A stretch of DNA of 64,000 bases, taken from Cellvibrio sp. KY-GH-1. GTDB lineage: Bacteria > Pseudomonadota > Gammaproteobacteria > Pseudomonadales > Cellvibrionaceae. The first letter of the stretch is position 1. Every line of letters starts with the position of its first letter. The position numbers were made by a program, and so were the translations under genes. The notes under the pieces are model-generated. The model was not told the DNA's origin and made no database searches. It saw only the letters and a program-made list of their open reading frames with translations. Below are positions 1 to 64,000 of the stretch, piece by piece. The DNA lies in the NCBI RefSeq assembly GCF_008806975.1, contig NZ_CP031728.1, positions 3,865,501 through 3,929,500 on the forward strand, read 5' to 3'.

Positions 1-417
1 GTGGATTCAATTTTTGATCTGGTCTGGACCATCAACCCGAACGGCGACAAGGTCACCTACGGCGATGTGTTCCATCAAAACGAAGTGGAGCAATCTACCT
101 ACAACTTTGAAGAAGCCGACACCGCTTTCTTGTTCAACAATTTCGATTTCTACGAAAAAGAAAGTCAGCGTTTGATGGAAAAAAATCTGCCGCTGCCCGC
201 CTACGAAATGGTGATGAAAGCCTCGCACGCGTTCAACCTGCTGGATGCGCGCCACGCGATTTCCGTAACCGAGCGCCAACGTTTTATTTTGCGTGTGCGC
301 ACCCTGTCGCGCGCCGTTGCCCAAGCTTATTACGATAGCCGCAAAGCCCTCGGCTTCCCCCTTGCTCCTGAAGTCCTGCGCGCTGAAATGCTCGCCGCAA
401 TTGCGGAGGAAAAATAA
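1..417 (+). CDS. glyQ: Glycine--tRNA ligase alpha subunit, C-terminal part
   Basis: Charges tRNA-Gly with glycine together with GlyS (alpha2beta2 enzyme) in the cytoplasm. Only the last 138 codons are in the window; the family is about 300 residues long. The frame is open to the left edge, so the GTG at base 1 is an internal codon and not the start. Conserved GlyQ stretches are visible: [26 protein letters not shown], and [17 protein letters not shown]. The TAA stop shares one base with the ATG of glyS, which implies translational coupling of the two subunits. Confidence 0.97.
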
Positions 418-2495
418 TGTCTGCTGATTTTCTGGTTGAGTTGGGCACCGAAGAACTGCCCCCGAAAAATTTAAAAAATTTGATGAATGCGTTCGTAGAA
501 AACATTCAAGCGGATCTCACCGCATTGGAATTATCCTTTGATTCCGTTAAAGCCTATGCTGCTCCACGCCGCTTGGCAGTGTTGGTGGAAAATCTTGCGA
601 GTGAAACTCCCTCCAAAGAATTGGTTGTTTGGGGTCCACCGGCGGCGATTGCATTTGATAAAGAAGGTCAGCCGACCAAAGCTGCACTCGCCTTTGCTGA
701 AAAAAATGGTATCGCACCGAGCGAATTAAAAGCCGAGAGCGATGGCAAGGCGGAAAAACTGGTTGCACGCATTTCGCAACAAGGTCAAAAAACTGCTGGC
801 CTGTTGGAAAAAGTGGTGAGCGATGCACTGGCGAAATTGCCGATTGCCAAGCGCATGAAATGGGGTGCAAAACGCGAAGAGTTTGTGCGCCCGGTGCACT
901 GGTTGGTCATGCTGCTCGGCAGCGATGTGGTCAACGCCAATATTCTCGGTTTGCAAGCGGGCCGCACCAGTCGCGGTCACCGCTTCCACTACAACAACAC
1001 TATCGAACTGGCTAAAGCCAGCGACTATGCCGCTGTGTTGAAAAACACCGGTTATGTGGTAGCCGATTTCGCCGAGCGCAGCGCCACTATCAAAGCCCAA
1101 GTGGAAGCCGAAGCGAAAAAAGTCGGCGGTGTGGCAGTGATTGATGCCGACCTGCTCGATGAAGTAACTGCATTGGTGGAGTGGCCGGTCGCACTGACTG
1201 GAAAATTTGAAGAGCGTTTCCTTGCGGTGCCGGCGGAAGCATTAATTGCCTCCATGAAAGAACACCAAAAATATTTCCACGTGGTGGATGCCAACGGCAA
1301 GTTGAAAAACAACTTCATCACCGTCGCCAATATTGAAAGCAAAGATGCCACACAAATTATCGACGGCAACGAGCGCGTGATTCGCCCGCGTCTATCGGAT
1401 GCGGCTTTCTTTTTTGAAACCGATAAAAAAACCACGCTCGCTTCACTGCGCGAGCGTTTAAAAACTATCGTATTCCAAGCGCAGCTCGGCACTATTTACG
1501 ATAAAACCGAACGCGTTGCTGGCCTCGCCAAATTAATTGCGGGCAAATTAAACGCCGATGTCGCCTCCGCAGAGCGCGCCGCGCAGCTGTGTAAATCGGA
1601 TTTGGTCACCAATATGGTGGGCGAGTTCGACGATATGCAGGGTATTGCCGGTTTCTACTATGCGCAAAACGACGGCGAAAATGCCGAAGTGGCCGCCGCC
1701 ATGAACGAGCAATATATGCCGCGCTTTGCCGGTGACCAATTGCCGCAAACTGTGACTGGCACCATTATCGCGCTTGCCGATCGCTTGGATACCATCAGCG
1801 GTATTTTTGGCATTGGCCAACAACCGTCTGGCTCCAAAGATCCATTCGCCTTGCGCCGTGCGAGCATCGCCGTATTGCGTTTGCTGGTAGAGAAAAATCT
1901 CACGTTGGATTTGCGTGAGTTGTTAACATTCGCTAAAGCACAACACAAAAACTTAACTGTTGGTGATGAACTGGTTGAGCAAGTACTCAGCTATATGCTC
2001 GATCGCTTCCGCGCCATGTTTGAAGATGCGCAGATTCCGGCAGAAGTTTTCCAATCGGTAACCGCAAAACAATTGTCGCAACCGCTGGATATCAATCAGC
2101 GTGTACTCGCCGTAAACGAGTTCAGCAAGTTGCCGCAAGCGCAGGCTTTGGCTGCCGCTAACAAGCGTGTATCCAATATTCTCGCTAAACAAAATACGGC
2201 GGTAAGCACTGATGTGAATTCAGCATTACTGCAAGAAGAGGCGGAAAAAAATCTGGCGGCAGCAATCAGTGCAAAAGAAGCGGTGGTTGCGCCCCTGTTT
2301 GCATCGCGCGCATATACTCAAGCGCTGGCTGCACTGGCGGACTTGCAACCGACTGTCGATGCGTTTTTCGATAGCGTGATGGTGATGTGCGACGATCAGG
2401 CGCTGCAACAAAACCGTTTGGCGTTGCTATCCAAACTGCGTGGCTTGTTTTTGGAAGTCGCGGATATTTCTTATTTGGTTCCAGCGAAAAACTAA
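417..2495 (+). CDS. glyS: Glycine--tRNA ligase beta subunit
   Basis: Beta chain of the heterotetrameric glycyl-tRNA synthetase, needed for tRNA binding and aminoacylation. At 692 residues it matches the family length (about 690). The N-terminus has the GlyS signature FLVELGTEELPPKNL. The middle has KRMKWGAKREEFVRPVHWL and the C-terminal part carries the DALR-type anticodon-binding region. It starts one base inside the glyQ stop codon, so the order is glyQ-glyS as in other gammaproteobacteria. The next gene, gmhB, is separated by a repeat-filled gap of about 130 bases. Nothing in the frame looks damaged. Confidence 0.98.
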   Translation: MSADFLVELGTEELPPKNLKNLMNAFVENIQADLTALELSFDSVKAYAAPRRLAVLVENLASETPSKELVVWGPPAAIAFDKEGQPTKAALAFAEKNGIAPSELKAESDGKAEKLVARISQQGQKTAGLLEKVVSDALAKLPIAKRMKWGAKREEFVRPVHWLVMLLGSDVVNANILGLQAGRTSRGHRFHYNNTIELAKASDYAAVLKNTGYVVADFAERSATIKAQVEAEAKKVGGVAVIDADLLDEVTALVEWPVALTGKFEERFLAVPAEALIASMKEHQKYFHVVDANGKLKNNFITVANIESKDATQIIDGNERVIRPRLSDAAFFFETDKKTTLASLRERLKTIVFQAQLGTIYDKTERVAGLAKLIAGKLNADVASAERAAQLCKSDLVTNMVGEFDDMQGIAGFYYAQNDGENAEVAAAMNEQYMPRFAGDQLPQTVTGTIIALADRLDTISGIFGIGQQPSGSKDPFALRRASIAVLRLLVEKNLTLDLRELLTFAKAQHKNLTVGDELVEQVLSYMLDRFRAMFEDAQIPAEVFQSVTAKQLSQPLDINQRVLAVNEFSKLPQAQALAAANKRVSNILAKQNTAVSTDVNSALLQEEAEKNLAAAISAKEAVVAPLFASRAYTQALAALADLQPTVDAFFDSVMVMCDDQALQQNRLALLSKLRGLFLEVADISYLVPAKN

Positions 2496-2501
2496 CTGAA
2501 A

Positions 2502-2620
2502 AAAATCCCTCCCCAACCCTCCCTTTAAAAAGGGAGGGAGTTAACATCCCCTTTGCAAAAGGGGGTCGGCGCAGCCGGGGGGATTTGAATCCCTACCCCC
2601 TTTCCAAAGGGGGAATAAAA
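2502..2620. repeat. Intergenic cluster of three GC-rich small inverted repeats
   Basis: The gap between glyS and gmhB holds three short hairpins in series: 2517-2538 (CCCTCCCTTT paired with AAAGGGAGGG), 2548-2564 (CCCCTTT with AAAGGGG) and 2596-2613 (CCCCCTTT with AAAGGGGG). A CGGCGCAGCCG segment lies between the second and third. Runs of C and G like this resemble dispersed REP-like intergenic repeats of proteobacteria (recalled, not searched). The element ends about 10 bases before the gmhB start, so it could lower or tune downstream expression. It could also act as a weak terminator after glyS. Confidence 0.7.
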
Positions 2621-2629
2621 CGGAATACC

Positions 2630-3211
2630 ATGAAACTAATTATTCTCGACCGCGATGGCGTTATAAATCAGGATCGCGACGACTACGTAAAATCTGCCGA
2701 TGAATGTATTCCCATTGAAGATAGCATCGATGCGATTGCACGTTTGAGTAACGCCGGGTTCACGGTGGTAATTGCAACCAACCAGGCAGGGCTTGCACGT
2801 GGTAAATTCGAGTTGGAAGACTTGGAAGCCATTCACGCCAAAATCACTAAACTGGTGGAAGAAAAAGGTGGCGAGATAGGCGCGATTTTTTATTGCCCGC
2901 ACCACCCGGATGAAAATTGTAAATGCCGCAAACCTAAACCGGGCATGCTGGATGCAATTGAAGCCGAATTTAATACTTCGGTGGAAAGCAGTTATTTTAT
3001 TGGCGACAGCTTGCGCGATTTGCAAGCGGCGGTCCAAAAAGCTTGCAAACCTGTTTTAGTGCTCACCGGCAATGGCGTGCGTACTCAGGCGCAGCTTGCA
3101 GTTCCTGGTTTGCAAACCGATGCACCTATTATTGAATCGGAACAAGTGCAAGTTTTTGAAAATTTAGCGGCGGCAGCTAGTTTTATTATCGCCAACGAGT
3201 CACAGCAATAG
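2630..3211 (+). CDS. gmhB: D-glycero-beta-D-manno-heptose-1,7-bisphosphate 7-phosphatase
   Basis: HAD-superfamily phosphatase that removes the C7 phosphate of heptose bisphosphate during synthesis of ADP-heptose for the lipopolysaccharide core. The 193-residue product matches the family length. Asp7 and Asp9 in LDRDGVIN are the nucleophile and acid/base. The zinc-binding set Cys89, His91, Cys97, Cys99 is visible in CPHHPDENCKC, and YFIGDSLRDLQAA is the late HAD motif. An upstream extension of the frame exists but encodes the repeat cluster, so the ATG at 2630 (GGA five bases upstream) is chosen. The acyltransferase gene follows after 11 bases. Confidence 0.95.
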   Translation: MKLIILDRDGVINQDRDDYVKSADECIPIEDSIDAIARLSNAGFTVVIATNQAGLARGKFELEDLEAIHAKITKLVEEKGGEIGAIFYCPHHPDENCKCRKPKPGMLDAIEAEFNTSVESSYFIGDSLRDLQAAVQKACKPVLVLTGNGVRTQAQLAVPGLQTDAPIIESEQVQVFENLAAAASFIIANESQQ

Positions 3212-3222
3212 CGGAATCGAAA

Positions 3223-3978
3223 GTGCTAAAACTTCGCAGTTTTATTTTTGCAATCGGCTACAACGGCACCAGCGCACTGGCTGGATTAATCGCGGTAATT
3301 ATCTGGCCCATTTTCCCTTATAGCTGGCGCTGGCGCATAGTGACTTGCTGGAACCGCTTTGTAATGTTCTGGATCAGAATCTGCTGCGGTGTGCGCTTTG
3401 AAATTATCGGCAACAAACACGCCGATCACTTTCCCTGTGTAGTGATGGCAAAACACCAGAGCACTTGGGAAACCATGTTCCTGCAATATTATTTTGGCCC
3501 GGTTAGCACCATACTTAAAAAAGAATTATTCCGTATCCCATTTTTTGGCTGGGGTCTTGCCAGCTTGCGCCCTATTGCCATTGATCGCAGTAGCCCGGTA
3601 CAGGCGCTGAAAGAAATAAAAAAGAAAGGCATTGAGCGTTTGCAACAAGGCAATAATTTTTTGATTTTTCCCGAAGGTACACGCACACCCGTTGGTCAAG
3701 TAGGTAATTACGCGCGCAGCGGCGCCGATATTGCCATTAGCGCCGGTGTACCCATTATTGCTGTTGCGCACAACGCCGGTGAATGCTGGCCGCATAAACA
3801 TTTTATTAAGTACCCGGGTACGATTCGGGTAGTGATTAGCGAACCCTTCCAGACCGAAGGAAAAGATCGCAAGCAATTAACCGAAGATGTCAAAAATTGG
3901 ATTGAAGGCGAGATTGCCAAAATGCCGCCGGCGCGCAACGATGGTGTTCGGGTCTTAACGGAAAACACAGCTTCATAA
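3223..3978 (+). CDS. plsC: 1-acyl-sn-glycerol-3-phosphate acyltransferase
   Basis: Inner-membrane enzyme that adds the second acyl chain to lysophosphatidic acid to make phosphatidic acid. The product has 251 residues. Two hydrophobic segments lie in the first 60 residues. The catalytic block is His78-x4-Glu83 (KHQSTWE), the HX4E form of the usual HX4D motif that is common in this subgroup. The acyl-acceptor block FPEGTR is at about 149-154. The start is GTG, 11 bases after gmhB, so the genes are probably cotranscribed. The gmhB-plsC pair fits an envelope-lipid theme. A different lysophospholipid specificity cannot be excluded. Confidence 0.93.
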   Translation: MLKLRSFIFAIGYNGTSALAGLIAVIIWPIFPYSWRWRIVTCWNRFVMFWIRICCGVRFEIIGNKHADHFPCVVMAKHQSTWETMFLQYYFGPVSTILKKELFRIPFFGWGLASLRPIAIDRSSPVQALKEIKKKGIERLQQGNNFLIFPEGTRTPVGQVGNYARSGADIAISAGVPIIAVAHNAGECWPHKHFIKYPGTIRVVISEPFQTEGKDRKQLTEDVKNWIEGEIAKMPPARNDGVRVLTENTAS

Positions 3979-4074
3979 AAATAATCTTTCAATTAATACG
4001 ACTCTAATTGAAACATTATTTAATGGTCGCGCTGAATAGTTTCGGTCTCACCGTTATTTTTTCTCTTATTAAAT

Positions 4075-4998
4075 CTATTGTTTATCCAATTCTCTATCCC
4101 AGGGTGGCGTTCCTTTAAACGCATTGGCAAGAAAATCGATCATCACTCGTACCTTTGCACTCAAATGCCGTCGACTTGGATAAAGCGCTAGCACATCAAT
4201 ATCCGGCAAGTGAAAATCGGGGAGAACACGCACTAACTTTCCGGTGCGTAAATCCTCGCCACTGAGAAATGTCGGGCAGCGTGCAATTCCAACCCCTTGC
4301 AATGCGGCAGCGCGAATCGTATCACCATTATTCGCATGCATCACAAAGGATATTTTTACCGAGTGCTCTTGTGTGTTCGCATCCGTCAGCACCCACTGAT
4401 CGCCATTGGGCGCGTAGGTGTAGCCAATGCATTGGTGCTGCGCCAAATCCGCCGGCGTTGTTGGCGCTCCGTATTTTTGTAAATACTCGGGCGATGCACA
4501 CAAAAAATTGTGCGAGGTCGCCAGCTTACGCGCCGCATTGGATGATGAGCCTGAGCGCGAAATACGAATCGCCAGATCGTAGCCTTCCTCCACAATATCC
4601 ACGACCCTATCCACCAGCGAGATATCCAACTCTACATCGGGATACTTAAGCATGAATTGCGGCCATAGCGGCGCGAGATGCAAAATCCCAAAGCTGATAG
4701 GCGCATTGATGCGCAGCAAACCACGCGGTTGCAAGGTGGCGGAGCTGACGATGGATTCTGCATCCGCCATTTCATCCAGAATGCTCTTGGCGCGTTCGAA
4801 CAAGGCCTCACCACTTTCGGTGAGCGACATTTTGCGCGAAGTGCGGTTTAACAGGCGCGCGCCCAAATGCGCTTCCAAATCGCTGATATAGCGCGTGACG
4901 TTGGCGGGCGAGGTGTCCAGTGCCTCGGCGGCGCGGGCGAAGCCATCCCGCTTAACCACTTCCACAAAGACTTCCAAAGCGCGCAAGCGATCCAACAT
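4075..4998 (-). CDS. LysR-family transcriptional regulator
   Basis: DNA-binding regulator of 307 residues. It has an N-terminal winged helix-turn-helix (about residues 1-60, with DGFARAAEALDTSPANVTRYI as the recognition region) and a C-terminal effector-binding domain from about residue 90. The ATG at 4998 is preferred over a TTG four codons upstream because GGGG lies about six bases before it. The gene is divergent from the short-chain dehydrogenase gene with about 160 bases between them, the usual layout for a LysR protein that controls its neighbour. It is close to the AaeR/DsdC-like group that often pairs with oxidoreductases; the inducer is unknown. Confidence 0.92.
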   Translation of the reverse strand: MLDRLRALEVFVEVVKRDGFARAAEALDTSPANVTRYISDLEAHLGARLLNRTSRKMSLTESGEALFERAKSILDEMADAESIVSSATLQPRGLLRINAPISFGILHLAPLWPQFMLKYPDVELDISLVDRVVDIVEEGYDLAIRISRSGSSSNAARKLATSHNFLCASPEYLQKYGAPTTPADLAQHQCIGYTYAPNGDQWVLTDANTQEHSVKISFVMHANNGDTIRAAALQGVGIARCPTFLSGEDLRTGKLVRVLPDFHLPDIDVLALYPSRRHLSAKVRVMIDFLANAFKGTPPWDRELDKQ

Positions 4999-5158
4999 AG
5001 CTGACCCCAATTATTCACAATTTATGAATTAATTATCAATTTTTAGCCAATTGATGCATAAAAACATAAACCATAAAGTGTGTCCATGGGCTGCGAAACA
5101 TCTAGCGCCTAAAGCAAACAACCTAAACCGATTTAACAACCTTATTTGGAGCAAGATC
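4999..5158. promoter_or_regulatory. Divergent promoter region, LysR gene and dehydrogenase gene
   Basis: AT-rich divergent spacer. It contains overlapping ATTCA/TGAAT and ATTGATAATTAATT-like dyads near 5012-5042, which could be T-N11-A LysR operators. No exact operator can be fixed from one sequence. The GGAG at 5148-5151 belongs to the dehydrogenase ribosome binding site. Confidence 0.45.
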
Positions 5159-5908
5159 ATGACTCAATTCACCCAAAAAACTGTACTGGTAACCGGCGGC
5201 AACAGTGGTATCGGCCTGGCAACGGCGGTGGCTTTTGCACAGCAAGGTGCGCGCCTGGTAATCACCGGCCGCGATCAGGCAACACTGGCGCAAGCCCAAC
5301 AACAACTCGGCGCCGACGCTATCGCCCTGCAAAGTGAAGCAGGCGATGTGAACGCCGCCAAAGCGTTAGCTGCCCAATTGAGCGAACAAGGCGTGCGTTT
5401 GGATGCCGTGTTTATTAACGCCGGTGTCGCTAAATTTGCACCGCTAGAAGTGGTAGACGAAGACTTGTGGGATCAGACCTTTAACGTCAATGTGAAAGGC
5501 GCTTACTTTACGATTCAGGCACTCTTGCCACTCTTGAATGAAGGCGCTGCGATCATCCTGAACGGTTCGATCAATGCTCATATCGGCATGCCCAATTCCA
5601 GCGTCTACGCCGCCAGTAAAGCCGCATTGATCTCGTTTGCCAAAACCTTGTCGGCAGAATTGGTAGGGCGCGGGATTCGGGTGAACGTGGTCAGCCCTGG
5701 CCCTGTATCAACACCACTCTATGGCAAACTGGGTGTTCCGGCCGAGCAACTGAATGAGTTAGCGAGCCAGATTCAAGCGCAAGTACCAGTAAAGCGCTTT
5801 GGTAAGCCCGAGGAAGTTGCAAGCGCCGTGGTTTATCTTGCATCGCCGAACGCAGCATTTGTGGTGGGGGCTGAATTAATCATTGATGGCGGCATGAGCC
5901 AGTTGTAA
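5159..5908 (+). CDS. Short-chain dehydrogenase/reductase (SDR family)
   Basis: NAD(P)-dependent oxidoreductase of 249 residues, the classical SDR size. The cofactor motif TGGNSGIG is at residues 12-19, NAG is in the middle, and a catalytic Ser (NGSINAH) is followed by Tyr-x3-Lys (YAASK). The C-terminus has the GAELIIDGG ending typical of the family. An in-frame upstream ATG at 5051 would add 36 residues with no SDR similarity. The ATG at 5159 has GGAG seven bases upstream and is chosen. The LysR gene is divergent and probably regulates it. The substrate is not evident. A strong terminator follows within 20 bases. Confidence 0.95.
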   Translation: MTQFTQKTVLVTGGNSGIGLATAVAFAQQGARLVITGRDQATLAQAQQQLGADAIALQSEAGDVNAAKALAAQLSEQGVRLDAVFINAGVAKFAPLEVVDEDLWDQTFNVNVKGAYFTIQALLPLLNEGAAIILNGSINAHIGMPNSSVYAASKAALISFAKTLSAELVGRGIRVNVVSPGPVSTPLYGKLGVPAEQLNELASQIQAQVPVKRFGKPEEVASAVVYLASPNAAFVVGAELIIDGGMSQL

Positions 5909-5926
5909 GCCCTAGATCGCATAAAA

Positions 5927-5958
5927 GAAAAATCCCCGGGCTTGCCGGGGATTTTTTT
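5927..5958. terminator. Bidirectional intrinsic terminator
   Basis: The stem AATCCCCGG / CCGGGGATT has a short cttg loop, with an A-run on the left and seven T on the right. It lies between the convergent dehydrogenase gene (+) and the small lipoprotein gene (-) and can serve both. Confidence 0.9.
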
Positions 5959-5962
5959 AGCC

Positions 5963-6250
5963 TCAATCGATAGTTGCACTGCCCTCTTTTAAAATCACCA
6001 CTGTTTTTTGAGTCTCCCAGTAGTATTTTTTGACTACTACCAACTCGGTTTTGCCGGTATTGGTAATTTTGGTGCTGTCCGTAAAGGTATATTCTTTATT
6101 TAACTCCATCACACTACTTTTTACAGAGGAGCTACTGGAACTCATCACGCTGGATGACGAATTGTTGTTGTGCTTTTTGCTACCGCCGCCGCAGGCAACC
6201 AGGCTGGCGACCAACAATAAGAGCAGGGAATTAAGGATATATTTTTTCAT
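5963..6250 (-). CDS. Small serine-rich lipoprotein, unknown function
   Basis: The product has 95 residues. A lipoprotein signal peptide ends in LVAC (Cys at about residue 19) followed by GGGSKK. A run of about 20 serines with scattered Val/Met follows, then a short folded tail of about 45 residues rich in Thr, Val and Lys. A longer frame opens upstream, but it overlaps the end of the repeat-protein gene. The ATG at 6250 with AAGGA seven bases before it is clearly the start. It lies 14 bases downstream of the 1195-residue repeat protein on the same strand, so the two are probably cotranscribed. I do not recognise the tail domain. Confidence 0.85.
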   Translation of the reverse strand: MKKYILNSLLLLLVASLVACGGGSKKHNNNSSSSVMSSSSSSVKSSVMELNKEYTFTDSTKITNTGKTELVVVKKYYWETQKTVVILKEGSATID

Positions 6251-6263
6251 GGCCTGTTCCTTA

Positions 6264-9200
6264 TTAGTTCGCAGCTGGGTAGCTAAGAGTGATGCTGAAA
6301 GATTCGTCGGTACTTTCAAACGCCGTCATTTGTGGTGAGCCTGCAGCACTTCCCGGTTTGAAGAACTCGACCAGGCCAATGCTATCCGAATACAACTGCA
6401 CGGATTGCAAGCTTCCTCCGGTGATATCTATTGCTGCTTGGGCGTTGTCATCCTCCGCTGCAGTTTTACGCAAACCCGGTTTGTTGCCGGGGTTAAAGGT
6501 TCCCGCTGCCCTGACTTGCACACTAAGGTTACCGCCTCCGAAGCCACCGCCTAAACCACCACTGCCACCAGAGGGCGAGAATCCACCGCTTCCAACGCTG
6601 GTCAATCCGCCAGAAATAGCACCGGAAATCAACGATGCGGTCTGGGTTGATGCGATTGAAACGGTAGGCGCCACCACAGAAGCGCCAGTCGTTTGTACTG
6701 TAGTAATAACACTGCGTCCAATCGTGGTCATGGTAGTTATACTGCTAGCGCCATAGCTAGTGGTAGTTGGGGTGGAATTATCCTGGCTTGTACTACGAAC
6801 GAGACTTGATCCGTTACCCGAGGTGGTGCTGATCGCATTCCCGGAAATAGAGGTAGTCCCCAGGTTGGTTCCGGTAAGGCTACTGGTGACTGTCAGACTG
6901 GTTCCCAGGGTGTTTTGGCCGATACCAACTAACAACCCAGACGCTGCCTGAATAGTGCCCACTTCAGCCCCGATCGATACGGTATTTATTGTGGTTCCTG
7001 CGGTAGTTACCACAGCCGTAGATGTTGTCCCTGTAGTCAAATTCGATGTTTGCAGGCTAGTGCTACCAACATTCACAACCACTTGGGCGTTAGGATCGTT
7101 AGTCGATACAGACCCGCCAAGCTGGACCGTACCCGCTGAAGATTGAGTGTTCACATTGACGCTGGTTGTGATTCCACCGGACTGAAGGTTGGTCGTAGTG
7201 GCAACATTGGTCTGGGTGCTATTACCTTGAGCATCGGGAGTCGTCGTTTGTGTTGCAGTTTTAGTGCTAGCACTAAAGGTTTCAGTAGTACTTTGATTGC
7301 AATTGGTACAGATAACCGCAGGCGTATTAGCAACCTTCTCAAAGTTGACATTTATTTTTTCAGCGCCAGAGCAAAAGCCATCTGCGCATATTGGCGCCGA
7401 ATATGAGACAAATTTATAACCTTGATTGGCTTCTGCTTTACAGCTTTCTTGAAGAGTACTTATGCTGATAAAAAACAGATCGCTGCTGGACTTTGAACAC
7501 CACACACTTCCTGCGCCTGCCGGAGTAATTACAACATCGTTTTTCAATAAATAACCCGCATACACCACCAAATGTTTGTCGCTGGTCATATTCTCAATGA
7601 CGCACTTGTCACCTTCGACCCGGGAGCAGCCGCCACCCCAGGCTTTAAAACCACTTTTAAGCATGTGAGCACTACAGGTCACAGTAGTGCCCTGAAAAAT
7701 AGGATTGTCTTGTGAACAGCTTATGTAGTCCTCAAAAACTGCATTTCCAGCGGGTTTCAGTGCACGAGTCGATCCGTCGATCTGTTGGCTACTTGCGCTG
7801 ATAGTAAAAGATTGACCTTGTTCAAAAGTCGCACTCACAGATACAGGACCGCCATTGTTTAATACCGTGCAGGCAAGCTCAGAACCCTCGCAACCGCCGC
7901 CCCAGCCCTTAAACCGGTAGCCCGTATTCGCTACCGCTGTACATATTGCGCCAGCTTCCCCCAATATCGCACTGTTACAACTGATTCTGCCGCTATCGGC
8001 TGGCGATACACTGGTGCTAACGCTGAAGGTAGGAATCAATTCAAAGTAGGCTCTGCCCGCTATAGAGACTATTTGCGTTTCAGCATTAATAGTGAAGCTA
8101 CAGCTAGCGCCGGTACAATCAGGCCAGAACCACTCTTTTACACGGTAGCCTGCGTTCGCCGTAGCGGTACAGGTTCCCGTACTGCCGTAATTTACCGGGC
8201 TGGTACATTCAACTACGCCTGCATTTTCAGGCTCAGCAAAAGGAATCACGGTATAGCTTCCCACGGTGAAATTCGCCGTAACGCTCTGGTTAGCAGTGAC
8301 ATTCGTGAAACTACAACTGTTTTCAATTGCGCTGGGGCAGCCAGTCCAACCAGTAAACTTGTAACCCGCATTGGCCGTGGCGGTACAGCTGCCGGAACTG
8401 CCGTGACTAACGCTCCCACTACAACTCACACTGCCACCGGCCGCGGGAGCCGCCGAACCCGAGATGGTGTAGGTATTAACGGCAAAATTGGCCGTCACCG
8501 TTTTATTCGCTGCAACCGCTGTCAGCGTACAACTTCCGCCAGTACAGTCACCGGTCCAACCCGTAAAACTATTTCCGGTACTTGCACTGGCAGTACAGGT
8601 TGCGTTGCTGCCGCTGTTAACCGGATTCGGTGAGCAGGATGCAGTTCCTGATCCGGATGTATTTACGGTGATGTTGTATGTCGCAGGAGTCAGGTTGAAG
8701 TTCGCCGTTACTGATTTTGCGCCGGTAACTCCCGTCAAATTACAAGTCGCCCCCGTGCAGTCGCCACTCCAGTTAGCAAAGGTGTACCCCGCATTGGTGG
8801 TATAGCTACAGCTGGTATTGCTTCCGTGATCTACCGGGTTAGTCGTGCAAGTCGCCGTACCCGCAGGAGCCGGGTTTACGGCGGTGGTAATCGCATACTG
8901 GTTAAGCGTGAAGTTCGCCTGAGGATTAAGACTGCTGGTAACGTTGTTCAAGACGCAGCTCGCACCCACACAATCATTGCTCCAGGCATTGAAGGTATAG
9001 CCAGGGCCGGCCGTTGGCGTACAAGTGGTATTGCCGCCGTGAATTACGGGGTTGCTGGTACATCCAATAGAACCGCTGCTCGGGGGTGAAATACTTAAAA
9101 TGAGGTCATAACCCTTGTTCGCCGAACAGGTCGCATCGGTTCCGCCACCACTCCCGGTACAGGTCCAATCGTAACTGGACGACATAGCGGTTACCGCGGA

Positions 9201-9851
9201 AGCGGTTCCAGTTGCACAGAGGCTTCCACTGGGAGCGCTGGTGAAAAGGTCGCCATGGGACGCGCCACAAAGTCCATTAACAACACTGCCGCCGCCGGCA
9301 ATGGTCACTGTCTGCTGGGGAGCAGTATCTTTGGGCGTAACTAAGCCAGGCATCATCGAGTCAATCGGCATGGTGGTCATCAGCGCCGTGCTACTGCCGG
9401 AGTCAAAGTTGTAATTTCCGCCCGCAGAGGGATTGGTAATTCCGCTGATTACCACTTCTACCACTGTGTTCGCTGGAACATCCACCCCTCCGCCAATCAT
9501 GGTATTAACCGCAAAGCCTATGGTGTTACCTGAACCGTAGGCAGCACGACAAATGGCTGCACCGGGGCTCGGTGTAAGCGTCAGGGACACTAACTTGTCG
9601 CAGGCTGTGCCAGACCCATCTACGACAAAGTCACCTGGAAAAGTGACGTAAAACAGTGCTTCGTCTGCACCCACGTCTTGCGCAAGCGTATAGCTAAATG
9701 TGTAGTTCGATGGCTGGTTAGCACTGTTGTCTGCCGGTGTAACACTCACGCCAGTCAATGTGCCTGCGATACCCCCCTGGGCTGCCAGCATTACGCCGAC
9801 AGCAAGAGGCAATTTAACCAGCTGCTTGAGTCTGGAAAACACCATAGTCAT
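6264..9851 (-). CDS. Large secreted protein with InlB-like repeats
   Basis: The product has 1195 residues. It has a signal peptide (about 1-30), an N-terminal domain of about 155 residues, and a Cys-rich module at about 190-246 (CGASHGDLF...WTCTGSGGG type). About eight divergent repeats of around 70 residues span 247-840, each with GxxFxxWxGDC-like cores and paired cysteines. They resemble the divergent InlB B-repeat family seen in bacterial surface proteins. A Thr/Ser/Val-rich region (about 845-1070), a Gly-rich patch near 1087-1107 and a C-terminal tail follow. No membrane anchor or sorting signal is seen at the end. A second ATG two codons in is also possible. An adhesive or matrix role is likely but inferred only from the architecture. 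Confidence 0.85.
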   Translation of the reverse strand: MTMVFSRLKQLVKLPLAVGVMLAAQGGIAGTLTGVSVTPADNSANQPSNYTFSYTLAQDVGADEALFYVTFPGDFVVDGSGTACDKLVSLTLTPSPGAAICRAAYGSGNTIGFAVNTMIGGGVDVPANTVVEVVISGITNPSAGGNYNFDSGSSTALMTTMPIDSMMPGLVTPKDTAPQQTVTIAGGGSVVNGLCGASHGDLFTSAPSGSLCATGTASAVTAMSSSYDWTCTGSGGGTDATCSANKGYDLILSISPPSSGSIGCTSNPVIHGGNTTCTPTAGPGYTFNAWSNDCVGASCVLNNVTSSLNPQANFTLNQYAITTAVNPAPAGTATCTTNPVDHGSNTSCSYTTNAGYTFANWSGDCTGATCNLTGVTGAKSVTANFNLTPATYNITVNTSGSGTASCSPNPVNSGSNATCTASASTGNSFTGWTGDCTGGSCTLTAVAANKTVTANFAVNTYTISGSAAPAAGGSVSCSGSVSHGSSGSCTATANAGYKFTGWTGCPSAIENSCSFTNVTANQSVTANFTVGSYTVIPFAEPENAGVVECTSPVNYGSTGTCTATANAGYRVKEWFWPDCTGASCSFTINAETQIVSIAGRAYFELIPTFSVSTSVSPADSGRISCNSAILGEAGAICTAVANTGYRFKGWGGGCEGSELACTVLNNGGPVSVSATFEQGQSFTISASSQQIDGSTRALKPAGNAVFEDYISCSQDNPIFQGTTVTCSAHMLKSGFKAWGGGCSRVEGDKCVIENMTSDKHLVVYAGYLLKNDVVITPAGAGSVWCSKSSSDLFFISISTLQESCKAEANQGYKFVSYSAPICADGFCSGAEKINVNFEKVANTPAVICTNCNQSTTETFSASTKTATQTTTPDAQGNSTQTNVATTTNLQSGGITTSVNVNTQSSAGTVQLGGSVSTNDPNAQVVVNVGSTSLQTSNLTTGTTSTAVVTTAGTTINTVSIGAEVGTIQAASGLLVGIGQNTLGTSLTVTSSLTGTNLGTTSISGNAISTTSGNGSSLVRSTSQDNSTPTTTSYGASSITTMTTIGRSVITTVQTTGASVVAPTVSIASTQTASLISGAISGGLTSVGSGGFSPSGGSGGLGGGFGGGNLSVQVRAAGTFNPGNKPGLRKTAAEDDNAQAAIDITGGSLQSVQLYSDSIGLVEFFKPGSAAGSPQMTAFESTDESFSITLSYPAAN

Positions 9852-10058
9852 ACCTTACGTAAGTTGAAAAAATACGGTAGCGAGCCTTAACGATATAGAT
9901 ATACGCGCCAGCCTATCTATTGGTTATAACCAAACTATTGGTTTCGCCCGCTGAATAGCCTTCAGATTAGCAAACAATTATAAAGGTGCTAATTTTTGTG
10001 ACAGGGTTAACTAGATTTTTATCGCGGGTGTTTTGCGCAGAAACGGCAAACGAGGAAT

Positions 10059-10090
10059 AAAAAAGCCCCGGGAGTGAACGCGGGGCTTTT
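10059..10090 (-). terminator. Intrinsic terminator of the pectate lyase gene
   Basis: Ten-base arms AAAAGCCCCG (10061-10070) and CGGGGCTTTT (10081-10090) lie about 20 bases after the lyase stop codon on the minus strand. The arm itself supplies the T-run. Confidence 0.85.
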
Positions 10091-10112
10091 ACTAGAGTCT
10101 TGAAAAGACCTT

Positions 10113-12227
10113 TTATCGCGCCTGACAAGCAGGTTGAGCCAGCCCAAGCACGTAATACTTGTCTGCCGCCAAGGGCGAGTTATAGGGAATCTGCCCATAT
10201 TTACCGGCAGTAGCATTCACATATTTCACCAGATCCTGACCCGCCGCAAAACGCCAGCTGTTGATGGTGCTTTGTGATGCCGCGCTGTAGTTGCTGGCAA
10301 GATTCGCCACAGTACCGTTGGTTGCAGTCAACGCGGTTTGGGTCGATGGGGTTAAATTACACGCGGCATCACTGAACCACAGCAGGTTGCGATCATTACG
10401 GAAGTAACCGTCGCTAATGTCCTTAAACAAATTCGCGCTGATTTCCGCCAATGAGGCTTCCACTGTGCTCTTTTCCTGATGGGCTGCGTTCACCATAAAC
10501 ACACTGTCTTCCATCAATGCACTCGCGCCTACACGCAAACTCAGAATCTGGTTGCGATAGTTTACAAACACATTGTTGAACATATGGGTTTTGCCGTGGC
10601 GCAACAGCGGCACGCGGCGCAGGGTATTGCCGAGCAGCGTGTAGCTATCGTCGGTAGTGATAAACGCGTTGTTGTGCATGGTAGTAGTGATTTGGGTATC
10701 AATGGTGTGGCTATCGCTGGAGCCGTGCAGCACCGCGCGTTTCACGTTAATCAAACGGTTGAACGACATAGTCACATTGTGCGCGCCCACTTTCACATCA
10801 AAGGCCGAATCGCCGGTGGTGTCGAAGGTATTTTTGTGAATCCAGATATCGTGGGATGCGCCGGTGGATCGGATCATATCCGGGTCGCAGTAGTGATCTT
10901 CGGTATGGCCCGCACCCTGAAATTTAAGGTGGGTCATGATCACACTATTCGCTGTTTGCGTTGGCGTACCGGTTTGGTCTTTACCAATCGCAAAACCGCT
11001 GAACAGGAAGTAAGCCTCGCTGCCGCGACCATCGATGGTTTTGTTGGAGCCGATCACCGGGTTGCGAATCGGGTTGGTGGATTTGTTCATCGCGACATTA
11101 AAGAACTGGGTAATACAGTTAGCACTGCTCACGCCGTTTTTCGCACACCATTGGGTGTAATTCACGCACTCGGCTTCAGTCGCGCCGAGGATGGATTGCA
11201 CCGTCGGGTTGCTACAACCCAAACGATACATTCCAATTTCAGATGGCTGGGCGAATTGAACTTTGTCGAACACAATCCAGTTGTGCGCTTCGCCGGTAAT
11301 CGCATTCAGGAGTTGCTGCTCAACCGAGACGCTGGAATTTTTGGTGATGATGGTGAGTTTGCTGTTGCCGTTAGGGTCAAAACCGCCCAGCGCTTTTTCA
11401 CCATAACCGACGGGTTTACCCAGAGTTTTGGACAAACAGCTGACAATTTCCTGATCAGTTTTTAACGCGGTATCGCGCCAGTTCACCGAAGGATTGGTGG
11501 CCAACTGGATACAGGCGGCACTGATAGCCCCGTTATCCGCAATGGAAGATGCACTGCTGGACTTGCTCGATACAACACTGGAACTTGCCACTGAACTGCT
11601 AACAACTACCGCGCTGCTAGCCACTGACGATTTACTGCTGGTAGCCGGAGTACTGCTAGGTGTTGTTGATGATTTACTGCTCGCAGAGCTGCTCAGGATT
11701 GCAGACGATTTTGAGGAGCTGGTTAGCGCCACACTGGATGACGATTTGCTGGAAGAAGTCACAGTACCCGTTGCGTTATACACTTCAAATTCGGCAATGC
11801 CCGGCGCGCTGGTGGCATTCACAATCAGGTTAATTTTCTTGGACGAACGCGGGCCAACATTCACCACTTTTTGTGCACCAATGCCGGTGCCGCTGGCAAA
11901 GACGGTACCGCTGTCGTTATCTACCAACTGCCAGTTGGTAATTTTGCTGCCGCTTTCGCGCAGGATCACGGTATTAAAACTTACCGCACTGCCCCACTTC
12001 ACTGACACTCGTTGATTGCTGGTACCACTCGCCACCGACACGGTGGCTGTACTGCCATCGCGCACGAGTTTGGTGTTATCAAAGCCCGAGCCATCAGCAG
12101 CGGCGCTGGGGCCAGTGATTGCCAGGTTGGCGCCGAGCGTCTGCGCATGAAGGACGGTTGCCAATAAACTAACAGCCATAAATGCCGCGCACTGGCCGGC
12201 ACGGCGAGAAAAATGTTTGGAATTCAT
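10113..12227 (-). CDS. Secreted pectate lyase, PL1 family, with carbohydrate-binding-like N-terminus
   Basis: Predicted to cleave polygalacturonate by calcium-dependent beta-elimination outside the cell. The 704-residue product has a signal peptide (about 1-28) and a discoidin/CBM32-like beta-sandwich (about 29-155) that may bind polysaccharide. A poly-serine linker (about 155-235) leads to a PL1 parallel beta-helix (about 245-640). Lyase features are HDIWIHKNTFD, SAFDVKVGAHNVTMSFN and RRVPLLRHGKTHMFNN (about 535-550), the last holding the expected catalytic arginine. AAGG lies eight bases before the ATG. The gene stands alone with its own terminator. The serine linker is typical of Cellvibrio and Saccharophagus plant-wall enzymes. 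Confidence 0.92.
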   Translation of the reverse strand: MNSKHFSRRAGQCAAFMAVSLLATVLHAQTLGANLAITGPSAAADGSGFDNTKLVRDGSTATVSVASGTSNQRVSVKWGSAVSFNTVILRESGSKITNWQLVDNDSGTVFASGTGIGAQKVVNVGPRSSKKINLIVNATSAPGIAEFEVYNATGTVTSSSKSSSSVALTSSSKSSAILSSSASSKSSTTPSSTPATSSKSSVASSAVVVSSSVASSSVVSSKSSSASSIADNGAISAACIQLATNPSVNWRDTALKTDQEIVSCLSKTLGKPVGYGEKALGGFDPNGNSKLTIITKNSSVSVEQQLLNAITGEAHNWIVFDKVQFAQPSEIGMYRLGCSNPTVQSILGATEAECVNYTQWCAKNGVSSANCITQFFNVAMNKSTNPIRNPVIGSNKTIDGRGSEAYFLFSGFAIGKDQTGTPTQTANSVIMTHLKFQGAGHTEDHYCDPDMIRSTGASHDIWIHKNTFDTTGDSAFDVKVGAHNVTMSFNRLINVKRAVLHGSSDSHTIDTQITTTMHNNAFITTDDSYTLLGNTLRRVPLLRHGKTHMFNNVFVNYRNQILSLRVGASALMEDSVFMVNAAHQEKSTVEASLAEISANLFKDISDGYFRNDRNLLWFSDAACNLTPSTQTALTATNGTVANLASNYSAASQSTINSWRFAAGQDLVKYVNATAGKYGQIPYNSPLAADKYYVLGLAQPACQAR

Positions 12228-12578
12228 GTGGATTACCTTGTCGTAGCTCTATCGTTGTTATTCGGATTTTTTTGCAACACAAAACGCCTGCAAAGCGCAG
12301 GGATAAAGACCGAAAACACCGATACGCCGCAAGGCGCGCTGGCTGCTGAACGCCATTCCACAACAGATTGGATTGGAAAAAATGCAGCACTTATTAGAAA
12401 TCACTGACTTAGGGAATAACCGGGGGATGAACTGCTAAATCACGCATCCCGACTGCGACCTTATTGTTTTAATCGCCGCAATCAGCGGGAGAATAGTGCT
12501 CGCCCAACCCTCCGGCGTCAAGCGAGATATCTACCTGAAACAGCATTTAGCGAGATAATTTTTCTATTTTTTAGCGAA
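12228..12578. other. Intergenic region upstream of the pectate lyase gene
   Basis: About 350 bases without a convincing gene. It must hold the minus-strand lyase promoter. Short frames here lack ribosome binding sites and family features. I checked it for a cyclic-di-GMP-type riboswitch core and saw none. Confidence 0.5.
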
Positions 12579-12620
12579 AAAACGATTACATTTTTTACCT
12601 AAATTTAATGTAATCGTTTT
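12579..12620 (-). terminator. Stem-loop downstream of the zinc-ribbon protein gene
   Basis: The arms AAAACGATTACAT (12579-12591) and ATGTAATCGTTTT (12608-12620) form a perfect 13-base stem about 15 bases after the stop codon at 12636. The stem is AT-rich. On the minus strand it ends in TTTT, so it is likely a terminator. Confidence 0.65.
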
Positions 12621-12635
12621 ATTAATTTTAAACGA

Positions 12636-13757
12636 TTAAAGCGAAATATCTGCACGAACCAGCGTGTTATCGCGCAAAACCAAGCCCCGCGGGCTAATCG
12701 CATAGGCCAACTCATCGAACGCCTGCTGTGCAAGATGGCTGGCCGAGTGAAGGCCGCTAAGGTCTCCTTCTCGTGCAATCAGCACCATGTCTCTTGCTGC
12801 AATAAAAATCACAGGCACACCCGCAATCTGTTCAGCAATCGCGTTAATTTGATTGGGCAGCAATACCACTGAGGCATCATAATTCCCATCAACCCGAAAC
12901 CGGAATACATCACCATTGCCGCGTGTATCCAACTGCTCAAGTCGCGCTTGACGCTGCTCAAAGTATACTTTGAGCGACTCACTGCTCAAGTGACGCAAGC
13001 TTTCTACAGGCAAATTCAACGTCTGCCGCTCATCTTCATTCAGAAAGCGCATACCTGCCGCAGAATCCAGTACATAGCAAATAAAAAGCTCTTCATTGAG
13101 CGGCTCACAAATGAAAGGCAAAGCGTCTGATGAAATTCCCACCGCACCCAGTTGCTCTTTAGTTGCCGCAATAAACCCTGCCGAACGAACAACCGCCAAT
13201 AGCACTTGGCTTTCATTCGCTTGAGGTTGACTGACCATTTCTGCCAAGCTGGCCAACTTCTCTCCAATCACAGTATCGAGCGAACGGCTACCGGACGTGT
13301 AGGCTTGATAAGCATTTCCCAAAAAGGAATTAGTTTCCATTCCGTTCAAGTTTGTAATTTTGATATTCAATTCATCGAGCTGGGTGACTTGAACAGCGGG
13401 AAATTGAGTTTTCAATGCTTTGACAAAGTACTCAAGAAATTGTTGCTTAGGTAAGACTGTTACCAACGAACGATAACCGCCCGCACGATATCCAACGAAG
13501 CAACCCAAAATAACGGGTATACAAACCAAGAGTAGCAACTTAAGTTGATCATGCTTAACGCTCAAACCGAAACTAAAAATTCCAACCGCCGCCACGGCTA
13601 TCATAGCAACACCAATTGTGATTATGATGAGCCAGCTAACCGCATCAGCTTTAAGTTGCATTCCACAATGTACACACCGGCATGCCAATGAATTGAGTCC
13701 ATTACACCAAGCGCCAAACGAAATCGGTCGATGCTGACAAAGGGGGCAGTTTTTCAT
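12636..13757 (-). CDS. Zinc-ribbon membrane protein with DUF1444-like C-terminal domain
   Basis: The product has 373 residues. The N-terminus has a probable zinc ribbon (CPLC at 4-7, then CRCVHC at about 26-31). Two hydrophobic segments (about 42-64 and 72-90) would place the rest in one compartment. The remaining 280 residues resemble the DUF1444/YtpQ family, with a pattern of the form LNEELFICYVLDSAAGMRFL and LNLPVESLRHLSSESLK. The function of that family is unknown. The gene is alone on its strand before norR, with a stem-loop after it. The DUF1444 assignment rests on remembered sequence pattern, not on a search. Confidence 0.7.
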   Translation of the reverse strand: MKNCPLCQHRPISFGAWCNGLNSLACRCVHCGMQLKADAVSWLIIITIGVAMIAVAAVGIFSFGLSVKHDQLKLLLLVCIPVILGCFVGYRAGGYRSLVTVLPKQQFLEYFVKALKTQFPAVQVTQLDELNIKITNLNGMETNSFLGNAYQAYTSGSRSLDTVIGEKLASLAEMVSQPQANESQVLLAVVRSAGFIAATKEQLGAVGISSDALPFICEPLNEELFICYVLDSAAGMRFLNEDERQTLNLPVESLRHLSSESLKVYFEQRQARLEQLDTRGNGDVFRFRVDGNYDASVVLLPNQINAIAEQIAGVPVIFIAARDMVLIAREGDLSGLHSASHLAQQAFDELAYAISPRGLVLRDNTLVRADISL

Positions 13758-13823
13758 ATTTCATCCTAAGTTAGGTTTAGAGATTGACTTTATTTTTGGC
13801 CGAGCGAATACAACTGGAAAAAC

Positions 13824-15398
13824 TCACGTTCCAGCTTCATGCATTAATATTTTTTCCACTTTTATATTAAGCCGCTTGGCGATGCGCGCCAGGTTGGATC
13901 TATCCAACGTTAACAGCTCGGCGGCTTTCGTCCAGTTACCTTGCGCGGCATTAAGCGCTTCGATAATTTTTTCGCGCTGGAAGTTTTCGCTGGCGAGTTT
14001 TAACGAATAGGGAGCCAAAGCGGCTTTGGCTTTTTTGATCACCTGGGGTGTGGTGATTTCCAATGCGAGATGGCGAGGTTGGAGTTCGATAATCTTGTCG
14101 CTGGCTGCCGGGTCTTCCGCGCGCGCTTTTAATGCGGCGCGGCTAATCAAATGCTCAAGCTCGCGCGCATTGCCGGGCCAGGAATAATTCATCAGCGCCT
14201 GTTCACTTTGCGGCGCGAGTTTTAGTTGGCGCAGGCGCAATTTGCGCGCGGTGCTCTCCAAAAAATATCCTGCTAATAACAGCACATCCTCTTCGCGCTC
14301 ACTCAGTGGCGGGACGGTTATAGGATAGACGCTCAGGCGATGAAATAAATCGCTGCGAAAATGGCCCTGCTCCACTTCCTGTTTTAAATTGCGATTGGTC
14401 GCCGCTATTACGCGCACATTCACCCGCTCAACCTGATCCTGCCCCACCGGTTGGATTTCGCCGCTCTGCAAGGCGCGCAATAATTTGCTTTGAATGCTCA
14501 GCGGCAATTCTCCGACTTCATCCAAAAATAAAGTGCCGCCATTGGCCAGTTGAAATTTTCCGGCGCGATATTTTTCCGCGCCGGTGAAGGCGCCTTTGGT
14601 GTGACCGAATAATTCTGCTTCGGCGAGTGTCTCTGGCAGTGATGCGCAATTCACATGCACCAATGGCTGATGATTGCGATTGGATAAACGATGCAAATTG
14701 CGCGCAACCAATTCTTTGCCTACGCCCGTCTCACCTTGAATTAATACGGTGTAATCGGAGTTGGCGACCAAATTCACTTCCGCACGCAGTTGCTCCATAG
14801 CGGCGCTGCGGCCGATCATTTCGCCGCCCTCGCGCGACAATGCTTCCGAGGTTAACTCTTGCAATACGTCCTGATTGTGACGCGCAGCCAATTCCAATTG
14901 GCTGATGTGAAACGCGGTTTTCAAACTGGCTGCCGACATTGCGCTGATGACATCCAGCGTGCGTGCGGGAATCTGGTTAAACACGTCGGGCGTGAGACTG
15001 TCGAGCGTGACTACGCCGATCAATTGCTCATCGGAATAAAGTGGCAAACCCATACAGGCATGCACCGGCAGGTTGCCGGTGTGGGCGAGCAATAGTCCGT
15101 CGTAGGGGTCGGGCTCGGGCGCATCGGCAGAAAAACGCAGCGGGTGGCGCGAGCTGCAGATTTTTTCCAGGCGCGGATGTTCCTGAATGCGAAAGCGGCG
15201 CCCAAGGGTCTCGGCCGCCAAACCCTGAATCGCCAGCGGTTCCAGCACCTTGTCGTTAAACGCCAGCAGGGCTACAGCATCGCAGCGAATCGCTTTGCGA
15301 ATACTGGTCAACAGGCGGTCAAAGCGATCGTGGTTGCTTAAACTGCTGGCCAGATCCAGCGCCACTTCCACCAGTAAAGTCGTATTAAATTCGGCCAT
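13824..15398 (-). CDS. norR: Nitric oxide-sensing sigma-54 activator NorR
   Basis: Enhancer-binding protein that senses NO through a non-haem iron GAF domain and activates sigma-54 promoters. The 524-residue product has a GAF domain (about 20-170) and an AAA+ domain with Walker A GETGVGKE (about 219-226) and the sigma-54 contact loop GAFTGA (about 268-273). A Fis-type helix-turn-helix lies at the C-terminus (NWTKAAELLTLDRSNLARI). The ATG at 15398 (AAGGGG about six bases upstream) is chosen over a TTG eight codons earlier. The gene is divergent from the small membrane-protein gene, nnrS and hmp, and three matching binding sites lie in between. It may equally be called FhpR, as in Pseudomonas, because its target is a flavohaemoprotein. 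Confidence 0.95.
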   Translation of the reverse strand: MAEFNTTLLVEVALDLASSLSNHDRFDRLLTSIRKAIRCDAVALLAFNDKVLEPLAIQGLAAETLGRRFRIQEHPRLEKICSSRHPLRFSADAPEPDPYDGLLLAHTGNLPVHACMGLPLYSDEQLIGVVTLDSLTPDVFNQIPARTLDVISAMSAASLKTAFHISQLELAARHNQDVLQELTSEALSREGGEMIGRSAAMEQLRAEVNLVANSDYTVLIQGETGVGKELVARNLHRLSNRNHQPLVHVNCASLPETLAEAELFGHTKGAFTGAEKYRAGKFQLANGGTLFLDEVGELPLSIQSKLLRALQSGEIQPVGQDQVERVNVRVIAATNRNLKQEVEQGHFRSDLFHRLSVYPITVPPLSEREEDVLLLAGYFLESTARKLRLRQLKLAPQSEQALMNYSWPGNARELEHLISRAALKARAEDPAASDKIIELQPRHLALEITTPQVIKKAKAALAPYSLKLASENFQREKIIEALNAAQGNWTKAAELLTLDRSNLARIAKRLNIKVEKILMHEAGT

Positions 15399-15466
15399 AA
15401 ACACCCCTTGGCAAGGTCGCAATGGGGTTCATTATTCAGCAGTTGCAGTCAGATGTATACATAGCT

Positions 15467-15520
15467 GTCGATTTGACCTTTGCGTGTCATTCTGACAACA
15501 AAACATCAGGTCATAATGAC
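15467..15520 (+). promoter_or_regulatory. Three NorR binding sites (GT-N7-AC)
   Basis: Three copies of the NorR core are present: GTCGATTTGAC (15467-15477), GTCATTCTGAC (15486-15496) and GTCATAATGAC (15510-15520). The last is a perfect dyad. Start-to-start distances are 19 and 24 bases. Three enhancer sites upstream of a sigma-54 promoter is the arrangement known for norVW of Escherichia coli. They lie 58 to 112 bases upstream of the -24 element. Confidence 0.88.
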
Positions 15521-15577
15521 ACATATTAGAATCTCGAAAATAATTTAACTTATTGTTTTTAATCGATAATTTATCAA

Positions 15578-15593
15578 TGGCATAAGCACTGCA
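15578..15593 (+). promoter_or_regulatory. Sigma-54 promoter of the NO-detoxification operon
   Basis: TGGCAT-N6-TGCA with the invariant GG (15579-15580) and GC (15591-15592) ten bases apart, as sigma-54 RNA polymerase requires. Transcription would start near 15603, about 28 bases before the ATG of the small membrane-protein gene. It fits the NorR sites upstream. Confidence 0.85.
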
Positions 15594-15630
15594 ATAACAC
15601 TCCCAGTACATCCACACCGGGAGTTTCACC

Positions 15631-15879
15631 ATGACTTTTTACGACTTGTTTGAGCGCGAACAGGGACAGATGCTGCTGCGCTACTCCAGCCTGGGCCTGT
15701 TGGCATCTACCAGTGTATTTCTGCTCAGCATCGCGCTTTGCTATCCATTTGCCGCCAATTTTCCACTCGGCGTGTAGCTCGCTGGCCACCTGTTGATGCT
15801 CGCCGCCGGCGTGCTGATCAAGATCACCTACCTGCTGCGTTGTGTCGCCCAGCATGCCCTGCACCGCGAGGTAGGCTGA
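15631..15879 (+). pseudogene. Small two-helix membrane protein gene interrupted by an amber codon
   Basis: From the ATG at 15631 the frame reads 48 codons and meets TAG at 15775-15777. It then continues without further interruption for 33 codons to TGA at 15877-15879, one base before the nnrS ATG. The first part has a hydrophobic helix (about residues 18-42, LGLLASTSVFLLSIAL). The part after TAG has a second one (GHLLMLAAGVLIKITYLL). Together they would make an 82-residue protein with two membrane segments, of the kind I recall as a small gene ahead of nnrS in related bacteria. TAG could derive from CAG by one change. An ATG at 15796 could allow restart. Either a nonsense mutation or amber readthrough is possible. 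Confidence 0.75.
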
Positions 15880-15880
15880 G

Positions 15881-17119
15881 ATGAAATCAGTCCCGCTCTC
15901 CCGGATGCGCGCGTACTGGCAACGTCTACAGGTTTTGCTTACCGGCAGCGCGCTGCTATCCCAAGCCTTCCGGTCATTTTTTCTGGCCAGCGCCAGCTAC
16001 GCCTTGCTCGCGATGATCCTATGGCTGCTGACTCTGAGCGGCGAGCTGCAATGGCGGGCTGCGTTGAATCCGGTAGTCTGGCACGCCCACGAAATGTTGT
16101 TCGGCTTTGGCGCCACGGTGCTGAACGGGTTTCTTCTCACCGCCGCCAAACACTGGACCGGCCTCAACCCGATTTCCAGCTGCCAGTTGCTAGTGTCCGT
16201 CTCGCTCTGGTTGGCGGCGCGCGCATTGCTCGCCCTGAGCTTACTGGCGAGCGAGCTTAATTCCGCACTCTGGGTAGCAGCCAGTGCGGTGCTGGAATCC
16301 TGTTGGTGGATCCTGTCCATCGCGCTGCTCGCACGCGTGATTACCCAGGCAAAAAATTATCACAACTATCTGCTGCTGCCGCTGTTACTGGTGTTGATGA
16401 TGTTGGATAACGCCATCCTCTGGTTGGATTTATCCGCGCAGGATTCTCAAGCGCTGCAATTAACTCACACCAGCCTGTTGGTATTTGTGGTGATTATCGG
16501 CATTGTCGGCGGCCGCGTGATTCCGTTTTTTGCCGCGCGTGCGCTGAGCAACTTTCCCGCACCACCCATGCCAGTAGTGAATCGCTTGATTCTGATTATT
16601 TCGCTGTGTGGTTTGGCGAGTTACAGCCTCGGCATTTTTTATTCCCTGGCGATTCCCGGCTATGGATTTTTTTATGCGCTGGCGGTGTTGCATTTCTATC
16701 GTTTGTATCACTGGTTGGATCGCAGACTATTCGCGCAGCCGATGCTTTGGTCGCTGCTGCTCGCCTATTTTTTTACCGCGTTGGGTTTGGCGCTGATTGG
16801 TGCCAGTTTGCAAAATCCAGCTATCTCACTCGGTAATGCCCTGCACCTGATCACCATAGGTGCTCTGGGGTTAATGATGCTCTCGATGATGGCGAGGGTT
16901 TCGCTCGGCCATACCAATCGCAGCATTGTTGCCACTCACTCCCTAGTCTTCGCGTTTGTTTGCCTGCTGCTCGCGGCAGTAACACGCGCATTCGGCGCCC
17001 TGCTGTTTCCCGAACTGATTTTTTTGCTCTCGTTAGTCAGCGGCATTTTATGGTCAACCGCGTTTCTGATTTTTATCAAAAACTTTTACCCGATTTTAAT
17101 TTCACCCCGGTTAGTTTAA
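15881..17119 (+). CDS. nnrS: NnrS family haem- and copper-containing membrane protein
   Basis: Polytopic inner-membrane protein of 412 residues with about 12 hydrophobic segments. NnrS proteins bind haem and copper and protect cells against nitrosative stress; the exact reaction is not settled. Family features include the HAHEMLFGFGATVLNGFLLTA region (about 66-86), VGGRVIPFFAARAL, and HLITIGALGLMMLSMMARVSLGHT near 315-345, with conserved histidines as likely ligands. It starts one base after the stop of the interrupted small gene and is followed by hmp 33 bases later. It is placed under NorR and sigma-54 control by the upstream promoter. Confidence 0.95.
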   Translation: MKSVPLSRMRAYWQRLQVLLTGSALLSQAFRSFFLASASYALLAMILWLLTLSGELQWRAALNPVVWHAHEMLFGFGATVLNGFLLTAAKHWTGLNPISSCQLLVSVSLWLAARALLALSLLASELNSALWVAASAVLESCWWILSIALLARVITQAKNYHNYLLLPLLLVLMMLDNAILWLDLSAQDSQALQLTHTSLLVFVVIIGIVGGRVIPFFAARALSNFPAPPMPVVNRLILIISLCGLASYSLGIFYSLAIPGYGFFYALAVLHFYRLYHWLDRRLFAQPMLWSLLLAYFFTALGLALIGASLQNPAISLGNALHLITIGALGLMMLSMMARVSLGHTNRSIVATHSLVFAFVCLLLAAVTRAFGALLFPELIFLLSLVSGILWSTAFLIFIKNFYPILISPRLV

Positions 17120-17152
17120 TCGGATTCATTTGTTGTTAAAGGAGACTCACCC

Positions 17153-18340
17153 ATGTTATCCAAAGATTCATTTCCCATCATTCAAGCGACTTTGCCGGTG
17201 GTGAAAGCCAATGGCGAAAAAATTACCCGACATTTTTATGCGCGTATGTTTGAACATCACCCCGCATTAAAAAATCTTTTTAACATGGGCAATCAAGCCT
17301 CGGGCGAACAGGCGCAAGCCTTAGCCAATGCGGTTTACGGTTATGCAGCGAATATTGATAAGCAAGAAATTATCGATCCAATTTTAAATCGCATCGCTCA
17401 TAAACATGTGAGCCTGGGTATTACACCGGCGCAATACACTATTGTCGGGCGGCATTTACTCAGCTCCATTAAAGAAGTGCTGGGCGATGCCGTAACTCCC
17501 AGTGTGATGGCCGCCTGGGATGAAGCCTATTGGTTGATGGCCTGCGATTTAATTGCGCGTGAAGCCAGACACTACCAAAGTATTCATTGGAACCCGGGGC
17601 AGGAATGGAATGACATGGAAGTGGTAGAAAAAATTCATTGCGCACTCGATGTGGTATCTCTCTATTTGCGCCCAAAAAATTCCCATCAATCCATGACCTT
17701 TTTACCCGGCCAATATGTCAGCGTCTGCTTGCCGGTAGCGGAATTGGGCTTAACACAAAATCGCCAATACAGTTTGTCCAACTCACCACTGGAAGGCGTT
17801 TGGCGCATTACCGTAAAACGTGAGCAACCTAAATTCGGCCCAAAAGGAAATGTATCCAATCTCATTTATGATCAGCTTGCCGTGGGCAATAGTATTTTGG
17901 TTGGGCCACCCGCCGGCGAATTTGTCGTGGAGGATCAACCAACACCCATAGTGCTATTAAGTGCGGGCATAGGTATAACGCCGATGATTTCGATTCTGCG
18001 CGATCTGGCGGTACACGACTCACCGCGCAAAATTGTATTTGCCCATGCCACCAGTCAATTGGAAAATATTCCGCATTTGGACGAAATCAATCGCGAGGTT
18101 CAAAACCTGAGCGATGCGCAATTAAATCTATGGCTGGAACACTCCAGCTTTAATTACGATTCATTTTCCGGTCGGATGGATTTATCTCAGTTAAAGGATC
18201 TGCCGCTGGATGCAGATTTTTATATCTGCGGGCCAATGCCATTTATTCAAGCGCAAAAGCATTGGTTAATTTCGGCCGGTGTGTGCGTAAATAAAATTCA
18301 CTATGAAGCCTTTGGGCCGGATGTGTTTGGTGGTCACTAA
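17153..18340 (+). CDS. hmp: Flavohaemoprotein, nitric oxide dioxygenase
   Basis: Oxidises NO with O2 and NAD(P)H to nitrate in the cytoplasm. The 395-residue product matches the family. The globin domain (about 1-140) has the B10 Tyr29, the proximal His85 and Tyr95. The FAD domain (about 150-260) has RQYSLSN. The NAD domain has SAGIGITPMISIL, and the C-terminal part has YICGPMPFI and HYEAFGPD. AAAGGAG precedes the ATG. As the last gene of the norR-controlled operon it is the effector enzyme; NnrS and the small membrane protein would be accessory. Confidence 0.96.
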   Translation: MLSKDSFPIIQATLPVVKANGEKITRHFYARMFEHHPALKNLFNMGNQASGEQAQALANAVYGYAANIDKQEIIDPILNRIAHKHVSLGITPAQYTIVGRHLLSSIKEVLGDAVTPSVMAAWDEAYWLMACDLIAREARHYQSIHWNPGQEWNDMEVVEKIHCALDVVSLYLRPKNSHQSMTFLPGQYVSVCLPVAELGLTQNRQYSLSNSPLEGVWRITVKREQPKFGPKGNVSNLIYDQLAVGNSILVGPPAGEFVVEDQPTPIVLLSAGIGITPMISILRDLAVHDSPRKIVFAHATSQLENIPHLDEINREVQNLSDAQLNLWLEHSSFNYDSFSGRMDLSQLKDLPLDADFYICGPMPFIQAQKHWLISAGVCVNKIHYEAFGPDVFGGH

Positions 18341-18344
18341 AAAC

Positions 18345-18380
18345 ACATTCAGCGTCGGCAATATTGCCGACGCTGAATGT
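18345..18380. terminator. Perfect 36-base palindrome between convergent genes
   Basis: ACATTCAGCGTCGGCAAT is followed directly by its exact reverse complement. As RNA it gives a 16-base GC-rich stem with an ATAT loop four bases after the hmp stop. It sits between hmp (+) and the PEBP gene (-), so it is probably a bidirectional terminator, although the T-runs are poor. Confidence 0.7.
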
Positions 18381-18423
18381 AGCTTTCTAAAATTAATGAG
18401 CGTGCAATGAATTCCACTTTAAC

Positions 18424-18981
18424 TCAATCGCGTTTGTACAGTGCCTCAATCGATGCTGAACCCAGCGAGTTGGCATTGATCATATAACCGGTCAGCGCGC
18501 CCGAGGCAGTGGCCGGCAATTCCAATTTTTTCGATAATGCGTGCACCGTAAACTTATAGTGATGCACACCGTGACCTTGAGGTGGGCAAGCGCCGCCGAA
18601 ACCGGCAACACCGTAATCATTTTCAATATGCTGACTGCCCTTGGGCGCTTTATCCGCTTTGCCGGCACCGGCCGCAAGGCTGGTTACATCGGCGGGAATA
18701 TTAATTAATTGCCAGTGCCACCAGCCGCTGCCGGTAGGTGCATCCGGATCATAGGCGGTAATCGCGTAGGCCACAGTCCCCGCAGGCGCACCACTCCAGG
18801 AAAGCTGCGGCGAGAGGTCATCGCCAGTGCAGCCAAAGCCATTAAATTCCTGCGCTTTTTTCATGTGCTTGCCCGCGGCGATATCGGTGCTGCTCAGCAC
18901 AAATTTCGCTGGTTCGGCGGCGAACGATTGTGCTGCACATAAAACTGCGGCAATTATTAATCCTGTTTTCAACTGTTTCAT
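18424..18981 (-). CDS. YbhB/YbcL family Raf kinase inhibitor-like (PEBP) protein
   Basis: Phosphatidylethanolamine-binding-protein fold, 185 residues, with a cleavable signal peptide (about 1-21, ending SFA), hence periplasmic. The ligand-site motifs are DPDAPTGSGWWHW (about 77-89) and GFGGACPPQGHGVHHYKF (about 125-143). The role of bacterial members is uncertain. GGAG sits eight bases before the ATG. The gene is convergent with hmp and shares the palindromic terminator. No operon partner is evident. Confidence 0.93.
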   Translation of the reverse strand: MKQLKTGLIIAAVLCAAQSFAAEPAKFVLSSTDIAAGKHMKKAQEFNGFGCTGDDLSPQLSWSGAPAGTVAYAITAYDPDAPTGSGWWHWQLINIPADVTSLAAGAGKADKAPKGSQHIENDYGVAGFGGACPPQGHGVHHYKFTVHALSKKLELPATASGALTGYMINANSLGSASIEALYKRD

Positions 18982-19085
18982 ACCAAGCTCCTCTTTAAAT
19001 GTACCTGTGAAAATCTACTCTTGTGAATGTATTTTGTATTGGTGAAGATTTTTTTGAAAAAAATATTTGGATGCAGCACCTAAAC

Positions 19086-19997
19086 TTAACGCAGTAGACG
19101 CCTGAATCCGACCCATGCCGCCAGCCCCAAACCAATGGCAATGCACATACCCAGCAACAGTGGATTTTTACCTTGGCTCGATGCTTGCGCCTCGGGCGTA
19201 ATGCTTGCCGGCAGATTGGCTGTGCGCACAGGTGCGGTAGTTTTTGGATTGGCGACTGGATCAGGGTCTGTTGGAAGAGTTGCTTGGGAGCGATTCGCTT
19301 GCGCTTGTTGCGCACCCAACTTCTGCGCTGCTGCTTGCTTTGCATTGAGCTCCTCCAGAAATTTTCGATTTTCCTCCGCCTTGTTGTAATAGGGTAAGGT
19401 TTTCATATCATCGTGGCTTTGTGGCAACCTTTCCTGAATTGATTTTTGGGAATCGATAATAGATTTCAATTCTTCTTCCGGGGTAAGTTTTGGATTGATG
19501 CTTGCGTCCTGCTGCGTATCAATTTCCTTGAACAAGTTCTCCAGAATATTCAAATCCGTCTTTTGGTCGTTGCCCGAAATTGCGTTCAACAGATCATAGA
19601 TCGCAGAGATTTCCGCTGCGGTTAACCAAATTTTTTTGTTGCCATCCACCACCCAGTTTTGGCCGATTAACATCACGTGGGCACTATTGAGTGATCTAAA
19701 AATTAGAACATACTCATAATCTGCAACCGCTCCTTGTAGCTGAGCAACACCATCTACCTGTGTATGTCCGCGCTGCAAGACGCCCATCAGCGCCACATAA
19801 AATCGACTGGGTGTTGTAGTTACCAGCATTTCAAAGGGATCAAGCATCGCGAAAAATTTGGAATTCTTTTGATCGACAATCAGAATTTCTACTGTTTGGG
19901 TGAAATCATAATTGGCCGAGGACGGGGTAAAATCAAACGCCGCTGCGGGCATTGCAGAGAATACCAACAGCAAAATCCAATGTTTTACAATTCTCAT
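19086..19997 (-). CDS. Hypothetical exported protein with C-terminal membrane anchor
   Basis: I do not recognise a family. The 303-residue product has a signal peptide (about 1-20, ending AAA). A globular part of about 140 residues follows with FAMLDPFEMLVTTTPSRFYV and WLTAAEISAIYDLLNAISG. Next is a charged Gln/Glu/Lys-rich probable coiled coil (about 165-235) and a Pro/Thr-rich stretch. A hydrophobic helix at 278-297 ends with FRRLLR, as for a C-terminal membrane anchor. Most of the protein would lie in the periplasm. It is 72 bases downstream of the toxin gene but is unlike anything in a toxin-antitoxin operon. Confidence 0.75.
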   Translation of the reverse strand: MRIVKHWILLLVFSAMPAAAFDFTPSSANYDFTQTVEILIVDQKNSKFFAMLDPFEMLVTTTPSRFYVALMGVLQRGHTQVDGVAQLQGAVADYEYVLIFRSLNSAHVMLIGQNWVVDGNKKIWLTAAEISAIYDLLNAISGNDQKTDLNILENLFKEIDTQQDASINPKLTPEEELKSIIDSQKSIQERLPQSHDDMKTLPYYNKAEENRKFLEELNAKQAAAQKLGAQQAQANRSQATLPTDPDPVANPKTTAPVRTANLPASITPEAQASSQGKNPLLLGMCIAIGLGLAAWVGFRRLLR

Positions 19998-20069
19998 TGA
20001 GTGCTATCCCTATAGAAAAATGATTATTTTGTGTTTGACAGCCCAAACACCTCTTCAAATACTGTGTGA

Positions 20070-20342
20070 TCAATACACCTGATCATGACTCCCCACATCC
20101 ACCAAAATAATGTCTTTATCGGTGATGATCAGTTCCAACACAATCCGGTAACCCATGTTGATGGATACCGATGAAAGCCCGCTTAAGCGGCCTTGCAGAC
20201 TGTGTAGTCGTAAGGAGGGGTGGTAGGGGTTTAATTCGAGTAGCTCCAGCGTTTTTTGGTATTGGCCGCGAAGCTCGGGGTGCTTCTTGATGAATTTGGT
20301 GGCTTTTTTGAGATAGGTTTCGGGGTAGATCAACCTATACAT
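20070..20342 (-). CDS. RelE/ParE-superfamily toxin
   Basis: Toxin of a type II toxin-antitoxin pair, 90 residues from the ATG at 20342. It probably acts as a ribosome-dependent mRNA interferase or as a ParE-like gyrase inhibitor; the sequence does not decide. The fold is suggested by YLKKATKFIKKHPEL at the start, LHSLQGRLSGLSSVSI in the middle and YRIVLELIITDKDIILVDVGSHDQVY-type strands at the end. A longer frame starting at 20387 lies inside the antitoxin gene and is rejected. The ATG overlaps the antitoxin stop by eight bases (ATGTATAG), the tight coupling usual for such pairs. Confidence 0.87.
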   Translation of the reverse strand: MYRLIYPETYLKKATKFIKKHPELRGQYQKTLELLELNPYHPSLRLHSLQGRLSGLSSVSINMGYRIVLELIITDKDIILVDVGSHDQVY

Positions 20343-20592
20343 CGCCGCTAACTCTGCGCATATGGTCGGCAACAGACTCGGTGACAAAGCGCCCTGCCTC
20401 TACATCCGCTTTGGCTTCCTGCACGGCCATCGCCAACTCGTATTCGCGCAGTTTGTTGTATTTTTCCAAGTCCATAATCACATAGCGATCCTGCCCGCGC
20501 ACGGAAATGATGACTTCTTCATCCACCGCCAAACGCGCCTCTACAGCGGATATACCTTTAGTTTTTAGATCGTTCGCAGGCAGTACACTCAT
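20335..20592 (-). CDS. Phd/YefM-type antitoxin
   Basis: Antitoxin of 85 residues encoded upstream of and overlapping the RelE/ParE toxin. The N-terminal part (MSVLPANDLKTKGISAVE, then VIISVRGQDRYVIMDLEKYNKL) has the Phd/YefM DNA-binding fold pattern. The C-terminal part (about 50-85) is acidic and helical and would wrap the toxin. Known members bind their own promoter, which would lie within 20593-20700. The pair sits between nhaA and an unknown exported protein gene and looks intact. Confidence 0.85.
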   Translation of the reverse strand: MSVLPANDLKTKGISAVEARLAVDEEVIISVRGQDRYVIMDLEKYNKLREYELAMAVQEAKADVEAGRFVTESVADHMRRVSGDV

Positions 20593-20702
20593 GATGGTAT
20601 CGCTCTATTAATAACACTATTTAAAGTACTGTAAAGCGTATCATTTGCTCAATTTCCACACAATCGTTTGGTGATTAGAGCCAGGAAATTCCAGCTAGAA
20701 AC

Positions 20703-21884
20703 TTATTGCGATTTCGGCTTTGCCACATACCTCAACCACACATACCCCAGTAGTGCGGAAAATAATGAGCCGACCAGGATACCCAAACGGTCGCCCATGG
20801 CTTGGCCCTCGATGGTCTGTTCAAACGCGAGCGAGCCGATAAACAGGCTCATGGTAAAGCCTATACCGCAGATCACGGCGACGCCGTAGAGCTGGGACCA
20901 GGTTACATCGGCCGGCAACTTGCCCACTTTGGTGACTACCGCCAGCCAGGTGAACAGCATCACCCCCAGTTGTTTGCCGAGGAATAAGCCCAGCAATATG
21001 CCGAGTGATACCGGCGAGAGGACATCGTTAAAACTCATCCCCGCGAGCGGCAGACCGGCGTTGGCAAAGGCGAAGATGGGCAAGACCCCATAGGCGACCG
21101 GGCTGTGCAGGTCTTTTTCCAGCTCGTGCATGGGCATGGCCGGTTTGCCGTCAGCATCTACGCCTTGATAGGGAATGCACAGGGCTATAGCTACGCCGGC
21201 CAGAGTCGCATGCACACCGGATTTAAGCAGGCTCACCCAGACTACTAACCCCACAATCAGATAGGCCGCCTTGCTCACGACCCCTTGGCGATTCATAAAG
21301 ATCAGCACCAGTATCCCCAGGCCAGCGCTGATGATGGCGGTGAGCGACAGGTTATCTGTGTAGAAGAGCGCAATAATGATGATCGCACCTATATCGTCGA
21401 AGATCGCTAAAGATACAAGGAAGATCTTTAAACTTGCCGGCACCCGCGAACCCAGTAACCCCAGTACCCCCAGGGCGAAGGCGATATCGGTGGCGGTGGG
21501 AATGGCCCAGCCATGCAGAGCGTAAGGATCATGGCGATTGATAAAGGCGTAGATCAACGCCGGCACCAGCATACCGCCCACAGCGGCAATTCCGGGCAAA
21601 GCGATTTTGGAGATCTGGTTTAACTCGCCCACCAGTACTTCGCGTTTTAGCTCCAGACCGACCAGCAAAAAGAACAGTGCCATCAGGCCATCGTTGATCC
21701 ACAGCAGCAGCGGCTTGGCGATGGAAAAGCTGCCAACCGCGACCACCACATCCACCGACAGCAACTGATCGTAATAGAATTTTAACCCGCTATTGGCCGC
21801 AATTAGCGCCAAGATCGCTGCCATTATCAACAAAATGCCACTGGCCGCTTCCAGTTTAAAAAAGGCTTTCAGTCCCCGGATCAT
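20703..21884 (-). CDS. nhaA: Na+/H+ antiporter NhaA
   Basis: Electrogenic inner-membrane antiporter that expels sodium for protons and controls internal pH. The 393 residues compare with 388 in Escherichia coli, and about 12 hydrophobic segments are present. The key motif [15 protein letters not shown] carries the paired aspartates of the ion site. [14 protein letters not shown] and the [10 protein letters not shown] segment are also conserved. AGGAG precedes the ATG at 21884. The gene is monocistronic as far as can be seen, flanked by the toxin-antitoxin pair and the restriction operon. Confidence 0.97.
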
Positions 21885-22134
21885 AGGTACTCCTATCGCA
21901 TGTTTTTCAGCTCATCAGGGTTTATTGGCGATTTAAGGGGTGATTACAAGTTAATCAGCAGTTTATTTGCCTAAATTTACGGTTAGCGCAGGCGGCGAAT
22001 GGCTGCGCAACCAAAGGCTGTCAAGATTTGGTTAGGCATTGTTCGACGCGTTGGTAGGGAAGTAGGTCAACGTAAGTGATGTACCCATTTTGGTTGGGCA
22101 ATGCCAGTTAATCGCCCATAAAGGTTAAGCGTTA

Positions 22135-24060
22135 TCACTTTGCTCTCGCTGAAGCTGCCATTAATTTATTCAACCGAGCCAGAGCTTTAGCCACAATATT
22201 CCCCTGCTCAGCAATGTTGTCGATAATCTGCTGAGGTGTACGGGTATCCATTTCCACCACCGCATGAGGGTTGACAGCTTTGAGGTCAAACACCGCAGCA
22301 TCTATGTCAGCCGCTTTATTTTCCAACTCTTTAGCCGCTTTTTCCTTTTCGACAATCTGGTCACTAACCGCATCAAGTTTGGCTTTATTGGCCTTGTCTT
22401 TTTTCAGATGCTTGAGCTGTTCTTTCAGGTCAACCACCGTGGCTTTAATGCTGGCCGCTTCATCAAGCAAGGGTTGCATCGCTTCGCGAGCATTGGCGCG
22501 ACGGTCGGCAAAGTCCACTGTCCATGAATAACGGCTGTTACCCTTTACTGAACCATGGTACCGCAACATACGCGCATAACTGGGGAAGGATTTGCCCGCA
22601 TTGGCTTCATCGGCTTGCCAGTCAGCGGTAAGGATATTGGGCAACTGCGCATCGGGCAGCACACTGCCATCAGGGGCAAAACCGAAATGCGCCAGCGTTA
22701 ATGGCGTTTTTTTACCAACCTTCACATGGGATAAGTCGTAGTACCAAATCTTCTTGGTTTTTTTGCCTTTGGTAAAAAACAGCAAGTTTGTTTTTACGCC
22801 CGCACCGGCAGTTGAAAATACGCCGCCGGGCAAACTCAAAATCGCCCACAAGTCACACTCATCTACCAGCTTGCGCTTTGTTTCAACAAAAGCACTTTCA
22901 TTGGTGCGAAACAGTAAGCCCTCATCCAGAACAATAGCGCAGGTGCCATTAGGTGCTAACTCGGCCAGAATATCCTGCACAAACAACACCTGGGTCGCGC
23001 TGGATTCATAGGCAAAGTTTTTCTGCGCGTCTTTACCCTCTTTGCCGCCAAACGGCGGGTTGGTAAGGATTACGTCGAACTGTTTAGGTGCCTGTTCAAA
23101 CAAGCCCGCGTAAGTGGCGCGGCGCGTCAATGAGTTGCCATGCCACAGGTTGGGCTGGTCGATGCCGTGTAACACCAGATTCGCCAAAGCGATGGGAAAT
23201 ACCAAATTCTCTTTTTCGCGACCAAAAAAAGTGTCGTGCTTTAGGGTATCCAAGTCGGTACTGGTGGGGCTCTGGCCCAGTTGGCGGGCGATGTGTTCGT
23301 ATGCAATCGCTAAAAAGCCGCCGGTGCCGCAGCAGGGGTCATACACGGTTTGCCCCAGCTGCGGTTTCACCGTATGCACCATGGCGCGGATGACTTCACG
23401 CGGGGTAAAAAACTGGCCTCCGTCTGAGTTTTTCTCGCCCATTTTTAACAGCAAGTCTTCATACACCTGTGACAAGGTAAAGAAATGCTGATCGTCCACG
23501 TGATCAATATTGATCTCATGTACTTTGTCCAGAATATCGCGCAGGTTGGCTTCGCTATCCACGCGCACGCGCTCCACCGCCGTCATGGTGCGCCCCATAA
23601 TACGCTGCTTGCGGCTGGCGGCCGGGTTGGGCAAACCCGTTTGCGGGTCTACATCCAAACTGTGCAGGTAGGGCAGTAATTCTTTATTGATAAAGTCGAA
23701 CAACTTGCCATCACCTGCGGCAAACAGTTCCTGGCGCTTCCAACCGAACGGTTTGCCTTCCACTGTTTTGGGATGTTCCGGCTTCTCTGAGAAGGGGGCT
23801 GCCCAGTCTTGCCAGCGGTAGGGGCTGTTTAGCACAGGGGTAAAATTTGTACCCAATACCTCGGCCTCTTCACGGGCTTTGGCTTCTTGCGCATCGAGAA
23901 TGCGCAAAAACAGAATCCAGGTGAGTTCTGGCACATATTGCAGGGCGCTCGCGCAATTGGAGCGGCGCATTACATCGCAGATGCTTTTCACAAAGCTGGA
24001 AAGTGATTGCGTAGAGGCGATTGCTTTTGGGGTTTTGGTGGTCTTTTGTTGGCGAGCCAT
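22135..24060 (-). CDS. hsdM: Type I restriction-modification system, DNA methyltransferase subunit M
   Basis: N6-adenine methyltransferase subunit of a type I system; it works with HsdS to modify and with HsdR to restrict. The 641-residue product has an N-terminal helical HsdM_N region (about 15-170). The SAM-binding motif I is DPCCGTGGFLAIAYE (about 240-254) and the catalytic motif IV is NPPFGG (about 338-343). A C-terminal coiled coil (about 520-585, rich in Lys, Glu and Leu) probably contacts HsdS. It is the last gene of the hsdR-hsdS-dinD-hsdM operon, nine bases after dinD. Confidence 0.95.
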   Translation of the reverse strand: MARQQKTTKTPKAIASTQSLSSFVKSICDVMRRSNCASALQYVPELTWILFLRILDAQEAKAREEAEVLGTNFTPVLNSPYRWQDWAAPFSEKPEHPKTVEGKPFGWKRQELFAAGDGKLFDFINKELLPYLHSLDVDPQTGLPNPAASRKQRIMGRTMTAVERVRVDSEANLRDILDKVHEINIDHVDDQHFFTLSQVYEDLLLKMGEKNSDGGQFFTPREVIRAMVHTVKPQLGQTVYDPCCGTGGFLAIAYEHIARQLGQSPTSTDLDTLKHDTFFGREKENLVFPIALANLVLHGIDQPNLWHGNSLTRRATYAGLFEQAPKQFDVILTNPPFGGKEGKDAQKNFAYESSATQVLFVQDILAELAPNGTCAIVLDEGLLFRTNESAFVETKRKLVDECDLWAILSLPGGVFSTAGAGVKTNLLFFTKGKKTKKIWYYDLSHVKVGKKTPLTLAHFGFAPDGSVLPDAQLPNILTADWQADEANAGKSFPSYARMLRYHGSVKGNSRYSWTVDFADRRANAREAMQPLLDEAASIKATVVDLKEQLKHLKKDKANKAKLDAVSDQIVEKEKAAKELENKAADIDAAVFDLKAVNPHAVVEMDTRTPQQIIDNIAEQGNIVAKALARLNKLMAASARAK

Positions 24061-24068
24061 GCGGGTTA

Positions 24069-24929
24069 CTACTCTTTCTCAGTCAAATTTTTCTGGTTTT
24101 TGGTCAATTTCTTCTGCGCCGATTCCACTTGTTTAATGCTGGTTTCGGGGGTTGGCAGATCTTCAGGCATGGTGCCGCCCAGCTCTTCAATGGTTTGGCG
24201 CACTTTACGCCCTACATCAAAATGAGTTTTATTGGCTTGGCTTTTGTTCTTTACTTCATCGCGACGCAGTTTTTCTTCGGTTTGGGTAGCGCGGAATAAA
24301 TTGGCAGCCAATTCGGTACTGCCCATGTGGTCGAGAATTTTCTGGCTCTTTTTTAGCCCCTTACGGGCGTGAATATCTTTATTGGCTAAACCGCCATACA
24401 GCCCCTTGTAGCCGTGGTCCTGAAAAATGGCGTAATCCAGCGGCGTTTCCACGCCTGAATCTTTCGCAGCGGCGGCCAACTGCTTGTTGTGCTCAGCTAG
24501 TTCATTGCGAATGGCGAGGCGTTTTTCATCTTCACTCAGCTGGGTAAATTTTTTGCTGTCTGCCAACTCTTGCCGACGGGTTTGCAGCGCAAAATAGGTT
24601 TGGCCATTGGCGATAACGGGTTTACTTGGGTCGCCGTTTTGCACGACCAAATAACAGGCATAGCGCGATAGGCGCACATTGGGCAGCTCGCGGCGCGCAC
24701 CTGAGCCGATTTCGACCATTTCGAGGATATCCTCGAAATGGTCTTCCACCGCTTGGGCGCTGTTGCGGCAAGCTTCGCGCGCACGCTCCAATACCGGTAA
24801 AAAGTGCCGGTATTCCGAGTATTCCAACACCTTGGCCAGTTGGCGCGCAGGCCAGAATTCATTGCCGTTTTCATCCAGTGCTTTGATGCTTTCAAAGGTC
24901 GCGTGCTGGGGATGGGTACTTTGGCTCAT
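24069..24929 (-). CDS. dinD: DNA damage-inducible protein D
   Basis: DinD homologue, 286 residues. The Escherichia coli protein is SOS-induced and inhibits RecA-mediated strand exchange. Very conserved blocks are WPARQLAKVLEYSEYRHF, VLSRYACYLVVQNGDP-like, QTRRQEL, and the C-terminal HMGSTELAANLFRATQTEEK. The ATG at 24929 has AAGGAG seven bases upstream; a GTG two codons earlier is too close to that site. It sits inside the type I restriction operon between hsdS and hsdM, an unusual place that ties a recombination modulator to restriction. Confidence 0.95.
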   Translation of the reverse strand: MSQSTHPQHATFESIKALDENGNEFWPARQLAKVLEYSEYRHFLPVLERAREACRNSAQAVEDHFEDILEMVEIGSGARRELPNVRLSRYACYLVVQNGDPSKPVIANGQTYFALQTRRQELADSKKFTQLSEDEKRLAIRNELAEHNKQLAAAAKDSGVETPLDYAIFQDHGYKGLYGGLANKDIHARKGLKKSQKILDHMGSTELAANLFRATQTEEKLRRDEVKNKSQANKTHFDVGRKVRQTIEELGGTMPEDLPTPETSIKQVESAQKKLTKNQKNLTEKE

Positions 24930-24931
24930 GG

Positions 24932-26137
24932 TCACTCTCCTTGTGAGTTAAAGGCTTGGGCGAGAATGCGGGCGGGCAGTTTTTCGATATCTGCCAATGC
25001 CGCTTTGGTGGATTGTTCTAAGGCATCAATTTCGGCAAGTTTTTCTTTCAGCTTCTTAACAAGAATTTTTTGTTCAGCTTTACTGGGCAAAATAAGTGGA
25101 ATGGAAGTAATAACCCCTTGAGAAATATTGCGCATTGAATCACTGGTGCCAGTAGCGAAGTGTTCAATGTGTTTGCGTGCCAGCGGGGCACGAAGCGCGT
25201 ATAACAAATACTCCTTATAAGCTTTGCTTTCATCAATGGCAAGCCGGAGGGTTTTATCAGAAAGAAGTCGGAGCGGGTAATCTCTATCGACTAAAACAAC
25301 AGCACCAACCAGCTCTTTGGTGTTCGCACGAGAAATAATAAAGTCCCCTTTGCTTACACGATGATGATCTTCTGGCTCGTAGTAATCATTGAGTGATTTG
25401 GCTTGTTCAGGTTGGAAGTTTGACCAACTAACCGCGCTCACTTTGAGCACACCAAGTTCATTGGGTTGGGCCAAAATTTCTGACGTCTGAAAACTTTTTC
25501 CTGCTTGAATACCGAGAATTACGTCACCCAGTAACGTTGGAGCGACGTTAACATTGTCAAAAGTTTCTGTGATGAGACGAGCACGCAACAAACGCGCATC
25601 GCTCAACTGCAACTGCACCGCCTGCCGCGCGGTTTCCACTTCGGCCAGTTGGGCTTTCAGGCGGGCTGCGATTTGGCGTTGTAACTGCAAGGTAGGAATA
25701 GATACCTCATGAGCTTCCATTGCCTCTTTTGTAAAATGCAGCATGGCTATTCCGTGTGCACCAGCCCGAATATCTTCAGTAATCCAAAGAAGCAGATAAT
25801 ATGCGAATTGTTTATCAAGCAATTCAGGTTTCGGTTTCACGTTCCAGATGTGATAGTGAAATATCGCCTGCTCGCCTCGCCAAATATATGGCCCAAATGT
25901 CGCCGACCAAGCAAAAAGAAGATCGCCGTCAACACAGTATTTCTCTTCATCGAGAGTCATGTCTGAGTAATACCAGTTTGACCCGCCATTCAAGTTTTGG
26001 ATTCGAATGACTTGATATTTCCCATTAGGCAGAAGCTCATGTTGCTTATACGCACGCCCGTTGATTAGTGCGGCACACTCACCAAACTTGTAGATTTTCC
26101 AATCGGTTTGAAAAATATCTAATTTTCGAGCTTTCAA
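24932..26137 (-). CDS. hsdS: Type I restriction-modification system, specificity subunit S
   Basis: DNA-recognition subunit that chooses the bipartite target for HsdM and HsdR. The 401-residue product has two target-recognition domains (about 1-150 and 200-345). Each is followed by a helical conserved region (QIAARLKAQLAEVETARQAV and KKLKEKLAEIDALEQST). The start is TTG at 26137, with GAGG eight bases upstream. It overlaps the hsdR stop as TTGA, so translation is coupled. Its own stop lies two bases before the dinD ATG. The target sequence cannot be read from the protein. Confidence 0.93.
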   Translation of the reverse strand: MKARKLDIFQTDWKIYKFGECAALINGRAYKQHELLPNGKYQVIRIQNLNGGSNWYYSDMTLDEEKYCVDGDLLFAWSATFGPYIWRGEQAIFHYHIWNVKPKPELLDKQFAYYLLLWITEDIRAGAHGIAMLHFTKEAMEAHEVSIPTLQLQRQIAARLKAQLAEVETARQAVQLQLSDARLLRARLITETFDNVNVAPTLLGDVILGIQAGKSFQTSEILAQPNELGVLKVSAVSWSNFQPEQAKSLNDYYEPEDHHRVSKGDFIISRANTKELVGAVVLVDRDYPLRLLSDKTLRLAIDESKAYKEYLLYALRAPLARKHIEHFATGTSDSMRNISQGVITSIPLILPSKAEQKILVKKLKEKLAEIDALEQSTKAALADIEKLPARILAQAFNSQGE

Positions 26138-28542
26138 GAAAACAACCTCGCCTTAGCCTCATACATCACCTGCACTGGCACACCCACAGCACGTAAAGCA
26201 TGTAAACCGCCGGCCAATTTAATCTCCGGTACTTCCCACAGGCTGGGGCTTTCCAGCGCATCGGTGCCGCCTTGGGCAAACTGGTGGCCGAAGCCTTTTA
26301 GCACAACCGCTGCTTTACCATCCATGCCATTAAACCAATCGGCGTTGTGGCTGATAAAAAGTTCGCCGCGCTCGGGGCGTTTAAGGGCGCGGGCGTGGTA
26401 GCCGTGGTGGCCAAAAAAATCGTAGAGATCAAAATCATTCATCTTGTCTATTTCGCGGATTACTTCCGGGCTGAAGTTGTCGCCCAGCAAATGATCAATT
26501 AATTGACGGCGCTTTTGGGTTTCAATCCATAGCGCGCGGAAATCGTCGAGGTTATGGGCTTCGCTCACTACCCGCTGAATCACTTCGCGGCGGTATTCAT
26601 CCACCGGAATGGGTGTATCGCGGCCTTCGCGTTGCACAAGAATAAAACGGCCTTGCGGATTTACGACAACATACTGGCCTTGCATTTCAGCTACCGCTGG
26701 GCCGTTATCGCCACCACCTTCACCGTCGCCACCCTCGTTGTCACCGCCTTTGCTGCCGGAGCCTGGGCGCGGCGGTTTGGTAATAAAGTCGGTGCCGAAT
26801 AACTGGGTTACATCGGTGTAGTCGTAGAGCCAGAATTTGTATTTTTGGGTTTCTTCGTGAATGCGCGTACCGCGCCCAACCATTTGGTAAAACTTGATGG
26901 GCGATTGCAGGTAGCGGAAAAACACCACGGCATTCAGGCGTTCGATATCTACACCCGCTTCCAATAAATCCACTGTGCAGGCAATAAAGGCGCGCTCGCC
27001 GGAACCGCGCATGGGTTCGATCATGTCGGAGCCGTTATTGGTGCCACCCATGCATTTAAAGGCGTAGTGGTCTTTGGGTGTTTGGCCTTGTGCTTTGCAC
27101 CAATGCACATACAGGTTATTCATCTGCTGGGCCACGCGGTCGGCATGGATTTCGCGGGTGCAGAAGATAATGACTTTCTGTTCAGGCCCGCCGTTTTCGC
27201 ACAGTAGTTTAAACAGGTCGGCGCACATCTTGGGCGTGCGCAGTTCGATAAACAGCTCGTTATCGAAATCTTTACCGGTGTATTCGTTTTTCGTGAGGTC
27301 GTCTTCGGTCAGTGGTAAGCCGGTTTTAATATCCTTCACACCCGCCTTGAGGATGTCCTCTTTGGTGAAGGTGGCGCTATCAATGCTGGCTTTGCGTTTA
27401 ACAATTTCACAGGCGGCGAGGTAGCCGTCTTCTTGCGCTTGAATCAAAGTGTATTCGTATACCGGCTCACCGAAATATTGGCGGTTGTTAGCTGTGATTT
27501 CCTGATCTTCCTTGCTCGCGTGTTTGGATTCTTCCAGCTTGCGCGGTGTGGCGGTTAAGCCGATGTGAATAGCATTGGGGTTGCGTTTGAGCACTTCTGA
27601 CCAGCGCCCCCAGGCGGAACGGTGGCATTCGTCAATAATAATCACGCTAAAAGCGTCTTCACCATAATGTTCAGACAGAAAGCTGGCGAAACCCTCATCG
27701 TCATCCAGCCCCAAGGTTTGATAGGTGGCAATATGAATGCGAGCATTGGCGGCGGCATTACTACCTTTCTCAGTGCGCACTATGCGGGCGTTATCGCCAA
27801 AGGCCGCTTTAAGTTTGCTGTAGGCTTGTTCACGTAATTCATCGCGATCACATAAAAATAATGCCGGTTTAGGTAACTGCCCTGCCTGACTCATTCGCCA
27901 CAGCAGATTGGTGGCAATAATGGTTTTGCCAGCGCCAGTTGCAAGCGTGAGCAGTACCCGCGGTGCATTACCGGCTTGCTGATCGAGCAGGATTTTTTCA
28001 AAGGCGGCGCGGATGGCAGCATCTTGGTAGTAGCGCGATAGTGACCAAGCCGGACTGTCTGCCTGAAACAACATGGCGGCAGCAGGTTGGCTCAGATTGA
28101 TGCCAGCGTCTTTGGCGTAGCGCGCCGTTAAGTCGGTATGAGGAGGAAAGTCTGCAAACGCAAAGGGGCCGCCCTGCAAACTGGTAATGCAATCAAACTC
28201 GCCATAGCGGTGACCATTGGTGGAAAACACGTACTTCACATCAAAGCGTTGGCAATCGGCATAGCCTTTGGCCTGTTGCATACCTTTGAGTGGATCTTCA
28301 CTTTCTTTCTTGGCTTCGAGTACAGCAACCGGGAGCGGCTTGGGCATATCGCCCACCTTCACGCACAGCAAATAATCGGTGCGGCCAGGGCCTTTGCGGC
28401 GGCGGCCTTTAGCGCCGCTAGGTTCAACCGAAGCAGGCGTTAAAATGGTTTCGAGGGTGATGCGGTCTTTACTCACATAACCTTTTTTACGCAATACCGG
28501 GTCAATCAGGTGATAGCGGGTTTCCGCTTCATTCATGCTCAT
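26134..28542 (-). CDS. hsdR: Type I restriction enzyme, subunit R
   Basis: Motor and nuclease subunit that translocates DNA with ATP and cuts unmodified DNA. The 802-residue product has an N-terminal PD-(D/E)xK nuclease (RTDYLL then VLEAKKE). The helicase motifs are TGAGKT (Walker A), DECHRS (DEAD-like box) and LTATPR. A second helicase domain ends with QMVGRGTRIHE (motif VI). A Gly/Asp-rich linker at about 610-630 precedes the C-terminal HsdM-contact domain. The start is ATG at 28542, or at 28536, which fits the GGGGAG spacing better. It is the first gene of the operon. Confidence 0.95.
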   Translation of the reverse strand: MSMNEAETRYHLIDPVLRKKGYVSKDRITLETILTPASVEPSGAKGRRRKGPGRTDYLLCVKVGDMPKPLPVAVLEAKKESEDPLKGMQQAKGYADCQRFDVKYVFSTNGHRYGEFDCITSLQGGPFAFADFPPHTDLTARYAKDAGINLSQPAAAMLFQADSPAWSLSRYYQDAAIRAAFEKILLDQQAGNAPRVLLTLATGAGKTIIATNLLWRMSQAGQLPKPALFLCDRDELREQAYSKLKAAFGDNARIVRTEKGSNAAANARIHIATYQTLGLDDDEGFASFLSEHYGEDAFSVIIIDECHRSAWGRWSEVLKRNPNAIHIGLTATPRKLEESKHASKEDQEITANNRQYFGEPVYEYTLIQAQEDGYLAACEIVKRKASIDSATFTKEDILKAGVKDIKTGLPLTEDDLTKNEYTGKDFDNELFIELRTPKMCADLFKLLCENGGPEQKVIIFCTREIHADRVAQQMNNLYVHWCKAQGQTPKDHYAFKCMGGTNNGSDMIEPMRGSGERAFIACTVDLLEAGVDIERLNAVVFFRYLQSPIKFYQMVGRGTRIHEETQKYKFWLYDYTDVTQLFGTDFITKPPRPGSGSKGGDNEGGDGEGGGDNGPAVAEMQGQYVVVNPQGRFILVQREGRDTPIPVDEYRREVIQRVVSEAHNLDDFRALWIETQKRRQLIDHLLGDNFSPEVIREIDKMNDFDLYDFFGHHGYHARALKRPERGELFISHNADWFNGMDGKAAVVLKGFGHQFAQGGTDALESPSLWEVPEIKLAGGLHALRAVGVPVQVMYEAKARLFS

Positions 28543-28633
28543 CAACTCCCCCCACTTTTTTGCATTGCGCCACTTAAATTGCTTCGCAGTCTACCCAGTT
28601 GAACCCCAATCGGCCAGTTAACAAATTCCATGC

Positions 28634-28667
28634 AAAAAAAAGCCCGGCGAGCCTGCGCTTGCCGGGC
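28634..28667 (-). terminator. Intrinsic terminator of the pectate lyase/methylesterase gene
   Basis: The stem GCCCGGC / GCCGGGC is followed on the minus strand by eight T. It lies about 20 bases after the stop of the 1960-residue protein gene and ahead of the hsdR promoter region. Confidence 0.92.
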
Positions 28668-28685
28668 CAAGGGAACACCATGGAG

Positions 28686-31600
28686 TTAACGGGTGATATC
28701 AACTTGCCAAATACGGATGCCGCCGCCGCTGTCACCATTGCGGCTCATCAGGATAAATAACTCTGATACGGTCGGATCAGTAATGGTCGCTGTCAGGGTC
28801 GTTTTCGCTGGATTGCTGCAAGAAGTCCCTACTTTCCAGGTTTTTCCGGTTTGATCAACTATTGCCACCTGGCCATTTTGACAAGCGCCGGCAGCCGTTG
28901 CGCTGCCGTTGGAATAAGTAACCGTTAAAGTCACCGGGGTTGCCGCCGGAGTGAATGGCACAGAGATAAAGCGGGTCACACCTCCCGCCGTATTGAGCGC
29001 AGATGGGTTTACCTGAGTGCCGCCTTCAACGAAAGTGACTGGCGCCACAACTGTGTCATCTTTTGCCGAGGTGCCGTTGTAGTTAACGGCGTATTCGGTG
29101 CCGGCACTGTTCAGATGCAAGCGCAGACTTCCCGCCGTGGAGGAGTAGAACTTGATCCCCCCAATGGTGACCGGCGAGGCGGTCAGATTGAAGTTGGCAT
29201 TGTTATTGGTCGCTGGCGCGGCCGCTACAGCGGATTGCAATTCCGTATAGGTTGGCAGCCAGCTGGTAGTCACAGGTACATATACAGAACTGGCGGAAGA
29301 GCTGGCTTCACTGCTGGATATGGCCGAGCTGGCTTCACTGCTGGCTTCAGAGCTAGCCACAGCGCTCGAACTGCTCTCGCTGCTGGCGGCGGCGCTGGAA
29401 CTGCTGGCACTGCTCGACTCAGGCGCACTGCTGCTTGAAACCACTATGGCACTGCTCGCTGCTTCACTGGAACTCACTGCGCTGGACGAGCTGCTTGATG
29501 AGCTGCTCACGCCATAGTTCAAACAGTCGGTGGAATCCGCCGGCAGCGGGTTCCAGCCGGCGCTGGAGTTGTAAGCGGCAAACACCTGCGCGCGATTGCA
29601 GTAGCTGTTGATGATCTCGCCAAAGGACAACTGGTAGCTGGCACTGACGCGCTGGCTGACATCCAAAGTGGTGCCGCCCATATCCATGCTGCCGTACTCG
29701 CGCCAGCCGCTGGTGGCTGTGGCCGTCGCCGGGTTAGGCATAGGGTTGATGTTCCAACCGGCGGGATTGATATGCACATCCATTTTGGTGTTCACAAACA
29801 CTATGTTGTCGAAGAAGCTCACGCTGCCGCCGCTGCGCGCCAACCAGGTAACGCCATCCGCCACTGTGTGACCGAGCGGGCCGGCGCCACGGGTAAGGCT
29901 GGAGTTGAGGAACACAAAGCCCTTATCCGCCGCCGATAGGGTGCGCGCCTGCAGGATATAGCCGCCGCTGCCATTGCCGCGAGAGTCGCCGAGGGTGCGA
30001 ATCTCACTCTCTTCAAACAGCGCTGCGCGGTTATTGCCCCATATAAAGTCCACGTTACCGGCGATCAGGCTGCGGTAGAACCAGCTGTAGCCTTTCACCT
30101 GGATGGTGTCCTGCTCCGAAATAAAGGTCGCGTTAGTAGCAATCAGACGACCGGCATCGTTATTGAAGTAGATCACTTCTGCCTGGCCACCCGAGCCAAT
30201 CAAGGTATCGTTTTTGAGGGTCAAACTGTCCAGCTTGAGCAAGTCCGAAGTTTCCACTAGGAACACGCTGCGACCACCCGCCGGCGAACCCGCCGCCTGG
30301 CTGGCGCCAGTCCCCGAATTGACGCCTTCGCTGTTGGTGTAGTGGATAACTACGCCGTTACGACTTTCACCCTGCAGCATGAGGTTGTTCTTACCGCGCA
30401 GGAACAACAGCTCGCGATAGTCGCCATTTTTCACGCTGATGGTCGCGGGGGTGTCTTTCGCCACCGTTTGCACCACATGGTTAATTGCGCCCTGAACCGT
30501 GCGGAAATCGGCGCTGCCAGTGTCATCCACAGTCACATCGCCGGTCGCGGGCGCCGCGGTTTTGGTGGTGAAGCTCCAACCCGCTGCCTTGCCCAGGCCC
30601 ACAAAGGCTGTGCCATTCAGGCTGGCACCGGTCACTACGCCATCAGCAATGGCCACATAGTAAGCCGTGTTATAGGCTAACTTGGCGTTATCCAGCGCGA
30701 TTGTGAGGGTATTTCCGCTGATTGAGAGTGGATTGGTCTTAACAATACGGTAGATGCCCTGACCGCTGTAGCCCAGGCTATCGGTATTGCCGGTCAGGGT
30801 GATGGTATCCACGATCGAGTCATCGCTGACCTTGAAGATACGGATGCGACCAGTGCTGCCCAATACCGGCGGCGCGTCAAAGGTGATCGACAGGCGCGTA
30901 TCCACATAGGCATTGGCTTCCGCCACCGCCGGATCAACGCGCCCGCTCAGGTCATACGTCTGGCTCGGCTGGACGAACTGGGGCGCAATGGTGGCCAAAA
31001 TTGTGTGGGTCTTGCTCGAGTCGGAACCGCTGGTGAGGGTGATACTGGCAGTGCCCGCACCCACCGGATTGAGGCTGACCTGATTGCCGCTGATGCTCAC
31101 ATCCACCACCGAGGTATCACTGGATACCGCAGTAAAAGTGTCGGTAGCGCCCAGGCTGTCTTTGGCGGTGACGGTGACTGCGTAAGGCAGGTCGCCCGCC
31201 TCTGCAGAGTAAGTGGTCGCTAGCGGCGAAACCGTGAACTGCACTGGTTTCACATCGGGATTGCCCACTTTCACATCGTCGATTTCAAAGGACTTGTTGG
31301 TGGTGTAAAGGCCGATCATACCGGCGTTGGCGAAGCTGGTATCTGTGCCGCTGATCACTGGCTGGCCATTGAGGTAGACCACAATGGAGCTGCCCTTCAT
31401 TTCCATCCGCACTGTGTACCAGACGCCATCGGTGCCGCCAGTAGTGCCCTGCTCGATCGGGGTGTTGTAGCGCGCGAAAATGTTGTCGGTAAAGGTGCCC
31501 GCCACCATCTTGCCAATCGCCACACGGGTGCTGGTGGTAGAACCCTGCACGTTAAAGCCGGCGCCATACCAGTTATTGGCATCCTGAGCGCGCGCGATGA

Positions 31601-34568
31601 GGTAGAGCTGTTTGTTACCCGTTGTCGAATTGTTGCGCGGGCGGATTCTTGCCTCTACGTAATAATCACCACTGGTCACACCGGTAAAAGCCGCTGGTTT
31701 TACCAGTGCCAATACGCCACCTGCACTGGCGGCGGTATAGCGCAACATCTGGTTGCTGTTCTGGGTAAACAGATCAAATACCCCGGTGGGGCCTGCGACC
31801 GGCAACAGGTTCCAGTTACTGGCGCTTGAGGCAGCAAAGTCATCGCAGAAATACACATCCGCGCCACAGTTCATAACGATAGGAGCCTCTGAAGAAGAAG
31901 CCGACGATGAACTATTGCTGGAACCCGAGGAGCCACCACCTAAGGGGGCAGAAGACGCTGAACCACCGGCAACCGATGACGCGCTGCTACTTGAAGAAGG
32001 CGCAGGTTTGGTCAGGTTGGCGCAATCCGCACAGAGGCCGGCACCGGCCCCCGCGATAATTGCGTCGCGCAGACCGTTGGTGCCATCCAGGGTATAGCTG
32101 TAGTAGCTAGACGGCATCCAATAGGTCTGGGCTGAATTAAGTACCAGCGGTGTGGTTTGCGCAGCGGCATTGGCCACGGCGGCGGCCATGATATCTACCG
32201 GTGCACCGTTCAACAGGCTGCCGGTTTCGTAGAAGAGCGTGGAACAGTCGGCATCGGTATAGCTGGCCGCCTTACAGGCGTTGATCACACTGCTGGTGGC
32301 TTTGAAGCTGACACTGTAAAGGTTTTCCACCGTTGCCTGCACGCCATCGGTAGAGGCGGCTATCTCAAACACGTTGCTCTCGGCGTAAAGCTTGCCAAAT
32401 TGACCGGTCGCCATACCTACACTGAAACCGTAGTGGCGATCCACGTCAGTTGGCTTGAGCTGGCCGTCATAAAGGTTGTTGTACAGATGCACCATGCCCA
32501 TGCGCACGCGCGGCAAGCGCTGGGTCACATCTTTGAAGTAGTTGTGATGCATGGTCAGCTTAAGGAACTTGGGCCCGTTGTCCGCGGCGATGGTGTCCGA
32601 ACTGCCCACCAGGTGGGTCTTGTCGTGATCGTGCACATAGTTGTAGGACAGGGTCACGTAGTTGGCGTTTTTGCTCACATCCACCGCGCCATCGTGATGC
32701 TGGACTTTCATTTCCGGCAGGTTGTAAGGCGCGGCAAATACCGGCGGATACAACTTGTCGTGGTTGGCACCATCGCTGAAGCTACAGTGGTCGATCCACA
32801 CATGGGTCGCGCCATCGACGCTGATATTGTCGTAGAGCGAGTTCCAGCGGCCGCCGCTGTCGGTAGGGTCCCACTGCGGAAACATATCGAAGGCATCTTC
32901 GAAGTGGACGTTGCGAATGATGATGTTGTCGTAGGGAGGGCTCAGGCGCACATGGCCGCGCACAATCTTGGCGTTGTTGTTCTTGCCAATAATGGTGGTG
33001 TTGGAACCCACTTTAATCTGGACCACGGCTTTTTGCTTGTTAGAAGCGCAGACGCGTGCAGTTTCCAGATCGCCCGATACCGCCTTGGTGCCCCAGGCGC
33101 CATTGGGATCGTAGAAGTTTTTGTAGTCTTCGAAGTTGTAAGCCACCTTGATACTGGTGCCATCAATCGGGCAGATGTAATCCGCTTCGGTCTGCTCCAT
33201 CAGCGCCTTGTTCATATTCAGATTTACGGTGCCATCGATATAGATAATTTTGGGCGTGGTATCCACAGTACCGGTAAAGCTGCCGTCGTTGTTGATTACC
33301 AAATTGGTATAGAGCGCCGCGAGCAATTCGTTGCGGTTAGTCACTGTATAAGTATGAGCAGCATCCGCCGTCACACCACCGGTGGTTCCTGCGTGACCAA
33401 GATTGTTAGTACCCACTGACGCCCAACCGTTAGCGGCGTCAAAGGCGCTTGGGGCGATGCTCGATTGGGCACTTGTAGATGCCACCACCGCTGCGGACGA
33501 AACCGCTTCAGAGGACGCCGCCGTGGAAGACGGCGCTACTACTGGCTCGCTGGACGCCGCGACTGAAGACGGAGTCACTGATGCAGCGACCGAAGAGGCC
33601 GGTACGGAAGACGCAACCACTTCCGATGTACTCGAGGCAGCGATGGACGAAGGTGTCACTGATGCTGCAACAGACGAAGCAGGTGTCGAAGATGCTACAA
33701 CTACTGGTGTACTTGAGGCAGCAACCGAAGCCGCTACCGAAGACGGTGTCACTGATGCCGCAACAGACGAAGCAATCGATGAGGGCGCAAGGCTGGAAGT
33801 ACTGCTCGACACAGCAGGCGTACTGCTCTGGCCAGATGAGCTGCTTGGCACCACCACCGGCGCTGAACTCTGTCCGGCGGAACTGCTGTTCTCTTCAATC
33901 GGCACACCGATTACCACCAGGGTATCGCGCAAATGGGTCAACGCCTGCTGCACTGACACTACCGAGGTGGTTACCGAACCGGAATTGGCGATCAGATTAG
34001 TCACCGCCGGCGAGGCCGCAAACTGAGTCAGGCTCAGGTTGAAATCCACTGGCGCCGCTGCCTGGGCTGCCGTAGGGCTAATAGTGATCCCGTTGGCCGG
34101 ATTACCATCGGTATCCAGGGATTGCAGTAAACGGGCGATGTTCAACACGACGGGTGACGCCGGGTTCAGGGTCTGCGCCATATCCAGCGGCGTCACCGTA
34201 CCCTTGGCAGGTACGGGCGGAAATACCAGATCGCCAATAAAGAAAGTCACTGTCTCGCCGGGCAAATAATTAAATTCGCCGCGCGCATTGGTTACGCCAC
34301 TTTGGGTTTCAGTGCGATAGCCAATCCCCGCCACCAAAGCATCTACCAATACGCCCACTATCGGCGTTGGATTGGGGTTGGTCGCAGCACTGGACTGGGT
34401 TTGCGCAACACTCGATTGGGCCGGCGTTGAACTGGCCTCCACCGGTGCACTCGACTGGGTATTGCCCGTGGGCGTAGAACTGGTTGGTGAGCCGCCTTTT
34501 TTGGAATCACCGCCACAGGCGGACAACACCAAGGCCAGACTCAGAATCGTCAGCAATTGGGTCTTCAT
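28686..34568 (-). CDS. Lipoprotein fusing PL1 pectate lyase and CE8 pectin methylesterase
   Basis: The 1960-residue surface lipoprotein has its lipid site at Cys18 (LSAC). Domain order: an N-terminal lipoprotein-type domain (about 70-210); a Ser/Ala/Val-rich linker (about 215-375); a PL1 lyase (about 378-820) with HVWIDHCSFSDG, VTLSYNYVHDHDK and QRLPRVRMG; a serine linker (845-895); a concanavalin-like domain (about 903-1103); a Big2-like domain (to about 1196); an SbsA/Big5-like domain (to about 1336). A CE8 esterase (about 1341-1683) follows with GDYRE, EQDTIQV and NVDFIWGN. A serine linker and a probable binding domain (1763-1960) end it. The esterase would remove methyl groups and the lyase would cut the product, both held at the outer surface. 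Confidence 0.93.
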   Translation of the reverse strand: MKTQLLTILSLALVLSACGGDSKKGGSPTSSTPTGNTQSSAPVEASSTPAQSSVAQTQSSAATNPNPTPIVGVLVDALVAGIGYRTETQSGVTNARGEFNYLPGETVTFFIGDLVFPPVPAKGTVTPLDMAQTLNPASPVVLNIARLLQSLDTDGNPANGITISPTAAQAAAPVDFNLSLTQFAASPAVTNLIANSGSVTTSVVSVQQALTHLRDTLVVIGVPIEENSSSAGQSSAPVVVPSSSSGQSSTPAVSSSTSSLAPSSIASSVAASVTPSSVAASVAASSTPVVVASSTPASSVAASVTPSSIAASSTSEVVASSVPASSVAASVTPSSVAASSEPVVAPSSTAASSEAVSSAAVVASTSAQSSIAPSAFDAANGWASVGTNNLGHAGTTGGVTADAAHTYTVTNRNELLAALYTNLVINNDGSFTGTVDTTPKIIYIDGTVNLNMNKALMEQTEADYICPIDGTSIKVAYNFEDYKNFYDPNGAWGTKAVSGDLETARVCASNKQKAVVQIKVGSNTTIIGKNNNAKIVRGHVRLSPPYDNIIIRNVHFEDAFDMFPQWDPTDSGGRWNSLYDNISVDGATHVWIDHCSFSDGANHDKLYPPVFAAPYNLPEMKVQHHDGAVDVSKNANYVTLSYNYVHDHDKTHLVGSSDTIAADNGPKFLKLTMHHNYFKDVTQRLPRVRMGMVHLYNNLYDGQLKPTDVDRHYGFSVGMATGQFGKLYAESNVFEIAASTDGVQATVENLYSVSFKATSSVINACKAASYTDADCSTLFYETGSLLNGAPVDIMAAAVANAAAQTTPLVLNSAQTYWMPSSYYSYTLDGTNGLRDAIIAGAGAGLCADCANLTKPAPSSSSSASSVAGGSASSAPLGGGSSGSSNSSSSASSSEAPIVMNCGADVYFCDDFAASSASNWNLLPVAGPTGVFDLFTQNSNQMLRYTAASAGGVLALVKPAAFTGVTSGDYYVEARIRPRNNSTTGNKQLYLIARAQDANNWYGAGFNVQGSTTSTRVAIGKMVAGTFTDNIFARYNTPIEQGTTGGTDGVWYTVRMEMKGSSIVVYLNGQPVISGTDTSFANAGMIGLYTTNKSFEIDDVKVGNPDVKPVQFTVSPLATTYSAEAGDLPYAVTVTAKDSLGATDTFTAVSSDTSVVDVSISGNQVSLNPVGAGTASITLTSGSDSSKTHTILATIAPQFVQPSQTYDLSGRVDPAVAEANAYVDTRLSITFDAPPVLGSTGRIRIFKVSDDSIVDTITLTGNTDSLGYSGQGIYRIVKTNPLSISGNTLTIALDNAKLAYNTAYYVAIADGVVTGASLNGTAFVGLGKAAGWSFTTKTAAPATGDVTVDDTGSADFRTVQGAINHVVQTVAKDTPATISVKNGDYRELLFLRGKNNLMLQGESRNGVVIHYTNSEGVNSGTGASQAAGSPAGGRSVFLVETSDLLKLDSLTLKNDTLIGSGGQAEVIYFNNDAGRLIATNATFISEQDTIQVKGYSWFYRSLIAGNVDFIWGNNRAALFEESEIRTLGDSRGNGSGGYILQARTLSAADKGFVFLNSSLTRGAGPLGHTVADGVTWLARSGGSVSFFDNIVFVNTKMDVHINPAGWNINPMPNPATATATSGWREYGSMDMGGTTLDVSQRVSASYQLSFGEIINSYCNRAQVFAAYNSSAGWNPLPADSTDCLNYGVSSSSSSSSSAVSSSEAASSAIVVSSSSAPESSSASSSSAAASSESSSSAVASSEASSEASSAISSSEASSSASSVYVPVTTSWLPTYTELQSAVAAAPATNNNANFNLTASPVTIGGIKFYSSTAGSLRLHLNSAGTEYAVNYNGTSAKDDTVVAPVTFVEGGTQVNPSALNTAGGVTRFISVPFTPAATPVTLTVTYSNGSATAAGACQNGQVAIVDQTGKTWKVGTSCSNPAKTTLTATITDPTVSELFILMSRNGDSGGGIRIWQVDITR
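33470..33840. repeat. Degenerate tandem repeats coding a Ser/Ala/Val/Thr linker
   Basis: Within the lipoprotein gene, short units recur. They translate as variants of SSVAASVTPSSVAAS and SSTPVVVASS. GAAGA/GCAAC-rich stretches recur at about 33550, 33600, 33650, 33700 and 33740. Slippage or recombination here would change linker length without hurting the domains. Confidence 0.7.
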
Positions 34569-35090
34569 AGTGCTCTCTCTTATCGTTATTTTTGGCCTGC
34601 GCTACAACCGCAGACAAAACAACACCGCCAGACATGCCAGCGATGGCCTCTGGTATCGACGCGATAAGTGAAAACACTGCCAATCTAAACTTTATATTAG
34701 GTCTGCCGGCAACGCGGTCAGCCTGAGCTCAAGGCCCAAATTTTTAAAAACACTGAAACCAGCAGACCCGGATGGGGCGCTGTTGACCGTATAGCAATTT
34801 GCCGTTGGAAGTGAGGCTTGGGCCTCTTGGAATAATCAGGTTCAATTCTGCATTTGCGATAACGTTAATCTTATTGGCGCAAATCAGGATGCAGTTGCTT
34901 GGCCTGAACACGGGCTTTGCAGCAAAGCCGTGACCTTTCTTGTGAAGGCGCTCGCATTTTAACCCCAAGGTTTTAATAAGCGCCAGCCCTTATGTCGTAC
35001 ATTTGTTAAACGATTGTGGAATAACAGCTCCAGGCAAATCCCTTGGCAACCCGCGCAGGGTTATAACAGGAGCAAATCGCCAGGCGTTGA
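34569..35090. other. Long intergenic region upstream of the lyase/esterase lipoprotein gene
   Basis: About 520 bases with no supported gene. It should carry the minus-strand promoter of the large lipoprotein gene. A hairpin with a single bulge lies at about 34909-34932 (GGCTTTGC / GCAAAGCC core). A 74-codon frame at 34744-34968 (-) has no family features and I do not call it. Confidence 0.5.
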
Positions 35091-35789
35091 TCAGGAGCGA
35101 ATAACCCGCACAAAATCATCTATCGCCTGCAACGCAGCCTGGGGTACAGATTGCAACAGAAAATGCTGGCAGTCAAAGCTGACCACTTTGGTGTTCGGTT
35201 TGATAGCCATAATTTTTTTCAGGTTCCATGCCGGTACAACAACGTCATAACGCGCGCGAAAATACACCAGCGGAATTTTTATTTGCACCAGTGCCACGCT
35301 TGCATCCACCGCCAGTGCCGCCCGGGTTCTGGCTGCCAACACTTCCGGCTTCACCTTTTGCATTTCCACACTCGCCGCCTTGAGCAAACTGGCATTAGTA
35401 CCATTGGATAATTTAATTCGCAGCGCATACAAAGGCCGCGCGAGCCGATAGATCACTGTCCAAGGCAAATAGCTGGCGAATTTCCAATAAGGGCCAGACA
35501 CAAAGGTCGCAACCAATACTGTGCCTATATGACCGGGAATATTTTGTGCGGATAAAAATATTGCGATTGGCCCGGAAAACGATTCGCCTACTAAAACAAA
35601 ATCGCCATCAATGCAGCGAATTTTTTCCAGCACGTCTTCCGTCAATTCTGCGTAGGTTTTAATTTCATCGACGGGGTAATCTATTACCACCACATAATCG
35701 TCGGTAGCGATTGAAAGTAACGGATCAAATAAACCAGCCGTGCCATTAAGGCCGGGCAATAACACCAGGGTTACTTTTTTATTTTCCAT
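35091..35789 (-). CDS. Alpha/beta-hydrolase fold protein
   Basis: Probable soluble esterase-like protein, 232 residues. The early strand is LVLLPGLNGTAGLFDPLL with an oxyanion-type loop. The nucleophile elbow is GESFSG (Ser at about 71). The acid is likely the Asp in FRARYDVVVP and the base the His in CQHFLLQSVP, so the triad is complete. No signal peptide is visible. The ATG at 35789 has AGGGGG six bases upstream and is preferred to a GTG two codons earlier. The substrate is unknown, and nothing in its position links it to pectin use. Confidence 0.88.
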   Translation of the reverse strand: MENKKVTLVLLPGLNGTAGLFDPLLSIATDDYVVVIDYPVDEIKTYAELTEDVLEKIRCIDGDFVLVGESFSGPIAIFLSAQNIPGHIGTVLVATFVSGPYWKFASYLPWTVIYRLARPLYALRIKLSNGTNASLLKAASVEMQKVKPEVLAARTRAALAVDASVALVQIKIPLVYFRARYDVVVPAWNLKKIMAIKPNTKVVSFDCQHFLLQSVPQAALQAIDDFVRVIRS

Positions 35790-35831
35790 TGCCACCCCCT
35801 GAATTATTCACAACTAGCTGTAACACGAGAT

Positions 35832-35870
35832 TCTATGTAATTCCAAAGTTGAACTTTGGAATTACATAGA
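35832..35870. repeat. Perfect 39-base palindrome with one-base centre
   Basis: TCTATGTAATTCCAAAGTT, then one G, then the exact reverse complement (19-base arms). The right arm contains the last codons and TAA stop of the antitoxin gene (stop 35862-35864). There is no T-run on either side, so it is a poor intrinsic terminator. Confidence 0.9.
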
Positions 35871-36107
35871 TCTTGCAGTGAGATTTAACTTGGGTATTTG
35901 AAATTCAATATCACCAGGCTCGCGCATTGCCAATAGATCAGCCATATTGGTTTGTTTACCAATGATGTTGCGATATTCATCCACGGTCAGAAGTACATAA
36001 GAAACTTTACCGCGATCAGTAATAAATACCGGCCCATGCAGTGCAGCTTTTTTTGCCTTACGTAAAGCCTTATTAAATTCTTTGCTGGATAGAATAGTGG
36101 CAACCAT
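35862..36107 (-). CDS. Solitary Phd/YefM-like antitoxin
   Basis: The product has 81 residues, starting at the ATG at 36107 with GGAG six bases upstream. The pattern MVATILSSKEFNKALRKAKK followed by GPVFITDRGKVSYVLLTVDEYRNI is that of Phd/YefM antitoxins. The C-terminal tail EPGDIEFQIPKLNLTARSM resembles the toxin-wrapping tails of antitoxins paired with PIN-domain (VapC-like) toxins. No toxin gene is present on either side: a palindrome and the hydrolase gene follow, and a sensor kinase gene precedes. It may be a remnant of a lost pair. A longer frame starting at 36416 overlaps the kinase gene and is rejected. Confidence 0.8.
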   Translation of the reverse strand: MVATILSSKEFNKALRKAKKAALHGPVFITDRGKVSYVLLTVDEYRNIIGKQTNMADLLAMREPGDIEFQIPKLNLTARSM

Positions 36108-36174
36108 CACCCGCTCCAAAAATGTAGTTACGTACAAATATTGAAATAAGGTAGGATTTTTGGAAACTAGATAA

Positions 36175-37494
36175 TCAGGTTTTGGATTTCGGCCAGCGCA
36201 CCTGCGCGCGCGCGCCGCCGAGTTGTTGGGGTTCAACGAACTCTGCCCTGCCCTTGTGCCATTGCATAATGCGTTTAACGATGGCGAGCCCCAAGCCAAA
36301 ACCACCGGTAGCGGAGCCGTTGGATTTTTCGCTGGCAGATTCGTCTTCATGGTAGAGGCGCACAAAGGAGTCAAATACCCGTTCGCGCTTATCTGCAGGA
36401 ATGCCGGGGCCATCATCTTCTACGGCAATGATGTATTCGGATTCTGTTTGCTGGATTTCTACGGCGATGCGAGTGTGTGCGTAGCGCTTGGCATTGTTGA
36501 TAAGATTTTGTAGCACGGTTTCAATCAGTTTCCATTCACAGTAGACCAAAGCATCGGCCTGTTGATCATTCACACACAATTGCAAATCGCGTTCATTGTG
36601 ACGAACAAACCGCAACTGAATTTCTTCCAGCAGGTCACGCATATAACCCGGCGATTGCACCAGGCTTTGGGTTTTTTGTTCGAAGCCGGCGTACATCAAC
36701 AACGAGCTGATCAGCGATTCCATTTCGGCAATATCCAATTCCAAACTGCGCAGTTGCCGACGATCTTTTTCATGGAGCTTTTCTTCATCGATCATCGCCA
36801 ACGCGAATTTCATGCGCGCCAGCGGTGTGCGCAACTCATGCGAAACAGCGTTGGTCATTTCGCGATGCGAGGCAATTAATTCGCGCAACCGCTGCGCCAT
36901 ATGGTTAAACGCGCGCGCCAAGGGGTAAAGCGTAGAGGTGGGGGAAATATCCAGCGTTTGCGGCACGCCGTCTTTACCCAGGTTGCGTGTCTGTAGCTCG
37001 AGCTTTTTGCTATCGCGCGAAAGCGGCCAAACCCACAAATAAATCACCAGCGCAATCGCAAGATAGAAAACAATTAACAATAAATCATAGAGCGGCGATT
37101 CACGATCATCCGCTTGCGGCACACTGAGCATCACTACCTGATCGGTAGTCGCGAGGCGCTTGTACCAGATAAGTTGCTGGTCGCTAAGGGTTGAAAGAAT
37201 TTTTCCCGCATGCAGCTCTCGCATAGCCGACGACTGGGCCACATCATCGAGCGGTAAAATCTCCAGGCTGAGTTGTAAATCGCGCGCCAGTTGTTGCGCT
37301 TGTTGCGCATAGCCTGCATCTGTTGGCGGTTGTTGCTGAAGTAAATCTTTTTCAATGATAGTAAATAGCGCGTGAATTTCCGCACTCGCTTCCTGCTCTG
37401 GTGCCAGCGTTTCCCAAAATTGGTTGAGGCCCCAACCGATTAATATCACCGAGGCGACGATAAAAAAATAGAGCGTGATAAACGCGCGATTCAT
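36175..37494 (-). CDS. Two-component sensor histidine kinase, RstB-like
   Basis: Inner-membrane kinase of 439 residues from the ATG at 37494. It has a first membrane helix (about 5-25), a periplasmic sensor of about 120 residues and a second helix (about 145-165). A HAMP domain is followed by a HisKA domain with SHELRTPLARM (His at about 218). The ATPase domain has NLINNAKRYA, DDGPGIP and GGFGLGLAIVKR. The start used lies eight bases after the stop of the response-regulator gene; a longer frame begins inside that gene and is rejected. The order mipA-DUF3019-regulator-kinase recalls RstAB-like systems linked to MipA porin-like proteins. The signal is unknown. Confidence 0.92.
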   Translation of the reverse strand: MNRAFITLYFFIVASVILIGWGLNQFWETLAPEQEASAEIHALFTIIEKDLLQQQPPTDAGYAQQAQQLARDLQLSLEILPLDDVAQSSAMRELHAGKILSTLSDQQLIWYKRLATTDQVVMLSVPQADDRESPLYDLLLIVFYLAIALVIYLWVWPLSRDSKKLELQTRNLGKDGVPQTLDISPTSTLYPLARAFNHMAQRLRELIASHREMTNAVSHELRTPLARMKFALAMIDEEKLHEKDRRQLRSLELDIAEMESLISSLLMYAGFEQKTQSLVQSPGYMRDLLEEIQLRFVRHNERDLQLCVNDQQADALVYCEWKLIETVLQNLINNAKRYAHTRIAVEIQQTESEYIIAVEDDGPGIPADKRERVFDSFVRLYHEDESASEKSNGSATGGFGLGLAIVKRIMQWHKGRAEFVEPQQLGGARAQVRWPKSKT

Positions 37495-37502
37495 AAATTG
37501 GC

Positions 37503-38204
37503 TTACTGCCAGGCATCCGCGATAAACAAATAGCCCTTGCCCCAAATGGTTTTGATGCGCGTGGGGTTTTCCGGGTTATCGTTGAGTTTTTTACGCAGTT
37601 GCGAAATGCGCACATCGATGGTTCTGTCCAAACCGTCGTACTCGCGATTGTAAATATGGTTGAACAAAAATTCGCGGCTGAGAATTTGTCCGGCCTGTGC
37701 TGCCAATGCCAGCAGCAAATCAAATTCATGGCTGGATAATACGACTTCCTGCCCAGTAAGCGATACTTTGCGCGCGCCCGGCTGAATATTTAACTCGCCA
37801 AAACTGATGCTTTCCTGTTCGCGCGGATCATTTTGATAGTAGCGGCGCATCAAGGCGCGAATTCGCGCAAGCAGCACGCGCGGTTCAGCCGGCTTAATGA
37901 CATAATCATCCGCCCCGTATTCCAAACCCAGCACTTGATCCAAATCGGAATCGCGCGCGGTGAGCATTAAAATAGGGCCTTTAAAATTCGGGCGCAGTTC
38001 CTTGCACAGTGTAAGACCATCTTTGCCCGGTAACATCAAATCCAGAATTATGAGTGCCGGGTTCAAATTCTGCGCCTGACGCAATACGCGATTACCGTTA
38101 TCTTCAACGGCGACCTGAAAGTCATTACTTTCCAGAAAATCTTTAACCAGCTGCGCCAAACGGCGGTCATCCTCGACCAGTAAAATTAAATTGTTTTGCG
38201 ACAT
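37503..38204 (-). CDS. OmpR-family response regulator, RstA-like
   Basis: Response regulator of 233 residues. The receiver domain (about 1-120) has the acidic pair at 12-13, the phospho-acceptor Asp55 (LIILDLMLPG) and the conserved Lys in YVIKP. The winged-helix OmpR_C domain (about 135-230) has LSREFLFNHIYNREYDGLDRTIDVRISQLRKKL-type features, seen in pieces. AGGA precedes the ATG. The kinase gene follows after eight bases. The mipA promoter carries direct repeats of the kind OmpR-type regulators bind, so it probably regulates its own operon. Confidence 0.94.
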   Translation of the reverse strand: MSQNNLILLVEDDRRLAQLVKDFLESNDFQVAVEDNGNRVLRQAQNLNPALIILDLMLPGKDGLTLCKELRPNFKGPILMLTARDSDLDQVLGLEYGADDYVIKPAEPRVLLARIRALMRRYYQNDPREQESISFGELNIQPGARKVSLTGQEVVLSSHEFDLLLALAAQAGQILSREFLFNHIYNREYDGLDRTIDVRISQLRKKLNDNPENPTRIKTIWGKGYLFIADAWQ

Positions 38205-38245
38205 GGAAATTTCCTGTTGGTAAATGTTCAGTTAAATACTCGTGT

Positions 38246-38363
38246 GGATTTATCCGTGTGGGAGAGAAGTTGATGGACCGTCGGAGCCAGGGATGTCGAC
38301 GACGAGCCTACATGGACCTATTCACGGCGTGTCCAGTGGCTTCTCTCCCGCGCGGATAAATCC
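38246..38363 (+). repeat. Stem-loop element with conserved core, copy 1
   Basis: Two 24-base arms (38246-38269 and 38340-38363) pair fully on the plus strand if two G-U pairs are allowed. An inner TGGAC/GTCCA pairing lies within them. The core at about 38283-38332 shares with copy 2 (45108-45156) the pattern GAGNCANGGATGNCGA, then GAGCCTACANGGA, then TATTCACGGCGTGT. The arms of the two copies are unrelated. It lies in the gap between the DUF3019 gene and the regulator gene, antisense to the operon. No T-run follows. Confidence 0.8.
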
Positions 38364-38372
38364 TGAAGTCGA

Positions 38373-38837
38373 TTAAAAAAAACTCCAGGGATTGCGCCGC
38401 GCCTTGCGATATTTCTTGTCATTGTAGACAACCTGAAAGCGCTGGTCGCTCAGGGGTTTATCGCTCTGTTGTTCACGCAATTGGAAATCGGTACTTACAC
38501 TGGCGGTCAATTCAAACTGGTACTCGCCGCGCGTTTCATGTTCCCAACAGCGCAAAGGTTCGCTTTTATCCGTTTGAAATAAACACAGGGAACGCACCAC
38601 GGGCGATTCCCATTTAACTTGTAATTCATCGTGGCAAACTTCTTCGCCCGCATTGAGTACACACAACCGCGGCTTGATAGAAAATTGAATCAGCGGCAAC
38701 GACGATGAACTTTGCGCGGCTGATGTTTCGGCACGCGCATAAACGCCCGGCAACAACAGCGCCAGTAATAACAGTTTTAGGAGGGAAACAGCGCGTGCGC
38801 TCAGCAGGTATCCATCAGAAATGGTACACCCCCCCAA
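38373..38837 (-). CDS. DUF3019 domain protein, exported
   Basis: Small periplasmic protein of unknown function, about 154 residues. A signal peptide (LLKLLLLALLLPGVYARA) is followed by FSIKPRLCVLNAGEEVCHDELQVKWES, which is the DUF3019 pattern in two pieces with conserved cysteines, and a CLFQ...LRCW segment. The family is found next to RstAB-like two-component genes and mipA, as here. No ATG fits the frame. The TTG at 38837 lies inside the end of mipA (23-base overlap), and the ATG overlapping the mipA stop is out of frame and closed after four codons. The start is therefore TTG or another non-ATG codon. Confidence 0.82.
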   Translation of the reverse strand: MGGCTISDGYLLSARAVSLLKLLLLALLLPGVYARAETSAAQSSSSLPLIQFSIKPRLCVLNAGEEVCHDELQVKWESPVVRSLCLFQTDKSEPLRCWEHETRGEYQFELTASVSTDFQLREQQSDKPLSDQRFQVVYNDKKYRKARRNPWSFF

Positions 38838-39729
38838 CGAACACCGTGATCACTTTATTATCGTTTATTAAAGGACTCGCTGAGATTTCGTCGGGTAACT
38901 GGCGATAGCTCGCCAACAAACGCAAGTCCCAGCGCTCGGTTAATTTGTAATTCCAATCAAAACGCGCAATGCCACTTACCGCGGCATCCGCCACATAGGT
39001 ACCACGCTGATCCGCTTCCGGCGGCGTCACACCATAGTAGTAATTGACGGTATTACTGCTTTGCCAAACTGCACCCAGTGAACCCACCCAATGGTGTTTG
39101 CCGCTCATCCAATGTTTGGCGATGGACAGGCGCGCTTCGTCGCCATGATGCAAGCCGGTAAATTCGCTCAGGTATTGGAATTGGACATCGACTGAATCCA
39201 GAGACACCTGGTATTCAATGCCGGCGAGACCCGCCGTGCGACGGTTGCGCAGGTCGCGCGTGCTTACCTCTTTAAAGCCGGGGCTTACTAACTCGGTACC
39301 GCCTTCAATAGCCGGATTTTCAGGGCCAAATGTACCGCCACCATCGCCGTTTTTATCCACGCCCGTAGAAACCAACGCGTTGGAATCGGTAAAAAAATTG
39401 GAAGGATTCCAGCGATCAAAAAATACCTGATCGTAACTGGGCGTCATCACCAGATTAAATTGCTGACTGTCGGTTTCCCACAAAATCATACCCAGATCCA
39501 GATTCTGGATAAAGAAGCGCTCGCCGTTGTAATTCACCTGCGGAATCAACACCAGCGGAATATCATCGCCATCTTCCACAGGATTAGTGCGTACCCCGGC
39601 ACCTATACCCAGGCTGATATCCCACTTGCCCACCTCAACGCAATCCGCCTCGCCCGATTCGCAGGCATAGCTCGTCGCTGCAAACAATGCAGATGCGCAC
39701 AAGGCAAGTAAGTGGCGAGTAAACGTCAT
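38815..39729 (-). CDS. mipA: MipA/OmpV family outer-membrane protein
   Basis: Outer-membrane beta-barrel protein of 304 residues with a signal peptide (about 1-22, ending SYA). The MipA/OmpV features are WDISLGIGAGVRTNP near the start, IPQVNYNGERFFI, repeated amphipathic strands, and the C-terminal VFVGGVYHF with a terminal Phe as expected for barrel assembly. Members act as porin-like or murein-scaffold-related proteins; the substrate here is unknown. It is the first gene of the mipA-DUF3019-regulator-kinase operon, and its promoter region has the phased direct repeats. Confidence 0.9.
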   Translation of the reverse strand: MTFTRHLLALCASALFAATSYACESGEADCVEVGKWDISLGIGAGVRTNPVEDGDDIPLVLIPQVNYNGERFFIQNLDLGMILWETDSQQFNLVMTPSYDQVFFDRWNPSNFFTDSNALVSTGVDKNGDGGGTFGPENPAIEGGTELVSPGFKEVSTRDLRNRRTAGLAGIEYQVSLDSVDVQFQYLSEFTGLHHGDEARLSIAKHWMSGKHHWVGSLGAVWQSSNTVNYYYGVTPPEADQRGTYVADAAVSGIARFDWNYKLTERWDLRLLASYRQLPDEISASPLINDNKVITVFVGGVYHF

Positions 39730-39839
39730 AGTGGGGTTTCAATCAAACAGAGCAAAAAGGTCATGTTGCTATTTATAAATGGATCCCGTCCATGGCGTTG
39801 TAATGATTTGTAGCAAATACCTGATTCGCCGTACCGCTA

Positions 39840-39879
39840 TTACAAATTATTACAAATTCGTTCAGATCCATTACAGATT
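39840..39879. promoter_or_regulatory. Phased direct repeats, probable response-regulator site
   Basis: TTACAAATT occurs at 39840-39848 and 39850-39858 (period 10), and TTACAGATT at 39871-39879 (21 bases on, two turns). The spacing matches tandem binding of an OmpR-type regulator on one face of DNA. It lies between the divergent mipA and beta-propeller lipoprotein genes and may serve both. Confidence 0.55.
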
Positions 39880-39978
39880 CTGCCATCAACACCCGCTTAG
39901 GATACCAGCATGTGTTTAACACGCACACACAGGATTGTTTCGGTCCAAAAAAATCAATAATTTCGAAGGAGTTGCAGT

Positions 39979-42048
39979 ATGAAACCCATGTTTAAAACCC
40001 TGTTGCTAAGCTTACCGCTAGTTGCCTGCGGCGGTAGCGGTGGCTCCAGTAAAGCGCCCGTGAGCCAGGAACCCAATACCGACTACTCCAAACTCAGCCA
40101 GGCGAAGATCGAGCCGGGCCCATTGCGTCAGGCTTCAGCCAACGAATTATCCGAGCTGATTAAAAACGGTTTGCGCGTATCACTGCGCGAGAACCAAAGC
40201 TACGGCATGATGATTCGCGAAGCGGCAGTCATCAATACCACGGCAGATACCAACAAAACCGGCGGCAATTTTTCGACCACTAACGTGCAGGTCGCCGGTG
40301 TCGATGAAGCTGACGTGGTGAAATATGACGGCCGCTATGTGTACCTCGCCACTCCCGTTGAATTTACCGAGACAGGTGCCAAGGCAAGCCTCAGGATTTT
40401 TGCGACCAACCCAACCACTGCAAGCGCGAGTCACGTCACCGATATCGCGTTGGATACCGAACAATGGGGCGATGTGGGTGAGTTGTATCTGGTCGATGGC
40501 GGTCAGGGCACTACCGGATTGGCCACAGTTCGCCGCTCCTGGGATTTCATCGCCTTCACCGACAAAGTCGTCAACGATGTATCCAGTGACGGCAAACCAC
40601 TCGCCGTTGATGAAGCGGACAAAGCGCGCTCTGCGATGATCTGGCCTTACCAAATGGACAACGGCGTAGAGATCACTCTCTATGATGTGCGCTCACCAGC
40701 AACACCCGCTAAAACCTGGTCACTGTCCATTGATGGCGACCTGTTGGGCACTCGCAAAATTGGCAATACCCTTTATGTCATCAGCAGCTTTGTTCCTGGA
40801 ATTCCAACCCTGGATTACGCGGCCGAAACCAAAGAAGCAAAAATTGCCAACGAACAATTAATTGCCCAGACCCAAGTGGAAAAATTACTCCCTGAATATT
40901 CCATCAACGGCGGTAGCCCGCAAACACTGACTGGCGCCAATGGATGTATGGTGCCCGCCAGCACAGAAAAATCCGACGGCAGTTTAACGCTGATCAATAT
41001 CACCGCGATCAATCTTGCTTCCCAACAGCTGCTTGAATCCGTCTGCGTGAATGGCAATGTTGAAGGCATTTACAGTTCGACCAACAATCTCTACCTCGGT
41101 GGTTCCGATTACAGCAAATGGGACAACTGGCAGAGCTACACCGTTTTACATCAATTCGCCTTGAACAGCAGCGGCGTTGATTATGCGGCTACCGGTTCCG
41201 TGGAAGGCGTACTCGGTTGGAATTCGCCCTCGTTCCGTATGGATGAACACAATAATCTATTGCGGATTATCACCACCAATTATGGTGAAACCGGTGAGCC
41301 AGAACATCAATTGAGTGTGCTGCAAAAAGTGTCCGGTCGCAGCGAGCTGGCGGTAGTTGCGCAACTCCCCAATAAAAATCGCCCGGAAGCGATTGGCAAA
41401 CCGCGCGAAGACATTTTCGGCGTGCGCTTCAATGGCGACAAAGCCTATGTCGTTACCTTTGAGCGCAAAGACCCTTTCTATGTATTGGACTTAGCGAATC
41501 CCACAGATCCAAAAATCGCCGGTCAATTGGAAATTCCCGGTTTTTCAACGTATTTACATCCCGTGGGTGATAACTACGTGTTCGCGCTGGGCAATGAAAC
41601 CAATAGCGATGGATTCGCTACGTACTTGAAAGCATCACTCTACGATATTCGCGACCCGGCGCGACCCGTTGAGGTTAGTAAACACCTTTTAGGTTCTGCG
41701 TATAGCTGGAGCAGCGCACTTTACGATCACCGCGCCCTGTCATTCTTGCAAGCATCGAGTGATCAGTTGCGTATCACTTTTCCCGTGAGTCTCTATGAAG
41801 AAGTTAAGTTTCCTGAGTACACATCCAGTCGCTGGGTTAATGAAAGTTTGTATCAATTCGAAATTAACGGCTTAAGCAACGGCAAAGTTTCTCTCGATTT
41901 GGTAAACAATTTGGTCGGCGAAAATAATCTGGAGCAAGAATACCCACTGTGGGGATGGAATGATCGCGGCCTGCTGCACAATGATGCTGTGTTCTATGTC
42001 CACGGGCCCAAGGTTATTGGTGCGCCCTGGTATCCGCCGCAAAAATAG
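39979..42048 (+). CDS. Beta-propeller lipoprotein (Beta_propel family)
   Basis: Lipoprotein of 689 residues with the lipid site after LVAC (Cys14) followed by GGSGG. The hallmark of the family is the block TTNVQVAGVDEADVVKYDGRYVYLA near 97-120. Repeated blades with D-x-x-x-P-x-P and LYDVRSPATPAKTWSLSIDG-type stretches follow along the whole length. Related archaeal and bacterial proteins are secreted, and their function is not known. AAGGAG lies seven bases before the ATG. The gene is divergent from mipA and followed by two more lipoprotein genes on the same strand. Confidence 0.9.
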   Translation: MKPMFKTLLLSLPLVACGGSGGSSKAPVSQEPNTDYSKLSQAKIEPGPLRQASANELSELIKNGLRVSLRENQSYGMMIREAAVINTTADTNKTGGNFSTTNVQVAGVDEADVVKYDGRYVYLATPVEFTETGAKASLRIFATNPTTASASHVTDIALDTEQWGDVGELYLVDGGQGTTGLATVRRSWDFIAFTDKVVNDVSSDGKPLAVDEADKARSAMIWPYQMDNGVEITLYDVRSPATPAKTWSLSIDGDLLGTRKIGNTLYVISSFVPGIPTLDYAAETKEAKIANEQLIAQTQVEKLLPEYSINGGSPQTLTGANGCMVPASTEKSDGSLTLINITAINLASQQLLESVCVNGNVEGIYSSTNNLYLGGSDYSKWDNWQSYTVLHQFALNSSGVDYAATGSVEGVLGWNSPSFRMDEHNNLLRIITTNYGETGEPEHQLSVLQKVSGRSELAVVAQLPNKNRPEAIGKPREDIFGVRFNGDKAYVVTFERKDPFYVLDLANPTDPKIAGQLEIPGFSTYLHPVGDNYVFALGNETNSDGFATYLKASLYDIRDPARPVEVSKHLLGSAYSWSSALYDHRALSFLQASSDQLRITFPVSLYEEVKFPEYTSSRWVNESLYQFEINGLSNGKVSLDLVNNLVGENNLEQEYPLWGWNDRGLLHNDAVFYVHGPKVIGAPWYPPQK

Positions 42049-42218
42049 ATTTTCCCTGGGCCGCCAAGTGCGGCCTTTTTTTCGCCCCAAATTTTATGGG
42101 TTACATTTTTTAACGCCCGGCTACATATCCCCCACAGATTAACTTTTCTGCGCCAATAACAATGAGCCCTGTCTAACCCCAACATCGTCTTTCTTACATT
42201 TTATTCTGGAGTTGTAAC

Positions 42219-42968
42219 ATGCAGAATTTTTCGCTGATCAAAAATGCCCTGTTAATTCTACCCATTGTCGGTTTGCTCAGTGCCTGTGGCGGCGATGACG
42301 ATTTGCCCAAGCCAGATCCGAATACCAAGATGCTCTATATCGATTTTGATGATGGCGCGACTGGATGGATGCCCGGCTTTGCCGATTACCCGGCAGGCGA
42401 AGAAACGTTTTATGAATTGTCATCAGGCGTTGAAAAATTGCCCACATCACTAAGCAGCAATCGCAAAGGATTCAAACTAAGCGGTAATAATCACAGCGAC
42501 GATTTATTTATGTTTACCTACAAACGTGTTGATGGCCTTGAACCCAACACCCGCTATGATCTCCGCTTCAAAGTGACATTTGGGACCAATGCGCAGAATA
42601 ACTGCATGGGGATCGGCGGCTCTCCCGGTAACAGTGTGTGGATTAAACTAGGCGCGACAAAAAATGAACCCAAGGCAGTAAACGACGGCACAGGATTTTT
42701 ATTGCTGAACTGGGATAAAGGCAATCAAGCCAGTGGCGGCAGCGACGCGATTATCGCGGGCGATTTCGCCAATCATGTGGAATGTGGGTCTAGCAATATC
42801 GATTCTACTTACCACAAAAAAACGCTGATAACGCAAAAAGGCAGTTACTCCACCGTAACCGATGCCACAGGAAACCTATGGGTGCTGATGGGAACCGATT
42901 CCGGCTACGAAGGAACAACTACGATTTATTTTATGGAGTTGGAAGTAGCGGCGACTAAAAAGCTTTAG
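42219..42968 (+). CDS. Hypothetical lipoprotein
   Basis: The product has 249 residues. The signal peptide ends in LLSAC, with GGDDDLPKPDP after the lipid-carrying Cys (about residue 23). The aspartates directly after the Cys and its Gly pair could affect sorting, but the exact +2 residue is Gly. The rest is probably a beta-sandwich of the carbohydrate-binding type (MLYIDFDDGATGWMPGFADYP, RYDLRFKVTF, GNSVWIKLGA). I know no function. It follows the beta-propeller gene by about 170 bases on the same strand. Confidence 0.8.
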   Translation: MQNFSLIKNALLILPIVGLLSACGGDDDLPKPDPNTKMLYIDFDDGATGWMPGFADYPAGEETFYELSSGVEKLPTSLSSNRKGFKLSGNNHSDDLFMFTYKRVDGLEPNTRYDLRFKVTFGTNAQNNCMGIGGSPGNSVWIKLGATKNEPKAVNDGTGFLLLNWDKGNQASGGSDAIIAGDFANHVECGSSNIDSTYHKKTLITQKGSYSTVTDATGNLWVLMGTDSGYEGTTTIYFMELEVAATKKL

Positions 42969-43118
42969 TGGATAACTTTGCACTCTGAGTGCAGCGATGT
43001 AGTGGCTAGCTTGCAATACATTCAGGATAAATTCAGGCGCTGATTAGGAGAATGAGGCTTGCGTTGATTTATTTGACGCAAGTCTTTTCGAATTCACACC
43101 GAGCAAGGAGCGTTACCG

Positions 43119-43889
43119 ATGCGTATATCCAAAGCCCTCACTATTTTCGTCGCTGTTTGTCTAAGTGCCTGTGGCAGCGACAGTCAACAAAGAAAGCCTG
43201 GTAGTTCTTCTTCAAGAGCCGCTAGTTCAGCACCACCAACATCGAGTGAAAAAGAGCTGGTCATCGAGTTTGACCAAAACAACTGTTTGAGCAACGCCAA
43301 CTCAGATGCCCAAACCAATTTCGATTTCGCAAATCAACCATTTAAATTGCTTCGGTGGAATTGCGTACGCACTGATAAGAACTCGCCCTTCATCGAAAAC
43401 TTGTCGCTATTACTACCCTATGATTCAACACACGCTTGCTTTTCAAAAGTGACACATAGCTTTGCTAATTTTGGCGGGGTCTTTGAGAGCGAACGCATTC
43501 CTGATTGCAGTAGCTTTGCCCAGCCTATAGACAACCCAAAAATGGGCGCAGAAATAATCGCTGTTAACCACTCATTCAAACCCGCAATCAAAGGCGCGCC
43601 AAATGAATATGAATTTAGCTATAATTTTAGTTGGAAAAACACGGGGAATGTGCCGATTATTACTTACAAAAACGTATTCAAGTTAATTCACGAACAACAG
43701 CTAATTTTCAGCACGGAGGAAATTGAAAACAGTACGCTGTCATTACCCGGTCAAGTAATAACTACTTCCCCAGTTGATTTGAGCAGTAGTGATTTAGTCG
43801 GAGGAGAACTACTTACTATTACACTGGAAGTTACTGATTTTTTTGGTAATGTCATCGCAGAATACTCGCAAAATATGGTCGTTCAATAA
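43119..43889 (+). CDS. Hypothetical serine-linker lipoprotein
   Basis: The product has 256 residues. The signal peptide ends in CLSAC (about residue 18) followed by GSDSQQRKPG. A short serine linker (SSSSRAASSAPPTSS) comes next. A folded domain of about 205 residues follows, with four cysteines in its first half and a late immunoglobulin-like pattern (EFSYNFSWKNTGNVPIITYKN, LTITLEVTDFFGNVIAEYS). I recognise no family. A hairpin terminator lies just after, probably serving the opposite strand as well. Confidence 0.8.
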   Translation: MRISKALTIFVAVCLSACGSDSQQRKPGSSSSRAASSAPPTSSEKELVIEFDQNNCLSNANSDAQTNFDFANQPFKLLRWNCVRTDKNSPFIENLSLLLPYDSTHACFSKVTHSFANFGGVFESERIPDCSSFAQPIDNPKMGAEIIAVNHSFKPAIKGAPNEYEFSYNFSWKNTGNVPIITYKNVFKLIHEQQLIFSTEEIENSTLSLPGQVITTSPVDLSSSDLVGGELLTITLEVTDFFGNVIAEYSQNMVVQ

Positions 43890-43920
43890 TAAAAAGGCGA
43901 ACCTAAGGGTTCGCCTCAAA
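43890..43920 (-). terminator. Intrinsic terminator of the ABC exporter operon
   Basis: The arms GGCGAACC (43896-43903) and GGTTCGCC (43908-43915) enclose TAAG. The A-run on the left becomes five T on the minus strand. It lies about 25 bases after the adaptor gene stop. The plus-strand side has no T-run. Confidence 0.85.
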
Positions 43921-43942
43921 ATACTCCATACCCCTAAATTTC

Positions 43943-45016
43943 TTACCGATGCTTAACTTTATCGCCCTCTTTCAAACCTTCCACAATTTCAATGTTGATG
44001 CCATCGGAAATGCCGGTTTTTACGGCGCGTTTTTCAAATTTTTGCGGGCCGGTTTCGATTTCTACAAATTGGGCTTTTTCTTCCACAATTAAGTTGCCCT
44101 CGTTGATGGCGACTACGTTTTCCTTTTTATCCAACACGATATCGGCATTAGCGCTGTAGTTAGAGCGCAGGAATAATTTATCGCTCAGTTTAACCGCTGC
44201 ACGAATCTGGAATTTAATGGTGCCTTGGTCAGTCACACCTTTGGGTGAGATGTATTCCAGGGTAGCGGTAAATGGTTCACCTTCCAGCGCACCGACATCC
44301 AATACCAGCTCCATGCCTTCACGGATTTTACCGACTTCCGATTCATCTACCATGCCTTCAAAAATCATGTCGTTCATATCGGCCAAGGTCGCGATTGTGG
44401 TACCGGCTCCGAAAGAACTGGTCTCCACGATAAACGCACCTTCTTTAAACGGTAGGTCCAACACCATGCCGGTAACCGTTGCGGGAATCATGTTGGAAAC
44501 TTTATCGGATTTTTTGGTAGCACCCGATTTCATCAACAACAAATTGTTTTCCGCTGAAGTCACTGCTTCTTTTTGTAAATCGTAATTCAACAGAAATTTG
44601 TTGTACTCAGACGCAGAAATTAATTTTTCGGCAAAGAGTTTTTTCTGACGCTCGAATTCTACGGTGGCGTTTTGCAAATTGAGCTTTGCCGTTTCCAATT
44701 GCGATTCCGCCTGGTTGAGCATCACCATATTCGGCGCAAGGGTGATCTTGGCGATGATATCGCCCTTGTTCACGTTCTGGCCTGCCGTTACATAGAGTTT
44801 TTCCACCACGCCGGACACTTGCGATTTAATTTCCACTTCGCGACGCGGAATAACTTTGCCAACCGCCACGGTCTTTTTGACGATGGTCGTTTTAAACGCG
44901 GCATCCGAGGTATAGGTGACCGGTTTCTCCTGGGATTTGTTGTACAAGAACACAGCTGTGCCAATAAACACAACGGCGATCAATACTAAGACTGCATAGC
45001 CAATAAATTTTTTCAT
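43943..45016 (-). CDS. MacA-like periplasmic adaptor of an ABC exporter
   Basis: Membrane-fusion protein of 357 residues that would link the inner-membrane permeases to an outer-membrane channel. It has an N-terminal membrane helix (about 5-25) and a lipoyl/biotinyl-like part (EIKSQVSGVVEKLYVTAGQNVNKGD). A helical hairpin (about 95-165, LNQAESQLETAKLNL...) and beta-barrel segments follow (ATVTGMVLDLPFKEGAFI; VDESEVGKIREGMEL). It is the last gene of the operon, 180 bases after the fourth permease, with the stem-loop element in that gap. No outer-membrane factor gene is present in the window. Confidence 0.92.
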   Translation of the reverse strand: MKKFIGYAVLVLIAVVFIGTAVFLYNKSQEKPVTYTSDAAFKTTIVKKTVAVGKVIPRREVEIKSQVSGVVEKLYVTAGQNVNKGDIIAKITLAPNMVMLNQAESQLETAKLNLQNATVEFERQKKLFAEKLISASEYNKFLLNYDLQKEAVTSAENNLLLMKSGATKKSDKVSNMIPATVTGMVLDLPFKEGAFIVETSSFGAGTTIATLADMNDMIFEGMVDESEVGKIREGMELVLDVGALEGEPFTATLEYISPKGVTDQGTIKFQIRAAVKLSDKLFLRSNYSANADIVLDKKENVVAINEGNLIVEEKAQFVEIETGPQKFEKRAVKTGISDGINIEIVEGLKEGDKVKHR

Positions 45017-45077
45017 GGTGTCCTTCTTTGCTATTACTTGGAAAATTTTTAAAGAATGTTTCTACCGATCTTTCAGG

Positions 45078-45177
45078 GGAAGGAAAGTGTTGGATTCAAA
45101 ACCATATGAGGCATGGATGCCGATTTGAGCCTACACGGATGTATTCACGGCGTGTTTTGAATTCAATACTTTCCTTC
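45078..45177 (+). repeat. Stem-loop element with conserved core, copy 2
   Basis: The arms at 45079-45102 and 45154-45177 (24 bases) pair fully on the plus strand with two G-U pairs. The core at about 45108-45156 begins with a small GCAT/ATGC hairpin and ends with TATTCACGGCGTGT, as in copy 1. It is antisense to the operon, between the fourth permease gene and the adaptor gene. Confidence 0.8.
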
Positions 45178-45196
45178 ACCTTGGTACTAAAAATAC

Positions 45197-46462
45197 CTAC
45201 TCATCTTGCAATGCCACTATCGGGTTCACGCTTGCTGCTTTGGCAGCGGGCAACATGGATGCGAGCAATCCGGAAATGACCAGCACAACCAGTGCGCTAA
45301 ACGCGGTAGCAAAATCCACTTCCGGTTTACCGAAGAAGCCCGCCTTGCCACCGCTGGCTTCAAGCAATTTGGCTACGCCTTCAAGAATCAATACGCCAAT
45401 CACCAATCCCAAATAACCCGCTACAGTCGTGATAAAAACAGATTCCTGCACAATCATTCCGGTAATGGATGAGGGCGTAGCACCCAAGGCCTTACGCAGG
45501 CCAATTTCGCGGGTGCGTTCTTTCACGACGATTAACATAATATTGCCTACGCCGATTGCGCCGGCCATGATGGTGCCAATGGCCACTACCCAACTAAACA
45601 CGGCAATGCCGGTAAACAGGCCTTCAATCTTGTCGAATTCGTTTTGCAAATTAAAACTGCCAAATACACCGGTATCTTTTGGATCAACTTTCTTGAGTTC
45701 GGCGAGATATTTTTTTACATCTTCCTCCGCGACTCGCGCGTGTAAACCCGGTTTGGGTTGAATAACAAAGCTGCCAATCCAACCCACCTGATTAAACGCA
45801 TAGCGCAGGGTGTCATTGGGAATGTATATTTTTTCCTCTTCCTGCTGCTGGTTGCCATTGGCAAGCGATTTAAAGACGCCTACAACTTTAAAGCTGATGC
45901 CGTTGATAGTGATGTCTGCACCAATCGGATTATCACCGTCTTTAAATAGTTGTGTACGCACGCGTGTACCAATGATCACCGTTTTACGCTTTTCGCGATC
46001 GTCAAACTCATTAATACTACGACCTTCGATCATCGCCAGTGAATTGATGTTCTCCATTCGCGCATGGATTCCCTCCACAAAGAAGGTGCCGTTTCTATCC
46101 TTGTGTACCGCATACGGTGGCGTGCCGCTCCAAATACCCACGGAATTTTGCCCGCGCACAAATCCAACACTGGGAACATTTTTTTCAATCGCTGCAACAT
46201 CTTCCGGTTTAAAAGATATCTGACGACCTATAGGCATACCCTGATAGGGCAATTGCGTGTTGCCCTGCACCCACACCCACACAATATTAGGCACGCGTGG
46301 AAAACCTTCATTGACACCGTTTTCCAAACCCTTGCCAGCACCGAGTAATAGCGTGAGCATAAATATGCCCCAGAAGACACCAAAGGCTGTCAGTGAAGTG
46401 CGCAGTTTATGTTGGCCGAGGGTTTTAAAAATCTCTTGCCACTTTTCAGTATCGATTAGCAT
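45197..46462 (-). CDS. MacB-like ABC transporter permease (fourth in operon)
   Basis: Inner-membrane permease of 421 residues of the MacB/FtsX type without a fused ATPase. It has a first helix (LTAFGVFWGIFMLTLLLGAG, about 23-42), a large periplasmic MacB_PCD domain (about 45-280) and three C-terminal helices with the FtsX pattern (VKERTREIGLRKALGATPSSI). It ends in AAKAASVNPIVALQDE. It is clearly paralogous to the second permease (48696-49958): both start with KWQEI and end in NPI-ALQDE. AGGAG precedes the ATG. It lies 12 bases after the third permease. Confidence 0.92.
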   Translation of the reverse strand: MLIDTEKWQEIFKTLGQHKLRTSLTAFGVFWGIFMLTLLLGAGKGLENGVNEGFPRVPNIVWVWVQGNTQLPYQGMPIGRQISFKPEDVAAIEKNVPSVGFVRGQNSVGIWSGTPPYAVHKDRNGTFFVEGIHARMENINSLAMIEGRSINEFDDREKRKTVIIGTRVRTQLFKDGDNPIGADITINGISFKVVGVFKSLANGNQQQEEEKIYIPNDTLRYAFNQVGWIGSFVIQPKPGLHARVAEEDVKKYLAELKKVDPKDTGVFGSFNLQNEFDKIEGLFTGIAVFSWVVAIGTIMAGAIGVGNIMLIVVKERTREIGLRKALGATPSSITGMIVQESVFITTVAGYLGLVIGVLILEGVAKLLEASGGKAGFFGKPEVDFATAFSALVVLVISGLLASMLPAAKAASVNPIVALQDE

Positions 46463-46474
46463 CAGTGGCTCCTG

Positions 46475-47713
46475 TTACTCTGCACGCATGGCTTCGATCG
46501 GCATAATTTTCGCCGCGCGCAGCGCCGGCACCAATCCCGCCACTGCACCGATAATTACCAGCAGTACCACCGAGGTGATTGCAGCCTGGAAATTAATTTC
46601 CGGATTTTTAAAAAACGGCAACTGTGCCCCCACGGAGTTCAATGCAAACGAAATCAATTCCCACAGTCCCACGCCTACTACCAAGCCGGCATAACCTGCT
46701 ATAGCGGTTACCAAAATTGACTCGAATAAAAGCGTGCTCACTATGCTGAACGGCGTTGCACCCAAGGCTTTGCGAATACCAATTTCGCGTGTGCGTTCTT
46801 TTACCGTAATAATCATGATATTGCTCACACCCACCACCCCGGCCGTTAAGGTACCCAAGCCAACAAACCAGATAATGGCGTTAATACCAAAAAATAAACC
46901 ATTAACCATTTTGGCAGGTTCAGCCATGTTGAATGAACGAATAGCGCGTTTGTCTTCAGGGGATACCGAATGACGTCGCTGCAATAATTCAATCACTTGT
47001 TTTTCTACGGCAAATCCATCTGTTCCCAATGTTGGACGCAACCAAATCGAATCTAATCCATTCGTGTTGCCAAATATTTTTTGATGGGTGGTTTCGGGAA
47101 TGTAGATTCTCTCTGAATCACGTCCGCGATTACTTTTATCGTAAAAGACGCCGACAATTTTCATCACCACGCCATTCACGCGCACATCCTTGGCAATTGG
47201 ATCAACATCTTTGCCAAACAATCGCTCTGCGACAACGGAGCCGATAACCGTCACTTTGCGTAATTCACGATCATCAAAAATATTGGGTTTGCGGCCCAGG
47301 TTAAATGGAATGCTTTCTTTGATATCAAAATATTCATCGGGCACACCAAACACTGCAAAGCTCGCACTTTTCTGTCCGTGGGAAATGGACACCCCATTTT
47401 GGGCCCGCTGTGGAGCGATAAAACGGACGTTGGGAATTTGTTGTTTAATGGCGACCAAATCATCGTTTGATAGTTGAATATGTCGACCCAAGCCCATTCC
47501 TTTGTAGGCAACCGAGGTTGATTCCGTGTACACCACAATGAAATCCAGCACGTCTGATCCGAAGTCTTCATAGACACCGTTTTGCATTCCGCGCCCGGCA
47601 CCCAAGAGCAGCATCAACATAAAAATGCCCCAGAAGACGCCGAAGGCGGTGAGCCCGGTGCGCAATTTGTTTTGCCGCAGGGTGTAAAGAATTTCTTGCA
47701 AACTATCGAGCAT
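46475..47713 (-). CDS. MacB-like ABC transporter permease (third in operon)
   Basis: Permease of 412 residues with the same plan: one N-terminal helix, a MacB_PCD periplasmic domain and three C-terminal helices with KERTREIGIRKALGATPFSI. It ends in RAAKIMPIEAMRAE, like the first permease (49969-51219), and both begin with DSLQEIL. The two pairs therefore look like a duplicated two-gene unit. It starts five bases after the ATPase gene, so ATPase and third permease are tightly coupled. Confidence 0.92.
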   Translation of the reverse strand: MLDSLQEILYTLRQNKLRTGLTAFGVFWGIFMLMLLLGAGRGMQNGVYEDFGSDVLDFIVVYTESTSVAYKGMGLGRHIQLSNDDLVAIKQQIPNVRFIAPQRAQNGVSISHGQKSASFAVFGVPDEYFDIKESIPFNLGRKPNIFDDRELRKVTVIGSVVAERLFGKDVDPIAKDVRVNGVVMKIVGVFYDKSNRGRDSERIYIPETTHQKIFGNTNGLDSIWLRPTLGTDGFAVEKQVIELLQRRHSVSPEDKRAIRSFNMAEPAKMVNGLFFGINAIIWFVGLGTLTAGVVGVSNIMIITVKERTREIGIRKALGATPFSIVSTLLFESILVTAIAGYAGLVVGVGLWELISFALNSVGAQLPFFKNPEINFQAAITSVVLLVIIGAVAGLVPALRAAKIMPIEAMRAE

Positions 47714-47718
47714 AATAA

Positions 47719-48447
47719 TTATCCAAGAATTTCTTCTTCATCCTGATCGGCTATTTCGTCGGTCAGATGGGAGTGCGGATGTTTGCCGGAAACAATTAAT
47801 CCGTCTTTCAAAATAATCTGGCGTTGAGTCTGATCAGCGATGTCCTGTTCGTGGGTGACTATCACAATGGTGTTTCCACGTTGATGAATCTCTTTCATCA
47901 GCGCCATCACTTCCTGGGTAGTTTGGCTATCCAGCGCACCGGTAGGTTCGTCAGCGAGAATCACCTTAGGTTGGGTTACCAACGCACGGGCAATAGCGAC
48001 GCGCTGCTTTTGTCCACCCGACATTTCATTCGGCATGTGTTTGGCGCGATGCGAAAGCCCCACCATTTCCAGATATTGGTCTGCGCGATAGTTACGCTCT
48101 TTACGACTCACACCTTGGTAATACAACGGCAAAGCCACATTTTCGGTAGCGTTTTTAAACGGCAATAAATTGAACGATTGAAAAACAAAGCCGAGTAATT
48201 CGTTGCGCATTTTCGCGGCGGTTTTTTCTTTGAGATTTTTTACCTCGCGCCCGGCGAGAAAATAATCGCCTTTATCGTGGGTATCCAGAATGCCGAGAAT
48301 ATTCAGCAGGGTCGATTTACCCGAACCCGATGACCCCATGATCGATACCAGTTCGCCTTCGCGAATGTGCAGGTCAATACCTTTAAGTACATGCAGCGGT
48401 TGTTCACCTGAGTGATAGTACTTGTGGATGTTATGTAGTTTGATCAT
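47719..48447 (-). CDS. ABC transporter ATP-binding protein, LolD/MacB type
   Basis: ATPase of 242 residues. It has Walker [10 protein letters not shown] (about 37-45), the Q-loop in [10 protein letters not shown], the signature [15 protein letters not shown], Walker [13 protein letters not shown] and the switch His in IVTHE. The tail after residue 220 is rich in His, Asp and Glu. It is the only ATPase gene in the operon and would have to power both permease pairs, unless another is encoded elsewhere. AGGAAG precedes the ATG. A gap of about 250 bases separates it from the second permease. Confidence 0.95.
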
Positions 48448-48695
48448 GGTAGCTTCCTGTTATCTATTGCGCTAATGAGCCTGCAACGGTGGCTCACTAG
48501 CTTAGAGGCTTTTGCACAAATGTCTGGCCTTTTTACCGTCGCTTAACACAATCATGACAAGTGTCAGCGCCCGCTAGCCGGTGCATTTTGCTCCTGTTAC
48601 TTCTTTGGATGTGTATCCGATTGTTTTGGATTCACTTTCGCTAAAAATTTTTCCGTACCCTCTGAATAACGCTATTCGTACGGCTATTCGTCTCG

Positions 48696-49958
48696 CTATT
48701 CATCTTGAAGTGCGGTAATGGGGTTGACCGCAGCCGCCTTCATCGCCGGCAGCAGCGCCGCAAGCACACCGGTGATGACCAATACGCTCAGCGCCATAAA
48801 CGCAATATTGATATCGATGTAAGGTGATGCAAATAAGCCATCCCCCTGCCCGAGTTTCACCAGTAACGCGCGAATGCCTTCCAATAACAATACGCCCGCC
48901 ACCAAGCCGGCATAACCGGCGATTACAGTAATCACTAATGACTCATGAATAATCATCAAACTGATATTCGTAGGCGTGGCACCCATGGCCTTGCGCACAC
49001 CGATTTCACGCGTGCGCTCTTTTACGACCACCAACATAATATTGCCCACACCAATGACGCCAGCGATGATGGTGCCAATCGCCACCATCCAACTAAAGCC
49101 CAAAATACCCGTTACCAGATCGCGATTCTGCTGGTAGTTTTGCTCCATATTAAAACCGCCGATTACACCGCTATCATCGGGGTGAATTTTTTTGCGCTCG
49201 TACAATAATTTTTTGACGTCGCGCTCAAGGTCATAGGGGTTTACACCTGGCTTGGGCGAAAAAATAATGATTTGGTAAGCATCCATTTGATTGAATGCCT
49301 GACGCAGGGTTTCATTGGGAATGTAAATGCGCGCGTTATTTTGTTCGGCGTCACTACCCGGTTCTACCGAGCGGGAAATGCCCACGATTTTGAATTTCAC
49401 TCCGCGAATATCAATGGATTTGCCGATGGGATTTTCGCCGTTTTTAAACAGCACTTCTTTCACGCGTGTACCTATCACGGCGACTTTACGTTTTTCTTTT
49501 TCATCGAGTGAATTGACGTAGCGGCCTTCTATCAATTTGATAAATTCAAACGGCGCCCAACCTTGATGGGTACCCCGCACCGTAAACGAACCACTCTCCT
49601 TGCCATACACTACGTACGAGGCCGCACCCCAATTGCCGAGGTTATTTTTTCCATCCACGGTTTGAATACCGGGAATGGATTGGCGAATTGCCTCTATATC
49701 TTCAGGGGTAAATTTTATCGCGCGGCCTTTGCCCAACCCCTGGTATTCCATCTGTGTGGTATTGGACGGCCAAAAAATTACGATGCTTTTTGCATCGCCA
49801 AAAATGCCTTCGATGCGCGTACCAAAGCCGGTGCCAAAACCCAACAGCAACACCAGCATAAAAATGCCCCAGAACACACCGAACGCGGTTAAGCCGGTGC
49901 GTAATTTTTGCCGGCGCAAGCTGGTAAGGATTTCTTGCCACTTATCCAATTCAAACAT
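48696..49958 (-). CDS. MacB-like ABC transporter permease (second in operon)
   Basis: Permease of 420 residues. It has an N-terminal helix (GLTAFGVFWGIFMLVLLLGF), a periplasmic MacB_PCD domain (about 45-280) and C-terminal FtsX helices with VKERTREIGVRKAMGATPTNI. It ends in AAVNPITALQDE. It is closest to the fourth permease. GGGAGGG lies a few bases before the ATG. It follows the first permease after ten bases and is followed by a gap of about 250 bases that contains a small hairpin (TGAGCC at 48476-48481, GGCTCA at 48491-48496) but no T-run. Confidence 0.92.
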   Translation of the reverse strand: MFELDKWQEILTSLRRQKLRTGLTAFGVFWGIFMLVLLLGFGTGFGTRIEGIFGDAKSIVIFWPSNTTQMEYQGLGKGRAIKFTPEDIEAIRQSIPGIQTVDGKNNLGNWGAASYVVYGKESGSFTVRGTHQGWAPFEFIKLIEGRYVNSLDEKEKRKVAVIGTRVKEVLFKNGENPIGKSIDIRGVKFKIVGISRSVEPGSDAEQNNARIYIPNETLRQAFNQMDAYQIIIFSPKPGVNPYDLERDVKKLLYERKKIHPDDSGVIGGFNMEQNYQQNRDLVTGILGFSWMVAIGTIIAGVIGVGNIMLVVVKERTREIGVRKAMGATPTNISLMIIHESLVITVIAGYAGLVAGVLLLEGIRALLVKLGQGDGLFASPYIDINIAFMALSVLVITGVLAALLPAMKAAAVNPITALQDE

Positions 49959-49968
49959 AAACCCTCCC

Positions 49969-51219
49969 TTATTCCGCTTTCATGGCTTCAATAGGCGTGA
50001 TGCGCGCCGCGCGCAACGCCGGCATTAATCCCGCAACGACTCCGGCAGCAATCAACAACAAGAGTGCACTGATGGCAATGCCAATATCGATTTCCGGTTG
50101 ACGAAAAAATGGTAAATCGACATTCAACTTGAGCAGCAATGCGGAAACTGCTTCCAGAATTCCCACCCCCAAAACCAACCCGCTATAACCGGCAATTCCG
50201 GTAACCATTACCGATTCAAATAACAAACTGCCAACAATCGATGCTGGATTCGCGCCGAGGGCTTTACGAATTCCAATTTCACGCGTGCGCTCTTTTACCG
50301 TGATAATCATGATATTGCTCACACCCACAATTCCCGCCAGCAAAGTGCCAATGCCTACCAACCAGATAAACATATTCAAACCGGAGAACATGGCATTGAG
50401 TTCCGCTGCATCGCGCGCTTTGTTGGCCACGGAAATAGCGCGCACATCGTCGGGCGCAATTTTGTGGCGCTGCTTCAAGAGCGCGAGAATTTCTTCTTCC
50501 AGTTTTATTCCGTCGTAACCCGGCTTGGGGCGCACGGTAATCAAGTCCACTCGCTGGCCACCGCCAAAGGCTTTTTTAAAGGCCGTAACTGGCAAATACA
50601 CACGTTCGGACATACGGCCCTGGTTTCCCTTATCAAAAAATAATCCAATGACTTTGAACGAAATGCCGTTGATTTGAATTTCTTTGCCCATCGCCTCTGC
50701 GTGGGTGGTAAACAATCGCTCGCTCACGCGCGTACCTATCACCACCACTTTGCGATTGTCATCCTGATCGAGCAGGTTCAGTCGCCGACCGTCATCAAAG
50801 CGCACTTTTTCTTTGATATTGAAATACTGGTCGGCCACACCCAGCACACCAAAGCTGCCCGACTTGAGACCATAGGTGATAGACACGTCGGAATTGATAA
50901 AGGAGCCGAGCGGATTTTCGCTGGAGAGAAATTGCACACCGGGAATTTGTTGGCGTACGGCGGCCATATCGGCTTCGGTGAGTTCGATCTGCCGGCCAAC
51001 CGGTAAGCCCATGTAAGGTACAGATGTGGTACTGGGGAAGATCCAAATGGAATCGGCGACGTCGTTGCTCCAACCATCGGCAAAAGCTTTTTCCATCCCG
51101 CGCCCGGCGCCCAGCAGCAGGATCAACATAAGAATGCCCCAGAAGACACCAAAGGCGGTAAGCCCGGTGCGCAGCTTATTCTGGCACAGGGTAAAGAGGA
51201 TTTCTTGCAAACTGTCCAT
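49969..51219 (-). CDS. MacB-like ABC transporter permease (first in operon)
   Basis: Permease of 416 residues and the first gene of the leftward export operon. It has an N-terminal helix (TAFGVFWGILMLILLLGAG), a periplasmic MacB_PCD domain and three late helices with KERTREIGIRKALGANPASI. It ends in RAARITPIEAMKAE. It is closest to the third permease. AGGA lies seven bases before the ATG. The exported substrate is unknown. The MacB family handles peptides, lipoproteins, macrolides and similar molecules, and nothing nearby narrows this. Confidence 0.92.
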   Translation of the reverse strand: MDSLQEILFTLCQNKLRTGLTAFGVFWGILMLILLLGAGRGMEKAFADGWSNDVADSIWIFPSTTSVPYMGLPVGRQIELTEADMAAVRQQIPGVQFLSSENPLGSFINSDVSITYGLKSGSFGVLGVADQYFNIKEKVRFDDGRRLNLLDQDDNRKVVVIGTRVSERLFTTHAEAMGKEIQINGISFKVIGLFFDKGNQGRMSERVYLPVTAFKKAFGGGQRVDLITVRPKPGYDGIKLEEEILALLKQRHKIAPDDVRAISVANKARDAAELNAMFSGLNMFIWLVGIGTLLAGIVGVSNIMIITVKERTREIGIRKALGANPASIVGSLLFESVMVTGIAGYSGLVLGVGILEAVSALLLKLNVDLPFFRQPEIDIGIAISALLLLIAAGVVAGLMPALRAARITPIEAMKAE

Positions 51220-51560
51220 GACGATTTCCTAATCGCGTAACTGTAAGTTCTCGGCGGCTAATACCTTGGACGCGCCTTTGTTCCTGTTGGATTCACTTCC
51301 CAAACGCTTTTCTTAACGGCCGGCTATTACGCCGCCGGGATCAGAGTCACAAACTAACACAGAGTTCACTGGCACGAAATTAATGCTTATTACAGATGAC
51401 GTCCCAAACTGGTGCAGTAAAACACCGGCGAGTAGGTGGATGCGCACTGCAAGCAATCACGTCAATTAACGTATCGCTGTTAAAACCAGATTCCGGCACA
51501 CTGCTTATCTGGTATAAATCTTGTCTGACGTACCCCTATGACCACTAATAAACAACAACG
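51220..51560. other. Divergent intergenic region, ABC exporter and urease operons
   Basis: About 340 bases with no gene. It must carry both promoters. A GGTATAAAT near 51511 could be the -10 element for ureD. I looked for a sigma-54 promoter (nitrogen control of urease), but no GG-N10-GC match with good flanks was found. Confidence 0.5.
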
Positions 51561-52442
51561 ATGACAGCGCAATTCAAAGCCCTACCCACCATCACCCGCC
51601 GCTGGCACGCCAGCTTGAAGCTCGGCTTTGCGCCAAGGCGCGGTCTTACCCGGCTGATTGAGAACGTCCATTGCGGGCCCTTGCGGGTGCTCAAACCTTT
51701 TTATCCCGAGGCAGATTGCTGCCATGTGTATTTATTGCATCCGCCGGGTGGCTTGGTGTTGGGCGATGAGTTGCGCATTGATGTGCTCGCCGAAAGCAGC
51801 AGCCATGCGCTGGTGACTACGCCCTCGGCGGGCAAAGTCTATGGAGTAAAAAATGGCCTCGAAAAACAACAGCAGCGCATTGCCTTAACTATCGCTGCCG
51901 ATGCCTGCCTGGAATGGCTGCCGCAGGAGACGCTGGTGTTCAACGGCGCTAACGCGCTCTTGCAGGCGGACATCCAACTGCACGCCGACGCCAAGCTGGT
52001 GTTTTGGGACATAGTCTGTTTTGGTCGCCCGGCCAGCCAACTCGGGTTTGATTCGGGTGAATGCACCCAGATGATTCGCATCACTCGCGACGGTATTCCA
52101 CTGTTGATTGAGCGCAATCAGGTGCGCGGCGGCGGTGCTTTACAAGCCAGCAGCTGGGGATTAAACAACCACAACAGCATGGGCACTTTTGTTATGACGC
52201 TACAGACGGGGCGCGAACAGCGAGAAGAATTGACGCAGATGCTGGAGCAAACCGGCATTGATGCCGATGACTCCCAAAGCAGTCACCGCTGGGGCTTAAC
52301 GCAGAAAGACGATTTGTTTATTGCGCGCTATCTGGGCGATTCTGCCAGTCATTGCCGCCAGGGTTTTGAATTCTTGTGGCAAACCTTGCGGCCGTTAATG
52401 ATCGACAAGCCGGCGGTATCACCGCGAATTTGGTCCACTTAA
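51561..52442 (+). CDS. ureD: Urease accessory protein UreD
   Basis: Scaffold protein that binds apo-urease and, with UreF and UreG, guides nickel into the active site. The 293-residue product has typical UreD blocks: HPPGGLVLGDELRIDV (about 70-85), ALVTTPSAGKVY, LEWLPQETLVFNGA and FWDIVCFGRPAS. The ATG at 51561 has a weak ribosome binding site. It is first in the operon, 65 bases before ureA, in the order ureDABCEFG usual for proteobacteria. Confidence 0.96.
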   Translation: MTAQFKALPTITRRWHASLKLGFAPRRGLTRLIENVHCGPLRVLKPFYPEADCCHVYLLHPPGGLVLGDELRIDVLAESSSHALVTTPSAGKVYGVKNGLEKQQQRIALTIAADACLEWLPQETLVFNGANALLQADIQLHADAKLVFWDIVCFGRPASQLGFDSGECTQMIRITRDGIPLLIERNQVRGGGALQASSWGLNNHNSMGTFVMTLQTGREQREELTQMLEQTGIDADDSQSSHRWGLTQKDDLFIARYLGDSASHCRQGFEFLWQTLRPLMIDKPAVSPRIWST

Positions 52443-52507
52443 ATTTTTAATTTTTAATTTTAATTATTTTTTATTTCTAACATTTTTTTATCTATTAGAG
52501 GCACGCC

Positions 52508-52810
52508 ATGGAGTTAACCCCCCGCGAAAAAGACAAGTTACTACTATTTAGCGCTGCACAATTAGCCGAGCGGCGGCGGGCACGGGGCTTGAAATTGAAT
52601 TATCCGGAAGCCATCGCGTTGATCAGTTTTGAAATTATTGAAGGTGCGCGCGATGGCAAAACCGTTGCCGAATTGATGGCCTATGGCCGCACCCTGTTAA
52701 CGGTGGACGATGTGATGGAAGGCATCGCCGAGATGGTGCATGAGGTGCAAGTGGAGGCCACCTTTCCCGACGGCACCAAGTTAGTTACCGTCCATAACCC
52801 GATTGTTTAA
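52508..52810 (+). CDS. ureA: Urease gamma subunit
   Basis: Structural subunit of urease, 100 residues, exactly the family size. [14 protein letters not shown] at the start and [24 protein letters not shown] and [16 protein letters not shown] later are diagnostic. GAGG precedes the ATG. It lies 18 bases before ureB. Confidence 0.98.
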
Positions 52811-52828
52811 TAGCCCAGGAAGACGACC

Positions 52829-53134
52829 ATGATCCCCGGTGAATATCAAATCGCTGAAGGTAATATCCCGCTCAATGTCGGCCGCGAGGTCATCAGTGTA
52901 TCTGTGGCCAATACCGGTGACCGCCCCATTCAGGTGGGCAGCCACTATCACTTTTATGAAACCAATGGCGCACTGGTATTTGACCGCGAAGCCACCAAGG
53001 GCTTCCGCCTGAATATCGCCGCCGGTACCGCGGTGCGCTTTGAGCCGGGGCAAACCCGCGCGGTGGAACTGGTCGCACTGAGTGGCCGCCGCCGCGTATT
53101 TGGCTTCCGTGGCGATGTAATGGGGAGTTTGTAA
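52829..53134 (+). CDS. ureB: Urease beta subunit
   Basis: Structural subunit of urease, 101 residues. Diagnostic stretches are [32 protein letters not shown] and [18 protein letters not shown]. The TAA is directly followed by the ureC ATG, so translation is coupled. As a separate gene from ureA it is the usual three-subunit bacterial form. Confidence 0.98.
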
Positions 53135-54874
53135 ATGACGACTAAAAAAACATCCACCCAAACCATGAGCAAACGCGCCTACGCCGATATGTTCGGCCCT
53201 ACGGTAGGCGACCGGGTGCGTTTGGCGGACACCGAGCTTTGGATTGAGGTGGAGCAAGACCACACCATTTACGGCGAGGAAGTAAAATTTGGCGGCGGCA
53301 AGGTAATCCGCGACGGTATGGGCCAGAGCCAATCCAGCTGCGCCGATACGCCCGATACCGTAATCACCAATGCGCTGATTCTCGATCACTGGGGCATAGT
53401 CAAAGCCGATATCGCCATTAAAAATGGCCGCATCAGCGCCATCGGCAAGGCGGGCAACCCGGATATCCAACCCGGTATCACCATTGAGATTGGACCAGGC
53501 ACCGAAATTATTGCCGGCGAAGGCAATATAGTTACCGCCGGCGGAATCGATGCGCACATTCACTTCATCTGCCCGCAGCAGGTTGAAGAGGCCTTAATGA
53601 GCGGCGTGACCACCATGATTGGCGGCGGCACCGGGCCGGCTACCGGCACCAACGCCACCACCTGCACGCCCGGGCCATGGCATATCGGCAAGATGCTGCA
53701 AGCGGCAGAATCCTTCCCGATGAATTTTGGTTTTCTCGGCAAGGGCAATGCGAGCCTGCCGCAAGCATTGGAAGAACAAGTCAAAGCGGGTGTGATGGGA
53801 CTCAAGCTGCACGAAGACTGGGGCACCTCGCCCGCGTCTATCGACTGCTGTTTAAGCGTGGCCGAAAAGTACGATATTCAAATCGCCATTCACACCGACA
53901 CGCTCAACGAATCCGGTTTTGTGGAAGACACTATCGCCGCCTTTAAAGGCCGCACCATCCACACCTATCACACCGAAGGCGCCGGTGGCGGCCACGCGCC
54001 CGATATCATCAAGGCCTGCGGTCTGGATAATGTGCTGCCCTCCTCCACCAACCCTACGCGCCCCTACACCATCAACACCGTGGATGAGCATTTGGACATG
54101 CTGATGGTCTGCCACCATTTGGACCCGAGCATTCCCGAAGACGTCGCCTTTGCCGATTCGCGCATCCGCAAAGAGACCATCGCCGCCGAGGATATTCTGC
54201 ATGACCTGGGCGCCTTCTCGATGATTTCCTCCGACTCCCAAGCCATGGGCCGCGTGGGCGAAGTCATCACCCGCACCTGGCAAACCGCGCACAAAATGCG
54301 CGTGCAGCGCGGCAGCCTGCCGGAGGATATGATCGATGGCGTACCCACCGGTCACGATAACTTCCGCGCGAAACGCTACATCGCCAAATACACCATCAAC
54401 CCCGCCATCGCCCACGGCATCAGCCACGAAGTCGGCTCAATTGAAGTGGGCAAGCTGGCCGACCTGGTGCTTTGGAAGCCGGCATTTTTCGCCACCAAAC
54501 CGGCGCTGATTATTAAAGGTGGCGCCATTGCCGCCGCACCCATGGGCGACCCCAATGCCTCCATCCCTACGCCGCAACCTGTGCACTATCGGCTGATGTA
54601 CGGCGCCTATGGCAAAGCCTGCGTGCAAACCTCGCTGACCTTTGTCTCCCAAGCGGGAATTGATGCGGGCATCGCCAAAACCTTTGGTCTGGAGCGACCG
54701 CTCTCGGCGGTAAAAAATTGTCGCAGCGTGAAAAAAGCCGACATGGTGCTCAACAACTATCAACCGGTTATGGAAGTTGATCCTGAGACCTATGAAGTAA
54801 AAGCCGATGGCGTGGTACTGACCTGCGAACCGGCGGAAGTTTTACCGCTGGCACAGCGTTACTATTTATTTTAA
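53135..54874 (+). CDS. ureC: Urease alpha (catalytic) subunit
   Basis: Nickel enzyme that hydrolyses urea to ammonia and carbamate in the cytoplasm. The 579-residue product has all active-site features: HIHFICPQQ (two nickel-binding His), GLKLHEDWG (Lys to be carbamylated), [25 protein letters not shown], the flap region VCHHLDP with the catalytic His, and [12 protein letters not shown] with the nickel-binding Asp. The start adjacent to the ureB stop has GGGGAG eight bases upstream. An internal ATG at 53165 would remove ten residues and is nearer the typical family start. Confidence 0.98.
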
Positions 54875-54932
54875 TTGCCTTAGCTTTTTTAAAACCGTCG
54901 CATTTTAACGCGACTACTTGCGAAGAATTTTT

Positions 54933-55499
54933 ATGTTAGAAGCTCACGAAATTGTTCAGGGTGAATCACTGCAAACCTCAATGGCAATCGAATTGGGGTT
55001 TGATGATCGCCAAAAAAGCCGCCATAAAGGTGTGACCCAATGTGGTCGGGATATCGGCTGGTTTATCGAGCGCGGTCGCGTGCTCAAAGAGGGCGATTTT
55101 TTAAAATGCACCTCGGGCGAATTGATTCGGATTGTGTCGGCGCAGGAGAGCGTCAGCACCGTCTACGCCAAGAGCGCGCTGGATTTAACCCGCGCGGCTT
55201 ATCATTTGGGTAATCGCCATGTGCCGCTGCAAATTACCGATACTTTTTTGCGCTACCAACACGACCATGTGTTGGATGAAATGGTGAAAGGTTTGGGCCT
55301 GGGTGTTGAAAACGAACAGGCGCCCTTCCAACCCGAGGCGGGCGCTTATGCGGCGGGGCACAGCGGGCATTCACACGCACATGGACATTCACATGATCAT
55401 TCACACGGGCACTCACACAGTCACGGGCACTCACATAGCCATCGCGAGAATTTAATTCTGCGCCCGCTTAACAATCACAAGCACAACCATGATCACTGA
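54933..55499 (+). CDS. ureE: Urease accessory protein UreE, nickel chaperone
   Basis: Delivers nickel to the UreDFG-urease complex. The product has 188 residues from the ATG at 54933; a TTG five codons upstream is less likely. The N-terminal peptide-binding domain (about 1-70) has DDRQKSRHKGVT. The metal-binding domain has YHLGNRHVPLQI and FLRYQHDHVLDEMV. The C-terminus (about 146-188) is a run dominated by His-Ser and His-Gly, with about 20 histidines, that would bind many metal ions. The stop overlaps ureF by 11 bases. Confidence 0.96.
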   Translation: MLEAHEIVQGESLQTSMAIELGFDDRQKSRHKGVTQCGRDIGWFIERGRVLKEGDFLKCTSGELIRIVSAQESVSTVYAKSALDLTRAAYHLGNRHVPLQITDTFLRYQHDHVLDEMVKGLGLGVENEQAPFQPEAGAYAAGHSGHSHAHGHSHDHSHGHSHSHGHSHSHRENLILRPLNNHKHNHDH

Positions 55500-56208
55500 T
55501 CCCTTGGCCAAGCTGCAGCCTGCGGCAACACCGGCCTATTCATCGCTGGCGCTGTTGCATATGTTTCACTTATCCAGCCCGGCGCTGCCGGTGGGTGCTT
55601 ACGCCTATTCGCAGGGATTGGAATATGCCATCGACAGCGGCCAATTAAAAACCGCTGAGGATGTCGCCGCCTGGCTGCGCGGCGTGTTACACCACGGCTT
55701 TGGCAAATTGGATTTACCGGTATTAATGGCCGCCTATAGCGCCTGGGAAGCCGAGGATTTTGCAGCGGTAAATGAATGGAATTTTTTCCTGCGCGCCTGC
55801 CGCGAAACCAGCGAATTATTATTGGAAGATGAACAGCTCGGCGTTGCATTGCAGCGTTTGCTGTTGGATTTGGGCGCGCCTGCCGGTGCGATTCAATCAC
55901 TCAAGGCCAAACCGGCATTTGCAATTATGTTTGCCCTGGCCGGCCAGCACTGGAAAATTCCGCGCGCGGATTTGATGCACAGTTTTGCCTATAGCTGGTT
56001 AGAGAACCAAGTGGCAGCTGCCACCAAAATTTTGCCGCTCGGGCAAACCGCCGCGCAAAAATTATTGCTGCAGATATTGCCGGAAATACCGGCCGCAATC
56101 GCCGCAGCTCAGGCACTGCCCCTTGAGGATATAGGTGCGAGTTTGCCCGGGCAAGTGATGGCGTCCAGCTTGCATGAATATCAGTACTCACGGCTGTTTC
56201 GCTCTTAA
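55489..56208 (+). CDS. ureF: Urease accessory protein UreF
   Basis: All-helical accessory protein of 239 residues that bridges UreD and UreG and gates the GTPase. Family blocks are FHLSSPALPVGAYAYSQGLEYA (in two pieces about 28-49) and ARETSELL-like RACRETSELLLEDEQLG, with a late SLHEYQYSRLFRS end typical of UreF. It starts inside the ureE tail, so the two are coupled. UreG follows after about 70 bases. Confidence 0.95.
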   Translation: MITDPLAKLQPAATPAYSSLALLHMFHLSSPALPVGAYAYSQGLEYAIDSGQLKTAEDVAAWLRGVLHHGFGKLDLPVLMAAYSAWEAEDFAAVNEWNFFLRACRETSELLLEDEQLGVALQRLLLDLGAPAGAIQSLKAKPAFAIMFALAGQHWKIPRADLMHSFAYSWLENQVAAATKILPLGQTAAQKLLLQILPEIPAAIAAAQALPLEDIGASLPGQVMASSLHEYQYSRLFRS

Positions 56209-56276
56209 CTTTTTTGTTCTTTAATTTCTAACGTATCGATATTTAATTACTACTGTTACGCATCTAAGGAAACGCT

Positions 56277-56915
56277 ATGAATAACGCTCAACCACAAAAA
56301 CCGGCGCTGCGCCTCGGCATTGGCGGACCCGTCGGCTCTGGTAAAACCGCGCTGGTAAAAACTCTGTGTGGCGAATTAAAAGATATTTTTAATATCGCCG
56401 TGATCACCAATGATATTTACACCCGCGAAGATGCCGAATTTTTAATGCGTCATAACGCCCTGGACCACGACCGCATTATCGGCGTAGAAACCGGCGGCTG
56501 CCCGCACACCGCGATTCGCGAAGACGCCTCGATGAATTTATCCGCCGTGGCAGAATTGAATGAGCGCTTTGAAAATCTGGATGTAATTATTATCGAAAGC
56601 GGTGGCGATAATCTTGCCGCCACCTTCAGCCCGGAATTATCGGATTTGACCCTCTATGTGATCGACGTTTCTGCCGGCGATAAAATTCCGCGCAAAGGCG
56701 GCCCGGGTATTACAAAATCGGATTTGTTGGTCATCAACAAAATTGATTTGGCTCCGCTGGTGGGCGCGGATTTAGGTGTGATGGATCGCGACGCGAAAAA
56801 AATGCGCAACGACAAGCCATTTATTTTCAGCAATTTAAAAGATGGCACCGGCGTCGCCGACATAGTTGCTTTTATTACTACCCAGGGCATGTTGAGCCCG
56901 AAAACTGCCAACTAA
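56277..56915 (+). CDS. ureG: Urease accessory protein UreG, GTPase
   Basis: SIMIBI-class GTPase that carries nickel and drives its insertion. The 212-residue product has the P-loop [12 protein letters not shown] (about 16-27), the metal-binding CPH motif ([13 protein letters not shown]), [15 protein letters not shown] and the guanine-recognition [19 protein letters not shown] precedes the ATG. It is followed by hupE/ureJ after 16 bases. Confidence 0.98.
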
Positions 56916-56931
56916 CTTGCGTGGAGCTGTT

Positions 56932-57477
56932 ATGAAAAAATTGATGAATTCTTGCGTGAAAAAATCCTGGCTCCCGGCCTTATTAGCGCTGATCGCCACC
57001 CCGACATTCGCCCACACAGGCGATCACAGCAGCGGTTTTGCGGCTGGATTTATTCATCCCTTTACCGGCCTGGATCATCTGGCGGCCATGTTGTTGCTCG
57101 GCGTTTGGTTTGCACTGCTCGCGCGCCGCATGGCAATCAAAAGTGGTTTGGCGAGTGTAGGAATTTTTGCGCTGGCGCTATTTTTCGGTGGACAGCTACC
57201 GGTAAATTTTATTGCCGCGATTGAATGGGCAGTATTATTTTCCGGCCTCGCCGTCGCATTGTTAATTGCCTTCAGAATGCAATTGGGACAAATCGCACCT
57301 ATGGTTGCCGCTACCCTAATGGCGAGCCACGGTTTGGTACACGGCACTGAAGTTGCGGGCAATTTATTCGGCTACGCACTCGGTGCCTGTGCCGGCATGT
57401 TGGTATTGGTAAGCCTGGCTTATGCGGTAACTCGCGCGTGCTTGCAGCTGCGCACTAAGAGTTTTTCGGCGCTGTAA
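56932..57477 (+). CDS. HupE/UreJ family membrane protein, probable nickel permease
   Basis: Membrane protein of 181 residues. It has a signal-like N-terminus (ending TFA) followed by HTGDHSSGFAAGFIHPFTGLDHLAAML, which is the HupE/UreJ nickel-binding pattern in its usual place after the first helix. Six or so hydrophobic segments follow. HGLVHGTEVAGN is the second conserved histidine motif. The ATG at 56932 has GGAG six bases upstream; a TTG five codons earlier is rejected. Last gene of the urease operon, where it would supply nickel. Confidence 0.92.
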   Translation: MKKLMNSCVKKSWLPALLALIATPTFAHTGDHSSGFAAGFIHPFTGLDHLAAMLLLGVWFALLARRMAIKSGLASVGIFALALFFGGQLPVNFIAAIEWAVLFSGLAVALLIAFRMQLGQIAPMVAATLMASHGLVHGTEVAGNLFGYALGACAGMLVLVSLAYAVTRACLQLRTKSFSAL

Positions 57478-57524
57478 ATAGCGGTTGCCGGTGTAAATCT
57501 AATTCACTCCGTTAAATCAAAGAA

Positions 57525-57550
57525 CCTCCGGCAGCAGCACCTGCCGGAGG
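57525..57550 (+). terminator. Hairpin after the urease operon
   Basis: CCTCCGGCAG (57525-57534) and CTGCCGGAGG (57541-57550) form a perfect ten-base GC-rich stem with a CAGCAC loop about 48 bases after the last stop. The following bases are A-rich and not T-rich, so termination may be weak or factor-aided. Confidence 0.65.
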
Positions 57551-57975
57551 AAATTACCCATCTACCACGAGTGCTGCCAATAACGGGTCAATTACAGCGA
57601 GCAACAACCAAACTCCCAAGTTGGGGGGGCGGGAATTTGTTGTTCTCACTGGATTGGATGCAGAACGCTAACCGTTGGATTCATGCTGGAATGGAATTTC
57701 ATCCGTAATTATTTTTCTGCGTTACATTTGACACTGTTGTAGCCATTCTCCACATTGTTAAAATCAAGCTGTTTTTTTGCGGACTGGTTCAACTGCGACC
57801 TAGAGAACCATTTTAGCGACGAGTGTAAATCTGACGCTTTGCGCTGTTAACTCCTCCCTCCAGCCAAGATTTAAGCTTCGACTAATAGCTTTTTTTCAGA
57901 ATGGCTTGTCGCTAAAATGCCTTCGTCCAGTAAACTGGATATCACAACGACTAAAGCTCTTTTAAATAACCTAAA

Positions 57976-57992
57976 TTCCGAGATATTCGGAA
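57976..57992. promoter_or_regulatory. Inverted repeat upstream of the PEP-CTERM gene
   Basis: TTCCGA and TCGGAA are separated by five bases (GATAT), 24 bases before the ATG at 58017. A second perfect dyad lies at 57926-57939. They could be operators or leader hairpins; no known consensus is matched. Confidence 0.4.
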
Positions 57993-58016
57993 ATACCAAT
58001 GGATAGGATAAATACC

Positions 58017-58676
58017 ATGATTTCACGTGTAGGATTTTTCTTGTTAGGCCTTTTGTGCCTTCCAACAGCCGCATCAGCTGCAATTGTTAATATCGAATAC
58101 ACCGCCCACATCTATAACACGACCGGTGACGGTCTCGGCTACCAAAACGGTGATTCAATCACGGGTTCTTATGTGATTGATACGTCTAAAGCAGACGGAA
58201 AATACGCGGACAACCCTACCGATGTCTGGTATTACGGTTCACTCTGGTCAGGTTTGTTACAAAGCAATTTTGCTACTCCTGTTGTTTACGGTTATCTGGA
58301 CTTTGTAAGAATTATCAATGATCCAAGTCGAAACGATCAAATTATATTAGATAAAGTTTTAAATGCATTTGGAGACTCTGGTTCTGTCATGGAAACTCTC
58401 GGAGTCGGTTTCACATTTAACGGGCTGGACTGGATATCGGATCTCAGTTTAAACGGCATGAATTTCGTTTCTGACGAAGGCGGTTGGTCTAACGGCGCGT
58501 TTGCCCGTTGGAGTGTTGACCTGGATGCAAGTAGCTGGATTATGACGGACAGCGCTTATTTTTGGTTAGACTCTTTAAAAATTACGTCAGAAACCACTTC
58601 AGTTCCCGAACCCGCACCGCTCGTTCTGTTATCAATTGTGTTAGCAGGTCTGGTTGTTCGTCGTCGTTTGATTTAA
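58017..58676 (+). CDS. PEP-CTERM sorting domain protein
   Basis: Exported protein of 219 residues. It has a signal peptide (about 1-22, ending ASA) and a central beta-rich domain with YTAHIYNTTGDGLGYQNGDSI, which resembles the secreted PEP-CTERM proteins of unknown role. The C-terminal tag is VPEPAPLVLLSIVLAGL followed by VVRRRLI: the Pro-Glu-Pro motif, a helix and a basic end. Exosortase cuts and anchors such proteins in polysaccharide-producing bacteria. The ATG at 58017 has AGGA eight bases before it. No exosortase gene is in the window. Confidence 0.9.
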   Translation: MISRVGFFLLGLLCLPTAASAAIVNIEYTAHIYNTTGDGLGYQNGDSITGSYVIDTSKADGKYADNPTDVWYYGSLWSGLLQSNFATPVVYGYLDFVRIINDPSRNDQIILDKVLNAFGDSGSVMETLGVGFTFNGLDWISDLSLNGMNFVSDEGGWSNGAFARWSVDLDASSWIMTDSAYFWLDSLKITSETTSVPEPAPLVLLSIVLAGLVVRRRLI

Positions 58677-58692
58677 TAATTTTTTCGAAAAT

Positions 58693-58733
58693 AAAAAAAG
58701 CGCAGCCGGTTTTCGCCGGCTGCGCTTTTTTTT
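58693..58733. terminator. Strong bidirectional intrinsic terminator
   Basis: The stem GCGCAGCCGG / CCGGCTGCGC has a ttttcg-type loop with seven A on the left and eight T on the right. It lies between the convergent PEP-CTERM gene (+) and leuA (-) and serves both. Confidence 0.95.
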
Positions 58734-58750
58734 GGAACAGAGTTTTTTAT

Positions 58751-60418
58751 TTAGTTAATCGCCCCACTGCGATTCACACCATTAATCAGGGCCTTCACTG
58801 CTGAAGTAATAATGTTGCGATCCTGACCCACACCATAAACGGGTTTGCCGTTTTTCACTTTGATTTCCACATAAGTCACTGCCGCCACATCAGAACCTTC
58901 ACCTACTGAGTGTTCGTGGTAGTCAATGACACTCACTTCACCGTCGATAAACTGGCTGATGGCGTGAGCGGCGGCGTCTATGGGGCCATTGCCGCTGCCG
59001 CTGATTTGCACGGTTTTATCCTGGTGCTGCGCGTGTATCACTATGTCTACCTGATGGGTATCATCCTGCTCAGTAAATTTGCTGGATTGATAGGCAATAG
59101 GCGTATTCACGGCAAAATATTCGTCGTTGAAAATCTTCACGATTTCACTGGCTTTCACTTCTTTGCCAGTGGCATCGCTAACTTTTTGCACTACACCGCT
59201 GAATTCAATTTGCAAGCGACGCGGCAATTGCAAACCCGCCTCTTGTTGCAACAGGAAGCTGACGCCGCCTTTGCCTGACTGTGCATTCACGCGCACTACG
59301 GCATCGTAGCTGCGATTTAAATCCGCCGGGTCAATCGGCAAGTAGGGTACTTCCCACAGGGTATCTTTTTTCTGAACCGCGAAACCTTTTTTGATCGCGT
59401 CCTGATGTGAACCCGAGAAAGCGGTAAACACCAATTCGCCGGCATAGGGGTGACGTGGGTGTACCGGCAATTGGGTGCACTCTTCGTGCAACTTGCGCAC
59501 GCGATCAATATCAGAGAAATCCAAACCAGGGCTTACACCTTGGGAGTATAAATTCATCGCCAAAGTGACCAAGCAGACGTTGCCGGTGCGCTCGCCGTTG
59601 CCGAACAAACAGCCTTCGACGCGATCGGCTCCGGCCATCACCGCCAACTCAGCCGCTGCAACTGCGGTGCCGCGGTCATTGTGCGGATGCACGCTGATAA
59701 TAATGGAATCGCGGCGATTGATATTGCGATGAATCCACTCAATTTGATCCGCGTAGGTATTCGGTGTATTCATTTCTACCGTGGCGGGTAAATTCAAAAT
59801 TAATTTTTTCTGTGGCGATGGATTCCAAATCTCTACCACGGCATCGCACACGTCTTTCACCAACTCGATTTCAGTGGAAGAAAATACTTCCGGCGAGTAT
59901 TGGAAAGTCCAATCCACTTCCGGTGCGGTAGCGGTTAATTCTTTACACCACTGGGTGCCTTGGATCGCAATCTTCTTCACACCCGCTTCGTCAGTGTTGT
60001 ACACAATTTTGCGGAACGCTGGCGCGAGCGGGTTGTACATGTGCAAAATTGCGCGCTTGGCACCGCGCAAGCTCTGCACGGTTTTTTCAATCAAGTCATA
60101 ACGCGCTTGCACCAATACTTCGATGGTAACGTCATCAGGAATTAAATTTTCCTCGATTAACTGACGCGTGAAGTTGTAATCAATTTCACTCGCCGAGGGA
60201 AAACCGATTTCGATTTCTTTAAATCCAATTGCGACCAATTCTTTAAACATGCGCAATTTGGTTGCAACTGACATAGGGTCGATCAGCGCCTGATTGCCAT
60301 CGCGCAGGTCTGTGCTCATCCAAATAGGCGGCTTTTCAATGTGATTGTTTGGCCATTGACGGTCGGGTAAGGAAACGCCGACAAAACGCTGATACTTAGT
60401 GGATGGATTGGCAAGCAT
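58751..60418 (-). CDS. leuA: 2-isopropylmalate synthase
   Basis: First committed enzyme of leucine synthesis; condenses acetyl-CoA with 2-oxoisovalerate. The 555-residue product belongs to the longer LeuA form (about 550-560). It has [16 protein letters not shown] at the start of the TIM barrel, the metal-binding [32 protein letters not shown], and a C-terminal regulatory domain that would bind leucine. The ATG at 60418 has AGGAG six bases upstream; a TTG two codons earlier is less likely. The gene is divergent from an Lrp-type regulator gene. Confidence 0.97.
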
Positions 60419-60873
60419 GATCAACTCCTGGGGTAATTGCCGTTAACGCTGTTTACATCATTCATGTTGGAGCTCATGGAACCTTGCTGTGCAAGTGTTC
60501 CAGAGACTCCGAGCTGTATAGTTCTTTTGTATTGCTGTAGCAGTGGTCTTGCGGTCTTGGCTGATGAAACGAATCTGGTCGGGAACCCGGGGATAACAGG
60601 TGCCGGTTTCCGGTGATGCGGTCGCATCGGGGAAACCCCAAACCCGCGCGGATAGCGCCGGGGCTTTTATCAGCATGGAATTAGTATAGTGCGGCCAGCT
60701 TGGCAGATGATTGCGAAGATTGTGTTAATATCTACATGAACGCAATTTTATTGCTTAAAACGTAAATTTAAAGGCAGTTAATTTTACTTTTGTCGGATAT
60801 TACGGCTAACAGTGCCCCTACCAGTTATCCGTTCAGTGGCAATTCGGAAGGGTCTTCGGAGGTTAAACGCGCA
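60419..60873. promoter_or_regulatory. Divergent leuA and Lrp-type regulator region
   Basis: About 450 bases. On the minus strand a TATACT (-10-like) lies near 60685-60690, which would give leuA a leader of about 260 bases. The leader holds a 72-codon frame (60458-60676) with no run of leucine codons. A stem-rich part lies at 60601-60670. No attenuator can be drawn with confidence. GGAGG at 60858-60862 is the ribosome binding site of the regulator gene. Confidence 0.45.
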
Positions 60874-61341
60874 ATGATGGAACTCGATAAATACGATCGC
60901 CTGATCCTGGAGGCCTTACAGAGGGATGGCCGCATTTCTAATCAGGAACTGGCCGACAGTATCAGCCTTTCGCCCTCGCCCTGTCTGCGTCGCGTGCGCG
61001 CGCTGGAGGAATCCGGTCTGATCGATGGTTATGTCGCGCTGCTCAATGCGCGCAAGCTGGGGCTAACGTTGATGGCGTTTATCCAAATTAGCATGGACAA
61101 ACACACCCCTGACCGCTTCGATACTTTTGAGAAGCTGGTGAACGATTACCCGGAAGTGCTGGAATGCCATTTGATCACGGGCCAATCCGCCGACTATTTA
61201 CTGAAAGTGATCGTCAAAGACATGGATGCCTATCAGCAATTCCTGCTGCAAAAACTCACCCGCATTGAAGGTGTGAGCGGTGTGCATTCATCGTTTGTGT
61301 TGAAGTCGCCGGTGGATAAAACGGCGTTGCCAGTAGGATAA
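60874..61341 (+). CDS. Lrp/AsnC-family transcriptional regulator
   Basis: The product has 155 residues, the Lrp size. The N-terminal helix-turn-helix (about 3-60, ELDKYDRLILEALQRDGRIS then NQELADSISLSPSPCLRRV) is followed by a RAM ligand-binding domain (about 68-150). An in-frame TTG 28 codons upstream would add a low-complexity tail. The GGAGG just before 60874 decides for the ATG there. It is divergent from leuA, so leuA is a likely target and leucine a likely ligand, but this is inferred only from position. A hairpin follows at once. Confidence 0.93.
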   Translation: MMELDKYDRLILEALQRDGRISNQELADSISLSPSPCLRRVRALEESGLIDGYVALLNARKLGLTLMAFIQISMDKHTPDRFDTFEKLVNDYPEVLECHLITGQSADYLLKVIVKDMDAYQQFLLQKLTRIEGVSGVHSSFVLKSPVDKTALPVG

Positions 61342-61342
61342 A

Positions 61343-61378
61343 AATAAACCCATGAACTAAAAAATTCATGGGTTTATT
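61343..61378. terminator. Hairpin between convergent genes
   Basis: AATAAACCCATGAA and its exact reverse complement (14-base arms) are separated by ctaaaaaa, directly after the Lrp-type gene stop and facing the AIM24 gene end. The arm gives TTTATT on the plus strand. Confidence 0.8.
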
Positions 61379-61415
61379 AAACAACGAATTTAATAAGCTT
61401 TTTGTACCGACGTGA

Positions 61416-62462
61416 TTAACCTTTGGATTGCACGGGCCGGAAATAGTCCGCCCAGGACACAAACGCCTGGGAATTGCGAGTTTGGATCCAGACTTTGCCT
61501 TTACCGCGGAAACGACACACAAAACCTTCGCCGGAGAAGAACAGGGATTTGTAGCCGCCGACTTTGGTGATCTCGTAATCCATACCATCGGTGAAGGCGA
61601 CTATGTTGCCGGTGTCCACAACGTAATCATCTTCTACATCGATTTCAATAATCGCGCCGTAAGAGTTAAACCATAAATCGCCTTTGCCGCTCGCGCGAAT
61701 TAAAAAGAAACTTTCGCCCGAGAAAAATCCTTTCAACATGCCCTGCCATTTGGTTTCTAACTCCACGCCCATAGTCGCCGCGACAAATGCTGAGTTCTGC
61801 AAAAACAAAGTTTGGCCATCCATGTATTGATGGATCAAATCGCCAGGAGTGCCAGGGGCAATACCAATTTCACCTGCACCTTTCGCCGCTTTAAATTCGT
61901 TGACGAAAATATTTTCACCCGTCAGGAAACGGCCCAAGCCACCTTTAAATTTGGTTTTCATTTCCAAATGTGTATCCATGGTTGCCATGGCCGAGGCTTC
62001 TACTTTCAAGGTTTCATTAGCGGGAATTTGCACTGTTAAAAAGCCATAGTCGGGACGGCCTTCAATTTTATATTCCCAGCCACGGAAACTTTCTGGTTGT
62101 TCGAGTTTAACGGCGGGGGATTTTGCGTCCACTGCCTTTTTTGGTGCGGCTTCCGTTCTGGTTTCCAATGTTGATGCGCGTTCGTTGTCTGGCTCAGCAT
62201 CATTATTATCAGTGGGTGCCAATGCAAGTTCAGCAACGGGTTTTACATCACACAAGAATCCTGCTTTTTCAATCGCTGCTTTAAATTTTTGCGCGGTGAT
62301 TTCATCCACATTATTTTTTACGGTTACCGGAAAACTGGCCAGCATCTGCTGCGCTTTCTCTGCACTGATTTTAAAAAGCTGTGCAAAGTTAGCCGTTGCC
62401 GTTGCAAGGTCTACGCCGGTGACTAATTGTCCGTTAAGTTGTACTTTGAATTGATTTTCCAT
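61416..62462 (-). CDS. AIM24-family protein with extra N-terminal domain
   Basis: The product has 348 residues. The C-terminal 215 residues form an AIM24/TIGR00266 domain (YGFLTVQIPANETLKVEASAM, IYINDYVVDTGNIVAFTDGM-like, FFSGEGFVCRFRGKGKVWIQTR). The N-terminal part (about 1-75, FKVQLNGQLVTGVDLATAT and VDEITAQKFKAAIEKAGFLC) is a small alpha/beta module that I have seen in front of other membrane-related proteins. An acidic, Ala-rich linker joins the two. AAGGAG precedes the ATG. It is the last of three tandem AIM24 genes. The function of bacterial members is unknown; a membrane-associated role is suggested for mitochondrial AIM24. Confidence 0.88.
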   Translation of the reverse strand: MENQFKVQLNGQLVTGVDLATATANFAQLFKISAEKAQQMLASFPVTVKNNVDEITAQKFKAAIEKAGFLCDVKPVAELALAPTDNNDAEPDNERASTLETRTEAAPKKAVDAKSPAVKLEQPESFRGWEYKIEGRPDYGFLTVQIPANETLKVEASAMATMDTHLEMKTKFKGGLGRFLTGENIFVNEFKAAKGAGEIGIAPGTPGDLIHQYMDGQTLFLQNSAFVAATMGVELETKWQGMLKGFFSGESFFLIRASGKGDLWFNSYGAIIEIDVEDDYVVDTGNIVAFTDGMDYEITKVGGYKSLFFSGEGFVCRFRGKGKVWIQTRNSQAFVSWADYFRPVQSKG

Positions 62463-62473
62463 AATGCGGCTCC

Positions 62474-63157
62474 TTAGGCTTTGCGCACACGCAAGTTGGG
62501 CGTTAATGAACCACCAAAATTATTGGCGTTGTGCGACTGGCACCAGACAGTGCCCTTGCCTTTAAATTTACATACCAGACCTTCACCACCGAGAATGGAT
62601 TGCAACCAACTTTTTCCCGCTTTGGTAATGGAAAAATCAAGGGTTTCATTGAAGGCAACTATGTGGCCTGAATCCACAATGTATTCGCCATCCACTTCAA
62701 TCGGATAAATTGCGCCGAAACTGGATAGCACTACTTTGCCGCGCCCTTTGAGGTTGAGCCAAAAAACGCTTTCGCCGGAGAAGAGTGATTTAAAACCTTG
62801 CCAACCCATATCCATATTGATGCTCTCTTCGCACGCCAGAAATGAGCCGCTCTGCACAATCAAGTTTTCGTTATCCAATTCTACACAGAGCATATCGCCG
62901 GCGAGGTTACTACCCAGCCAGATTTCACCGGCTTTTCCCTGAGGATCAAAATGATTGAGAAAAAAAGATTCGCCCGACAGCATGCGTTTGGCCGCTTTTA
63001 AAATGCCGCCGGAATTTTTTTTATGGGTGCTGGTAGTGATATTCATATGGCCGCTCATGGCAATCATGGAGCCGGCTTCGGCCGTGCAAGTTTCGCCTGC
63101 TGCCAGAGTAATTTTGGCAGCGGTATTGCCGGGTTGATTTACAAATTCGATTTTCAT
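62474..63157 (-). CDS. AIM24-family protein (second of three)
   Basis: The product has 227 residues and is nearly all AIM24 domain. Features are AGSMIAMSGHMNITTSTH, SGESFFLNHFDPQGKAGEIW, YIVDSGHIVAFNETLDF and LVCKFKGKGTVWCQSHN. It has a His/Asn-rich end near the conserved QSHNANNFGG. AAGGAG lies several bases before the ATG. Ten bases separate it from each neighbouring gene. It is probably paralogous to the genes on both sides. Confidence 0.88.
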   Translation of the reverse strand: MKIEFVNQPGNTAAKITLAAGETCTAEAGSMIAMSGHMNITTSTHKKNSGGILKAAKRMLSGESFFLNHFDPQGKAGEIWLGSNLAGDMLCVELDNENLIVQSGSFLACEESINMDMGWQGFKSLFSGESVFWLNLKGRGKVVLSSFGAIYPIEVDGEYIVDSGHIVAFNETLDFSITKAGKSWLQSILGGEGLVCKFKGKGTVWCQSHNANNFGGSLTPNLRVRKA

Positions 63158-63167
63158 GCCGGGCTCC

Positions 63168-63830
63168 TTACCAGAACTTGGGATTCAACCAGCCAGTCAG
63201 GCCGGTAATGCTGCGCGATTGAATAATTATTTTTCCTTTGCCCTCTACGCGTGTAACCAAACCTTCACCGCCAAAGAAGCTGGAAAAAATTCCGCCAGCC
63301 AATTGCAACTTTAATTTTATACCCGGCTCATAAGCCACCAGGTGGCTGGTATCCACAATATATTCACCGTCGATTTCGCGCTCGAGCAAAGCGCCATAGG
63401 CGCCATAAAATAATTCACCATTACCACTGGCTTTTAAACGAAACAAACCTTCGCGCGCAATAAACGAAACAAAGCCGGCCCATTCCAATGTTAATTTCAC
63501 ATCTTCCGTGCAGGCCACAAATGCGCCGGGCTGCAAATAGATTTCATCGTTATCCATAGTGCGCTGGCGAATTTCACCTGGTGTACTTTGCACCAGTGTC
63601 ATGCGCCGCGGTTGTTGGGTGTTATTGGTAAAATGATTGATAAACAGGGATTCACCGCCTAGATATTTGCGCAACAGCCCTTTAAAAAATCCGCCGTTTA
63701 ATTTTGCGGTTAAATCCAGCTCGGCATCCATGCTCGACATGGCATCCGATTCGCTGATAATAGTTTCGCCGGGTTGCAGCTCCACCTCAATATAGGAAAA
63801 GGCTTGTGAGCCTTTAAGCTCAGTTTTCAT
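63168..63830 (-). CDS. AIM24-family protein (first of three)
   Basis: AIM24/TIGR00266 protein of 220 residues. Features are YIEVELQPGETIISESDAMSS, GGESLFINHFTN, YIVDTSHLVAYEPGI and FFGGEGLVTRVEGKGKIIIQSR. Its ATG lies inside the end of the M48-like peptidase gene (11-base overlap), so the four genes appear to be one operon. The three AIM24 copies differ enough to have split long ago. Confidence 0.88.
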   Translation of the reverse strand: MKTELKGSQAFSYIEVELQPGETIISESDAMSSMDAELDLTAKLNGGFFKGLLRKYLGGESLFINHFTNNTQQPRRMTLVQSTPGEIRQRTMDNDEIYLQPGAFVACTEDVKLTLEWAGFVSFIAREGLFRLKASGNGELFYGAYGALLEREIDGEYIVDTSHLVAYEPGIKLKLQLAGGIFSSFFGGEGLVTRVEGKGKIIIQSRSITGLTGWLNPKFW

Positions 63831-64000
63831 CGTGTGATTCTCCCTGGGTATTTGTTACGAAAGTTTTGGTTGCGGTTTGCAGTTCCACAAAAGCCGCTTG
63901 TAAATTCAGATATTCAATCGACTGAGGATTTTCTTGCGCAAGGGCTGCTAATTTTTTAATACGTTCTTCGCTGGCGGGATGCGTCGATAGAAATTTAAGT
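63820..64000 (-). CDS. M48-like metallopeptidase, C-terminal end (partial)
   Basis: The last 60 codons of a gene that continues beyond the right edge. The frame ends at TGA (63820-63822), inside the start of the AIM24 gene. The readable part begins LKFLSTHPASEERIKKLAALA; the STHP-x-x-x-ER-I pattern is the conserved C-terminal motif of M48-family peptidases (HtpX/BepA/LoiP type). A variable tail of about 40 residues follows. The zinc site would lie outside the window, so the call rests on one motif. Confidence 0.7.
   Translation of the reverse strand, partial: LKFLSTHPASEERIKKLAALAQENPQSIEYLNLQAAFVELQTATKTFVTNTQGESHDEN

What the first reader, a model, noticed from the sequence alone, without database searches (positions are those of the whole stretch)
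15631..15879. Amber codon splits a small membrane-protein gene at the head of the NO-detoxification operon
The frame has a sound start, two hydrophobic helices and a stop one base before nnrS, but TAG at 15775-15777 falls in the loop between the helices. Reading through gives an 82-residue protein; stopping gives a 48-residue one-helix peptide. No other disruption exists in the 249 bases, so the break is recent, or TAG is read through, or the halves are made separately with restart at the ATG at 15796. Because nnrS follows by one base, its translation may depend on the upstream frame.
Basis: partly seen in the sequence, partly recalled or inferred. Interest (0 to 1): 0.7.

Follow-up and report, generated by a model that had tools for sequence, protein, structure and literature searches.

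The report
Nonsense-broken ppyR-like gene before nnrS
A small membrane-protein gene at the head of a nitric-oxide-defence operon is cut by a stop codon that its examined relatives do not share, most likely a recent chance loss in this one genome; that is ordinary, although the gene family itself is conserved and poorly understood.

Summary
In detail: frame 15631-15879 is open except for TAG at codon 49, and nnrS starts one base after its end. The gene belongs to the two-helix family named PpyR in Pseudomonas. No inner stop was seen in the matched stretch of relatives: 24 other genomes of 144 searched, 51 others of 390 (overlapping sets), and 79 of 80 named Pseudomonas loci, the last cut by N. 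One relative, G062, keeps only the second half. Intact relatives at 95% and 67% identity exist. The invariant residues H-x10-K-x2-Y-x2-R all lie after the stop, so a 48-residue product lacks the family's core. RF1 is present, TAG ends other genes, and no amber-reading tRNA was found in an incomplete search. Best reading: a recent strain-level nonsense mutation in a NorR/sigma-54-type operon. The nnrS ribosome-binding site is predicted to be buried, so weaker nnrS translation is plausible but untested. Functional read-through is unlikely but not excluded.

The parts
13824..15398 (-). norR, divergent NO-responsive sigma-54 activator (ATG taken as 15396-15398)
   Evidence: NCBIfam NF003451 NorR 722 bits over cut-off 476, scanned as 13824-15404; GAF, Sigma54_activat and HTH_8 domains
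15467..15477 (.). NorR-type site 1, GTCGATTTGAC
   Evidence: pattern scan; GT-N7-AC consensus in PMC1274295 section 10
15486..15496 (.). NorR-type site 2, GTCATTCTGAC
   Evidence: the strict form GTCANNNTGAC occurs at two places in the 64-kb window, both here
15510..15520 (.). NorR-type site 3, GTCATAATGAC
15578..15592 (+). sigma-54 (-24/-12) promoter-like element TGGCATAAGCACTGC
   Evidence: such an element is found before 15 of the 16 family loci with norR alongside (own included; one only by a looser pattern, at -191). The pattern TGGCAN7TGC alone occurs 4 times on this strand of the window
15619..15623 (+). Shine-Dalgarno GGGAG of the small gene
   Evidence: sequence
15631..15777 (+). first part of the ppyR-like gene: 48 codons, helix 1, ending at the amber codon
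   Evidence: database record P0003
15775..15777 (+). in-frame TAG, codon 49
   Evidence: flagged as '1 TAG' in the genome searches
15778..15879 (+). rest of the ppyR-like gene: 33 codons and TGA, helix 2 with the invariant H-x10-K-x2-Y-x2-R
15868..15872 (+). GAGGT, likely Shine-Dalgarno of nnrS inside the tail of the small gene; predicted to be paired
   Evidence: unpaired probability 0.00-0.08 at each base
15881..17119 (+). nnrS, intact, 412 aa
   Evidence: PF05940, E 2.4e-91
17153..18340 (+). hmp-like flavohaemoglobin gene, 395 aa
   Evidence: Globin, FAD and NAD domains over their cut-offs; NF009805 394 bits, below its cut-off of 432
18344..18381 (.). 17-pair stem-loop, likely end of the transcription unit
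   Evidence: listed as terminator-like on the - strand; pattern match, 4 found against 4.1 expected in the stretch

Best explanation
This is the ppyR-like first gene of a NorR/sigma-54-type NO-defence operon (ppyR-like, nnrS, hmp), broken by one recent nonsense mutation in this strain. Under NO, NorR bound at three sites upstream would switch on transcription from about 15605 (inferred from known NorR operons). Ribosomes starting at 15631 stop at codon 49 and give a 48-residue, one-helix peptide without the invariant H, K, Y and R of helix 2, most likely non-functional. The second half is not made in useful amounts. nnrS is still translated from its own GAGGT at 15868-15872, perhaps less well, because that site is predicted to be paired and would normally be opened by ribosomes finishing the small gene. 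Shown: the stop, the homology, the lost motif and intact relatives. Inferred: loss of function, the age of the mutation, and the effect on nnrS.
For: Relatives run through the column: 24 of 24 other genomes with a match among 144 searched; in the order, no inner stop in the matched stretch of 51 of 51 others among 390, 50 of which match on both sides of the column while G062 matches only from position 45; 79 of 80 named Pseudomonas loci open, the other cut by a run of N; P0001 and P0002 intact. The sets overlap in part. H-x10-K-x2-Y-x2-R is in 105 of 105 loci read (the window counted, with X at the stop) and in 50 of 51 database proteins; the exception is the 48-residue P0003. It is absent from 18,748 residues of 45 long frames of the window. 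Against P0001 the window has 3 changes in the first 48 codons and none in the 33 after the stop; besides the stop, only residue 43 is changed in the window where P0001 and P0002 agree, as expected of a young break. The genome has no second copy (1 match at E 1e-4). RF1 is present. TAG ends 7 of 45 long non-overlapping frames of the window.
Against: The motif count is partly circular: relatives were gathered by similarity, and one of the two patterns used to fetch the Pseudomonas loci contains the K and Y. The 33 codons after the stop show no decay, which a functional read-through product would also predict; with only 3 changes between window and P0001 this has little power. The DNA of P0001 and P0002 was not reached, so no dN/dS test was made. 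The 48-residue product also stands as database cluster P0003 with 2 members and a longest contig of 6,360 bases, so the truncated form may exist in more than one record and be older than 'recent' suggests. G062 shows that the second half can stand alone behind its own ATG, which leaves room for a use of half-proteins.
Confidence: 0.74

Rival explanations
1. Sequencing or assembly error: the strain has an intact gene and TAG is a base-call error.
For: A single codon is the only defect; a 95%-identical intact relative exists.
Against: The genome is one contig of 5,762,391 bases, completeness 100. Database cluster P0003, the exact 48-residue product, is tied to a contig of 6,360 bases, not the chromosome record; its source is hidden, so independence is not proven.
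Confidence: 0.1
2. Functional amber read-through: a fraction of ribosomes insert an amino acid at codon 49 and make the 82-residue protein, perhaps a deliberate low dose.
For: The frame downstream is intact and its residues undecayed; UAG followed by C is a rather leaky context (recalled, not tested).
Against: No relative examined has a stop here. No CTA anticodon among the tRNAs that ARAGORN called at the 42 places found, and none in three pattern scans checked by ARAGORN (53, 55; 57, 60). RF1 is present. The tRNA search was incomplete: 150 of 240 candidates were scored, and no tRNA for Ile(GAT) or Ala(TGC) was in the list; the patterns demand a consensus T loop and A37.
Confidence: 0.08
3. 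Two half-proteins: helix 1 stops at 15777 and helix 2 starts again at ATG 15796, and the two assemble.
For: An in-frame ATG lies 18 bases after the stop; the invariant residues at codons 64, 67 and 70 would be on the second piece. In G062 a second half stands alone behind an ATG that overlaps the stop of another frame.
Against: Invariant His53 lies before ATG 15796 and would be lost; G062's half keeps it. That ATG has no clear Shine-Dalgarno (by eye) and aligns with an inner Met of P0001 and P0002. No relative with both halves split was seen.
Confidence: 0.04
4. The 48-residue frame now serves mainly as a leader peptide whose early stop tunes nnrS/hmp expression by removing translational coupling.
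For: The one-base junction with nnrS recurs in 4 of 7 loci. The nnrS ribosome-binding region has mean unpaired probability 0.14, against 0.40 for 60 random places of the transcript, 5% of which are as low.
Against: Predicted structure only, without control for base composition; the small gene's own site is also low (0.25) and hmp's is 0.35. The stretch folds no better than shuffled sequence (z 0.48). No sign that the change was selected.
Confidence: 0.04

Closest known systems
PpyR (PA2663) of Pseudomonas aeruginosa and its named Pseudomonas relatives
   Same: Size (about 75-90 aa), two predicted transmembrane helices, the same H-x10-K-x2-Y-x2-R, profile match over 71 columns (hhalign probability 98.9). 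In P. aeruginosa it shares an operon with PA2662, a predicted NnrS, and fhp (PMC9112911 and PMC3299288 passages). Among the 80 Pseudomonas loci nnrS follows in 55 and divergent norR with hmp precedes in 7
   Different: Here it is the first gene, before nnrS and hmp, and is interrupted by TAG; in P. aeruginosa it lies after fhp. Identity of P0001 to the four proteins named PpyR is 22-26%. Control of psl or pyoverdine genes, reported for PA2663 by Attila et al. 2008 (not read; seen as cited in two papers), was not tested here.
NorR/sigma-54 NO-detoxification operons (norVW of E. coli, hmp of Pseudomonas and Vibrio)
   Same: Divergent norR, three tandem GT-N7-AC sites followed by a -24/-12 element; the sites lie at -164, -145 and -121, and P. 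stutzeri hmp has them at -192, -173 and -148 (PMC1274295 passages)
   Different: Order ppyR-like, nnrS, hmp; not one of the arrangements named in the passages and the section of that paper that I saw
Strain-specific nonsense pseudogenes of bacteria
   Same: One in-frame stop in an otherwise intact, conserved frame
   Different: Nothing beyond its place at the head of an operon

Membership tests
PpyR family | Sequence homology to proteins named PpyR | tested here: met
   Profile A1 finds four Pseudomonas proteins named PpyR at E 1.2e-12 to 4.6e-9; hhalign of A1 with those four: probability 98.9, E 1.2e-17
PpyR family | Two transmembrane helices in a 75-90 residue protein | tested here: met
   Hydropathy of both halves; model of intact relative P0001 with helices 3-37 and 46-76, pLDDT 86.9. 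Met by the frame, not by the 48-residue product
PpyR family | Invariant H-x10-K-x2-Y-x2-R (defined here) | tested here: met
   Encoded at codons 53-70, after the stop; the product that stops at codon 48 lacks it
PpyR family | Regulates exopolysaccharide and pyoverdine genes | not testable with these tools
   Reported for PA2663 (PMC3299288 and PMC9112911 passages)
[quoted passage not shown]
   (sequence only)
Nonsense pseudogene | Relatives intact at the stop, with conserved residues lost | tested here: met
   exception with another kind of loss: G062
Nonsense pseudogene | No product of the part after the stop | not testable with these tools
   needs proteomics or ribosome profiling
Amber suppression or recoding | A tRNA that reads UAG, or loss of RF1 | tested here: inconclusive
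   RF1 present; no CTA tRNA found, but the search was incomplete
Split gene with a second start | Start with a ribosome-binding site after the stop, or relatives split in two | tested here: not met
   No Shine-Dalgarno seen at 15796 (by eye); no relative with two halves; one with the second half alone

The most novel reading that the evidence does not exclude
The amber codon is used: under NO, leaky read-through yields a small dose of the full two-helix protein, while the early stop uncouples nnrS from its leader, so one codon sets the ratio of PpyR-like protein to NnrS.
Probability: 0.05. Interest if true: 0.7.

Novelty: new member of a known kind. Interest (0 to 1): 0.28.

Why it matters
The stop itself is probably an ordinary recent loss. 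Its use is as a natural knock-out: a strain with an intact norR-nnrS-hmp unit but a broken ppyR-like gene could show what this conserved membrane protein contributes to NO defence. The comparison also shows that the family extends beyond Pseudomonas, often lies beside norR, and keeps a histidine in helix 2, which makes the old suggestion that PpyR senses NO (PMC3299288, PMC9112911) testable, for example by looking for bound haem.

Tried and rejected
Pfam and NCBIfam on the two halves and on P0001 and P0002: no family at a meaningful score (P0002 has one chance-level Pfam match, E 0.14). Pfam on 50 relatives: best E 0.011. PDB by sequence: best E 0.25. PDB by fold: no match at E 0.001 or better; the model is a plain helical hairpin. 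Phage records: no match. Plasmid records: two distant matches in large Pseudoalteromonas and Vibrio replicons. The order-level hit flagged with an inner TGA (G161, L101) was dropped: the TGA lies before the ATG. Of the three short Pseudomonas matches, L179 and L180 are open further upstream and L176 is cut by N. A possible CTA anticodon loop at G000:C1:3958477-3958515 was judged by eye to lie in an atpA/atpG-like junction; ARAGORN called no tRNA there. 22 of the 80 Pseudomonas loci showed none of norR, hmp or nnrS in tblastn at E 1e-5 within the DNA held, so linkage to NO genes is frequent, not universal. In one search the tool reported no match on the reverse strand although its control gave 11; searches cover that strand. 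One search read too few files and printed nothing; one search replaced it.

Full report
What is there. The frame 15631-15879 is as described: ATG at 15631 behind GGGAG (15619-15623), TAG at 15775-15777, and TGA at 15877-15879, with nnrS starting at 15881. The neighbours are norR on the other strand (NF003451, 722 bits against a cut-off of 476), nnrS (PF05940) and a flavohaemoglobin gene whose three domains pass Pfam but which scores 394 bits against NCBIfam's 432 for Hmp. Between norR and the small gene lie three NorR-type sites (15467, 15486, 15510) and a -24/-12 element at 15578-15592. The strict motif GTCANNNTGAC occurs at two places in the 64-kb window, both here. NorR is known to bind three tandem GT-N7-AC sites before a sigma-54 promoter (PMC1274295, section 10 read). 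In P. stutzeri the hmp sites stand at -192, -173 and -148 (passage); here they stand at -164, -145 and -121. Of the 25 family loci (own included), 16 have norR alongside within 1,500 bases; of these 16, 13 show NorR-type sites and 15 a sigma-54-like element, one of them only by a looser pattern.

What the gene is. A search with X at the stop found two intact 82-residue relatives, P0001 (95%) and P0002 (67%), and the 48-residue product itself, P0003. A profile of 19 rows then found 51 proteins, among them four Pseudomonas proteins named 'transmembrane sensor/regulator PpyR'. A profile-profile comparison with those four aligns 71 columns at probability 98.9. PpyR is PA2663 of P. aeruginosa, in the same operon as fhp and PA2662, a predicted NnrS (passages of PMC3299288 and PMC9112911). 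It was suggested there to sense NO; the original work (Attila et al. 2008) was not read. Passages seen in PMC6546240 and PMC9414441 added nothing on its function. Neither Pfam nor NCBIfam has a model that matches the two close relatives at a meaningful score, and none of the 50 members of A4 matched a Pfam model better than E 0.01.

Is the stop shared? Not in the relatives examined. In the window's family, 25 of 144 genomes have a match and only the window's carries a stop. In the order, 52 of 390 genomes have a match; two were flagged with a stop, the window's TAG and a TGA in G161, which lies before the ATG. That leaves 51 other genomes without an inner stop in the matched stretch; for most of them only the table row was seen. 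One of the 51, G062, matches only from position 45: it encodes the second half alone, from an ATG overlapping the TGA of another frame, so it has lost helix 1. The two sets overlap. Of 80 named Pseudomonas loci, 77 are open from the match start for 78-89 residues, two (L179, L180) are open further upstream, and one (L176) is cut by N. The window's own genome has no second copy at E 1e-4.

What is lost. In 19 aligned sequences, and again in 50, the invariant residues are H53, K64, Y67 and R70, all after codon 49. The motif H-x10-K-x2-Y-x2-R occurs in 105 of 105 loci read and in 50 of 51 database proteins, the exception being P0003, and not once in 18,748 residues of 45 long frames of the window. 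These relatives were gathered by similarity, and one of the two patterns that fetched the Pseudomonas loci includes the K and Y, so the count overstates the conservation somewhat. A model of P0001 is a two-helix hairpin, 3-37 and 46-76 (pLDDT 86.9), so the stop falls at the start of helix 2. A 48-residue product keeps helix 1 only.

Read-through or error? RF1 is encoded. At 42 tRNA places (150 of 240 candidates scored; twelve stretches fetched) ARAGORN named no CTA anticodon. The list lacks Ile(GAT) and Ala(TGC), so it is incomplete. Three pattern scans for a CTA anticodon loop gave 10, 12 and 23 places, partly the same ones, and no tRNA in any (53, 55; 57, 60). TAG ends 7 of 45 long frames of the window. 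The genome is one contig, and P0003 is tied to a contig of 6,360 bases, which speaks against a base-call error without proving it.

How old? Against P0001 there are 3 changes before the stop and none after. Besides the stop itself, only residue 43 is changed in the window where P0001 and P0002 agree. This fits a young mutation. It cannot tell neglect from selection.

Effect on nnrS. nnrS follows on the same strand in 7 of the 25 family loci, and in 4 of these 7 the spacing is one base. Its GAGGT (15868-15872) has an unpaired probability of 0.00-0.08 at each base; the region's mean is 0.14, against 0.40 for 60 random places of the transcript (5% as low), 0.25 for the small gene's own site and 0.35 for hmp's. 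The stretch as a whole folds no better than shuffles (z 0.48). Coupling, and hence some loss of nnrS translation, is plausible but not shown.

Verdict. This is most likely a real, strain-level nonsense codon in a conserved ppyR-like gene, a recent loss of function. It is ordinary as a pseudogene and mildly useful as a natural knock-out of a little-studied NO-linked protein. Six literature searches listed no title on this gene outside Pseudomonas; the lists were capped and the library holds open-access papers only.

Noticed in passing
G062:C1:669201-669314 (L218, - strand): A relative that encodes only the second helix with the invariant motif, starting at an ATG that overlaps the TGA of another frame: helix 1 is missing, either a remnant or a half-size member.
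   Followed up: partly
window 20070-20592 (-): Likely type II toxin-antitoxin pair: a YafQ/ParE-like toxin (20070-20387) and a Phd/YefM-like antitoxin (20335-20592), matched at E 6e-4 or better but below Pfam's cut-offs.
   Followed up: partly
G000:C1:1046937-1048082 (L002): A second nnrS, 32% identical to the window's, elsewhere in the genome; the best match of the window's nnrS in the 20 other genomes of the genus is only 42% identical.
   Followed up: partly
family alignment A4, residues 53, 64, 67, 70 of P0001: The PpyR-like family keeps H-x10-K-x2-Y-x2-R in the 50 rows aligned; a histidine within the second helix is a candidate haem or metal ligand (inference).
   Followed up: partly
L005-L013: In these nine relatives the small gene stands beside norR, with NorR-type sites and a sigma-54-like element, but without nnrS within the 1,500 bases held downstream.
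   Followed up: partly
window 18344-18381: 17-pair stem-loop between the convergent hmp and 18424-18981 genes, a likely shared terminator.
   Followed up: no
window 10113-12227 (-): Pectate lyase with a long serine-rich linker, in keeping with a plant-polysaccharide degrader.
   Followed up: no
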